This document shows positions 1 through 41,601 of a stretch of DNA of 41,601 nucleotides, piece after piece. Below the pieces are notes generated by a model. The model searched no databases. It saw only the letters and a program-made list of their open reading frames with translations, and was not told the origin of the DNA. Location of the stretch: contig CAMNQF010000031.1 in NCBI GenBank assembly GCA_946548895.1, forward strand, positions 1 through 41,601, read 5' to 3'. Made by a program: the position numbers and the translations under genes. The stretch comes from an uncultured bacterium (GTDB lineage: Bacteria > Bacillota > Clostridia > Oscillospirales > Oscillospiraceae). How positions within the stretch are numbered: the stretch's first letter is position 1; each line of letters begins with the position of its first letter.

Positions 1-54
<54 letters not shown>

Positions 55-105
55 ATATGAAATTTTTAAATCCTATCTGCGCTAAATCTGTCACGAGCAG
101 AATTT

Positions 106-134
106 ATTATAATCGAAAGCGTACAAGATGTCAA
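106..134 (-). promoter_or_regulatory. sigma-A promoter of the tRNA-Ala gene
   Basis: On the minus strand TTGACA (134-129) and TATAAT (111-106) are separated by exactly 17 bases: a full consensus sigma-A promoter. Transcription would start near position 99, about 45 bases before the mature tRNA end, as expected for a strongly expressed stable-RNA operon. Confidence 0.9.
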
Positions 135-260
135 GTGCTGATTTCTGTTTCCAGCGAAGTAATTATCCCTACGCCCTCGCGCCCGCCTCAGCGCAAGATA
201 GATGATACCAAACGCCGCGGGATTTGTCAACACCTTTTTCTCATTTCTCCGAAAATTTTT

Positions 261-292
261 TGCGGCCCCTCCCGCGCAGGAGAGGGACCGCA
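261..292 (-). terminator. Terminator-like hairpin after trkH
   Basis: Reading the minus strand just past the trkH stop codon, GCGGTCCCTC pairs with GAGGGGCCGC (one T-G wobble) around a 10-base loop and is followed by AAAAAATTTTC. The stem is strong; the T tract is short and delayed by an A run, so efficiency is uncertain. Confidence 0.6.
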
Positions 293-299
293 TTGATCT

Positions 300-1739
300 T
301 CAAGAACGCTTCCAGGCGCTGCTGCTGAACAGCACCAGAATGGGGTACATCTCCAGCCTCCCCAGAATCATGGCGAAGGACAGCACCAGCTTGCTCAACA
401 CGGAGAAAGCCGAAAAGTTTCCCGCCGGCCCCACTAGTTCCAGTCCGGGGCCCACATTGCTGATGCAGGTAATGACCGCGGTAAGAGTGGTGCCGAAAGA
501 GAAGTTGTCCAGCCCCACCACGATGGCCATGCCAAATACGAGAAACAGGTTGATGATGAAGTAGCATTGTGCCGTGCGGATGGCGCTTTCGGTTACGGTG
601 GCTCCGTCCAGGCGGACTACCGACACCGCCCGGGGATGGATAATAGAGCGCACCTCCCGGCGGGCGGAGCGGATCAGGATCAAAATGCGCCCGCATTTGA
701 TTCCGCCGCCGGTGGAACCGGCGCAGGCCCCGATAAACGTCAGTACCACCAGCAGCATCTTGGAGAACTCCGGCCACAGGTCATAGTTATCGGAGGAAAA
801 GCCCGTGGTGGACACGATGGACGCCACCTGGAAAGCGGCATACCGCACGCACTCCCCCACGCTATAGAAAACGTCCCGCAGGTTCCACGCGATAGCCCCT
901 ATGGACACCGCCACCATAATCAGGAAGAACCGAAGCTCATCGCTTTTCAAGGCCTGCCGGGCCTTGCCTGTGAGAATGAGGAAGTACACGGAGAAGTTGA
1001 TGGAGAACAGCAGCATGAACACCGTGATGATGATTTCAATGGCGGGGCTGCCAAAGGCGCCCACCGAGGCGTTTCGGTCGGAAAAGCCGCCGGTACCCGC
1101 GGTGGACATGGCGTGGGTGACCGCGTCGTACCAATTCATCCCCGCTATCCGCAGCAGAAGGGTCTCCAGCACAGTGAGGGCCAGATAGATGGCGTATAGA
1201 ATCTTGGAGGACTGGGACGCCCGGGGCACCAGCTTGCTCTTCACCGGGCCGGGGCTCTCCGCCCGAATGAGGAAGTTGGAGCTGATGCCCAGAAAGGGCA
1301 GCAGGGCCGCGGTGAGAATCAGCACCCCCATGCCGCCCAGCCAGTGGGTAAAGGACCGCCAGAACAGCAATCCCATGGGAAGCCCCTCAATGGCGGTGAG
1401 GATGGTGGCCCCGGTGGTGGTGAATCCGGAGATGGTCTCAAAAAAGCAGTCGATAAAGGGCCCAAACCGCCCGGAAAACCAGAAGGGCAGCGCCCCGAAT
1501 ATCCCGAACAGCACCCAGATGAGGCCCACGGTGAAAAAGCCCTCCCGGGCAAAAAAGTCCGGCTTGGGCTTGAACAGGAATACCGGCACGGACGCCGCCG
1601 CCAGGATCAGCAGGATGGCGCACAGAAAGGGGATGGGACTCTCCCCGTAGGCCAGGGCCACCGCCATGGGGATCAGCATGGCAGCCGCCTCGATGAATAG
1701 GGACAGGCCCGTAATGCGCAGCACCAGTTTAAAATTCAT
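300..1739 (-). CDS. trkH: Trk-type potassium uptake membrane protein TrkH
   Basis: 479-residue integral membrane subunit of a Trk/Ktr potassium transporter. The four selectivity-filter loops are visible in order: SGFTTTGAT, AGTGGFSD, STTGFSSDNYDL and GACAGSTGGGIKCGRI, and THWLGGMG precedes a transmembrane helix. Length and order match TrkH rather than shorter KtrB proteins. The ATG start is preceded by GGGAGG at 8 bases. It follows trkA by 4 bases, so the two are translated from one mRNA; TrkA gates this channel in response to nucleotide binding. A terminator-like hairpin follows. No disruption is seen. Confidence 0.95.
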   Translation of the reverse strand: MNFKLVLRITGLSLFIEAAAMLIPMAVALAYGESPIPFLCAILLILAAASVPVFLFKPKPDFFAREGFFTVGLIWVLFGIFGALPFWFSGRFGPFIDCFFETISGFTTTGATILTAIEGLPMGLLFWRSFTHWLGGMGVLILTAALLPFLGISSNFLIRAESPGPVKSKLVPRASQSSKILYAIYLALTVLETLLLRIAGMNWYDAVTHAMSTAGTGGFSDRNASVGAFGSPAIEIIITVFMLLFSINFSVYFLILTGKARQALKSDELRFFLIMVAVSIGAIAWNLRDVFYSVGECVRYAAFQVASIVSTTGFSSDNYDLWPEFSKMLLVVLTFIGACAGSTGGGIKCGRILILIRSARREVRSIIHPRAVSVVRLDGATVTESAIRTAQCYFIINLFLVFGMAIVVGLDNFSFGTTLTAVITCISNVGPGLELVGPAGNFSAFSVLSKLVLSFAMILGRLEMYPILVLFSSSAWKRS

Positions 1740-1743
1740 GCCG

Positions 1744-3126
1744 TCAGCCTCCCGCGCTCAGGCCGCCGTCGGCATAGATGTCGTTCAGGTCCAGAATGCC
1801 GCTGTCCCGGGCCACAATAATGACATCGTCCCCCTGCTCCAGGCAGGTGGAGCCCTCCGGGATGATGACCCGGCCCGCCCGGACGATCACCGCCACCAGC
1901 ACCCCCCGCCGCAGCTTCAGGTCCTTCAAGGGCACGCGCAGGTTTCGGGTGGCCGGGGAGACCTGGAACTCCATGGCCTCGGCCTTGCCGCCGGCGATGC
2001 GGTACAGGGCGTTCATCACAGTGCCCTTGGAATTTTGCAGCCCCCGGATGAACCGCAGGATCAGCCCCGCCGTGGCCAGCTTGGGGGACACCACCGACTC
2101 CACCCCGGCGGACCGGGCGATGGCGGTGTAATTCTGGCGGCTGGACTTGGCCACCACCTTGGGCACCCCCGCCTGGTGGGCGTAGAGGGAGATGATGAGG
2201 TTGTCCTCGTCCCGGTCGGTGAGGGCCACAAAGGCGTCGCTGGACGCCATGCGCTCCTCGGTGAGCAGCTCCGGGTCGGTGCCGTCGCCATGGATGACGA
2301 GGCTGCGGGGAAACTCCTCCGCCAGCGCCCGGCACCGCTCCTCCCCCTTCTCCACCACCTTGCAGCTCATGCCCAGCCGCTCCAGCTGGAGCAGCAGGTA
2401 GAAGGCGATGCGCCCGCCGCCGATGATGAACACGGAGCGGATGCGGTGGGTCTGGCGGCCCAGCAGCTTGAAAAACTGATGAATGCCGTTGGGCGTGCCC
2501 GCCACGGAGACCCGGTCCCCCACGTTCAGCACGGAGGCGCCGTTGGGGATAAATACCTCGTCCTTCCGCTCCACGGCGCACAGCAGCATGGGTAAATCCC
2601 GAATCTTGGAGGACAGGGCGGCCAGGGTGCGGCCCGCCAGGAAGTCCCCCTCCTGGACGGTAAAGGACACCAGCTCCACCCGGCCCCGGGCAAAGGAGTC
2701 GATGTTGGCGGCGCTGGGGAAGCGCAGCAGCCGGGAGATCTCGGTGGCGGCGGTGAGCTCGGGATTGATGAGCATGGTGATGCCCAGGTCGTTTTTCAAG
2801 GTGTCCAGCTCGCTGACGTACTCCTTCCCCCGGACCCGGGCCACGGTGTAGGCCACGCCGATGTTGTGGGCGCAGTGGCAGCACAGCAGGTTGATCTCGT
2901 CGGAGGCGGTGGCGGCGATGAGCACGTCGGTGTCCCTGGCCCCCGCCTCCAGCAGTACCTCCCGGGACACGCAGTTGCCCTTCAGGCACATCACGTCCAG
3001 CTGGTTGGACAGGCGGTCCAGGGTGGGGCCCGATATGTCCACAATGGTGACGCTGTGGCCCTCGTCCGCCAGGTGCTCGGCCAGGGTGGCGCCCACCTTT
3101 CCGCCGCCCGCGATGATAATGGTCAA
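1744..3126 (-). CDS. trkA: Trk system regulatory subunit TrkA (NAD-binding RCK protein)
   Basis: 460-residue cytoplasmic gating subunit of the potassium transporter. It has the duplicated TrkA layout: Rossmann domain with GGGKVG at residues 6-11, an RCK-C domain, then a second Rossmann domain beginning SVFIIGGGRIAFY and a second RCK-C domain. The start is TTG (3126-3124): it gives MTIIIAGGGKVG, the expected N-terminus, and no in-frame ATG lies nearby; AGGAA sits 15 bases upstream, which is far. Its promoter is at 3173-3201. trkH follows after 4 bases. Confidence 0.94.
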   Translation of the reverse strand: MTIIIAGGGKVGATLAEHLADEGHSVTIVDISGPTLDRLSNQLDVMCLKGNCVSREVLLEAGARDTDVLIAATASDEINLLCCHCAHNIGVAYTVARVRGKEYVSELDTLKNDLGITMLINPELTAATEISRLLRFPSAANIDSFARGRVELVSFTVQEGDFLAGRTLAALSSKIRDLPMLLCAVERKDEVFIPNGASVLNVGDRVSVAGTPNGIHQFFKLLGRQTHRIRSVFIIGGGRIAFYLLLQLERLGMSCKVVEKGEERCRALAEEFPRSLVIHGDGTDPELLTEERMASSDAFVALTDRDEDNLIISLYAHQAGVPKVVAKSSRQNYTAIARSAGVESVVSPKLATAGLILRFIRGLQNSKGTVMNALYRIAGGKAEAMEFQVSPATRNLRVPLKDLKLRRGVLVAVIVRAGRVIIPEGSTCLEQGDDVIIVARDSGILDLNDIYADGGLSAGG

Positions 3127-3172
3127 GGCAAATCAACTCGTTTCCTAGATGATTTGGAACGCAATTGAGCGC

Positions 3173-3201
3173 ATTATATCACAGCGGGCGCGGGAAAGCA
3201 A
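3173..3201 (-). promoter_or_regulatory. sigma-A promoter of trkA-trkH
   Basis: Minus strand: TTGCTT (3201-3196), 17-base spacer, TATAAT (3178-3173). It lies in the gap between the end of fhs and the trkA start, with transcription expected from about 3166. Confidence 0.8.
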
Positions 3202-3210
3202 CGGCTTGGT

Positions 3211-4875
3211 TCAGAACAGCCCACTGATGACCCCGTTTTCGTCCACGTCGATCTTCTCGGCGGCCGGGACCTTGGGCAGGCCCGGCATGGTCATGATATC
3301 CCCGGTCTGCACCACCACGAACCCCGCCCCGGCGGACACCCTCACCTTGGACACGGAGACGGTAAAGCCCTCCGGGCGGCCCAGCTTGGACGGGTCGTCG
3401 GACAGGGAGTACTGTGTTTTTGCCATGCACACCGGCAGGCCTCCGAAGCCCATGGCTTCCAGCCGGTCCAGCTCCTTGGACGCGGCGGCGGACCAGCTCA
3501 CCCCGGCCCCGCCGTAAACGCGCTTGACGATGGTCTCAATCTTCTCCCGCAGGGGCCGGTCCAGCTCGTAGGCGAAGCGGAATTCATGGGGCTGCCCGCA
3601 CAGCCGCAGCACCTCCTCCGCCAGCTCGACGCCGCCGTCGCCGCCCCTGCCCCACACCTCGGACAGGGCCACGTTGACCCCCAGCTCCCTGCACTTGTCC
3701 CGGATCAGGGCCAGTTCGGCGCCGGTGTCGTTTACAAAGCGGTTGATGGCCACCACGCAGGGCAGCCCGTACACCTGGGTGATGTTCTCCACGTGCTTGA
3801 GCAGGTTGGGCAGGCCCCGCTCCAGGGCCTCCAGGTTCTCCGCGCCCAAATCGGCCTTGGCCGCGCCGCCGTTGTACTTCAGCGCCTTCACCGTGGCCAC
3901 GACCACCACCGCGCTGGGGTCCATCCCAGCGGCCCGGCACTTGATGTCCAGGAACTTCTCCGCCCCCAGGTCCGCGCCGAAGCCCGCTTCCGTGACCACG
4001 TAGTCCGCCAGCTTGAGGGCGGTATCGGTGGCGGACACGGAGTTGCATCCGTGGGCGATGTTGGCGAAGGGCCCGCCGTGGACCAGGGCGGGGGTGTTTT
4101 CCAGGGTCTGCACCAGGTTGGGCTTGATGGCGTCCTTGAGCAGCGCGGCCATGGCCCCCTGGGCCTTCAAATCGGCGGCGGTGACGGGCCTGTCGTCATA
4201 GGTATAGCCCACGATGATCCGAGCCAGCCGCTCTTTCAGGTCCTTGAGCCCGTCGGCCAGGCACAGCACCGCCATGATCTCGGAGGCCACGGTGATGTCG
4301 AAGCCGTCCTCCCGGGGCACCCCCTGCATCCGGCCGCCCAGGCCGTCCACGATGTTTCGCAGCTGGCGGTCGTTCATGTCCACGCACCGCCGCCAGGTGA
4401 TCTTCTTCACGTCGATGCCCAGGGCGTTGCCCTGCTGGATGTGGTTGTCCAGCATGGCGGCCAGCAGGTTGTTGGCCGCGCCAATGGCGTGGAAGTCCCC
4501 CGTGAAATGGAGGTTGATGTCCTCCATGGGCACCACCTGGGCGTAGCCTCCGCCCGCCGCGCCGCCCTTGACGCCGAACACCGGGCCAAGGGACGGCTCC
4601 CGCAGGCACAAAAGCACGTTTTTGCCCAGCTTTTTCAGGGCGTCCGCCAGCCCCACGCTGGTGGTGGTCTTGCCCTCCCCGGCGGGGGTGGGGTTGATGG
4701 CGGTGACCAGGATCAGCTTCCCCTTCCGCGGCCTGTCCCGCAGGGGCCCGATGTTGATCTTGGCCTTTACCCGGCCATAGTGCTCCAGCAGGGCTTCGTC
4801 GATGCCGGCGCGGGCCGCCACCTGGCTGATGGGCAGCATTTGGGCGCTCTGGGCAATCTCAATGTCGGTTTTCAT
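3211..4875 (-). CDS. fhs: Formate--tetrahydrofolate ligase
   Basis: 554 residues; joins formate to tetrahydrofolate with ATP to give 10-formyl-THF, feeding purine synthesis and, in acetogenic clostridia, the methyl branch of the Wood-Ljungdahl pathway. The ATP-binding loop [16 protein letters not shown] lies at about residues 58-73, characteristic of this family, and the C-terminus ends in the conserved metal- and substrate-proximal region with [18 protein letters not shown] start it at ATG 4875 because AAGGAGG stands 8 bases upstream; the reading frame stays open to 4974, but that extension is DnaA-box-like DNA without recognisable protein character. The gene is monocistronic. Confidence 0.96.
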
Positions 4876-4934
4876 GGCGTGTCCTCCTTCGTTTTGGTTT
4901 TCATAACAGCGGTCATAACTCCTGATACGGAGAG

Positions 4935-5018
4935 TTATCCACAACTTCCACAAGGTTTTCAACAGCTTCAACACCTAGAGCTCCAACCGGTTCCGGGAAA
5001 CTTACATATTTATTCACA
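4935..5018. promoter_or_regulatory. DnaA-box-like 9-mer array upstream of fhs
   Basis: On the plus strand TTATCCACA (4935-4943, perfect DnaA box), ACTTCCACA (4944-4952), TTTTCAACA (4956-4964) and GCTTCAACA (4965-4973) stand in direct orientation, the first and last pairs abutting. TTATTCACA (5010-5018), another accepted box form, lies 36 bases further. Two good boxes and two degenerate ones in 84 bases between tsaD and fhs is unlikely by chance in GC-rich DNA. It could bind DnaA as a regulator or titration site; no AT-rich unwinding element or dnaA/dnaN gene is present, so I do not call an origin. Confidence 0.6.
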
Positions 5019-5072
5019 GCGGGAAACCCTAGTTTTCTCATAGGTTAAAGTGCCAAAATGGTTTACATAATA

Positions 5073-6083
5073 CTATCCTTTGGAGATGTCCAGGCTGGCC
5101 TTGGCGTTCAGCTCCCACCCGGCGGTGCGGCCCGCCAGATACTCGTAATATCCCTGGCTGCCGATCATGGCGGCGTTGTCGCCGCACAGGGACAGGGGGG
5201 GAAGCCACAGCTTTGCCCCCGCCTGGGCGCAGGCGGCCTCCAGGTCGGCCCGGACGCGGCTGTTGGCGGCCACCCCTCCGGCCACGGCGATTCTGCGGCA
5301 GCCCGTCATCCGGCCCGCCTCCATCACCCGGGGGACCAGGGAGTCGGACACGGCGGCGGCAAAGGACGCCGCCAGGTCGGGGAGGTTCAGCGTTTCCCCC
5401 TTCTGCTGGGCGTTGTGGATGGTGTTGAGCACCGCCGTTTTCAACCCCGAAAAGGACATATCCAGCGGGTGGTCGGCCACGTGGGCCCGGGGGAATACAT
5501 ACGCCCGGTCATCGCCGCCCCGGGCCATTTTGTCCATGGGCCCGCCGCCGGGATAGCCCAGCCCCAGCACCCGGGCGGTCTTGTCGAAGCACTCCCCCGC
5601 CGCGTCGTCCCGGGTGGAGCCCAGCACCTCAAAATGGGTGTAGTCCCTCACATACACAACGGCGGTGGTGCCGCCGGACACGCACAGGCACAGAAAGGGG
5701 GGCTCCAGGTCGGGGTGGGCGATGTAGTTGGCCGCGATGTGCCCCCGGACGTGGTGAACGGGAATCAGCGGCACTCCCAGCCCAAAGGCAACGGATTTGG
5801 CGAAGGACACCCCCACCAGCAGGGCCCCGATGAGCCCCGGGGCATAAGTTACCGCCACCGCGTCGATGTCCCGCTTGGACAGCTCCGCCTGCCGCAGGGC
5901 TTCGTCCGCCAGGCCCGAGATGGCCTCCACGTGCTTCCGGGAGGCGATCTCCGGCACCACGCCGCCGTAGACGGCGTGCATATCCGCCGACGACGCGATC
6001 ACCGAGGACAGCACTGTCCGGCCGTCCCTCACCACGGCGGCGGCGGTTTCGTCGCAGGAGGATTCAAAGGCGAGAATATTCAT
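5073..6083 (-). CDS. tsaD: tRNA N6-adenosine threonylcarbamoyltransferase TsaD
   Basis: 336 residues; transfers threonylcarbamoyl from TC-AMP to A37 of ANN-decoding tRNAs together with TsaB and TsaE. The N-terminus MNILAFESSCDETAAAVV and the metal-binding pair H111/H115 in HHVRGH, followed by CVSGGTTAVVYV and VAGGVAANSRVR, are diagnostic of the Kae1/TsaD family. The frame is open to 6113, but ATG 6083 gives the standard N-terminus and follows the GNAT gene stop by 4 bases, indicating translational coupling. tsaB and tsaE, often next to tsaD and rimI, are absent from the window. Confidence 0.96.
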   Translation of the reverse strand: MNILAFESSCDETAAAVVRDGRTVLSSVIASSADMHAVYGGVVPEIASRKHVEAISGLADEALRQAELSKRDIDAVAVTYAPGLIGALLVGVSFAKSVAFGLGVPLIPVHHVRGHIAANYIAHPDLEPPFLCLCVSGGTTAVVYVRDYTHFEVLGSTRDDAAGECFDKTARVLGLGYPGGGPMDKMARGGDDRAYVFPRAHVADHPLDMSFSGLKTAVLNTIHNAQQKGETLNLPDLAASFAAAVSDSLVPRVMEAGRMTGCRRIAVAGGVAANSRVRADLEAACAQAGAKLWLPPLSLCGDNAAMIGSQGYYEYLAGRTAGWELNAKASLDISKG

Positions 6084-6087
6084 GCGA

Positions 6088-6579
6088 TCACTCTTTCTTT
6101 TGGCATATGTCAAGCTGATAATACCGGGAGGCCGCGCCGCCCTCCAGAAATTCCTCCATCAGCTGGAAGCCGTTTTTCTCCAGCACCCGGATGGAGGGGA
6201 GGTTGCGGGAATAGGTAAACGCGCCCACGGTCTTGACGGCGTATTTTGGAGTTATTTCGGCCAGGAACAGCTTCAATGCCCGGGTGGCGGCGCCCCGGCC
6301 CCACAGCGCGGGCTCGAACACGCAATAGCTCACCATGGCGTTGGGCATACCGTCCGGGTCGATGCAATAGCACCACACGTCGCCCACGTATTGGCCGTCC
6401 ACCAGAATGGTCCGGCCAAAGCTGGACGCGCCGGGGCGCTGGGAGATGTGGAAGTCCGCCACCGCCTCCTCCACCGTTTGGGCCTTCTGGGGCAGGACCC
6501 CGCGGATGGCCGCGTTGCTGGTTTTCTCAAAGTAGATGGCCGCGGTTTCAGCGGTCCGGCTCCCTAAAGCGACATCCAT
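6088..6579 (-). CDS. GNAT family N-acetyltransferase (RimJ/RimL-like)
   Basis: 163 residues with a single GNAT fold: beta strands FGRTILVDGQYVGDVWCY, a central segment MVSYCVFEPALWGRGAATRAL carrying the acetyl-CoA binding loop (W-GRGAAT), and the C-terminal SIRVLEKNGFQLMEE typical of the RimJ/RimL branch. Substrate unknown: it could acetylate a protein N-terminus or a small molecule. ATG 6579 is chosen because AAGGA lies about 6 bases upstream and the preceding gene stops at 6581, leaving one base between them. It is sandwiched between another GNAT gene and tsaD in an apparent operon. Confidence 0.85.
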   Translation of the reverse strand: MDVALGSRTAETAAIYFEKTSNAAIRGVLPQKAQTVEEAVADFHISQRPGASSFGRTILVDGQYVGDVWCYCIDPDGMPNAMVSYCVFEPALWGRGAATRALKLFLAEITPKYAVKTVGAFTYSRNLPSIRVLEKNGFQLMEEFLEGGAASRYYQLDICQKKE

Positions 6580-6580
6580 G

Positions 6581-7678
6581 TCAGTCCTTATCCTTTCGAA
6601 TCTCAAACCGCTCTCCATAGACCCGCTCCTCCCTGACTACGTCGTAGCCATAGCCGGGGAAATCCTTCCGAATGGTTATGGTATTCAGGCAATCATAGCC
6701 CAGGCGGCGGTACAGGCGGATGGCCCGCTGGTTTCGGGCGGCAGCCTCGATATACATGGACTGGGAATACCGCTGGACCATGGACTCCGCCAGCCGGACG
6801 GCCTGACTTCCGATTCCCCGGCCCTGGTACTCCGGCAGGACGAACAGGTCCTCCAGCCAGTCGGTCTCCCCGCCCCGGCTTCCTAAGTGGAGCAGGCCCA
6901 CGGTCTCGTCTCCCAGCGCAATCAAATAGAGCTTGTGGCCGTCCCCGGTCCAAGCGCGCAGGTCGGCTTTTGCCTCCTCCTCTGCCTGGTGGTAACGGTT
7001 GTGGGCCAGCCAGAAGCCCTGGATGAGCCGGACGGCCTCAGCCTCCCGGCCCTCCTCGTACTCCACCAGGGCGGGGAAGGCCTCCTCCACCCACTCCGGC
7101 GCGGGCTTCACCGCCTCGCCGGGGGCCAGGGGCAACTGAATATACCGGCGCATATGCGCCGGGGAAAAATACTCCGCGTATACCTCCCGGTGGAGGGCTT
7201 CCACCTTCCTGTCGTCCGTCTCAGGGCCCCGGTAGAGGCAGTTAAAATGCACGCCGAAGAGGGCGCACTCGTAATCCAGCACCCGGAAGCCGTTGCGCTC
7301 ATAGAAGGCGATTCTCCGCCGCCGCAGGCCGTTTTCCTCGGGGGAAGCCTCGGGGCCGGGTGCCTCCGCCTCCCCAAAGAGCTGCCCATAACGTTGGAAC
7401 AGCAGCTCCAAAATTTTCGTGCCCAGCCCGCCGTTCCGCCTGCCCCGCAGGACGCCCAGGTACTCCAGCAGGGCACCTTCCCGGCTCTCCGGGAGCCACA
7501 GCAGGGCATAGCCCACCGCCTCCCCGCCATCCGCCGCCAGCAGGGGGTCGTACCGGCCCAGGTCCATCAGACGCAGCATGGCCGCCAGCGGCTTCAGCTC
7601 CGCGTGGGGAAAATCCACCGTCATCTCGTTTTGGTACAGGGCGGTCAGGCCCTCCCTATCCAGCAGTTGTAATTCCAT
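6581..7678 (-). CDS. Double-GNAT acetyltransferase
   Basis: 365 residues made of two GNAT domains. The first half (about 1-170) has YLGVLRGRRNGGLGTKILELL as its acetyl-CoA loop region and RRIAFYERNGFRVLDYE; the second (about 215-365) has LFVLPEYQGRGIGSQAVRL and NQRAIRLYRRLGYDCLN. Both loops keep the R/Q-x-x-G-x-G/A pattern, so both may be active. Function unknown. ATG 7678 is preceded by GGAG at 8 bases and lies inside the 3' end of rimI (23-base overlap), pointing to coupled translation; a TTG six bases earlier is less likely. Confidence 0.82.
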   Translation of the reverse strand: MELQLLDREGLTALYQNEMTVDFPHAELKPLAAMLRLMDLGRYDPLLAADGGEAVGYALLWLPESREGALLEYLGVLRGRRNGGLGTKILELLFQRYGQLFGEAEAPGPEASPEENGLRRRRIAFYERNGFRVLDYECALFGVHFNCLYRGPETDDRKVEALHREVYAEYFSPAHMRRYIQLPLAPGEAVKPAPEWVEEAFPALVEYEEGREAEAVRLIQGFWLAHNRYHQAEEEAKADLRAWTGDGHKLYLIALGDETVGLLHLGSRGGETDWLEDLFVLPEYQGRGIGSQAVRLAESMVQRYSQSMYIEAAARNQRAIRLYRRLGYDCLNTITIRKDFPGYGYDVVREERVYGERFEIRKDKD

Positions 7679-8123
7679 GTTCAAACTCCAAAGTCATCAG
7701 AATTGCGTCCTCCCTGGGGGCGCTGTAGTAGTTTTTCCGCCGCCCTACGGCCGCGAAGCCGTGCTTCCCGTACAGGGCGATGGCGGGGGCGTTGGACGCC
7801 CGGACCTCCAGCGTGAGCGCGGCCAGATGCCCCCGCCCAAAGCCGGTGAGCGCGGACAGCAGGGCGTCCGCCACCCCCTGCCGGCGGGCCTGGGGGGCCA
7901 CGGCGATGTTGTCCAGGTTGCCCTCGTCCAGCATGACGGACAGCACGGCATAGCCCAGAAGCCCACCGTCCTCCCCCAGAGCCAGCAGAACGGACACCCG
8001 GGGATTGGCCAGCGCCTCCCGAAACACGCCCTCGCTCCAGGGGTCGGCGGGGAAGCAGGCCTGTTCCAGCGCCGCCACCTGGGGCAGGCGCTCTATCGTC
8101 ATGGGTATGATTTGAATTCTCAC
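7656..8123 (-). CDS. rimI: Ribosomal protein S18 alanine N-acetyltransferase RimI
   Basis: 155 residues, the usual RimI size. Motifs in order: ALEQACFPADPWSEGVF at the N-terminus, LDNIAVAPQARRQGVADALL (acetyl-CoA loop RRQGVA) and LEVRASNAPAIALYGKHGFA followed by RRKNYY, a signature of the RimI/TsaB-TsaD neighbourhood. GTG 8123 is chosen as start because GGGAGGG stands 4 bases upstream; the frame runs on to 8171 without RimI character. It modifies the N-terminal alanine of S18. Its linkage to tsaD is common in Firmicutes, though here two other GNAT genes are inserted between them. Confidence 0.9.
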   Translation of the reverse strand: MRIQIIPMTIERLPQVAALEQACFPADPWSEGVFREALANPRVSVLLALGEDGGLLGYAVLSVMLDEGNLDNIAVAPQARRQGVADALLSALTGFGRGHLAALTLEVRASNAPAIALYGKHGFAAVGRRKNYYSAPREDAILMTLEFEHGITTAG

Positions 8124-8186
8124 AGTACCCTCCCAGGTTGGCTGCCGTGCGGAAACGGACAGGTTTTGCAAAGCGGCTGTCAGCGA

Positions 8187-8238
8187 ACTAAAGTTCTTTT
8201 TCGATTCCTTTTTCTTTCAAGAAAAAGGAATGCCCTTG
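8187..8238 (-). repeat. A/T-rich hairpin repeat, copy 1 (after the phosphorylase gene)
   Basis: ATTCCTTTTTCTT (8204-8216) and AAGAAAAAGGAAT (8219-8231) form a perfect 13-bp inverted repeat with a 2-base centre. In minus orientation it reads AAGGGC, the hairpin, then CGAAAAAGAACTTT. The same order AAGGGC-hairpin-CGAAAAA occurs at 30493-30546, and a diverged copy at 30610-30662. It begins a few bases after the phosphorylase stop codon and could act as a terminator. Confidence 0.7.
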
Positions 8239-8241
8239 ACC

Positions 8242-9000
8242 TTAAAGCCGCGCCGCCACTTCCAGCGCCACCCGCAGGTACTTTTCATAATCCGACGCGG
8301 GCACCGTCCCCATGGTGCGGCGGTCCCAGGCGTCCCCGTCCAGGCTGTCCTCGGCGTAGAGGAATTGGTACACTGGAACGCCCCGGAACTGGGCCACCGC
8401 CATGGCGGAAGCGCACTCCATGTCCACGGCGATGCAGCCGTCCGCCTTGCGTTTCTCCATGTTGTTCCGGGTTTCCCGGTAGAAGGCGTCCGTTGTCCAC
8501 ACCCGGCCCTTCACATAGGGCAGGCGCAGCTCGCCGAAGATCTCCCCCAAGCGTTCCGCCGTGGGGATGTCCACGTAGTCGCCCACCGGCAGATAGTGGT
8601 AGCTGGTGCCCTCGTCCCGGTAGGCCTGGGTGGGGAGGATGAAGTGCCCCGCCACAAGGGCGGAGTCCAGCACGCCGCAGGCGCCGTAGAGCAGCACTTT
8701 CTTCGCCCCCATGGCCAGCGCCTCCTCCAGCAGCCCCGCTGTCCCCGCGCCGCCGATCAGGGTTTGGAAGATGCCGATGCTCCGGCCGTTCCAGTCCAGT
8801 TTATAGATGGGCACGTCCCGGCCCTCCCGCAGGGTGGCGATGACCTCGGCGGGGCAGACGTGATCCAGCGCCTGGAAGGTTTTATCCTGGAAAGTCATGA
8901 TGATCGTCTCGGGGAACTCCGCCGTGGGGTAGAAAGAACGCTGGTATTCAAATTTGACGATTTCCTCCGAATCGGGGTCGAAAGTATCAAATAGGCTCGT
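8242..9000 (-). CDS. Nucleoside phosphorylase (uridine/purine phosphorylase family), non-canonical start
   Basis: PNP/UDP phosphorylase-family enzyme splitting nucleosides with phosphate. Family marks: LIGGAGTAGLLEEALAMGA (phosphate site), YGACGVLDSALVAGHFILP, and AVDMECASAMAVA, where the Met-Glu contacts ribose. The first ATG is 8898, giving 218 residues, but the frame is open from 9012 and its translation, including SLFDTFDPDSEEIV and FYPTAEFPETII, looks like genuine enzyme N-terminus. No ATG, GTG or TTG occurs there. AAGGAG at 9014-9009 is 8 bases before an ACG codon at 9000, which I take as the initiation site, either a rare start or a mutated ATG. Conservative boundary: 8898. Confidence 0.8.
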   Translation of the reverse strand, partial: TSLFDTFDPDSEEIVKFEYQRSFYPTAEFPETIIMTFQDKTFQALDHVCPAEVIATLREGRDVPIYKLDWNGRSIGIFQTLIGGAGTAGLLEEALAMGAKKVLLYGACGVLDSALVAGHFILPTQAYRDEGTSYHYLPVGDYVDIPTAERLGEIFGELRLPYVKGRVWTTDAFYRETRNNMEKRKADGCIAVDMECASAMAVAQFRGVPVYQFLYAEDSLDGDAWDRRTMGTVPASDYEKYLRVALEVAARL

Positions 9001-9020
9001 ATTAATATCTCCTTATGTCG

Positions 9021-9099
9021 GGGCGCACATTTTGCGCCCAAATAATAGCGGCCGCAGGCCGCCCCAACCGCGAGCCCAGCGCGAGCGGGTCGCGGTTGG
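9021..9099. repeat. Two palindromes upstream of the phosphorylase gene
   Basis: GGGCGCA/TGCGCCC (9021-9027 and 9033-9039, 5-base loop) is followed by CCAACCGCGA/TCGCGGTTGG (9064-9073 and 9090-9099), whose 16-base loop contains a further CCC/GGG pairing. The first hairpin lies 7 bases before the phosphorylase ribosome binding site. The stretch 9040-9170 is otherwise non-coding. It resembles dispersed REP-like intergenic palindromes; with one copy visible that cannot be proved here. Confidence 0.55.
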
Positions 9100-9171
9100 A
9101 AGCGAGGAGCAAGGGAGCGGCATGAGGAATACCCGGCAGGGTGTTCCGAATGAAGCGGACTTTGAGACGAG

Positions 9172-11835
9172 CTAATGGGCGTCTGCCCAGGTGCGCCCTG
9201 CCTTGGCGTCGGCAATCAGCGGCACCGACAGCGCCGCCACCCCCTCCATCTCCTCCTGGAGCAGGGCCTTCACCCGTTCCGCCTCGTGTTCGGGGCACTC
9301 CACGATCAGCTCGTCGTGGACTTGCAGGACAAGCCGCGCCTCCAGCCCCTCGGCCCGCAGGCGGGCGTCCACCTTGATCATGGCCAGCTTGATGATGTCC
9401 GCCGCCGTGCCCTGAATGGGCATATTCAGCGCCACCCGCTCGCCGAAGGACCGGGTGTTGAAGTTGGAGCTCTTCAGCTCCGGCAGCCAGCGGCGGCGTC
9501 CATACATCGTGGACACATAGCCGTCCTCCCGGCCCTGCTCCACCACCCGGTCCATATAGGCCCGGACGCCGGAATAGTGCTCGAAATACTTCTCCATATA
9601 CTCCTTGGCCTGGGGGACGGACACGTGGATGTCCTCCGACAGGGAGAAGGCAGAGATGCCGTACACGATGCCGAAGTTGACGGCCTTCGCCGCCCGGCGC
9701 AGCTCGGGGGGCACCTGGTCCTGGGGGAGCCCGAACACCTGGGAGGCGGTGACGGTGTGGATGTCCACCCCGGAGTTGAAGCCGCCGATCATGGCCTGAT
9801 CCCCGGACATATGGGCCAGCAGCCGCAGCTCGATCTGGGAGTAGTCCGCGTCCACCAGCACCCGCCCCCTGGGGGCCACGAACATCTTGCGCATCTCCGC
9901 CCCCAGGGAGGTGCGCACGGGGATATTCTGCAAATTGGGCTCGGTGGAGGACAGCCGCCCGGTGGCGGTGACGGTGTTCTGGAAGCTGGTGTGAACGCGG
10001 CCGTCGGCGGCGATGACCTTGCCCAGCCCCTCCACATAGGTGGAGTTGAGCTTGGTGAGCTGGCGGTAGTCCAGCACACGGCCCACGATGTCGTGGCGCG
10101 GCCGCAGCTTTTCCAGCACGTCCACGTTGGTGGACCAGCCGGTTTTGGTCTTTTTCACCGGGGGCAGGCCTAGCTTGTCGAAGAGGATATGGCCCAGCTG
10201 CTTGGGGGACAGGATGTTGAACTCCTCCCCGGCCAGGGCGTAGATCTCCTCCTTCAGGGCGTCGATGCCCAGCTGGAGCTGCCTGCCGAAGCCGGCCAGG
10301 GCCTGGCCGTCCACCAGCACCCCGGCCTTCTCCATCCGGGCCAGCACCGGGCACAGGGGCAGCTCAATGTCCGTGAGGACGGGCAGCAGGCCGAATTCCT
10401 CCAGCTTGGGCCTGAACAGGCCGAGGAGCGCCTCGATCCACGCCGCGTCCTCATACCAGGCGGCCTGGGCCTTCAGCCCGTCATCCAGCAGGGAGAAGGC
10501 CTCCTCTTCCTGATACGCGGCGCCCTGTTCCACTTCCTGTTTGAAATAGGACGCCGCCAGCTTTCGAATCTCGTAGCTCCCCGCCGTGGGGTCCAGCAGG
10601 TAGGCGGCCAGCTCGGTGTCGAACACAAAGCCCGCCGGCTCAATGCCCTCGTCCAGCAGGGCGCGGCACAGCTCCTTGACCCCATGGGCCGCCTTTTTCA
10701 CCCCGGGGCCGAACAGCGCCGCCAGCAGGGCGCGGTAGTCCCCCTCGTAGCGTCCGGCCCGGATGTCGTAGAGATACGCCTGGCCGCCGTCCCCGCTGAG
10801 GGACACCGCCACCCCCGCCAGCTCGGGCAGGGGCAGCACCACGACGCAGTCCGCCGCCTCCCACCTGGAGCGGGCCTCCTGAAAGTCCCGCTCCGCGGCC
10901 ACCTCCACCACGTCCACCCGGACCTCCGCCGGCTCCGGCCCGGGGGCGGCGGGCGCGGGGCCGGGGGTGAGCTTCAGCTTGTCGATGAGCTTGCTGAACT
11001 CCAGCTCCAGCAGCTTTTGGTACAATGCCGGCTGGTTGAAGGGCTTGCGGGCCGCGTCCGCCGGGTCGAAGCCCATGGGCGCGTCGGTGCGGATGACGGC
11101 CAGCTCATAGCTCAGGCGGGCGTCCCCCTCCCCCTCGGCCAGTTTTTTGATGACGCCGGGTTTGGCGTCAATATCGGGCAGCTTTTCATAGATGGCGTCC
11201 ACCGTCCGGTATTGCTGGATCAGGGCCATGGCGGTCTTTTCCCCCACCCCCTTCACGCCGGGGTAGTTGTCGGAGGAATCTCCCATCAGCGCCTTCAGGT
11301 CGATCATGTGGATGGGGTCGAAGCCGTAGGACTCCCGGAACTCCTCCGGGGTCACGTTCCGGGTGGTGGTCTGGCCCATGCGGGTGGACACTAGCTTGAC
11401 GGTGGTGCGCCCGTCGACCAGCTGCAGGGCGTCCTTATCCCCGGTGACGATGACGGTGTCCCCCCCCTGCGCCCCGTTCACCCGGGCCATGGTGCCCAGC
11501 AGGTCGTCCGCCTCCCAGCCCTCCAGCTCGTACCGGCGGATGTTCATGGCGTCCAGCACCTCCTTCAGCACCGGCATCTGGACGGCCAGCTCCTCCGGCA
11601 TCCCCTTCCGCTGGGCCTTGTACGCGGCGAAGGCCTTGTGCCGGAAGGTGGGGGCCCGCATATCGAAGGCCACCGCCAGCCCCTCCGGCCGCTCCTCGTC
11701 CAGCAGCTTGAACAGGATGTTCAGAAAGCCGAAGATGGCGTTGGTGGGCAGCCCCTCCCGGGTGGTCAGGTTCTGGCTGACGCCGTAAAAGGCCCGGTTG
11801 ACGATGGAATTGCCGTCGATGACCATAAGCTTCAT
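9172..11835 (-). CDS. polA: DNA polymerase I
   Basis: 887 residues. N-terminal 5'-3' exonuclease with MVIDGNSIVNRAFYG and WEADDLLGTMAR; middle 3'-5' exonuclease-like domain; C-terminal polymerase with motif A DADYSQIELR (about residue 662), motif B RRAAKAVNFGIVYG (about 713-726) and motif C QVHDELIVE (H840-D841-E842). The proofreading domain lacks the acidic DxE of Exo I (VVVLPLPELAG instead) and the Exo II aspartate, so proofreading is probably lost, as in Bacillus Pol I. Start ATG 11835 has GAGG about 10 bases upstream; a GTG three codons earlier is too close to any binding site. Confidence 0.95.
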   Translation of the reverse strand: MKLMVIDGNSIVNRAFYGVSQNLTTREGLPTNAIFGFLNILFKLLDEERPEGLAVAFDMRAPTFRHKAFAAYKAQRKGMPEELAVQMPVLKEVLDAMNIRRYELEGWEADDLLGTMARVNGAQGGDTVIVTGDKDALQLVDGRTTVKLVSTRMGQTTTRNVTPEEFRESYGFDPIHMIDLKALMGDSSDNYPGVKGVGEKTAMALIQQYRTVDAIYEKLPDIDAKPGVIKKLAEGEGDARLSYELAVIRTDAPMGFDPADAARKPFNQPALYQKLLELEFSKLIDKLKLTPGPAPAAPGPEPAEVRVDVVEVAAERDFQEARSRWEAADCVVVLPLPELAGVAVSLSGDGGQAYLYDIRAGRYEGDYRALLAALFGPGVKKAAHGVKELCRALLDEGIEPAGFVFDTELAAYLLDPTAGSYEIRKLAASYFKQEVEQGAAYQEEEAFSLLDDGLKAQAAWYEDAAWIEALLGLFRPKLEEFGLLPVLTDIELPLCPVLARMEKAGVLVDGQALAGFGRQLQLGIDALKEEIYALAGEEFNILSPKQLGHILFDKLGLPPVKKTKTGWSTNVDVLEKLRPRHDIVGRVLDYRQLTKLNSTYVEGLGKVIAADGRVHTSFQNTVTATGRLSSTEPNLQNIPVRTSLGAEMRKMFVAPRGRVLVDADYSQIELRLLAHMSGDQAMIGGFNSGVDIHTVTASQVFGLPQDQVPPELRRAAKAVNFGIVYGISAFSLSEDIHVSVPQAKEYMEKYFEHYSGVRAYMDRVVEQGREDGYVSTMYGRRRWLPELKSSNFNTRSFGERVALNMPIQGTAADIIKLAMIKVDARLRAEGLEARLVLQVHDELIVECPEHEAERVKALLQEEMEGVAALSVPLIADAKAGRTWADAH

Positions 11836-11868
11836 GGGGAACACCTCGCGTCGTCATAAGAATGATAT

Positions 11869-11897
11869 AGTATACCACTTTTCCGGGCCGGAAGCAA
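11869..11897 (-). promoter_or_regulatory. sigma-A promoter of polA
   Basis: Minus strand: TTGCTT (11897-11892), 17-base spacer, TATACT (11874-11869); expected start near 11862, giving a leader of about 27 bases before the polA ATG. Confidence 0.75.
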
Positions 11898-11906
11898 GCG
11901 GAACGG

Positions 11907-11934
11907 GGCACGGCCTCTTTTTGGCCCAAGTGCC
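11907..11934. terminator. Possible weak hairpin between the STAND gene and polA
   Basis: GGCAC-GGCC (11907-11915) pairs with GGCC-(CAA)-GTGCC (11923-11934) around TCTTTTT, with a 3-base bulge. It lies between the stop of the STAND ATPase gene and the polA promoter. No proper T tract follows on the minus strand, so termination is doubtful. Confidence 0.3.
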
Positions 11935-12000
11935 GCTGGCTGAAATTGCCTGAATGCCAATCAAAACGCTGTTCTTCGCGGCGGCTTTTTCCAGCCCCGC

Positions 12001-15000
12001 TCACCGTGCGGATGGAGTCTCGCGGGCGGCGCGCCGCTTTTCCACGTAGGCTGCCGCCTGGGCGCCCGTCGCGCCCTCACCCAGCTCCCGCATCGCCTGG
12101 AACGTCAGGTACATTAAATCGCTCTGCGCGCGCTTTCGCCTGACAGTGATCTGGTCAATGACCCGGTCTATGGCGGCCTGCTCCTCCTCCGAAACGGGTT
12201 CCAGCGCATACAGCTCCCCGGCCAGCTCCTCCATCGTCCTCTCGCCGCCCTCCGTCAGCGCGGCAACCTGTTCCCGCACGGCATCCAGATAGCGGGAAAA
12301 CCACTTGCGCTCCGCGGGGCGGTCATGGAGCAGTGCCAGCCATGCTTGACGGTCGAACCGCCAAGCGTTCGCCGCCTTTTCCTCCCGCCAGGAGAGGGAT
12401 TCCTGCGCCGTCTCCAGAAGGCGCTTGCGGTAAAGGGCCGCTTCCGCCGCCTGCCGTTCCATCCATGCGGGGTCTTTGGTATATTCGTAGTAGTGCTGGA
12501 AAAGCCGGCCGCCCCATTCCATCAGCCAAATCCAGTCCAGCTGGCGCGGACCGTTCGCGCCTCCCTCCCGGTCGCGGTCGGCCACCGCCTGTTCGTACAG
12601 GCGGAGCGCAAACTCCAGCCGCTCTTGTGTGAGCTCTTTTTCCATATAAAGGATACTTTGTATCGTCCCGAGCAGCCAGACGCTGCACTTTGCCCCGTCG
12701 CCCGCCTCACGGTAGGCCTCCGCCAAGGCAGCACCCAGGTCGTTGATCCGCCGCGTGAGCGCCTCCCTCTCGGCGGGATCCTCCAGCGTGCCGCAGATGC
12801 CTCTGGCCGTCTCTTCCCCGGCGCGGAGAAGTTCAATACGGCGTTCCAGTGCGCTGTCCCTTGGCTGCGCGGCGAGCAGCCGCTCCAGCAGGCGGAACAG
12901 CCAGATCCGCAGCACGGTTTTGTCCGCGCCGCTGCCCAGCGATTTAGTGAGCGCCTGCAAGCGTTTGACCGCGTGCCGGGCGCCCGCCTCCGCCGCCTGC
13001 CCGCCGCCAAAGCTGTCGGCAAGGGCGCACAGTCCGCCCAAGTAAAATCGGAGGAAGGGTTCTTTTTTGGACTGCGGCGTTTCGCGCCAGGCCAGCGCCC
13101 GGGGCAGAAGCGCGGCTGGCGGCGCCTTCTCATCCCGGAGCGCGGCAATCAGTTCAGCCGTCAGGTCGAGCAGGCACAGGCTGTCAGGGTTCCCGTCTGG
13201 GTTCCGCTCCCCGGCGGCGGCCAGCGCACCGGACAGGTCCCCGCGCAGGGCGAGGGCCAGCGCCAGACGCGCCGCGGCGTAGTTTTGGCCAGCCGGCCAG
13301 TTTTGGGCTTTCACCCGTGCCAGCACCTGCCGCAGCCAGCCCGGTTCCAGCAAAAGCTCAAATCCCAGTTCCGGGCAGCGGTGGCTGTCGGTGGCCTCCA
13401 GGCTAGCCGCGGCAAAGAGGCGCTGCTCACACTCATCAAGCGCGCCCTTTTCCTCCAGCTTTACAAACGCGCCCAGAATGGAGCGCACCAGGTTCTGCGG
13501 CAGGTGCTGGCCGGCGGCCTGTTCCCAGTAAAAGCGAAGCGCCGAGAGCAATTCGCGGTACAGCTCGGGCCAGAAGCCGGCGTCCCAATCCATGAGGGCG
13601 GTATCCGTCAGCGCCTGCAGATGGGGAAGGGCCCGGTCCATATACGTCGGATCCTTCCGCATCCACGCGCGGATTGACAGGCCATGGCAATATCGGAGCA
13701 GGGCGGTTTTCTCCTCCCGGGCGCCGCCGAGCAGAACCGCATTGCAGGTCTCTTCCGGCCAGAAACGGTCGGTGCCGTCGAGGATTTCGGGCACGCCGTC
13801 CTCATTTCCCGCCATGAGGAGCAATTCCGCGGAGAGAATCCGCATCTCGCTGCGCAGCTTGTCGTCCCGGGCGGGCAGAGGCTCCTGCCCGTCCCCTGTT
13901 CCGTCCAGCAGGCCGACCGCCAGCCTGATATAGCCTGTCCCGCCGCCGGCGCCGCCCTTGTTGTGCAGAATGACCCGGGCCTCCATCAGATAGCAGCGCA
14001 CGGCCAGGCGGCGGAATTCCAGCGTCCGCTTCCGCTGGATGATCTGCTCCCTGTCCATACCGTCAAGGAGGCCGCGAATTTTTGGGGTCAGCGTTTCGGC
14101 CGCCCCGAAGGACTGCCGGCGGTACAGGATTTCCGCCAGATCAAGCAGCGCCGCCGTGCCGTTCCACCGCATAGAGAACAAGTTGACCGCCGTCTGCGCG
14201 GAGGCGCACTCCAAAAGCTTGTCTCCCGCCTCGCGGAACTCCTCCTGGGGAAGATGGCACTGGTCGATGTACCGCACTTTTTCCAGCAGCGTCCAGCACA
14301 GCTCCGAAAAGGCGCTGTAATAATCGGAACGCGCGTCCAGCGCGGTGTACTCGCGCTCAAGATATTGAAAATCAGCCCGCTGCTCGTCCAGGTGCCGCCA
14401 GGGGTATTCCCAGCAGCCGGTGTACTTCCGGGGGTTTTGGGCGCTTTTGCGGCGCATGATACGCTTATACCGTGCGCTCAGGATCCCGAGCATCGTCTTC
14501 TCGGGGAGCTGGCCGGCGCCCACGTCTTCCACAAGCGCGTCGAAAACCTGTATCGCTTCATCCAATACCTTCGGCGCGTCGCAGAGGAGATCCTGATCCC
14601 CGGACTTCTCCATCGCGTCATAGAGGGACACGCACACCTGACCCAGCAGATGCCGCCAATAGGTTGCGGGGAAATACCTCACCTTCTGCCGGCAGATTTC
14701 CCGCGCCTCGCGCAGGTACGCAACGGCGTATTGATTTTTCAGCCCCGGCGTTTTGGCGGCCAGGGCCTCCACATACGCCCGGGCGGCCTCCAGGCTGCCG
14801 GAGTATTCCTGCGGGAATTTCAGGCGTTTCAGCGCCTCGTTCATCAGGTTGACGCCGTCGGTATACCTGCCCAGCCGGATCAGGCAGTGCGCCAGATACG
14901 ACTGCCATTTTGCCGCCTCCGGGGAACTTTCCTTCAGTGGTTCCAGGTACTCCCGCATACGCAGCAGGTGGGCCCCCCGTTCGCCGCCGGGCGTACTGTC

Positions 15001-17487
15001 GAGCCGCACAAGCAGTTCAGCCCAGCCGCAGGCGGCGTCCGGCTCGCCGAACTCGGAGAACGCGCCGCCCCAGCCCTCCTGCCCGCAGACGTCCCGGATG
15101 GTTTTCGTCAACTCCAGCGCCTCTTGCCACAGGGGAGAAAAACGCTCCTGCCTCAGCGCCTGTACGCACAGCCCGAACACTTTCCGCCACGCGCCGCGGT
15201 CCATGGGCCGGAGCTGCCGGTGGGCCTCCACCGTTTTGCGCCAGGCCGCGCAGTAGGGCCGGGGGTCCAGCTCCCAGTAAAGCGCCGCGAGCTCAATCCT
15301 GCCGGCCGGCGCGCGCCGCGCGGCGGGCGCGTCCCTGTCCGGGGAGAGGATGGCGAGCAGCGGACGGATCTTTTCAAACTGGGGCAGGTCGGCCGTGGCC
15401 GCCAATTCCAGCAGCGACAGCAGTGTGCCGGCCTGCCCGTCGTCCGCCCCCCGGGCGAGCGCCGTCAGGTAGCCCCCGCTGTCCTGCGCCAGCATAGTCC
15501 GAAACGTCTCCCAGAGCGGCGCCGGGGGCGTTTCCCGCGCCCGCCCCTCCTCCGGCGTGAGGCAGCGCAGCCCGGCGGGCACATCATCCGCCTGCCAGGC
15601 ATAGTAGAGGCGCCGCTCCGGCGCGCCGCCGGCCGACTCGCAGTGCCGCAGCAGCAGGGCGCAGTTGTGCCGGAACGCCGTCGGGCCCATATGGGAAATC
15701 AGGTTTTCCCGGAGCAGGCGGTGCTTGAAGTTCCACACGCCCTGGCCCGATTCGCCGAAGGAATCGTATAAATAGCAAAAAAGGTGCTCCATAAATACAG
15801 GGGGGAACGTTTTGCCCTGTTCGGCCAGCACCTGCCCCAATTCTTCCAGGGACAGGCCGTCCCGGGAGGCCGCCAGCAGCTCCAGCACCTCCATCGGGGA
15901 TGCCAGCGCCTCCTGCCGCGGGGGCATACGCTCCATCCGGGCCGCCAGCTTTTCCGCCGCCGAGCGCAGAAAGAGCACCGTCATCTCGCCGGTATCCTCC
16001 GGCATGGACTGAATCTCCCGGCACATATACAGGGACAGCCCCTCCATGCCGGGGGACAGCGCCTCCGCCCGCTCAAACTCGTGCTGGTCCATCATGAACA
16101 GCCGCTGTAAAAGCAGGGACAGGTGGAACGGGTTCCTCGCCCGGGGCTGCGCGCGCAGGCACCGCATAACCTTTGCGTCCAGTTTCTTGCCCCGGCGGGC
16201 GGCATGGTTCTGGATCATCGTGTTCAATTCCATATTTGTCAGGGGCGGGAGGTTTTGCCGGTTAAACGCCTCGCCAAGCGCGTCCCCGTACCGGTCCGCG
16301 AACTCCGCGGAGGAGGAGATGGCAAGGCCGTGCCAGTAGTATTCCTTTCCGCCACGGATCATGCGGCTGGCCAGCCAGCGCAGCACGGGCACGATATCCC
16401 CGTCCATCTGGTCAACGCCGTCGATCAGCACCGCCCAGTCGCAGGGCTGCTTCCTCGCGAGCATATCGTGCAGCTGAACGCGCACAGACTCGCCGCCCCG
16501 CCCGCCAAGACCGCACGCCCCGGGGGATGGCTCCGGCATAAACGTCCGCAGCCACGTCAGCAGCGCGAGGAGGAATGTGGACACCCCTGAGCAGCCTTCG
16601 TTGCCGCCGAAGTACAAAAAGATATGGGCGCCGGCCGCCTGTCCCTCCGCCGCGATTTTGGACATGACCGCGCTCTTTCCGGATCCGCCCTCGCCCACAA
16701 ACCAGAACGCCTTCCGGCCGGTGAGCGCGGAGGGGCCCGCCTCCCGGTCGGGCACGCGGCTGACATAGGTGGCGAGGTAGCGTTCCTTTGTCAGCCCGGC
16801 ATTTTGCAGCACGAGGCCGGCCGGGCTTTGCGGGGCGGTCCGGCCGCCGAGGTCATGGGCGATCATGGCCCAGAGGGCTTCGGTCAGCCGCTCCTCAAAG
16901 CGGCCCAGCCCGGCGGCGCTCCGGCGCTTGTCGTCCCAGACGGCGGTGTACTCCAGAATCACCGCGTCCTCCCTGGCCCGGATTTCTTCCTTGAGCTTGG
17001 ACAGCTTTCCGGCGTGGCGGGAACTCTCGGCCGCATAGATTGGGCGCTGGTCGTCCGGGACCTCCTGGGGGAACGCCTCATCGCGGAAGCAGAAAACGCA
17101 TTTGTCCAGCTTGTCCCGGCTCAGCGCGCCATAGAGGATCTCCATCTGGGTAATGCTGGCCTCCCCGCCGCACCAGGACAGGATGCGGCTGTCGCCCGTA
17201 TCCTCCACCACTTTGCGGTCGGGGATCCAGCCGTAGCGGTTTCCAAGCAAAACAATCATGTAGGGCTTGCATCGGTCGATGCTGTCAATGCACGCCTCAA
17301 TGACGAACTGGCCGCTCTCCTCCTCGGACAGCTGGCTGGTGTCCACACCCCAGCGCAGGTCGAGCTCCTGCACATCCTCGCCATAGGCGGCAAGCCGCCG
17401 GCGCAGCGCCGGGAAAACGCGCTGATGCAGGATATCCCGCTCCGCCTGCATATCCTTGAAGGTGCTGGAAATAAAAATAGATTTCAT
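12001..17487 (-). CDS. STAND ATPase: DUF4062-like domain, NACHT-type P-loop, long helical-repeat arm
   Basis: 1828 residues. Residues 1-95 (start MKSIFISSTFKDMQAERDIL; then LDLRWGVDTSQ and PYMIVLLGNRYGWIP) match the domain that opens TEP1, NWD1 and NPHP3 and bacterial DUF4062 proteins. A P-loop GEGGSGKS (265-272) and Walker B WAVLIDGVDQMD (351-362) define a NACHT-type NTPase, followed by RNPFHLSLLLQRL (451-463) and a predicted winged-helix stretch. The remaining about 1200 residues are helical with TPR-like segments such as WQSYLAHCLIRLGRYTDGV. No membrane segment. ATG 17487 has GGAGG 10 bases upstream; the frame opens at 17769 but the extension is non-coding leader. Role unknown; STAND proteins of this plan are often ligand-triggered switches, including antiviral sensors, and DUF4062 would be the effector or signalling part. 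No partner gene is adjacent. Confidence 0.88.
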   Translation of the reverse strand: MKSIFISSTFKDMQAERDILHQRVFPALRRRLAAYGEDVQELDLRWGVDTSQLSEEESGQFVIEACIDSIDRCKPYMIVLLGNRYGWIPDRKVVEDTGDSRILSWCGGEASITQMEILYGALSRDKLDKCVFCFRDEAFPQEVPDDQRPIYAAESSRHAGKLSKLKEEIRAREDAVILEYTAVWDDKRRSAAGLGRFEERLTEALWAMIAHDLGGRTAPQSPAGLVLQNAGLTKERYLATYVSRVPDREAGPSALTGRKAFWFVGEGGSGKSAVMSKIAAEGQAAGAHIFLYFGGNEGCSGVSTFLLALLTWLRTFMPEPSPGACGLGGRGGESVRVQLHDMLARKQPCDWAVLIDGVDQMDGDIVPVLRWLASRMIRGGKEYYWHGLAISSSAEFADRYGDALGEAFNRQNLPPLTNMELNTMIQNHAARRGKKLDAKVMRCLRAQPRARNPFHLSLLLQRLFMMDQHEFERAEALSPGMEGLSLYMCREIQSMPEDTGEMTVLFLRSAAEKLAARMERMPPRQEALASPMEVLELLAASRDGLSLEELGQVLAEQGKTFPPVFMEHLFCYLYDSFGESGQGVWNFKHRLLRENLISHMGPTAFRHNCALLLRHCESAGGAPERRLYYAWQADDVPAGLRCLTPEEGRARETPPAPLWETFRTMLAQDSGGYLTALARGADDGQAGTLLSLLELAATADLPQFEKIRPLLAILSPDRDAPAARRAPAGRIELAALYWELDPRPYCAAWRKTVEAHRQLRPMDRGAWRKVFGLCVQALRQERFSPLWQEALELTKTIRDVCGQEGWGGAFSEFGEPDAACGWAELLVRLDSTPGGERGAHLLRMREYLEPLKESSPEAAKWQSYLAHCLIRLGRYTDGVNLMNEALKRLKFPQEYSGSLEAARAYVEALAAKTPGLKNQYAVAYLREAREICRQKVRYFPATYWRHLLGQVCVSLYDAMEKSGDQDLLCDAPKVLDEAIQVFDALVEDVGAGQLPEKTMLGILSARYKRIMRRKSAQNPRKYTGCWEYPWRHLDEQRADFQYLEREYTALDARSDYYSAFSELCWTLLEKVRYIDQCHLPQEEFREAGDKLLECASAQTAVNLFSMRWNGTAALLDLAEILYRRQSFGAAETLTPKIRGLLDGMDREQIIQRKRTLEFRRLAVRCYLMEARVILHNKGGAGGGTGYIRLAVGLLDGTGDGQEPLPARDDKLRSEMRILSAELLLMAGNEDGVPEILDGTDRFWPEETCNAVLLGGAREEKTALLRYCHGLSIRAWMRKDPTYMDRALPHLQALTDTALMDWDAGFWPELYRELLSALRFYWEQAAGQHLPQNLVRSILGAFVKLEEKGALDECEQRLFAAASLEATDSHRCPELGFELLLEPGWLRQVLARVKAQNWPAGQNYAAARLALALALRGDLSGALAAAGERNPDGNPDSLCLLDLTAELIAALRDEKAPPAALLPRALAWRETPQSKKEPFLRFYLGGLCALADSFGGGQAAEAGARHAVKRLQALTKSLGSGADKTVLRIWLFRLLERLLAAQPRDSALERRIELLRAGEETARGICGTLEDPAEREALTRRINDLGAALAEAYREAGDGAKCSVWLLGTIQSILYMEKELTQERLEFALRLYEQAVADRDREGGANGPRQLDWIWLMEWGGRLFQHYYEYTKDPAWMERQAAEAALYRKRLLETAQESLSWREEKAANAWRFDRQAWLALLHDRPAERKWFSRYLDAVREQVAALTEGGERTMEELAGELYALEPVSEEEQAAIDRVIDQITVRRKRAQSDLMYLTFQAMRELGEGATGAQAAAYVEKRRAARETPSAR

Positions 17488-17620
17488 GGGCTTTTTTCCT
17501 CCGTCTCGTCCAGTTTGTAAGGAAGCGGATCCAGCGCGCGCGCAACCTGTGAACCTCGCCAAACGGCCGCGGGGATCCCCCGGCGTGATGCCCTCGCGAA
17601 TCAGGGCGGCTGCCGCGTAT

Positions 17621-17650
17621 CGCCGCCCCATCCTCTGGGGTGGGGCGGCG
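17621..17650 (-). promoter_or_regulatory. GC-rich hairpin in the STAND gene leader
   Basis: CGCCGCCCCA (17621-17630) and TGGGGCGGCG (17641-17650) are perfectly complementary around a 10-base loop. The hairpin lies at the start of an approximately 185-base untranslated leader between the predicted promoter (17678-17706) and the ATG at 17487. No T tract follows, so it is not a plain terminator; a protein-binding site or a stabilising 5' hairpin are possible. The remaining leader contains GGGGATCCCC and no recognised riboswitch. Confidence 0.5.
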
Positions 17651-17677
17651 GAGCGCGGCAGTGAAAATGCCAGTAAA

Positions 17678-17706
17678 ATCATAGCATAGCGGCAGGTGAA
17701 AGGCAA
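17678..17706 (-). promoter_or_regulatory. Predicted promoter of the STAND ATPase gene
   Basis: Minus strand: TTGCCT (17706-17701), 17-base spacer, TATGAT (17683-17678). Start expected near 17671, about 185 bases upstream of the coding start. It is divergent from, and about 105 bases away from, the tetR promoter, so the TetR operators are not expected to cover it. Confidence 0.65.
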
Positions 17707-17809
17707 CCGCCCAGCCGCGGCAAGCGCGTTTCTGATGTGCGCACTCCTCCTCAAGATGGGGCAGCGCAAGAATGAAATGCGGCGGGGCAGATTTGTTTAC
17801 AAATAATTC

Positions 17810-17855
17810 ATTGACTTCCTGGTCAACGAAGCGTATAGTTGACCAGGAAGTCAAT
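17810..17855. promoter_or_regulatory. Doubled TetR-type operator overlapping the tetR promoter
   Basis: Two 18-bp arms (17810-17827 and 17838-17855) are perfect inverted copies separated by 10 bases. Each arm is itself a palindrome, TTGAC-N6-GTCAA (17811-17826 and 17839-17854), the form expected for a TetR-dimer operator. On the plus strand the first half-site is the -35 box TTGACT (17811-17816) and 17 bases later TATAGT (17834-17839) is the -10 box, touching the second operator. Repressor bound at both sites would block this promoter, giving autoregulation of tetR and the antiporter. Confidence 0.85.
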
Positions 17856-17882
17856 TATATTGGCGGTCAAAATTGCGGCACT

Positions 17883-17908
17883 GTCCGCGCCCCTCCCGGG
17901 GCGTGGAC
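17883..17908 (+). promoter_or_regulatory. Strong hairpin in the tetR leader
   Basis: GTCCGCGCCCC (17883-17893) pairs with GGGGCGTGGAC (17898-17908) over 11 positions (one G-T) around the tetraloop TCCC. It lies between the tetR promoter and start codon. No T run follows, so an mRNA stability element is more likely than an attenuator. Confidence 0.45.
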
Positions 17909-17941
17909 ACAGAATGAATTGCTATTTGCCGGGGGGATTTG

Positions 17942-18559
17942 ATGAAACGGGAAGAGAAAGCGCGGCAGACAAGGCGGCGGATCATGGACCGCGCCCTGGC
18001 GGAGTTTTCCGCCCGGGGCTACCGGGCCGCTTCAATCAATAACGTATTTGATCCCGGGCAGGGCGTTTCAAAGGGGATCATCTACCACTACTTTGCCTCA
18101 AAGGACGAACTGTTTCTGGCCTGCGTGGAGGAGTGCTTTCAATCGCTGAAAGCCTATATACAGGACCATTTTCACCCGGATGGGGACGCGGTGGGCACGG
18201 GAGAATGCCTGACAGAGTATTTCGGGGTGAGGATGCAATTTTTCCGTGAATATCCCCTGTATCAGCGGATCTTTATGGAGTCCGTTTTTATGCCGCCGGA
18301 GCATTTGCAAGCCGGTATTATGGAGCGGCGGCGGCCCATGGAGCAGGTGAACGTGGAGATTTTGGAGGAGCTGTTCTCCCATGTGTCTCTGCGCGGCCAT
18401 TTGAACCGGGAAAACGCGGCCAAACTCCTCATTCAATTTATCAATTTTATCAATTTGCAGGATCACGGGACGGAACTGGATTTAACGGGCATCCAGCAGA
18501 TGGAGGAAAAGAACCGCCAGATTCTGGACATCTTCCTGAACGGTATTTTGGAAAGGTAG
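17942..18559 (+). CDS. TetR/AcrR family transcriptional regulator
   Basis: 205 residues. The N-terminal helix-turn-helix is clear: RQTRRRIMDRALAEFSARGY then SKGIIYHYFASKDELF, the TetR recognition helix; the remaining helical part is the ligand-binding and dimer domain. ATG 17942 follows a GGGGGG stretch and is preferred over the adjoining TTG. The doubled operator at 17810-17855 sits on its own promoter, so it is probably autoregulated and controls the antiporter gene that begins 12 bases after its stop codon. The inducer is unknown; a cation, drug or pH-related signal would fit the neighbour. Confidence 0.9.
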   Translation: MKREEKARQTRRRIMDRALAEFSARGYRAASINNVFDPGQGVSKGIIYHYFASKDELFLACVEECFQSLKAYIQDHFHPDGDAVGTGECLTEYFGVRMQFFREYPLYQRIFMESVFMPPEHLQAGIMERRRPMEQVNVEILEELFSHVSLRGHLNRENAAKLLIQFINFINLQDHGTELDLTGIQQMEEKNRQILDIFLNGILER

Positions 18560-18571
18560 GTCGGATACAGG

Positions 18572-18661
18572 ATGGAACTGATTGTTAGGCTGTTGGCCGT
18601 GATTATTCTGGCGGCGCTGGCGGGGAAGCTGGCGTCCAAGCTGAAAATGCCGGCGGTTTAG
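18572..18661 (+). pseudogene. Detached N-terminus of the cation:proton antiporter
   Basis: ATG 18572 opens a 29-codon frame beginning MELIVRLLAVIILAALAGK and ending KMPAV at a TAG (18659-18661). This is the first transmembrane helix and the KMPAV-LGFLIAGM motif of CPA2-type antiporters, but the continuation LGFLIAG is in another frame. Restoring one T in GGTTTAGG (around 18657) would join the frames. Either a true frameshift, an assembly indel in a T run, or recoding; no classical slippery heptamer is in register. Confidence 0.75.
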
Positions 18662-18666
18662 GATTT

Positions 18667-19815
18667 TTGATTGCGGGCATGGCCTTCGGACCCCACGCGC
18701 TGAATTTTATGACCCAGGAAATTCTGGATCATCCGGCGTACCACACGCTGGTCTCCCTTTTGGAGTGCGGCATGGGACTGATGCTGGGCAGCGAGATGGT
18801 CTGGCGGAAAATCCGCTCCTACGGAAAGCAGATTGTGGTCATTACTCTTGCCCAGTCCCTCATGACCTTCATCGTGGTAAGCGCCGCCTTTTCCGCCATC
18901 TTCTATTGGATGGGCATTCCTGTGTTCCTCGGGCTGGTTTTTGGCGGCATCGCCCTGGCCACGGCCCCCGCCCCCGCGCTGTCCATTGTCACGGAATACA
19001 AGACGGACGGCCCTGTGACCCAAACCCTGATTCCCTTGGCGGTCATTGACGATGTGATCGCCATCTGTGTGTTCCTGTCCGTGCTGGGGGTTGTCCTGCG
19101 GCAAACGGCGGGGGGATCCCTTCCCTGGTACCTGATCCCCCTGGTGGTCCTGTTCCCCGTTTTGATTGGGGCGGTCACAGGCGGCCTCGCCGCCGCCGTG
19201 ATGAAAAAGGTGTCCTCCCCCAAGGGGAACGCCGCCGTGGTGTGGGCCGGGGTGCTCCTCACCGCGGTGCTTACCGCCTTGGCCAACCAATACCTGATGC
19301 CGCTTCCCATTTTGAACTTTATGCTCAGCGGTATGGTGTTCTCAGCGGTCTTTGCCAATATTTTGGACGAGGCGAAGCTGGAGTCTGTGATGAAATGCTA
19401 CACCCCCGCCGTCAACGCCTGCTTCACCCTGATTATCCTGAACCTGGGGGCGCCCCTGGACTACCACCTCATTTTGGGGGCGGGGGCCTTCACCGCCCTT
19501 TACATCATCTCGCGGGCCGCCGGAAAGATGGGCGGGGCCGCGCTGGGCGCCCGGCTCTCCCACGCCGCCCCCACCGTGCAAAAATACCTGGGCATGGTCA
19601 TACTGCCCCATTCCGGCGTGTCCCTGGTGCTGACGGGAATCGCCATCTCCGCCCTGAGCGGCGGCTACAGCCAATACGGGGACATCGTGCGGGGCACCAT
19701 TGCCGCCGCCGCGGTGATCAACGAGATCATCGCCGTGTTTGTGGCCCGCCAGGGCTTCCGGCTGGCCGGCGAGATGGGACAGGGCGGCGTGTCCGCGGCG
19801 GCTCCGGCGGCGTAA
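18667..19815 (+). CDS. Cation:proton antiporter (CPA2/Kef-type), body of frameshifted gene
   Basis: 382 codons from the first TTG after the frameshift. About eleven hydrophobic helices remain. Family marks: LIAGMAFGPHAL at the start, GGIALATAPAPALSIV and the paired aspartates in PLAVIDDVIAICVFL, the ion-binding site of electrogenic sodium/proton exchangers. It exchanges monovalent cations for protons across the membrane. The rest of the gene carries no further damage, so the frameshift after codon 29 of the full gene (ATG 18572) is recent or artefactual. If real, the first helix is lost and activity is doubtful. It is in one operon with tetR. Confidence 0.85.
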   Translation: MIAGMAFGPHALNFMTQEILDHPAYHTLVSLLECGMGLMLGSEMVWRKIRSYGKQIVVITLAQSLMTFIVVSAAFSAIFYWMGIPVFLGLVFGGIALATAPAPALSIVTEYKTDGPVTQTLIPLAVIDDVIAICVFLSVLGVVLRQTAGGSLPWYLIPLVVLFPVLIGAVTGGLAAAVMKKVSSPKGNAAVVWAGVLLTAVLTALANQYLMPLPILNFMLSGMVFSAVFANILDEAKLESVMKCYTPAVNACFTLIILNLGAPLDYHLILGAGAFTALYIISRAAGKMGGAALGARLSHAAPTVQKYLGMVILPHSGVSLVLTGIAISALSGGYSQYGDIVRGTIAAAAVINEIIAVFVARQGFRLAGEMGQGGVSAAAPAA

Positions 19816-19816
19816 G

Positions 19817-19874
19817 CCGGGGGCACGTATCATTCCTGTCCCCGGAGAAAACCTTAAATATCCCGGTTTCCGGG
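19817..19874. terminator. Two hairpins between convergent antiporter and phosphotransferase genes
   Basis: CCGGGG/CCCCGG (19817-19822, 19840-19845) follows the antiporter stop, and CCCGG-TTT-CCGGG (19862-19874) lies just beyond the end of the minus-strand kinase gene, followed on that strand by ATATTT. Neither has a full T tract; they are plausible weak terminators for the two convergent genes. Confidence 0.35.
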
Positions 19875-19897
19875 CCTCCATTGCGGTGGCGGCCGCC

Positions 19898-20668
19898 TTA
19901 GCCAAAGGCTTCAAACGCGGCGATTACGGGAAGCATGGCGGCGTCGAAACGGTCCCTGCCGTACAGGTCCAAAAAGAGGCCCGTATATTGATCCGTTTTC
20001 AAATTATGCCAGAGGGACCAGACGGCCCAATACAGATCAATGTGGCGGTCCCCGGCCCCCGCCATGGCCAGATCAATCAGTGAGCCCGGCTGGCCGCCGT
20101 TCAGGATCACGTTGGGCAGGCAGAAGTCGCCGTGGATCAGTGTGTCGCTTTTGAGGCGGTGTTTGTTGGCCTGCATGACGCCCCAAGCCTCTTCTCTGGA
20201 GCGGACCGTGAACTCCGGCATCAGGACGGACTGGTCCCAGTAACCTCCATCCGGGTCTTCAGCGGAGGCGAGATACCGCTCCAGCCGGGTGGAGCGGGGA
20301 AGTCCGGCGGGGGACAGCGCGTGGAGCTCACGCAGAGTTTGGGCCAGGGCCCGGCACAGCCGCTCCGGGTCGTCCAGCCAGGAACACCCGTCTTGGCCGG
20401 GCAAGCTCCGGGTGAGCAGGTAGTCCCGGCCGCGGGAAATATATTGAACGACTTCCGCGCCAAGCCCCCGGCGGTGGAACCAGGCCGCCATTTGCGCTTC
20501 CCGCTTCAATTCGCCGCGCTCGTCGATTTTCAGATAAAAGTCCGGCGCGATAAAGAGCGTGCGGGCGTTGGAATGGCAACTGCTGTCATAGAGCTCGGCC
20601 TTCGACAAAAGCGGACGCAGTTCTGCCGGAAAATCTTGCGGGGAGAGCTGAATTTTTGCCCGTTTCAT
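19898..20668 (-). CDS. Aminoglycoside 3'-phosphotransferase-like kinase
   Basis: 256 residues of the APH(3') fold. Likely ATP-site lysine K47 in FYLKIDE and E57 in LKREAQM; catalytic loop LIHGDFCLPNVIL with D181 and N186; metal-binding D199 in SLIDLAMAGAGDRHID. The D-N-D spacing (5 and 13 residues) is the same as in APH(3')-IIIa as I remember it, and the end DQYTGLFLDLYGRD resembles that enzyme's C-terminus. It may phosphorylate aminoglycosides or an unknown natural substrate; overall similarity looks distant, and its base composition is that of the chromosome. ATG 20668 has GGGAGG 8 bases upstream, with its own promoter. Confidence 0.82.
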   Translation of the reverse strand: MKRAKIQLSPQDFPAELRPLLSKAELYDSSCHSNARTLFIAPDFYLKIDERGELKREAQMAAWFHRRGLGAEVVQYISRGRDYLLTRSLPGQDGCSWLDDPERLCRALAQTLRELHALSPAGLPRSTRLERYLASAEDPDGGYWDQSVLMPEFTVRSREEAWGVMQANKHRLKSDTLIHGDFCLPNVILNGGQPGSLIDLAMAGAGDRHIDLYWAVWSLWHNLKTDQYTGLFLDLYGRDRFDAAMLPVIAAFEAFG

Positions 20669-20703
20669 CTGAATATCCTCCCGTTTCGATGGATCATGGT
20701 AAT

Positions 20704-20732
20704 ATTATAGCACCGGCGGGCCGCTTTGACAA
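20704..20732 (-). promoter_or_regulatory. sigma-A promoter of the APH-like gene
   Basis: Minus strand: TTGTCA (20732-20727), 17-base spacer, TATAAT (20709-20704). Transcription should begin near 20697, about 30 bases before the ATG. Confidence 0.8.
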
Positions 20733-20783
20733 TGGCGGGCGGAGGCCTGCCGGACGCTTCCAGAGAAAACCAGCGGCTGAAAT

Positions 20784-20813
20784 TGAATACGCTTCCAAAT
20801 CCTGCGGATAATA
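20784..20813 (+). promoter_or_regulatory. Sporulation-type promoter upstream of spoVT
   Basis: TGAATA (20784-20789), a 17-base spacer and GATAATA (20807-20813) resemble the sigma-G/sigma-F form (GAATA, CATAATA), fitting the known sigma-G control of spoVT in Bacillus. The overlapping sigma-A reading TTGAAT-N18-GATAAT is also possible. Confidence 0.5.
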
Positions 20814-20869
20814 CGGATGGAACGATATTAAAAAGCCGCGGGAGCCGCGGCAGACGCAGGAGGAAAACC

Positions 20870-21403
20870 ATGAAAGCGACAGGGATCGTACGCCGCATCG
20901 ACGACCTGGGCCGGGTGGTAATCCCCAAGGAGATCCGGCGCACCATGCGCATCCGGGAGGGCGACCCCTTGGAGATCTACACGGACCGCGAGGGCGGCGT
21001 AATTTTCAAAAAATACTCTCAATTGGGCGATGTGTCCGACTTTGCCGCCCAGCTGTGCGACACCATCAGCCGGGTGGCGGGCCTGCCTGCCGTCATCACC
21101 GACCGGGACAGCGTCATCGCCGCCGGCGGCGTACCCCGCCGGGAGGTGGTGGACAAGCGTGTGTCCTCCCAGGTGGAGCAGGTGATGGAGGAGCGCCGCA
21201 GCGTCCAGACAGACCAGCCCATGCCCCTGTGCGACGGGGGCGAGAAGTACCGGGTGCTCATCGCCGTGCCCATCCTGTCCGAGGGGGACGTGCTGGGCTG
21301 TGTGGCCTTCGTCAGCGACGGCGACGCCCCCGCCCTGGGGGACGTGGAGCTGAAGCTGGCCCAGGCGGTGGCCGGGTTTCTGGGCCGCCATATGGAGAGC
21401 TGA
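20870..21403 (+). CDS. spoVT: Stage V sporulation regulator SpoVT
   Basis: 177 residues. The N-terminal AbrB/MazE-type swapped-hairpin DNA-binding domain is nearly canonical (MKATGIVRRIDDLGRVVIPK, then RTMRIREGDPLEIYTD), followed by a GAF-like domain (about 55-177) ending in a helix. It adjusts forespore gene expression late in sporulation. ATG 20870 is chosen because AGGAGG lies 7 bases upstream; the frame is open to 20726 but that extension is promoter DNA. A strong terminator follows at 21429. Confidence 0.95.
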   Translation: MKATGIVRRIDDLGRVVIPKEIRRTMRIREGDPLEIYTDREGGVIFKKYSQLGDVSDFAAQLCDTISRVAGLPAVITDRDSVIAAGGVPRREVVDKRVSSQVEQVMEERRSVQTDQPMPLCDGGEKYRVLIAVPILSEGDVLGCVAFVSDGDAPALGDVELKLAQAVAGFLGRHMES

Positions 21404-21428
21404 ACTGATTCGGACCTTTTAATGGGAG

Positions 21429-21460
21429 ACTCTCGCGCCGTAGACGGGCGCGGGAGTTTT
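21429..21460 (+). terminator. Rho-independent terminator of spoVT
   Basis: ACTCTCGCGCC pairs with GGCGCGGGAGT (one T-G) around GTAGACG and is followed by TTT and, ten bases on, a long T run. It ends the spoVT transcript. Confidence 0.85.
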
Positions 21461-21463
21461 CTG

Positions 21464-21492
21464 TTGTCTTTTTTTCCGGGAGATGATATGAT
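21464..21492 (+). promoter_or_regulatory. Predicted promoter of the GH2 gene
   Basis: TTGTCT (21464-21469), 17-base spacer, TATGAT (21487-21492), directly behind the spoVT terminator and about 40 bases upstream of the GH2 start codon. Confidence 0.6.
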
Positions 21493-21532
21493 AGAACCGA
21501 TATGACGGAGGCAGGAGAGGAAGGGTTGGACG

Positions 21533-23209
21533 ATGGAACACAGCGGCTGGAACGAGACCTATCCCCGCCCCCAGCTCAGGCGGGACAGTTTTTTCCCATT
21601 GGACCGAAATTGGACCTTGAACGGCCGGCCAATCCGGGCGCCCTGGCCGCCCCAGGCGGCCCTGTCCGGCTACCGCGGGGCGGTGGGGGATGTGCTGCGG
21701 TATGAGACGGCATTCAACCTCCCGGAGGGCTTCCTGCCCCGGGACTGCCGGGCGGTGCTCCACTTCGGGGCGGTGGACCAGGTGGCGGAGGCCGTTGTCA
21801 ACGGCGTGAGCGTGGCCCGCCACGAGGGGGGCTATCTGCCCTTCTCGGCGGACATTACCGATGCCCTAGTCCCCGGGGAAAACCGCCTGGAGGTGAAGGC
21901 GGTGGACGCCCTGTCCCACGACTACCCCTACGGCAAGCAGCACAGGCGCCCCCACGGGATGCGGTATACCCCCGTGTCCGGCATATGGCAGCCGGTGTGG
22001 CTGGAGGCGGTGCCGGACCGGGGGGCGGTGAAGTCTGTGCGCGTCACCCCGGACCTCGCCGGAGTCACCGTGGAGGTGGACGCGGGGGGCGCGGACTACA
22101 ACCTGGCGGTTCCCCTGGGGAACGGGAAGCTGCTCACCGCCGCCGGGAAAAGCGGCCGTCCCCTCCGCCTGGAGGTGCCGGAGCCCCGCCTGTGGGAGCC
22201 GGACGACCCCTATTTGTATACGATGACCATTGCCACCGCCGCCGACCACGTGGAGAGCTATTTCGCCCTGCGCACCGTGGACGCCAGGGAGATCAACGGC
22301 CACACCCGCCTGTGCCTCAACGGGAAGCCCATCTTCCTTCAGGGGGTGCTGGACCAGGGCTATTTCGAGGACGGCCTGTTCCTGCCCCGGAGCCCGGACG
22401 AGTACGGCGCGGATGTGATGCGCATGAAGGAGATGGGCTTCAACACCCTGCGCAAGCACGTGAAGGTGGAGCCGGAGGCGTTTTACTACGCCTGCGACCG
22501 GCTGGGGATGCTGGTGGTCCAGGACATGGTGAACTCGGGGGAGTACCGCTACCTCCGGGACACGGTGATCCCCACGTTTTTGAGCAAAAAGCGGAATGAT
22601 CTGGGCGCGGGGGGCGGCGAGAAGCGCCGGGCTTTCTTTGAGCGGCACTGCCTGGACACCGTGGCCCACCTGAGAAACCACCCCTGCGTTGTGGGCTGGA
22701 CCATTTTCAACGAGGGCTGGGGCCAGTACGACTCCGACCGCATTTACCGCCTGCTGAAGCCCGCCGACCCCACCCGGTTTTTCATGACCACCTCCGGCTG
22801 GTTCGCCCAGCGGGAGAGCGACGTGCAGAGCGAGCACGTCTATTTCAGCAACCGGGTATTGGAGGGAAACCAGCCGGGAAAATTCCTGTTTTTGAGCGAG
22901 TGCGGCGGCTTTTCCCGCCGGATTGAGGGCCATGTCAGCCGGGAGCGGAAGAACTACGGCTACGGGGAGCAGTGCCGGTCTGAGCTGGACCTGGAGGCCC
23001 GCATTTCAAGCCTGCACCGCGATATGGTGATGCCCTCCATCCCCAACGGGCTGTGCGGGTGCATTTACACCCAACTCAGCGACGTGGAGGGGGAGACCAA
23101 CGGCCTGTATACCTACGACCGCCAGGTGCGCAAGATACGCCCGGAATTTATGCGGGATTTGGCGTTCGAGGTCAAACAGGCGTTGGAAAAAGCGGTGGGA
23201 AATGGTTGA
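21533..23209 (+). CDS. Glycoside hydrolase family 2 protein
   Basis: 558 residues with the GH2 order: jelly-roll sugar-binding domain (about 1-160, with HEGGYLPFSADITD and RYTPVSGIWQPVWLE), an immunoglobulin-like domain (about 165-250), and a TIM-barrel catalytic domain. Predicted acid/base E394 in TIFNEGWG and nucleophile E456 in FLSECGGFS. Members include beta-galactosidases, beta-glucuronidases and beta-mannosidases; the substrate cannot be read from sequence. No signal peptide, so it acts on imported oligosaccharides or glycosides. It stands alone, without transporter genes. The ATG has AAGGG about 9 bases upstream. Confidence 0.9.
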   Translation: MEHSGWNETYPRPQLRRDSFFPLDRNWTLNGRPIRAPWPPQAALSGYRGAVGDVLRYETAFNLPEGFLPRDCRAVLHFGAVDQVAEAVVNGVSVARHEGGYLPFSADITDALVPGENRLEVKAVDALSHDYPYGKQHRRPHGMRYTPVSGIWQPVWLEAVPDRGAVKSVRVTPDLAGVTVEVDAGGADYNLAVPLGNGKLLTAAGKSGRPLRLEVPEPRLWEPDDPYLYTMTIATAADHVESYFALRTVDAREINGHTRLCLNGKPIFLQGVLDQGYFEDGLFLPRSPDEYGADVMRMKEMGFNTLRKHVKVEPEAFYYACDRLGMLVVQDMVNSGEYRYLRDTVIPTFLSKKRNDLGAGGGEKRRAFFERHCLDTVAHLRNHPCVVGWTIFNEGWGQYDSDRIYRLLKPADPTRFFMTTSGWFAQRESDVQSEHVYFSNRVLEGNQPGKFLFLSECGGFSRRIEGHVSRERKNYGYGEQCRSELDLEARISSLHRDMVMPSIPNGLCGCIYTQLSDVEGETNGLYTYDRQVRKIRPEFMRDLAFEVKQALEKAVGNG

Positions 23210-23233
23210 CACCGGGAGAAAACGTGATATACT
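23206..23233 (+). promoter_or_regulatory. sigma-A promoter of the ferritin gene
   Basis: TTGACA (23206-23211), 16-base spacer, TATACT (23228-23233). The -35 box overlaps the GH2 stop codon (TGA at 23207-23209). No obvious Fur or PerR box is seen over it. Confidence 0.8.
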
Positions 23234-23286
23234 TTCCAATGAAAGCGCCGCAGGACGCCAACATAGAAATAAGGAGTGTTTCGATC

Positions 23287-23796
23287 ATGGATAAAAAGGT
23301 CGCCGGGCTGTTGAACGACCAGATCAACAAGGAGCTGTATTCCGCCTACTTATACCTGGACATGGCCAATTTTTACAGCGGCAAGGGGTTGGACGGCTTC
23401 GCCAACTGGTATGAGATCCAGGCCAAGGAGGAGCAGGACCACGCCATGCTCATGTACAAGTACCTGCACAACAACGACCAGGACGTGACCCTGGAGGCCA
23501 TCGCCAAGCCGGACAAGGTATATGAGACCCTGATGGACCCCCTGAAGGCCGCCCACGCCCACGAGCAGTACGTTACCGGCCTCATCAACGCCATCTACGA
23601 CGCCGCCCAGGAGGCCAAGGACCACCGCACGGTGCAGTTCCTGGACTGGTTTGTCAAGGAGCAGGGCGAGGAGGAGATGAATTCCGCTGGCATGATTCGC
23701 AAGATGGAGCTGTTCGGCGGTGACGCCAAGGCCCTGTATATGCTCAACAGCGAGCTGGCGGGCCGGACCTATTCCGCCCCCTCCCTGAAGCTGTAA
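23287..23796 (+). CDS. ftnA: Ferritin (non-haem iron storage protein)
   Basis: 169 residues, the normal size of bacterial ferritin H-type subunits. The four-helix bundle carries the ferroxidase ligands: E16 in NKELYSAYLY, E49 and H52 in KEEQDHAMLMYKY, a glutamate in HAHEQYVTGL, and the later WFVKEQGEEE. It stores iron as ferric mineral inside a 24-subunit shell in the cytoplasm. ATG 23287 has AAGGAG about 10 bases upstream; the reading frame continues upstream through the end of the GH2 gene only because that frame lacks stops. Single-gene transcript with its own promoter and terminator. Confidence 0.96.
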   Translation: MDKKVAGLLNDQINKELYSAYLYLDMANFYSGKGLDGFANWYEIQAKEEQDHAMLMYKYLHNNDQDVTLEAIAKPDKVYETLMDPLKAAHAHEQYVTGLINAIYDAAQEAKDHRTVQFLDWFVKEQGEEEMNSAGMIRKMELFGGDAKALYMLNSELAGRTYSAPSLKL

Positions 23797-23810
23797 GGCA
23801 GACGCGAAAC

Positions 23811-23840
23811 AGCCCGGCCCCGCTTGCGCGGGGCCGGGCT
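23811..23840. terminator. Bidirectional terminator between ferritin and the convergent hypothetical gene
   Basis: AGCCCGGCCCCGC (23811-23823) and GCGGGGCCGGGCT (23828-23840) form a perfect 13-bp stem around TTGC, followed by GCTGTTCTATT on the plus strand and by GTTTCG on the minus strand. Confidence 0.85.
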
Positions 23841-23846
23841 GCTGTT

Positions 23847-24377
23847 CTATTCAGACGGCGCGGCATCCGGCCCGCCGCTGCCGCCGGACGCCTCTGGGGC
23901 GGCGGTATCCGGGGCGGCTTCCGATTCCGCCCCGCCGTTTCGGTCCTCCTCGTCCAGTACGCTCTCGCAATCCTCCGGGTCCTTTTTGATCCGGCGCATG
24001 GCCATGGCCAGCTTGTAGCCCTCCGGGTCGTTGTTCATCAGGTATTCCAGGTCCTCCGGGGGTACCCGGTCCCCCCGCATGATCCGGGCTGCGATCTTTT
24101 GGCACTTCTCCTGGGCCTTCAGCTGCTTTTCCATGATGTCCAGCTCACTCTTGGAGCCGCTCCGGGCGCTTTGCCGCTCCATGGCCTCCTGGTTTTGCCG
24201 GTTTTGCCGCTCCAGCCAGTCCAGCGCCTGCCGGGACAGGGCCAGCTTATCGGCGGGGGCTTGCTTTGGGGCCGGGGCCCCGCCGTTGGCGGGGGCGGCG
24301 GGCGCCTCCGATTTCCGGCCTCCGGCCTTCCTCAGCTGTTCGTTCCGGCGCGTCTCCCTCGTGGCGCGCAGTTCCAT
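23847..24377 (-). CDS. Hypothetical protein, alanine-rich with a coiled-coil core
   Basis: 176 residues, not recognised. It starts with a basic segment (MELRATRETRRNEQLRKAGG), continues with a low-complexity alanine/proline stretch (about 25-45), a charged helical core likely to form a coiled coil (RQNQEAMERQSARSG; SELDIMEKQLKAQEKCQKIA), the short ordered-looking motif ARIMRGDRVPPEDLEYLM, and an acidic, glycine/alanine-rich tail. No signal peptide or membrane segment. ATG 24377 is chosen; a GTG two codons earlier is possible. It is convergent with ferritin and divergent from the ECF sigma gene, without an operon partner. Codon use is like its neighbours, so it is probably a true, lineage-restricted gene. 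Confidence 0.7.
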   Translation of the reverse strand: MELRATRETRRNEQLRKAGGRKSEAPAAPANGGAPAPKQAPADKLALSRQALDWLERQNRQNQEAMERQSARSGSKSELDIMEKQLKAQEKCQKIAARIMRGDRVPPEDLEYLMNNDPEGYKLAMAMRRIKKDPEDCESVLDEEDRNGGAESEAAPDTAAPEASGGSGGPDAAPSE

Positions 24378-24465
24378 ATACACCGCCCCTTTCCGCGAAT
24401 TATTCTATGGAATATATCGGCGGATGCTGCGTTTTTGTTAACGGGGCGGGAAAATTTAGCCCCTG

Positions 24466-24494
24466 TGTGACCTGGGGCCGCGGAGATTCGTTAT
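24466..24494 (+). promoter_or_regulatory. Possible autoregulated ECF-type promoter
   Basis: TGTGACC (24466-24472) is followed after 16 bases by CGTTAT (24489-24494), resembling the Firmicute ECF promoter form AAC-N16-CGTC. It would place the start just before the ribosome binding site of the sigma gene. No sigma-A promoter is obvious in this gap. Confidence 0.45.
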
Positions 24495-24516
24495 ATGGGT
24501 GAAAGGAGCTGATGAC

Positions 24517-25041
24517 ATGACGGAACTGGCGCTGGCGGCCGCCCCGGCGGAGGAGGGGCGGCCTGTGGACGGGCCCAGGGCGGCGCTGGGGTTCGAGGCG
24601 GCTTATGACGCCTACGGCCTCATGGTATACCGGCTGGCCATGGTGTACCTGGGCAACGGGGCGGATGCGGAGGACGTGGTTCAGGAGGCCTTTGTCCGCC
24701 TGCTGTACCGGGCCCCGGCTTTTGCCGACGGTGAGCACGAGAAGCGGTGGCTGCTGCGGGTGGCGGTGAATTTATGCCGGGACCAGTTGAAGGGGTTCTG
24801 GCGGAAGCGGGCGGTGGCGCTGGACCCCGGCCTGCCCGTCCGGGACCCGGAGGGGCTGGGGCTGGCGGAGGCCATCGTGGCCCTGCCGGAGCGGTACAAG
24901 GGGCCCATCCACTTGCACTACTGCGAGGGCTATTCGGTGGCGGAGATCAGCGGGATTTTGAAGCTGGGGCAGTCGGCGGTGAAGATGCGGCTCAAGCGGG
25001 GCCGGGAGCTTCTCCGCCAGGAAATGGAGGGCCGGCGATGA
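24517..25041 (+). CDS. ECF-type RNA polymerase sigma factor
   Basis: 174 residues with sigma-70 region 2 (YDAYGLMVYRLAMVYLGNGADAEDVVQEAFVRL, the core-binding and -10 recognising helix) and region 4 (AIVALPERYKGPIHLHYCEGYSVAEISGIL followed by the helix-turn-helix AVKMRLKRGREL). Region 3 is missing, as in group IV sigma factors. ATG 24517 has GGAG 9 bases upstream; a GTG at 24499 lies before the binding site. Its last codons overlap the start of the membrane-anchored partner gene (ATGA), the usual sigma/anti-sigma arrangement. Confidence 0.92.
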   Translation: MTELALAAAPAEEGRPVDGPRAALGFEAAYDAYGLMVYRLAMVYLGNGADAEDVVQEAFVRLLYRAPAFADGEHEKRWLLRVAVNLCRDQLKGFWRKRAVALDPGLPVRDPEGLGLAEAIVALPERYKGPIHLHYCEGYSVAEISGILKLGQSAVKMRLKRGRELLRQEMEGRR

Positions 25042-25982
25042 ATCAGGAAACCTATCGAAAGGCCATGGAGAATTTTCAGCCGGACCCCGGCCTCCGGGGG
25101 CGGATCTCGGAAGCGGTGGAGGGGCAAGCCCGGCCCAGGCCCCGGGTCCGGCCCCTGCGGGCGGTGCTCCTCGCGGCGGCGGTGTGCGCGGCGCTGGCGG
25201 GCACCGCGGGGGCGGTGAACCTGGCGGCGCGGCAGGCCCGCGTCATCTATCTGGACCGGGAGCGGTTCCAAAAGGAGTACGGCGAGTACCTGGAGGAGAA
25301 CGGCCAGAGCCCGGACAACTACAACAACGCCACCTATACCGGCAGAGATTTTGCGGGATGTGACGCGGAGTGGCAGGAGAGCTGGTGGCGGGGTCCGGGC
25401 GGGCTGGTGGAGGAGACCGCCGGGACGGCGGAGGACGGCTGGACGGCCAGGCGGGTGTTCCAAAGCAGCGTAAGCGCGGCCAGTTATGGCCTGCGGCAGG
25501 GCCAGCGGTATGTGGAAACCCGGTATCAGGCGGAACGGGCCTCCGATTACAGCGGCCTGTTCGACGGCTGGGACCTGTCCTGGCTGGAGGAGCGCTACAC
25601 CGCCAACCCCTACGGCGCCTTTGCCCGCACCATCGTATACAGGGATGAGCTGCGCTTTATCGCGGTGGGCGGAGAGTATCTGGGGGAGGAAGGGGCCCGG
25701 TTCAATATCAGCTGGTCCTGGGACAGGTCCTCCAGCTATGGGGACGAATACCGGGTTGCCGGGAACAAACAGCTCGCCGAGCTGTACACCACCGCCGACG
25801 GCATGGAGGTGGACATTGAAATGGACACCTCTGACACGGGGAAAAGCGTGTTCTGGGTGAGCCTGGAGGGCGGGCACTGCTCGTTTAGTATGCACGGCAC
25901 CCAGGTGGAGCTGGAGGAGCTCCACGATATTCTGGACAGCCTGGACCTGTCCGCGCTGCTGGACTACGACCCCGCGAAGTGA
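25038..25982 (+). CDS. Membrane-anchored putative anti-sigma factor
   Basis: 314 residues: a 39-residue N-terminus without the zinc-finger H-x3-C-x2-C motif, one transmembrane helix (about 40-62, RAVLLAAAVCAALAGTAGAV), and a 250-residue extracytoplasmic part rich in aromatic and acidic residues. The start overlaps the sigma gene stop (ATGA at 25038-25041), so both are made together; by position it should bind and hold the sigma factor until a cell-surface signal releases it. The outer domain shows no known enzyme motif. The frame is open far upstream inside the sigma gene, but that part is a shadow reading. A terminator follows. Confidence 0.85.
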   Translation: MNQETYRKAMENFQPDPGLRGRISEAVEGQARPRPRVRPLRAVLLAAAVCAALAGTAGAVNLAARQARVIYLDRERFQKEYGEYLEENGQSPDNYNNATYTGRDFAGCDAEWQESWWRGPGGLVEETAGTAEDGWTARRVFQSSVSAASYGLRQGQRYVETRYQAERASDYSGLFDGWDLSWLEERYTANPYGAFARTIVYRDELRFIAVGGEYLGEEGARFNISWSWDRSSSYGDEYRVAGNKQLAELYTTADGMEVDIEMDTSDTGKSVFWVSLEGGHCSFSMHGTQVELEELHDILDSLDLSALLDYDPAK

Positions 25983-25984
25983 GC

Positions 25985-26006
25985 GGAGGGGGGCGCCCTC
26001 CTTTTT
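25985..26006 (+). terminator. Terminator of the sigma/anti-sigma operon
   Basis: GGAGGG (25985-25990), loop GGGCG, CCCTCC (25996-26001), then TTTTT (26002-26006), five bases after the anti-sigma stop codon. Confidence 0.85.
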
Positions 26007-26060
26007 GACCGGCCATAGGCCTTGGCGCGGGCTCCGGCGGCGGTATGACGCCGCTGGCGG

Positions 26061-27335
26061 TTACAGCGCTTTTTCCACGCTGAACATGGACTCCAGCACC
26101 ATAAAATTCGTGAGGAACAAGTTGTTCAGGTTCCAGAAACTGACGCCCGCAAGGCCGTATTCGTTCACCAGGGCGTATTTGGCCCGGAGGCTGCGGGCAT
26201 CCTCAAACCAGACCTCGTGCTGCCTGCCATCCGCGCCGTAATAGCGGAAGAAGGGGGACTGCGCCGCTTGGTCGTACTGGATGCCCGCCCCCATCCGCCC
26301 GGCCAGCGCGGCGGCGTCAACGTTGGACAGGGAGCGCGCCGCCGTGCCCTGCGCGAAGGGCAGCGTCCAATCATAGCCGTAGTTGGGCACGCCCATGAGG
26401 ATGCGCTCCGCCGGCATGACCTGCGTGGCATAGTCCAGCACCTGGCGCACCTGGCTGAGGGGGGCCACCGCCATCGCCGGCCCGTATGTGTAACCCCATT
26501 CATAGGTCATGAGGACGACGTAGTCCGCCGTCTGGCCGTGGAAGGCATAGTCGTGGGCCGCGTAAAGCAGCCCCTGCTGATTCTCTGAGAGCTTGGGCGC
26601 CAGCGCGGTCACCACAATGTAACCCAGCCGGTGCATCCGCTCCGTCAGGCGGCGCAGGAATTGGTTGTAGCTCTCCCGGTCGAACTGGTAGACGTATTCA
26701 AAGTCCACGTTCACCCCGTACCAGCCGCCCTGCCCCAGCAGCGCCTCCACATTTTTCAAAAAGTTGTCCTGCACGGCCTGGTCGGTCAGAATGGCATGGG
26801 CGATCTGGCTGGAGAACCCTCCCGCTTCCAGCAGGTTGGTGAGCGTCAGGAGGTTTGCCGTGCGGTGCCCGCCGGAGAGGGTCAGATTCAGGTGAAAGGT
26901 GGGCGTCAGGTTTCCAGACAGGTCGGAACGGTACGAAAAAGGAGACAGGAAGGTTAAGTAGGGCAGCGCGGCGTTCAGCGTGCTGTCCGCGGCGTCGGTG
27001 ACATAGCCGTTGACCACGATCTCCCGCATTTGCCGGCAATCGGCCGGAATGACCACCGCCTGCCCTGGGTAAACGCGGTTGGGATCGGCAATCTGGGGAT
27101 TCGCCGCCAGGAGACACGGAAGGCTTACGCCATAGCTGCGCGCGATGGAGTACAGGGTGTCGCCGCGGCGCACGGTGCGGCGGGTTTCATGGCTTGGGAT
27201 GATGAGCGCCTGGCCCACCGGCAGCACATCGGGGTTTTGCAGCTGATTGGCGGAGATGATGTCCTCCGCCGGCGTGGAATACCGGCGGGCAATTTGATGG
27301 ATGGTGTCGCCGTTTCTTACAACATATAGTTCCAA
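26061..27335 (-). CDS. LysM and GH18 domain protein (SleL/YaaH-type spore cortex hydrolase)
   Basis: 424 residues: two LysM domains at the very N-terminus (LYVVRNGDTIHQIARRYSTP, about 2-47, and RRTVRRGDTLYSIARSYG, about 51-95) and a GH18 barrel with catalytic motif YGVNVDFEYV. This is the layout of SleL/YaaH, an N-acetylglucosaminidase acting on spore cortex fragments during germination. No signal peptide, as in the Bacillus proteins placed in the spore coat from the mother cell. Start choice: the only ATG (27344) directly abuts AGGAGG, leaving no spacing, while TTG 27335 is 9 bases from it and begins right at the first LysM, so I take TTG. Confidence 0.88.
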   Translation of the reverse strand: MELYVVRNGDTIHQIARRYSTPAEDIISANQLQNPDVLPVGQALIIPSHETRRTVRRGDTLYSIARSYGVSLPCLLAANPQIADPNRVYPGQAVVIPADCRQMREIVVNGYVTDAADSTLNAALPYLTFLSPFSYRSDLSGNLTPTFHLNLTLSGGHRTANLLTLTNLLEAGGFSSQIAHAILTDQAVQDNFLKNVEALLGQGGWYGVNVDFEYVYQFDRESYNQFLRRLTERMHRLGYIVVTALAPKLSENQQGLLYAAHDYAFHGQTADYVVLMTYEWGYTYGPAMAVAPLSQVRQVLDYATQVMPAERILMGVPNYGYDWTLPFAQGTAARSLSNVDAAALAGRMGAGIQYDQAAQSPFFRYYGADGRQHEVWFEDARSLRAKYALVNEYGLAGVSFWNLNNLFLTNFMVLESMFSVEKAL

Positions 27336-27433
27336 GGGATTCATCCTCCTGTTATGCGTGCCTGGATATCCCATTCTATTCCCGGCGCAGCAGAAGGAGG
27401 CTTGCCCGCGGCGGCCTGATATGGATTATTTTA

Positions 27434-27468
27434 AAAGCCCTTGCCGGGAAAATACCGGCAAGGGCTTT
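27434..27468. terminator. Strong terminator after the CofE-like gene
   Basis: AAAGCCCTTGCCGG (27434-27447) and CCGGCAAGGGCTTT (27455-27468) form a perfect 14-bp stem with loop GAAAATA. On the minus strand it is followed by TAAAATAATCC; the stem ends in TTT. It separates this gene from the LysM-GH18 gene. Confidence 0.88.
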
Positions 27469-27483
27469 GTCGCGCAGTAAGGC

Positions 27484-28677
27484 TTACTCAGTGGTATAGT
27501 TGTCAAAGTACCCCTGGATCAAGACCACCGGGGTGCCCTTGTCGCCGGAGCCGGAGGTCAGGTCGCACAGGGAACCGATCAGGTCGGTGAGGCGGCGGGG
27601 GGTGGTGCCCTCCGACACCATCTGTCCCACCAGGTCCCTGTCCTTCTTGTGGATGCGGTCCTTAATGGCCTCCTTCAGCTCCTCGCCGGACAGGTGGGCA
27701 AAGTCGTTGTCGGCCAGGTATTTCAGCTTCAGCTCGTTGGGCGTGCCCTCCAGGCCGGCGGTGTAGGCGGGGGAGACCACCGGGTCGGCCAGCTCCCAGA
27801 TCTTGCCCACGGGGTCTTTGAACGCGCCGTCGCCGTATACCATGACCTCCACGTGTTTCCCCGTTTTTTCCAGCAGCCGCTTCTGAATGGCCTCCACCAG
27901 CCCCTGGCAGTCCCGGGGGAACAGCTTCACCTGCTCCTCGGTGGACTTGTTGGAGCCCAGCAGCCCGTAGCTCTCGTTGTAGCCGCTGCCGTTGACGGGG
28001 GCGTTCAGAATCTCGTCCAGGCCGAACACCTTTTCAGCGCCGGCGGTTTTCAGCAGGCGCTTGGTGCGCCGGCGGGTGTGAATATCGCAGCACAGCACGT
28101 TTTTGGCGTAGGGCAGAATGGCCCGGGGATCGTTGGCGAAGATGATTTCCACCTCGGCGCCGCAGCCCTCAACGAGCTCCTGATAGTAGGCCACATAGTC
28201 CACGCCGGTGAAGGGATGCTTCTCATAGCCGAACAGCTCCCGGTACCGCTCCAGGGTGAGCACATCCTTGTAGGGGTCAACCCCCTTCTCGTCCAGGCTG
28301 TCCAGGCTGATGAGGTGGTTGCCCACCTCGTCGGCGGGGTAACTGAGCATGAGGACAATCTTTTTTGCCCCCTTGGCGATGCCCCGCAGGCAGATGGCAA
28401 AGCGGTTGCGGCTGAGGATGGGGAAAATCACGCCCACTGTCTCCCCGCCCAGTTTGGCCCGGACGTCACCGGCGATTTCGTCCACGGTGGCGTAGTTGCC
28501 CTGGGCCCGGGCCACGATGGCCTCGGTCATGGCCACGATGTCCCGGTCACGGAGGGCAAAGCCATCCTCGGCGGCGGCCTCCAGCAGGGAGCCGGTTACG
28601 ATTTCCACCAAATTGTCCCCGCTGCGGATGATGGGGGTGCGGATGCCCCGGGATACGGTACCGACCATACGGCTCAT
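27484..28677 (-). CDS. CofE-like protein (F420:glutamate ligase family domain)
   Basis: 397 residues. The N-terminal part (GIRTPIIRSGDNLVEIV, DRDIVAMTEAIVARAQGNY, FPILSRNRF) resembles the coenzyme F420-0:L-glutamate ligase fold, and the C-terminal half is an extension found in the Firmicute version, including VMVYGDGAFKDPVGKIWELA and GTPNELKLKYL. Clostridia of this type are not known to make F420, so the true substrate is open: an amide-bond-forming reaction with GTP and glutamate is a guess from the fold. ATG 28677 has AGGAG 10 bases upstream. Its own promoter and terminator make it a single-gene unit. Confidence 0.75.
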   Translation of the reverse strand: MSRMVGTVSRGIRTPIIRSGDNLVEIVTGSLLEAAAEDGFALRDRDIVAMTEAIVARAQGNYATVDEIAGDVRAKLGGETVGVIFPILSRNRFAICLRGIAKGAKKIVLMLSYPADEVGNHLISLDSLDEKGVDPYKDVLTLERYRELFGYEKHPFTGVDYVAYYQELVEGCGAEVEIIFANDPRAILPYAKNVLCCDIHTRRRTKRLLKTAGAEKVFGLDEILNAPVNGSGYNESYGLLGSNKSTEEQVKLFPRDCQGLVEAIQKRLLEKTGKHVEVMVYGDGAFKDPVGKIWELADPVVSPAYTAGLEGTPNELKLKYLADNDFAHLSGEELKEAIKDRIHKKDRDLVGQMVSEGTTPRRLTDLIGSLCDLTSGSGDKGTPVVLIQGYFDNYTTE

Positions 28678-28733
28678 AAAGGAACACTCCTCATTTTCAT
28701 ATCGTTTCTGCGGGAAAACCCCAATAATTTTAT

Positions 28734-28762
28734 ATCATACCACGATTTTGCCCGACTGTAAA
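28734..28762 (-). promoter_or_regulatory. sigma-A promoter of the CofE-like gene
   Basis: Minus strand: TTTACA (28762-28757), 17-base spacer, TATGAT (28739-28734), about 50 bases upstream of the ATG. Confidence 0.75.
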
Positions 28763-28814
28763 TACTATTCCGCGGATTGGCGCGGCCTCCCGCGGGGACG
28801 GCCCTTTTGGCGGT

Positions 28815-29570
28815 TCAGCCCATGAGATGGGACATATCGTACAGCCCCGGCGCCTTCACGCCGGCCAGGAACTTGGCCGCCCTGACCGCGCCCGCGGCGA
28901 ACACCTCCCGGCTGGCGGCGTGGTGGGACAGCTCGATCACCTCGTCCCGCCCGGCGAACACCACGGTGTGGTCCCCCACGATGGTGCCCCCCCGGAGGGA
29001 GGAGATGCCGATCTCCCGCGGGTCCCGGGGCTTGCGGACGCTGTGCCGGTCGTAGACGTATTCCGTCTCATAGGGCAGGGCCCCGGCGGCGGCGTCCGCC
29101 AGCATCAGGGCGGTGCCGCTGGGGGCGTCCAGCTTCCGGCGGTGGTGGCGCTCGGTGATCTCCACGTCGAAGCCCTCCCCCAGCAGGGCGGCGGCCCGGC
29201 GGACCAGGTCCGTCAGCACGTTGACTCCCAGGGACATATTGGCGGAGCGGAACACGGGGATGGATTTCGCGGCCTCGCCGATCTGGGCCAGCTGTTCCTC
29301 CGAATAGCCGGTGGTGGCCAGCACCACGGGCAGCTTGTGCGTGGAACAGAAATCCAGCAGGGGGCCCAGGGCGGCGGGGTGGGAGAAGTCGATGACCGCG
29401 TCCGCCTCCACCTGGCAGGCGGCGGGGGTGGCAAACACGGGAAAACCCTCCATGGGCTGGGCCAGCAGGTCGATGCCCGCGACGGCCTCCGCTTCCGGGT
29501 CGCCGGCGCAGATGTCGGCCACCACCCGGCCCATGTGGCCGCAGCAGCCGGAAATGATGATCTTTCGCAT
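28815..29570 (-). CDS. dapB: 4-hydroxy-tetrahydrodipicolinate reductase
   Basis: 251 residues; reduces HTPA with NAD(P)H in the diaminopimelate/lysine pathway, whose product line also supplies dipicolinate for spores. The dinucleotide loop is ISGCCGHMG at residues 6-14, and the catalytic segment ITERHHRRKLDAPSGTAL holds H142, H143 and K146. It starts 9 bases after the dapA stop, with the ribosome binding site AAGGTG overlapping that stop codon, so dapA and dapB are co-translated. Confidence 0.96.
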   Translation of the reverse strand: MRKIIISGCCGHMGRVVADICAGDPEAEAVAGIDLLAQPMEGFPVFATPAACQVEADAVIDFSHPAALGPLLDFCSTHKLPVVLATTGYSEEQLAQIGEAAKSIPVFRSANMSLGVNVLTDLVRRAAALLGEGFDVEITERHHRRKLDAPSGTALMLADAAAGALPYETEYVYDRHSVRKPRDPREIGISSLRGGTIVGDHTVVFAGRDEVIELSHHAASREVFAAGAVRAAKFLAGVKAPGLYDMSHLMG

Positions 29571-29579
29571 GGTATCACC

Positions 29580-30467
29580 TTACAACAGATTGGCTCGTTT
29601 CATGGCCTGGCGCAGGACCTCCAGGTTTTTCTCCGAGATGTCGCACAGGGGCAGGCGCAGGGGGCCCGCCTCCTGGCCCAGCAGGTTCATGGCCGCCTTG
29701 ATGGGGATGGGGTTTACCTCGGTGAACAGCGCGTCGATCAGGTCCATGTACTGGATCTGGAGCTTTGAGGCGGCGGCGAAATCGTTCTCCAGGCACAGGC
29801 GGGTCATCTTTACCATCACCTGGGGAACGATGTTGGAGGCCACCGAGATGACGCCCTTGGCCCCCAGGGCCATCATGGGTACCACCTGGTCGTCGTTGCC
29901 CGACCAGATGTAAAAGTCGTCGCCGCACAGGAACCGGGTGTGGGCCAGCAGGGAGAAGTTGCCGCTGGCCTCCTTCACGCCGTTGATCTTGGGGTTTTCG
30001 GACAGAATTTTGTAGGTCTCGGCGGTGAAGGACACCCCGGTGCGGCTGGGCACGTTGTACAGGATGATGGGCAGCTCCACCCGGTCGGCGATGTACTCGT
30101 AGTGCTTGATGAGGCCGGTCTGGCTGGCCTTGTTGTAGTAGGGGGTGACGTGGAGCAGGGCGTCGGCGCCGGAGTCCTGGGCGTGCTGGGACAGGTAGAC
30201 GGCGGCGGAAGTGTCGTTGGACCCGGCCCCCGCGATGACCTTCACCCGGTGGTTGACCCGCTTGACGCAGAACTCCACGGCGGCGATGTGCTCCCGGATG
30301 GACATGGTGGCGGACTCGCCGGTGGTGCCGCACACACACACCGCGTCCACCCCTGCCTCGATCTGGGCGTCGATGAGCTTGCCGAAGGCGTCATAGTTGA
30401 TGATGTTGTTCTGGTCGAAGGGGGTGACCAGGGCGGGGCAGGAGCCGGTAAAGACGGGAGTTCTCAT
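29580..30467 (-). CDS. dapA: 4-hydroxy-tetrahydrodipicolinate synthase
   Basis: 295 residues; condenses pyruvate with aspartate semialdehyde. It is a TIM-barrel aldolase with the substrate loop GTTGE (47-51), Tyr-containing YNVPSRTG (137-144) and Schiff-base lysine K165 in INGVKEASGN. Full length, no damage. AGGA lies about 10 bases before the ATG. It precedes dapB and follows asd by 193 bases of repeat-containing DNA (30468-30660), so it may be read from asd or from an unrecognised promoter; no lysine riboswitch was found in that gap. Confidence 0.96.
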   Translation of the reverse strand: MRTPVFTGSCPALVTPFDQNNIINYDAFGKLIDAQIEAGVDAVCVCGTTGESATMSIREHIAAVEFCVKRVNHRVKVIAGAGSNDTSAAVYLSQHAQDSGADALLHVTPYYNKASQTGLIKHYEYIADRVELPIILYNVPSRTGVSFTAETYKILSENPKINGVKEASGNFSLLAHTRFLCGDDFYIWSGNDDQVVPMMALGAKGVISVASNIVPQVMVKMTRLCLENDFAAASKLQIQYMDLIDALFTEVNPIPIKAAMNLLGQEAGPLRLPLCDISEKNLEVLRQAMKRANLL

Positions 30468-30492
30468 GATGTCAGCATCCTTTCCAAATGAT

Positions 30493-30662
30493 AAGGGCCT
30501 TCCTTTTTTCTTTGAAAAGAAAAAAGGAAGCGAAAAAAGAAATTTTAAACTGTGTCTCCTGTAAAGAGTACAAATAATTTATATATTTGCTGTTTTGACG
30601 CACTATTTCGTTAAAAACTGTTTCAAGCTCTTTTCCTTTCAAGAAAAAGAAGTGGGCCCTTT
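30493..30662. repeat. Inverted pair of hairpin repeats between asd and dapA (copies 2 and 3)
   Basis: Copy 2 (plus strand from 30493): AAGGGC, then CTTCCTTTTTTCTTT/AAAGAAAAAAGGAAG (30499-30513, 30516-30530), then CGAAAAAAGAAATTTT. Copy 3 runs inward from 30662 on the minus strand: AAGGGCCCAC, TTCTTTTTCTTGAAAGG, AAAAGAGCTTGAAAC. Both share the order of copy 1 at 8187-8238. The pair bounds about 170 bases, like terminal inverted repeats of a small non-autonomous element. Copy 3 begins at the asd stop codon. Confidence 0.6.
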
Positions 30663-31746
30663 ACCCGCGCTCGATATACCCCTCCGCGCACAGCAGCTCG
30701 GCCAGCTCCACGCCGCCGCCCGCCGCGCCCCGCAGGGTGTTGTGGGACAGGGAGACGAACTTGTAGTCGTACTGGGTGTCCGGGCGCAGGCGGCCGATGG
30801 ACACCGCCATGCCCCCCTCCAGGTCCCGGTCCAGGCGGGCCTGGGGCCGGTCGGGCTCCTCGAAGTAGTGGAGGAACTGCTTGGGGGCGGTGGGCAGGTT
30901 CAGCTCCTGGGCGCGGCCCTTGAAGCCGGCCCACGCCTCCTTCATCTGTTCCATGGTGGGCTTGTTTTGGAAGGTGACAAAGGCGGCGGCGGTGTGGCCG
31001 TTGGACACGGGCACCCGCAAACACTGGGCGGTGATGGAGGTGCCCTGGGCGTTGACGATGACGCCGTTCTCCACCCGGCCCCACACCTTCAGGGGCTCCT
31101 GCTCGCTCTTCTCCTCCTCGCCGCCGATGTAGGGGATCAGGTTATCCACCATCTCGGGCCAGGTCTGGAAGGTCTTGCCCGCGCCGGAGATGGCCTGATA
31201 GGTGCACACCAGCACCTTCTCCACGCCGAAGGAGCGCAGGGGGGACAGGGCGGGGACGTAGCTCTGGATGGAGCAGTTGGACTTGACGGCGATAAAGCCC
31301 CGCTTGGTGCCCAGGCGGGCCCGCTGGGCTTTGATAACCTCAATGTGCTCCGGGTTCACCTCGGGGATGACCATGGGCACGTCGGGGGTCCAGCGGTGGG
31401 CGGAGTTGTTGGACACCACCGGGCACTCGTGGCGGGCGTAGTCCTCCTCCAGCGCCTTGATCTCCTCCTTCTTCATGTCCACGGCGGAAAACACGAAGTC
31501 CACCTGGGACGCGATCCGGTCCACGTCGTCCTGGGCGGAGAGCAGCACCAGGTCCTTTGCCTCCCGGGGGATGGGGGTGTCCATGGCCCAGCGGGGGCCC
31601 ACCGCGTCCTCATACCGCTTGCCTGCGGACCGGGGGCTGGCGGCCACCACGGTGAGCTGGAACCAGGGGTGGTTCTCCAGCAGGGTGACGAAGCGCTGGC
31701 CCACCATGCCGGTGGCGCCGATGACGCCCACTTTGTACTTTTCCAT
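30661..31746 (-). CDS. asd: Aspartate-semialdehyde dehydrogenase
   Basis: 361 residues; makes aspartate semialdehyde, the branch point for lysine, threonine and methionine. NADP-binding GVIGATGMVGQRF at the N-terminus, catalytic cysteine C158 in AVKSNCSIQSYVP and the later VPVSNGHTAA with the base histidine. The motif pattern is that of the archaeal/fungal-like long subfamily (about 360 residues) rather than the short Gram-positive type. AGGAGG about 9 bases before the ATG. First gene of the asd-dapA-dapB cluster. Confidence 0.95.
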   Translation of the reverse strand: MEKYKVGVIGATGMVGQRFVTLLENHPWFQLTVVAASPRSAGKRYEDAVGPRWAMDTPIPREAKDLVLLSAQDDVDRIASQVDFVFSAVDMKKEEIKALEEDYARHECPVVSNNSAHRWTPDVPMVIPEVNPEHIEVIKAQRARLGTKRGFIAVKSNCSIQSYVPALSPLRSFGVEKVLVCTYQAISGAGKTFQTWPEMVDNLIPYIGGEEEKSEQEPLKVWGRVENGVIVNAQGTSITAQCLRVPVSNGHTAAAFVTFQNKPTMEQMKEAWAGFKGRAQELNLPTAPKQFLHYFEEPDRPQARLDRDLEGGMAVSIGRLRPDTQYDYKFVSLSHNTLRGAAGGGVELAELLCAEGYIERG

Positions 31747-31786
31747 GTTTATCTGCCTCCTGTGCGCCCGCCGGGAAATTTAGGGG

Positions 31787-31815
31787 TTGCGGCCGGTTGG
31801 CGGATACGCTATAAT
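31787..31815 (+). promoter_or_regulatory. sigma-A promoter of the spoIID-like gene and queA
   Basis: TTGCGG (31787-31792), 17-base spacer, TATAAT (31810-31815). It points away from asd, leaving a leader of about 115 bases before the coding start. Confidence 0.7.
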
Positions 31816-31934
31816 ATAAAAATAATGTCGAAATTTGCGTGGTCAGACAAAGATGCGACTACTACCACTATAACATCAACGCGCTAAAGTGTCAATTTGG
31901 CGTTTCCATCGAAGGTGGAGAAATGGAGCACCCC

Positions 31935-33686
31935 ATGAAGCGAAATTTCGTGCAAATTGCAGCGTTTTGCCTGTCGGCGGTCCTTCTGCTGGCCCTGGGC
32001 GGAGGGCGGGCCTCCGCCGCATCCGCGTACAGCGGCCGCATCATCCGGGTGGGGCTCCACTACGGCACCGGGGCCATGGAGGGGCTGAACCTGCTCAACG
32101 AGGAGGGGAGCGGCTACCGCTTCGGCTACTACGACGGGGCGAACCAGTTTGTGGAGCTGGGGTCCACCGGACAGACGGCCATCTCCGTGGTGGAGACCAT
32201 GAATGTCTACTATGGGGTGTACAACGACTACCGATGCTACCACACGGGCATTTCCTCCAGTGTGGCGGTGGGGGAGTACCACCTGGAGCTGCCGGGGGCT
32301 TTCGGCTCTTTCGCCGAGGCCCAGGGGGCGGCGTCCCGGTATCCCGGCGGGTTTGCCGCCTGTATCGGCGGGGCATACTACGCCCGGATCGGCAATTACA
32401 CCACCCGGGACGGGGCGGTGGCGGCCCAGTCTGCCCTTTCGGCCCAGGGGGTGTACACCGAGCTGCGGGGTACCTCCGCCTATGGGATCAGCGTGGTGAT
32501 TACGGGGACCAACACCATCCTGTTCCAGTATGACGACCTGGGGAACGGCACCGGCCTGGGGGTGGAGCCCATCCAGACCGGGATGGAGAAGTGCGTCACC
32601 TTGAGCAAGGGCTACAAATATCACGGCGGTTTCCGCTTCGAGCGCATCAACGGCGGCAAGCTGACGGTGGTGAATCTCCTGGGCTTCGAGGACTATATCG
32701 AGGGGGTGGTGGCCACCGAGATGAGCGACAGCTGGCCCGTGGAGGCGCTGAAGGCCCAGGCGGTGGCGGCGCGCAGCTACGCCGTGACGCTGGGGTCCAA
32801 GCACTCCGCCCATCATTTCGATATCTGTGACAGCACCGATTGTCAGGCATACACCGGCCAGACCAGCGCGGGGGCCAATACCAGAGCCGCCGTGGAGCAG
32901 ACCGCCGGGCTGGGCTGCGTCTACAACGGAAAACCGGCCCAGAGCTTTTACTATTCCAGCAACGGCGGGGCCAGCGAGAGCGTGTCAAACGTGTGGGGGA
33001 GCAACCAGTCCCTGTACCCCTACCTGACGGGGGTAACGGACCCCTATGAGGCCGGAGCGAACGTGAACAACGGTTGGGAGCGGTCTTTTACCAGTTCCCA
33101 GCTTGCCTCACGGGTTTTGTCAGGGTACAGCGTCAGCGGCTCCATTGTATCGGCGGCGGTGACCGCTTACACCGATGTGGGCAATCCCAAGACCATTACC
33201 TTCACGGACAGCGCGGGGAAGAATTATACGGTGAGCAGCGCCAAAGTGTTTTCCGGCCTGGGTCTGCCCTCCTTTCGCTTTGGTTTTGCCGGAAGCGGCT
33301 CCTCCCAACCCGCGCCTGAGCCCACCCCGCCCGGTTCCGGGGGGGCCGTGTCCATCAACGGCGGGGCGGCGGTGGGCAGCCTCAACGGCCTGTACGCCAT
33401 CGACGGCAGCGGCAGCCTGACCCCCATGGCAGACGGCGGCGTGTACGTGGTCACGGACAGCGGCACCTCCCTGCTGGGCCAGGGGGGCGGGCAGACCGCC
33501 GCCCCCTCCGTGGAGTGGAGCGGTTCCGCCCAGGCGGTAAACGGCTCCATCACCTTCGCGGGCCGGGGCTGGGGCCACAACATCGGCATGAGCCAGTTCG
33601 GCGCCAAGGCCATGGCCGAGCAGGGGTTCACTTATGACCAGATCCTGCAATTCTACTATACTGGCGTTACGGTGGGATATATGTGA
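31935..33686 (+). CDS. SpoIID/LytB domain protein, exported, with SPOR-like segment
   Basis: 583 residues. N-terminal signal peptide ([20 protein letters not shown], cleavage likely after RASA). A SPOR-like repeat region (about 95-190, with [21 protein letters not shown]), then the SpoIID/LytB core: [58 protein letters not shown], and the closing [18 protein letters not shown]. In Bacillus SpoIID is a peptidoglycan lytic transglycosylase of engulfment. A proline/glycine-rich insert (about 455-560) splits the last motif from the core. ATG 31935 has GGAG 6 bases upstream; ATG 31923 is the alternative. The stop overlaps queA. Confidence 0.88.
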
Positions 33687-34720
33687 AAACATCCGATTTT
33701 TATTTCGAACTGCCCCCGGAGCTCATCGCCCAGACGCCCCTGGAGCGGCGGGACGGCTCCCGGCTGCTGGCCCTGGACAGGACCACGGGGGAGACCCGGC
33801 ATATGCACTTTTACGACCTGCCCTCCCTGCTGCGGCCCGGGGACTGCCTGGTGGTCAACGACAGCCGGGTGCTGCCCGCCCGGCTCATCGGAAAGCGGGC
33901 GGGGGGCGGCGCCTGCGAGGTGCTGCTGCTCATCGACCGGGGGAACAAGGTGTGGGAGTGCCTGGTCCGACCGGGGAAAAAGCTCCGTCCCGGGGCGGCG
34001 GTCACTTTTGGGGACGGGGAGCTATCCGCCGAGGTCGTGGGCGAGGTGGAGGGCGGAAACCGGCTGGTCCGCTTTGACTATGACGGAATCTTTCTGGAGA
34101 TTCTGGAGCGGCTGGGCAAAATGCCCCTGCCCCCCTACATCAAGGAGGAGCTGGCCGATGGCGAGCGCTACCAGACGGTGTATTCCAGGGTGGTGGGGTC
34201 CGCCGCCGCCCCCACGGCGGGGCTCCACTTCACCCCGGAGCTGCTGAAACAGATTCAGGCCATGGGGGTGAAGGTGTGCTATGTGACCCTCCACGTGGGC
34301 CTGGGCACCTTCCGCCCGGTGAAGGCGGAGAATTTGGACGAGCACGAGATGCACTCGGAGTACTGCGTCATCCCCCAGGAGACCGCCGATGTGGTCAACG
34401 AGACGAAACGGGCGGGGGGGAGGGTGATCTGCGTGGGCACCACCTCCTGCCGCACCATTGAGAGCTGGGCGGGGCCGGACGGCACGCTGTCCGCCTCGGC
34501 GGGATGGACGAGCATTTTCATCTACCCTGGCTACCGCTTCAAGGTGCTGGACGCCCTCATCACCAACTTCCACCTGCCGGAATCCACCCTCATCATGCTG
34601 GTGTCCGCCCTGGCGGGGCGGGAGCACGTGCTGGCGGCCTACGAGGAGGCGGTGCGGGAAAAATACCGCTTCTTCTCCTTTGGCGACGCCATGTTTATCG
34701 CGGACGGCGCGGCCCGCTGA
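33683..34720 (+). CDS. queA: S-adenosylmethionine:tRNA ribosyltransferase-isomerase
   Basis: 345 residues; adds the ribosyl part of SAM to preQ1 in tRNA, making epoxyqueuosine. Family motifs: [19 protein letters not shown] at the N-terminus, [46 protein letters not shown] and [20 protein letters not shown]. The start is GTG 33683, sharing four bases (GTGA) with the stop of the SpoIID-like gene, so it is translationally coupled to it. tgt and yajC, frequent neighbours, are not next to it. A strong terminator follows. Confidence 0.96.
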
Positions 34721-34730
34721 CCGCGCAGAA

Positions 34731-34763
34731 CAGCCCCGGAACCCCGCAAGGGTTCCGGGGCTG
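34731..34763. terminator. Terminator between queA and the convergent HD-GYP gene
   Basis: CAGCCCCGGAACCC (34731-34744) and GGGTTCCGGGGCTG (34750-34763) form a perfect 14-bp stem with loop CGCAA; TACTTGTCC follows on the plus strand and TTCTGCG on the minus strand. Probably serves both genes. Confidence 0.85.
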
Positions 34764-34775
34764 TACTTGTCCTGG

Positions 34776-36635
34776 TCAGCCGCGGTCTGGGGCGGTCTGG
34801 CGGCCGTCCTCGTAGATTTGGCGATAGGCGGCCTGGCGGCCCGCCTCAAAGGCACAGCGGATCCGCTCCACCACGCCGCTGTCCCGAAGCCGGGCGGTGA
34901 GCAGGGGGGAGAACCGCCTGCCCTCCAGCTGGATGGCGGCCTGGACCGCCTCCTCCAGGGTCTGTTCCGGCCCGTTGTATATCTGGGTGGCGCTGGTGGA
35001 GGCCTCGAGCCAGTCCACCAGGGCGATCACGTCCACCATCTGCCGGTCAGGGCACTCCAGCCGCCGGTAGGAGCTGGGGTAGCCCCGGGAGCCGTCGTAC
35101 CAGGCGTGGTGGCCCAGGGCGGCGGCGGCATAGCGGCTGGTGGACGGACGGGAGGACAGCAGCGTCTCCCCCGCCAGGGTGTGGAGGCGGGCCATTTCGT
35201 ACTCCTCCTCAAACCACTGGCGGGCGGTGCGGGAAAACAGCTCAATGACGCTGATCTTGCCCACGTCGTGGAACAGGCCGCAGCCCCCCGCGAAGTCCAG
35301 CACCGCCCGGCGCTTCTCGCCGGGGCCGCCGATGGCGTGAATGAATTCGATGTCGTCAAAGAATCCGGGGTCGTCCTCCAAAATGATGCCGCAGAGGGCC
35401 CGGGCGCCCTCCGCAACCACCAGGGAGTGGAGGTAGACCTCTGTGGCGTAGCGCAGCAGCAGCTTTTGCAGGAATTCGCCGTAGGGTATGCCGCTGCTCG
35501 TCTCCACATAGGTGAAGGAGAGCTGGCGCAGGTAGAGGAACAGCCGGCCCTCCCCCAGTTCCCAGGGGCAGGCGTCCATGTAGTCCAGCACCCGGCGGTA
35601 CAGCGCGTCCAGGTACTCCTTGCGGGGGGGCACCCGGTCGGGGAACTGCTGAAGGTATTGACTGTAGAAAGCGGGCAGGGAGGCGATGGCATACATCCCC
35701 TCCTGGGAGAAGTCGGCGGGATCCGCGGCGTCCAGCAGGTCCTCCGTCCGCCGCAGCAGCTGGTCCAGGCTGGTGATGCCGCAGTAGTACTCAATGACGC
35801 TGTAGTTGAAGGCCGACCGGACAGGCGGGTGCTTATGCTGCTCCCACGCCTCCTGAATCTGCCGGTGGTATACGATATACACCGACTCCATGATGGCCTC
35901 CATGTCCTGCGGGGACATCACCCGGCTCTTCTCGTAGGAGATGCTGGAGGCCATATTCTGATGGGTGAGGTAGATAAAGCGGTCCCAGGGCAGGCTGGGG
36001 GCCAGCTCCTGATAATGCTTGTCCTGGAGGATTTGGAGCGTGTCCTTCACCAGGTGGATTTTTTCGCTGGGAGTGTTGAACTGGCCCAGGGCTATATTGG
36101 CCCGGGAGCGCAGAATATAACCCCTGGTTTCATCGTCCTCAATTTCGTCGTAATACTTCAGGTAGGCCGCCGCCTCGGTGAAGCACAACCGCATTCGGTT
36201 CATATATTTCTCAATATCCCACAGCTCCAGCCCCACCAGCTTGCCGCACAGGTTGTTGCGTCCCATGCCCAGCCAGTACAGCTCCCGGATCATGGCGGCC
36301 CGGTCCCGCTTCTGGCGGGCCAGACTGAGCAGCGCCTGGTGTATCTGGCAGAACAGGCCCACGTCCAGCTCCGTCCGGCCGTCGAACAGCTGGAAAGAGA
36401 ACTCCCACAGCGCCGAGAGCTGGTCCTGGCCCGCGTTGAACAGGTCGTCCAGGGTGGGAAACAGCCCCTCCCGGAGCAGTTCGATGTTGCGTTTGCCCAA
36501 GCGGGCAATTTGCACGCTGCGGTCCTGAAGAAGGGCGGCGTATCCGTCAAAGGAAAGCGCTCCCGGGAGCTCCCGCTGGGAGAGGGAGGCAAACTGCCTC
36601 AGGTTGGAAAGGTATTCTTCCTGATATGGCTGCAT
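34776..36635 (-). CDS. HD-GYP domain protein, putative cyclic-di-GMP phosphodiesterase
   Basis: 619 residues. A large all-helical N-terminal region (1 to about 390) of unknown type precedes an HD-GYP domain (about 395-570). Its metal ligands are visible: H403, H456-D457 with K460 (GLFHDVGKIS), H485 (ARLHTLAGE), H509-H510 and GYP at 518-520 (GHHAWYDGSRGYP; the usual Glu after HH is Ala). It should hydrolyse c-di-GMP or a related dinucleotide. Soluble. It begins 28 bases after the hybrid kinase gene and is the last gene of the ilvD operon, so the kinase probably acts with it. GGAGG lies about 11 bases upstream of the ATG. Confidence 0.87.
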   Translation of the reverse strand: MQPYQEEYLSNLRQFASLSQRELPGALSFDGYAALLQDRSVQIARLGKRNIELLREGLFPTLDDLFNAGQDQLSALWEFSFQLFDGRTELDVGLFCQIHQALLSLARQKRDRAAMIRELYWLGMGRNNLCGKLVGLELWDIEKYMNRMRLCFTEAAAYLKYYDEIEDDETRGYILRSRANIALGQFNTPSEKIHLVKDTLQILQDKHYQELAPSLPWDRFIYLTHQNMASSISYEKSRVMSPQDMEAIMESVYIVYHRQIQEAWEQHKHPPVRSAFNYSVIEYYCGITSLDQLLRRTEDLLDAADPADFSQEGMYAIASLPAFYSQYLQQFPDRVPPRKEYLDALYRRVLDYMDACPWELGEGRLFLYLRQLSFTYVETSSGIPYGEFLQKLLLRYATEVYLHSLVVAEGARALCGIILEDDPGFFDDIEFIHAIGGPGEKRRAVLDFAGGCGLFHDVGKISVIELFSRTARQWFEEEYEMARLHTLAGETLLSSRPSTSRYAAAALGHHAWYDGSRGYPSSYRRLECPDRQMVDVIALVDWLEASTSATQIYNGPEQTLEEAVQAAIQLEGRRFSPLLTARLRDSGVVERIRCAFEAGRQAAYRQIYEDGRQTAPDRG

Positions 36636-36663
36636 GGCGTGTTCCGCCTCCCCTGTGTCGTGT

Positions 36664-38304
36664 TCAGCGCTCCGCCGCTCTGGGGTTGAGCCGGGTCCGC
36701 AGGATTTCCAGCAGGTGGTTCACATCCACCGGCTTGGAGATGTGTTCGTTCATCCCGGCCTGGCGGGCCTGCCGGACGTCTTCCATGAAGGCATTGGCGG
36801 TCATGGCCACGATCCAGACGCGGCCGGCGTCCGTCCGGGGCAGGGTTCGGATCCGCCGGGTGGCCTCATAGCCGTCCATCACCGGCATCTGCACGTCCAT
36901 AAAAATGATGTCGTAATATCCCTCCGGCGACTGCTTGAACTTTTCCAGGGCCTGGGCGCCGTCTCCGGCCACCTCTACCTGGACCCCGGTCATGGACAGC
37001 AGTTCCATGGCAATCTCCTGATTGAGCTCATTGTCCTCCACCAGCAGTACGCGCCTGCCGCTGTAGTCCTCCTCCGAACCGCCCGGGGCGGAACCGCGCT
37101 CCGAACTCCCGGCGGTGAGGGCGGAAAGAGTGTCCAGCAGACGGCTGCGGAAGAGGGGGCAGGGCACAAAAGCGCTGACCCCGGCACGGGTGGCCCGGTA
37201 CTCAACGCGGGCCCAGTCGTCCTCCGACACCAGCAGAATGGGGAAGGCGGGCCCGGCCAGCTGCCGCACGTGGGCGGCCAGGTCCAGGGGGGACATATCG
37301 GTGAGCTCCTGCCCCAGCAGCAGGGCGCAGGGCATCTGGCCCTCGTACTGGGCCTCCGTCAGACGGGTGACGGCCTCCAGGCCGGAGGCCAGCCGGAGGG
37401 GCTCCAGCCCGCCGTCCCGGAGGTAGGCTTCCATCTGCGCGGCCCGGTCGTCCCGGGACTCCGCCACCAGAATGGACTGGCCCGCCGGGAGGGCGGGGCC
37501 CCTGCGGCCTTTCGGGGAGATGGGGAGGGGGAGGGCCACGGTGAAGCAGCTCCCCTCGCCCTCCCGGCTCTCCACGGAGATCTGCCCGCCCATGCTGTCC
37601 ACCAGCTTTTTGACAATGGACATACCCAGGCCGGTACCCTCGATCTTGTTTACGGAGCTGCTGCGCATACGCTCAAAGGGGATGAAGATGCGGTCCAGAA
37701 AGTCCTGGCTCATGCCGATGCCGTTGTCCCGGCAGGAGAAATCCAGCCACACCGATCCCTCCCCGGCGGGCCGCTGGGACAGCTCCACCTGGATGGCGCC
37801 CCCGGCCGGGGTGTATTTCACGGCGTTTCCGATGATGTTCACCAGGATCTGCCGCAGGCGGAGGGGGTCTCCGATGAGGTTTTCCTCCTGAATGCCGTCA
37901 AGGCGGAAGGTGAGGGACTGTTCCTTTTGGGCGGCCTGGGGCCGTAGGAGAACCGCCGCGTCGTGGAGCAGGTCGGCCAGGGAGAAATCCTCCTGGCTGA
38001 GGGTCATGCGCCCGCTGTCAATGCGGGACATATCCAGCACGTCGTTTACTAGGCTCATCAGGTGGGCGGAGGCGGTCTGAATTTTGCCCAGGCAGTCCTG
38101 CACCCTGGCCTTTTCGTCGATGTGGGACAGGGCGATGGCGGTCATGCCCACAATGGCGTTCATAGGGGTGCGGATGTCGTGGGACATACTGGACAGGAAG
38201 CGGCTCTTAGCCTGGTTGGCCTTCTCCGCCTCACGCAGGGCGGCCTGAAGCTCGGCGTTGGCCCGTTCCAGCTCCTCCACATATGCCCGATCCATCTGTT
38301 CCAT
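36664..38304 (-). CDS. Soluble hybrid histidine kinase with pseudo-receiver and receiver domains
   Basis: 546 residues. A short coiled coil (about 5-33) replaces any sensor; there is no membrane segment. HisKA domain with phospho-accepting H42 ([11 protein letters not shown]), HATPase_c with N160, DNGIG (193-197) and GTGLGMS (223-229). A first receiver-like domain (about 277-395) has G331 where the acceptor aspartate should be, so it is a pseudo-receiver. A second, complete receiver follows with D470 ([13 protein letters not shown]). AGGAG 8 bases before ATG 38304. It starts 18 bases after ilvD and is followed by the HD-GYP gene. The N-terminal sensor may be a separate protein. Confidence 0.9.
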
Positions 38305-38322
38305 AGCAAAAACTCCTGTAAA

Positions 38323-39984
38323 TTACTCCAGTACGGCCCCCCGCGCGGCGGAAGTCACCAGTTTGGCGTACCGGGCCAGATATCCGGCCTTGATCTTGGG
38401 CTCCGGGCACGTCCAGGCGGCGCGGCGGGCGGCCAGGACGGCCTCGTCCACCAGCAGTTCGATCTTGCAGGCGGGGATGTCGATGGCGATCTGGTCGCCC
38501 TCCTCCACCAGGGCGATGGGCCCGCCCTGGGCGGCTTCGGGGCAGACGTGGCCGATGGACGCCCCCCGGGTGGCCCCGGAGAACCGCCCGTCGGTGATGA
38601 GGGCCACGGACTCCCCCAGCCCCATGCCGCAGATGGCGGAGGTGGGGTTGAGCATCTCGCGCATCCCGGGCCCGCCCTTGGGGCCCTCGTAGCGGATGAC
38701 CACCACGTCGCCCGCCGCGATTTTCCCGGCGTAGATGGCCTCGATGGCCTCCTCCTCGGACTCAAACACCCGGGCGGGGCCCTGGTGGCGCATCATCTCG
38801 GCTGACACGGCGGACCGCTTCACCACGCAGCCCTCAGGGGCCAGGTTGCCCTTGAGGACGGCGATTCCGCCGTCGGGAGAGTAGGGGCTGTCGATGGGCC
38901 GGATCAGGCTGGGGTCCCGGTTGACCACGCCCTCCAGGTTTTCGCCCAGGGTCCTGCCGGTGCAGGTCATGACGGATGTGTCCAGCAGGCCCTTTTTGGT
39001 CAACTCCATCATGACGGCGTGGACGCCCCCCGCCCCCTCCAGGTCCTCCATGTAGGTGTCCCCGGCGGGGGCCAGGTGGCACAGGTTGGGGGTCTTGGCG
39101 GAGATCTCGTTGCTCATGTCCAGGTCCAGCTCAATGCCGCACTCGTGGGCGATGGCGGGCAGGTGGAGCATGGTGTTGGTGGAGCAGCCCAGGGCCATAT
39201 CCACCGTCTCGGCGTTGTGGAAGGCGGCGGCGGTCATGATGTCCCGGGGCTTGATGTCCCGCTTGACCAGTTCCATGATCTGCATCCCGGCGTGCTTGGC
39301 CAGCCGCAGCCGGGCGGACCACACGGCGGGGATGGTGCCGTTGCCCTTCAAGCCCATGCCGATGGCCTCGGTGAGACAGTTCATGGAGTTGGCGGTGTAC
39401 ATACCGGAGCAGGAGCCGCAGGTGGGGCAGGCGGCGTTTTCATACTCCTCCACCCCCGCCTCGTCCAGCTTGCCGGCGTAGTAGCCGCCCACGGCCTCAA
39501 ACATATGGGACAGGCAGGTGCGCCGGCCGTCGTTGAGCCTGCCGGCCAGCATGGGGCCGCCGGAGCAGAAAATGGTGGGGATGTTCACCCGGGCGGCGGC
39601 CATCAGCAGGCCGGGAACGTTCTTGTCGCAGTTGGGGATCATCACCAGGCCGTCGAACTGGTGGGCCATGGCCATGGCCTCGGTGGAGTCGGCGATGAGG
39701 TCCCGGGTGACCAGGGAGTACTTCATGCCCACGTGGCCCATGGCGATGCCGTCGCACACGGCGATGGCGGGGAACTCAATGGGGGTGCCCCCGGCGGCCC
39801 GGACGCCCGCCTTGACGGCTTCGGCGATTTTGTCCAGGTTCATGTGGCCGGGGACGATCTCGTTATAGGAGCACACCACGCCGATGAGGGGCCGTTCCAG
39901 CTCCTCCCGGGTGTAGCCCAGGGCGTAGAACAGGGAGCGGTTGGGGGCGGTGGGGATGCCTTTTTTCACATGGTCGGAACGCAT
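38323..39984 (-). CDS. ilvD: Dihydroxy-acid dehydratase
   Basis: 553 residues; dehydrates dihydroxy-isovalerate and -methylvalerate in valine and isoleucine synthesis. Iron-sulphur cysteines in [12 protein letters not shown] (C38), PNCDKNVPG (C119) and [17 protein letters not shown]; the substrate loop is [18 protein letters not shown] 39984 with AAAGGAG 9 bases upstream and a short leader from the promoter at 40021-40049, with no room for a T-box. No other ilv or leu gene is in the window. Instead the kinase and HD-GYP genes follow at 18 and 28 bases. Confidence 0.96.
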
Positions 39985-40020
39985 AGCGCAAAACTCCTTT
40001 GCGGTTTTATAGAATACGGT

Positions 40021-40049
40021 ATTTTACCACAAAAAGCGTGGGAGCGCAA
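40021..40049 (-). promoter_or_regulatory. sigma-A promoter of ilvD
   Basis: Minus strand: TTGCGC (40049-40044), 17-base spacer, TAAAAT (40026-40021); start near 40014, about 30 bases before the ATG. Confidence 0.75.
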
Positions 40050-40087
40050 TGGAAAAACAACCGCTTTCCAAACGCTCCCGCCATTGA

Positions 40088-40116
40088 TTGACAAAATATT
40101 TGGTTGGTGCTATGAT
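40088..40116 (+). promoter_or_regulatory. Promoter of the small peptide (candidate toxin) gene
   Basis: TTGACA (40088-40093), 17-base spacer, TATGAT (40111-40116): near-perfect sigma-A promoter. Start expected about 40123, giving a 60-base leader before the peptide ORF. Confidence 0.82.
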
Positions 40117-40144
40117 GGTTGCGGCGCTGATGAGAAAACGGGCA

Positions 40145-40312
40145 GGCGGTTGGCTACATGACCCCGGAAGGGGGGTGTAGAAATGCTGATTACCATGACG
40201 TTTTATGTCCGTGATTGGACGGTAACGATCCAGGTGAGATGCAGAAACCGCCACTCGGCCAAGTGACGGTTTCTTAACCTAGTTTAATAATACTTGTCCC
40301 GAGCCAACCGCC
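40145..40312. repeat. Long-range inverted repeat framing the small peptide gene
   Basis: GGCGGTTGGCT (40145-40155) and AGCCAACCGCC (40302-40312) are perfect 11-bp complements enclosing the peptide gene. They would pair the 5' leader with the 3' part of the mRNA, a feature of several type I toxin mRNAs whose folding delays translation. Confidence 0.7.
40183..40266 (+). CDS. 27-residue peptide, candidate type I toxin
   Basis: ATG 40183 to TGA 40266. The peptide begins MLITMTFYVRDW, continues TVTIQV and ends RNRHSAK: a beta-prone, aromatic/aliphatic first half and a basic tail. Its Shine-Dalgarno (GGGG within 40170-40175) is paired with CCCC (40162-40165) across a GGAA tetraloop, so translation should be blocked until refolding. 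The last codons form a hairpin (AGAAACCG...CGGTTTCT, about 40242-40274). An antisense promoter faces it. I have a memory of similar tiny ORFs ending NRHSAK in clostridial genomes but cannot name a family. It lacks a classic hydrophobic membrane helix, so toxicity is inferred only from the layout. Confidence 0.6.
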   Translation: MLITMTFYVRDWTVTIQVRCRNRHSAK

Positions 40313-40330
40313 TTCCGTCAGCGCGGGTGT
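40242..40330 (-). ncRNA. Predicted antisense RNA (candidate antitoxin)
   Basis: A consensus promoter on the minus strand (40337-40364) should start transcription near 40330 and read into the 3' half of the peptide gene. The AGAAACCG/CGGTTTCT hairpin at about 40242-40274, which also forms in this orientation, could be its 3' end, giving about 90 bases; the T tract after it is poor, so the 3' boundary is uncertain. Full complementarity to the peptide mRNA would let it act as an antitoxin. Confidence 0.5.
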
Positions 40331-40336
40331 ACTTAT

Positions 40337-40364
40337 ATTATACACCCCCGGGGCGCTTTGTCAA
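40337..40364 (-). promoter_or_regulatory. Antisense promoter facing the small peptide gene
   Basis: Minus strand: TTGACA (40364-40359), 16-base spacer, TATAAT (40342-40337), a perfect pair of hexamers. The -35 box lies in the centre of the palindrome at 40348-40380. Confidence 0.82.
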
Positions 40365-40380
40365 GCACAAAGCGCCCCGG
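40348..40380. terminator. Perfect palindrome downstream of the peptide locus
   Basis: CCGGGGCGCTTTGT (40348-40361) and ACAAAGCGCCCCGG (40367-40380) form a 14-bp stem with loop CAAGC, followed on the plus strand by CGCTTCTTATGGCTTCTTAT. It could end the peptide mRNA beyond the antisense promoter, as in known type I loci with overlapping 3' ends. Confidence 0.5.
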
Positions 40381-40505
40381 CGCTTCTTATGGCTTCTTAT
40401 CCCCAGTCGTGGCGGGATGTGCTGAGGTTGCTTTTATAGAATATTTCCACAATAGCTTAGGTCAGTTTACAAGGAACTACACGCAGACCGTGAAACGGGC
40501 TGCTG

Positions 40506-40556
40506 ACAACAAACGGCGCTATGCTCCCGGTAAGGGGCATAGCGCCTGTTTGTTGT
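40506..40556. repeat. Long hairpin at the left part of the mobile region
   Basis: ACAACAAACGGCGCTATGC (40506-40524) pairs with GCATAGCGCC-T-GTTTGTTGT (40537-40556, one bulged T) around a 12-base loop. No coding capacity is seen in 40381-40588. Confidence 0.75.
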
Positions 40557-40588
40557 GGGGGTATCCAAAGGGGGCAACGCCCCATTTG

Positions 40589-40626
40589 GCACACGACTTT
40601 GCGAAGCAAAGTGTAGTGTGTTATAC
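40589..40626 (+). other. Origin of transfer (oriT), pMV158/MOBV type
   Basis: GCACACGACTTTG-CGAAG-CAAAGTGTAGTGTG-TTATAC: an inverted repeat ACTTTG/CAAAGT inside CACAC/GTGTG arms, ending in TAGTGTG (40614-40620) followed by TTATAC. This matches the recombination/nick site of the pMV158, pE194 and related mobilisable plasmids, cut as TAGTGTG^TTA by MobM/Pre relaxases. The predicted nick is between 40620 and 40621 on the plus strand. No relaxase ORF exists within the 500 bases downstream; the region to 41133 is non-coding. Confidence 0.82.
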
Positions 40627-40696
40627 GCTCTGTCGGCGTTGCCGTGAAAATGCCGTTGCCGCATGAGAGGGCAATGGCATTTGAAGCGGCAGGAAC

Positions 40697-40740
40697 CAGG
40701 GCTTTGTTTGGGGCTGGAAAGCCAGAAACAAAGCCCTGGT
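40697..40740. repeat. Long hairpin downstream of oriT
   Basis: CCAGGGCTTTGTTT (40697-40710) and AAACAAAGCCCTGG (40727-40740) are perfectly complementary over 14 bases, with an inner GGCT/AGCC pairing in the 16-base centre. Around it (40627-40990) I see no credible gene. Confidence 0.75.
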
Positions 40741-40994
40741 TTCATCAGCAGACAGGGCGTATATGAAAGCCCCCGTCCCTCGTCCTTATGGACACCGTGA
40801 CCAGATGTGTGGCCACACTCCGGGAAAAGTAGCAGGACAGCGGGAAACCGTAAAGGCTGAAATGAACGGGCTGACGCCCGGCCTTGACCGTTCCCCGCCG
40901 TCCCGCTGGGTGGGTGGACAAGGCGGCCAATCCCTAAAAGTGCTTGGCCGCACGCATTCATTTTTGGAAGCCGTTTTTTCTCAAAATTGAAATG

Positions 40995-41025
40995 GGCGGG
41001 AAAGCCATTTTAGGGCTTTCCCGCC
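40995..41025. terminator. Hairpin GGCGGGAAAGCC, possible terminator
   Basis: GGCGGGAAAGCC (40995-41006) pairs with GGCTTTCCCGCC (41014-41025) around ATTTTAG, followed on the plus strand by TTGATT. A further hairpin, AACGGCGGCGCT/AGCGCCGTT, lies at about 41060-41083. They could end the minus-strand genes to the right or transcripts from oriT. Confidence 0.5.
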
Positions 41026-41133
41026 TTGATTACCCATAAGCAAAGACAGGCGAGGCTGTCAACGGCGGCGCTGAAAGCGCCGTTCATCTTGACCGTTGAC
41101 TGGCTCGGCTGGCTTTGCTATCTCCCCAACAAG

Positions 41134-41466
41134 TTATTGTTTGTTGTTTTCCCAATTATCTAAACGGGCTTGCATAGTTTCTCGCCATTCTTCACTTGGA
41201 CAAGCAGTAATCAATTTTCGATACTCCTCACTTGATGGCGCTTCTATCAAATAAGACTCTACCAATTTCAGCAAATCCCACTCTACTCCATACATTCCAC
41301 CTTCGGGGAAAATGTCAATCAATACGCCTACCTCTTCTCTTGTCAGTGGCGTTTTTACATTGGAGAGCAATTCATCATACATATTGATGGTTTCTACTGT
41401 AGGGTCATCTTTCACTGCGTCTGGCATTTGACCGAGAAGTCTCAATTTTATAATTGCCTCCTGCAC
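41134..41466 (-). CDS. Small acidic protein, possible immunity protein
   Basis: 110 residues from GTG 41466, which has GGAGG about 8 bases upstream; the frame is open to a GTG at 41562 but that part overlaps the upstream gene. The sequence (LLSNVKTPLTREEVGVLIDI, FPEGGMYGVEWDLLKLVES, CPSEEWRETMQARLDNW) is helical and acidic. The pattern of a central FP-x-G-x-x-Y-G-x-x-W-x-L-x-x-x-x-E-S/T reminds me of small immunity proteins paired with polymorphic toxins, but I cannot assign a family. AT-richer than the rest of the window, fitting acquired DNA. It follows the truncated gene by 26 bases. Confidence 0.65.
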   Translation of the reverse strand: MQEAIIKLRLLGQMPDAVKDDPTVETINMYDELLSNVKTPLTREEVGVLIDIFPEGGMYGVEWDLLKLVESYLIEAPSSEEYRKLITACPSEEWRETMQARLDNWENNKQ

Positions 41467-41492
41467 CTTTACTCCCTCCAATTTCTCGTTCT

Positions 41493-41601
41493 CTACTTTC
41501 TCCCCCGCTGGGGATTTGGATTTTTGAGCAAGTCCGACTTTTCCGAAATCTTTTTCAGCCACTTCTTTTCTTCCCCGGACAGCTTCTTAAAGTTCAGCCG
41601 C
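41493..41601 (-). CDS. C-terminal 35 codons of a gene entering from the right, possible toxin
   Basis: A minus-strand frame with no stop from the window edge (first full codon at 41600) to TAG 41493-41495 encodes RLNFKKLSGEEKKWLKKISE and ends QRGRK: a very basic, lysine-rich C-terminus. It is followed after 26 bases by the acidic small gene, with the latter's ribosome binding site in the gap, so both belong to one operon. Basic C-terminus plus acidic neighbour suits a toxin-immunity pair, but a mobilisation protein is equally possible; the gene body lies outside the window. Confidence 0.5.
   Translation of the reverse strand, partial: RLNFKKLSGEEKKWLKKISEKSDLLKNPNPQRGRK

Follow-up and report, generated by a model that had tools for sequence, protein, structure and literature searches.

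A bacterial STAND protein with a TEP1-type DUF4062 domain, a candidate single-gene antiphage receptor

Introduction

The DUF4062 domain was recently described as a TIR-like NADase (preprint PMC13174449, May 2026). In Swarozyc (KpSwz, PDB 10wc/11cq/11cv), an antiphage NADase, an encounter with the phage portal leads to NAD+ depletion and aborted infection; the 326-aa KpSwz chain binds the portal through a small auxiliary domain of HTH/winged fold, and a C-terminal auxiliary domain is common to the tested bacterial DUF4062 proteins (PMC13174449). The same preprint tied Swarozyc to the vault protein TEP1 via DUF4062. Human TEP1 was shown there to be an E1008-dependent NAD(P)ase whose activity is lowered by loss of R908 and whose domain yielded no further ADPR derivative, and no NADase activity in vitro was seen for NWD1, NWD2 and NPHP3, which complete the set of four human DUF4062-NACHT proteins. 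Several of the four bear WD40 repeats, the term NACHT is applied in the main text to human proteins only, and how TEP1 is switched on is a matter of speculation (PMC13174449). In bacteria, a DUF4062/NACHT/TPR protein of Treponema azotonutricium ZAS-9, function unknown, was noted in passing in 2015, and its domain order is the same as that of the protein described here (PMC4452313).

Here we describe a bacterial gene for a protein in which a DUF4062 domain is followed by a STAND core and a long helical arm. On balance we favor reading it as a single-gene danger receptor with a putative TIR-like, NAD-cleaving effector of the TEP1 branch, probably directed against phages. The chemistry of the domain has already been established by others on relatives; what is new is a family that joins a TEP1-branch domain to a STAND switch, and its tie to RyR-domain proteins. 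This family is closer to TEP1 than Swarozyc is, because the same domain branch and the same STAND coupling occur in one protein. It could show how TEP1 gets switched on and if the vault enzyme had a bacterial immune receptor as its ancestor, and its recurrent RyR neighbors make the idea of ADP-ribose signaling testable in bacteria. Vaults themselves are not known in bacteria.

Results and Discussion

The gene and its surroundings

The window, that is, the whole stretch of DNA analyzed, is the complete contig C31 (41,601 bases) of a 3.8 Mb assembly (completeness 96%, contamination 4%). The contig fits its genus, as congeners have polA genes up to 89% identical to the one it carries. The features of interest are as follows.

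12001..17487, minus strand: DUF4062-STAND-helical-arm protein, 1828 aa, ATG at 17487
17498..17502, minus strand: likely ribosome-binding site GGAGG, 10 bases ahead of the ATG
16843..17487, minus strand: DUF4062, putative TIR-like domain, residues 1-215 (Pfam; TEP1 homology; family profile)
17140..17142, minus strand: codon of E116, the counterpart of the catalytic TEP1 residue E1008 (PDB sequence alignment)
15568..16833, minus strand: STAND core, residues 219-640 (nucleotide-binding, helical and winged-helix parts)
16672..16695, minus strand: Walker A GEGGSGKS, residues 265-272, with K271 (sequence, family alignment)
16402..16428, minus strand: Walker B region LIDGVDQMD, residues 354-362, with D356 (sequence, family alignment)
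12004..15567, minus strand: all-helical arm, partly TPR-like, residues 641-1828; probable sensor
9172..11844, minus strand: flanking polA (DNA polymerase I)
17939..18559, plus strand: flanking TetR-type regulator
18667..19815, plus strand: flanking Na+/H+ antiporter, also beside tetR in congener G038

The minus-strand frame running from 17487 to 12001 starts with an ATG and stays open for 1828 codons, as a preliminary description of the DNA had claimed. All the motifs quoted there were found in the translation, namely ISSTFKDMQAERD, LDLRWG (residue 42), LGNRYGWIP (81), GEGGSGKS (265) and LIDGVDQMD (354), and K271 is indeed the P-loop lysine, since GEGGSGKS starts at residue 265. The gene is not a chance ORF because relatives are encoded at 31 distinct loci, identified by exact-peptide scanning of 84,980 species genomes; at two of these loci (L004 and L005) the match to the window protein covers almost its full length. 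It is the sole match in its own genome, in which Pfam DUF4062 likewise occurs once. The earlier statement that it stands alone in a housekeeping region fits the flanks, with polA on one side and tetR and the antiporter gene on the other.

The DUF4062 domain and its closest relatives

Pfam DUF4062 (PF13271) matched residues 4-91 of the window protein at 5.4e-12 (46.2 bits, the cut-off being 24.7). In a comparison with every PDB chain sequence, the DUF4062 domain of TEP1 (11gz_A) was alone in scoring below E 0.6, with 2e-22 over residues 4-209. A family profile built from 26 bacterial sequences matched TEP1 at 4.7e-44 over residues 2-214, versus 0.0033 to KpSwz over 20 residues. The reverse was seen for a short Swarozyc-type DUF4062 protein of the same genus (L107 1450-2469, 339 aa), which matched KpSwz at 2.1e-46 and gave no match to TEP1 at E up to 1. 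Based on these opposite matches, DUF4062 appears to have at least two bacterial branches, and by match scores, as distinct from a tree, the window protein sits on that of TEP1. Another short DUF4062 protein, of 320 aa, is encoded in the same genus (L110 811-1773).

The window protein and Swarozyc have the DUF4062 effector in common, and the alignment of a Swz-like protein to the family profile runs through the YTEME/SITLE glutamate. However, membership in Swarozyc was rejected, as the window protein is 1828 aa long, has a STAND core and an arm, and matches KpSwz over 20 residues only. The likeness to human TEP1 (PDB 11gz) is closer: the DUF4062 domain is alignable over residues 4-209, the catalytic glutamate is kept and the STAND/NACHT ATPase comes next. 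The two differ in that the window protein has a helical arm and no detected TROVE or WD40 domain, and does not keep the BB-loop arginine R954. The role of DUF4062, which the preliminary description had left open, has been described in relatives as that of a TIR-like NADase (PMC13174449). Comparison of the domain by hhalign with a TIR domain encoded elsewhere in the same genome (L120, below) gave no signal (E 0.14), and its putative TIR-like nature is taken from PMC13174449 and from TEP1.

The STAND core and the helical arm

The core is a STAND P-loop ATPase, with Walker A and B motifs and with helical and winged-helix parts in an APAF-1-like order. The NACHT-type model NPHP3_N matched the window protein at 4.9e-4, under its cut-off, and scored above the cut-off in four of six relatives scanned (L004, L016, L020 and L024). 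The NACHT model (PF05729) exceeded its cut-off in L016 and L024 but not in the other four, and in the window protein it had no match at E up to 1. When the N-terminal model, with DUF4062 and the ATPase taken together, was searched with Foldseek and VIA, the ATPase dominated the resulting lists, and an absence from them carries no weight in either direction.

The C-terminal model, which shows no binding partner, consisted of helices only and, at moderate confidence (pLDDT 69), backs the long helical arm noted earlier; among relatives this arm diverges fast. No WD40 repeat was found in the window protein by Pfam search. TEP1 and NWD1 bear WD40 repeats, so the all-helical arm is nearer to that of NPHP3, with its TPR repeats. 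The plan of animal TEP1, NWD1 and NPHP3 that had been assigned to the protein stands for the N-terminal kinship with TEP1 and for the STAND core, and does not extend to the WD40 repeats of TEP1 and NWD1. NPHP3 has the same order of DUF4062, NACHT and TPR-type helical arm, but the TPR_NPHP3 model was not matched in the window protein and human NPHP3 has no NADase activity (PMC13174449). The antiphage STAND proteins Avs and bNACHT differ in having another effector, and the window protein matches no PADLOC model.

Based on these parts, we propose that the receptor of a resting cell would have ADP in its ATPase core and be kept closed by the helical arm. The fast-diverging arm would bind a ligand, which is most likely a phage protein, after which the core would swap its nucleotide and oligomerize. 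The DUF4062 domains, brought together in this way, would cleave NAD+ by means of E116, and the expected outcome is NAD+ loss and abortive infection, with death of the cell.

RyR-domain neighbors

RyR and STAND genes shared a locus in four of the 31 genomes that have the STAND gene (three of 29 scanned, L016, L017 and L024, plus G015), with about 0.1 such adjacencies expected by chance, a rough figure based on about one RyR gene per 3000 and ten neighbors. In G015, which belongs to the genus of the window, the RyR gene lies 33 bases upstream of the DUF4062-STAND gene and encodes a 477-aa protein with a hydrophobic N-terminus, a glycine-rich GFGTLG motif of the kind seen in NAD-binding folds, and a C-terminal RyR domain (8.1e-7). 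A homologous gene lies 30 bases upstream of the STAND gene in L016, its RyR score slightly under the Pfam cut-off, and another adjoins the STAND gene of L017, whose frame is interrupted. The partners at these three Firmicutes loci are one family, 43-57% identical and ending in the RyR domain. In the Planctomycete L024, a 932-aa protein with two RyR stretches (2.7e-20) is encoded directly upstream, at a gap of 15-114 bases depending on the start codon chosen. DUF4062 genes also adjoin RyR genes in L179, L180 and L188, which were found via RyR and hence are uncounted; L127 had a weak RyR-like match only, and no Pfam RyR match.

These neighbors support a second reading, in which NAD+ is not simply destroyed: the DUF4062 domain would turn out a messenger of the ADP-ribose type, either ADPR or a cyclic form of it, and the RyR membrane protein would read it. 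We regard this reading as rather unlikely for the window gene, which has no RyR gene directly adjoining it; in its genome the RyR protein is encoded on another contig and would have to be reached in trans or be shared with a TIR protein. In addition, a shared locus was seen in just the four of 31 genomes. A PF02026 scan of the 29 genomes of the relatives' loci and of the genus genomes found matches in 17 of 29 and 9 of 42, respectively, but RyR matches occurred in 7 of the 40 genus genomes without DUF4062-STAND. The TEP1 domain gave no further ADPR derivative (PMC13174449), and RyR domains may degrade or buffer a signal instead of sensing it.

In favor of a messenger are the residues of the partner proteins. 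Phage RyR-domain proteins bind or cleave the cyclic ADPR signals of immunity, the ligand contacts in phage RyDEP being H75, W78, H100 and D117, and cyclic ADPR was bound by six of eight homologues tested, with nanomolar affinity in the two that were measured, according to a 2026 preprint (PMC13232231). All 12 aligned partner proteins have an H, a W, an H and a D in matching places, and these line up with PDB RyR sequences (6uhi, an RyR1 chimera, and 6uag); they are equated with the RyDEP residues by pattern and by the published description, which qualifies the likeness.

Partner-type genes occurred in 8 of 15 close-family DUF4062-STAND genomes, two of them near-identical; in six of the eight the partner lies apart from the STAND gene. 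As background we used a sample of the family of G695 (Faecalicatena contorta), Lachnospiraceae, in which 6 of 199 other genomes had partner-type genes at E < 1e-40. With the limit relaxed to E up to 0.001 the count was 20 of 199, a good many of these matches being partial or weak. One-sided Fisher tests gave 1.7e-7 and 1.1e-4 against the two backgrounds (1.4e-6 and 4.6e-4 with the duplicate removed), values to be read in light of the partner and STAND counts coming from different search methods and the background being unmatched for taxon.

Still within Firmicutes, the partner family adjoins TIR-domain genes in G000, G001 and G026 and lies one gene away from one in G002; those of G001, G026 and G002 encode TIR-TPR proteins. 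As the partner adjoins either kind of gene, one RyR membrane protein family accompanies TIR or DUF4062-STAND proteins, and this interchange supports the two sharing their chemistry. DUF4062-STANDs and TIRs may fill one NAD-cleaving slot, with ADP-ribose products possibly read at the membrane. A two-part bacterial alarm, in which a TEP1-type DUF4062-STAND protein sends an ADP-ribose signal to a membrane RyR protein and TIR sensors are interchangeable with it, is nevertheless a doubtful proposition, slightly more so than the messenger reading; if true, it would be a bacterial forerunner of vault TEP1 and of the animal link between cADPR and the ryanodine receptor.

Several loci met along the way are of interest in their own right. 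In the window's genome the sole PF02026 match is on contig C10, where it adjoins a TIR protein (TIR_2 2.5e-6, barely over the cut-off) in a cassette (L120 4571-9824) whose three products are a protein of 669 aa, the 542-aa TIR protein and, at 466 aa, the RyR protein with its hydrophobic start. The 669-aa protein, next to the TIR gene, has distant similarity to the RyR region of the partner, and the cassette looks like an NAD-signaling defense unit. In congeners, the partner family lies by TIR-TPR proteins of 1135-1363 aa (L124 3787-9411, L125 4640-9500 and L121 2128-9646), and these RyR and TIR-TPR loci are a candidate for an unnamed defense system. DUF4062 genes lie by RyR-like stretches and by proteins that are RelA/SpoT-like by eye in a Phycisphaerae MAG (L188 7781-16658) and a Myxococcales MAG (L180 1235-8960). 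Downstream of a Planctomycete DUF4062-STAND gene, a 645-aa protein (L178 8440-10374) without a Pfam match has LLGVTGPRH near its start, a sequence that resembles the SLOG type of nucleotide sensor. Burroughs et al. (2015, NAR) reportedly discussed nucleotide-sensing TIR, SLOG and possibly RyR proteins. Our literature search, which for most papers went by titles, found none on a DUF4062-RyR pair; as whole words, RyR, TPR-S, TEP1 and NPHP3 are absent from the text of PMC7159879, and RyR, TEP1, DUF4062 and STAND from that of PMC9503650.

Conservation of the catalytic residues

Homology to the TEP1 domain is no guarantee of NADase activity, because NWD1, NWD2 and NPHP3 are inactive (PMC13174449), and the DUF4062 domain of the window protein could by the same token be catalytically silent, serving as a scaffold or oligomerization module as it perhaps does in those proteins. 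The residues themselves make this improbable. Among the TEP1 numbering offsets tried (888-899), only 893 fits R908, R954, R976 and E1008 jointly, and the corresponding window residues are K11, F61, R84 and E116. In an alignment of the window protein with 28 of the 31 loci (the near-duplicates L011 and L030 and the fragment L033 were left out), E116, R84, S111, T113 and R45 were invariant in all 29 rows, which come from several phyla. K271 was kept in 27 of the 29, as was D356, with a gap in the remaining two. Residues 9-16 are invariant by construction, as every row holds the search peptide TFKDMQAE, and this is not so for residues 45-116. The departures K11 (a residue that the search peptide itself imposes on the family set) and F61, at the positions of TEP1 R908 and R954, count against NADase activity. 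Ten further DUF4062 sequences, including one fragment and one that also bears the search peptide, point both ways: SxTxxE is present in eight and RYG in seven, and so two lack the strict SxTxxE and three lack RYG.

Distribution, insertion site and defense context

Matches to the gene were patchily distributed. They occurred in 2 of 42 genomes of the genus including the window's own, the other being G015 with a relative at 28-36%; in 3 of 300 genomes of the family, again including the window's, one of the other two being a probable chance match (9.1e-4 over 64 residues); and in 6 of 394 genomes of the order, the window's included. No match was found in the remaining 40 genus and 388 order genomes, some of which are incomplete. 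Phage records gave no match to the window protein, viral contigs no match to the peptide pattern, and 72,556 plasmid records two distant DUF4062 proteins.

Comparison of the insertion site was possible through polA, found in 40 of the 42 genus genomes. In 18 of 18 polA regions DNA similarity ended at window positions 11835-11909, where polA starts. The 2.9-17 kb covered upstream of polA contained nothing of 120 bases or longer that matched the STAND gene. Conservation in every strain at this locus, which the preliminary description had named as evidence against its defense hypothesis, was thus not seen, and the variation at the polA-tetR site that it had proposed to look for, together with a patchy distribution, was borne out. 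A functional link to polA is unsupported, as these 18 congeners have polA without the STAND gene. TetR-family matches were present in 33 of 42 genus genomes, but G038 was the only congener with a true relative (90%), and there similarity spans window positions 17786 to 19824; as G038 has tetR and the antiporter gene without the STAND gene, a role for tetR as its regulator is likewise unsupported.

Relatives occupy other housekeeping regions, by eye ruvB-argH (L004), nadA (L017) and mutS (L019), and their neighbors are mostly metabolic, among the 25 of 129 neighbor families listed for 13 relatives. Three copies were found in one Roseburia MAG (L010, L014 and L034), and a second, unlike DUF4062-STAND gene, 62% identical to L021, lies about 4 kb upstream on the same strand in L009 (170-3841) and L011 (73-3744). 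The housekeeping setting would suit a chaperone of that kind or an ordinary regulator of the chromosome, neither with a part in conflict, but this reading is very improbable given that the patchy matches, multiple and tandem unlike copies and variable site together form the pattern of an accessory gene.

Clustering with known defense genes, the other check that the preliminary description had proposed, is so far unsupported, and the direct neighbors of the window gene are not defense genes. PADLOC (PADLOC-DB 2023) assigned the window protein to none of its families at E up to 1, which, like the missing defense neighbors and the lack of phage and viral matches, counts against the favored reading. 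At 27 of the loci 234 neighbor proteins were called, of which 171, at 24 loci, lay within 5 kb; the 103 of these from 13 Firmicutes loci matched 53 families at 1e-10; two of these were matched by two proteins and the others, among the 25 of 53 listed, by one, and those listed include generic RecD and PD-T4-6. As a control, 103 of 170 ORFs in polA regions were picked at random; the 91 left once the polA copies had been taken out matched no family at 1e-10. We did not take this contrast as enrichment, and hence as a sign of a defense island, because the GC-rich control probably holds many false ORFs. All-against-all BLAST of the relatives' neighbors found no family in more than two independent loci, the RyR partner being represented by one pair (L016 and L017). 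The preliminary interpretation is borne out in part.

Two minor observations concern single genes. In L005, a lone in-frame TGA at 8709 interrupts an otherwise open frame of about 1697 codons, and may reflect a pseudogene, recoding or an assembly error. In the window, positions 19898-20668 hold a gene for an APH(3')-like phosphotransferase (7.2e-34, 117 bits); as the score is under the family cut-off of 205, the product is best described as a distant kinase of the APH(3') fold and not as a named resistance gene.
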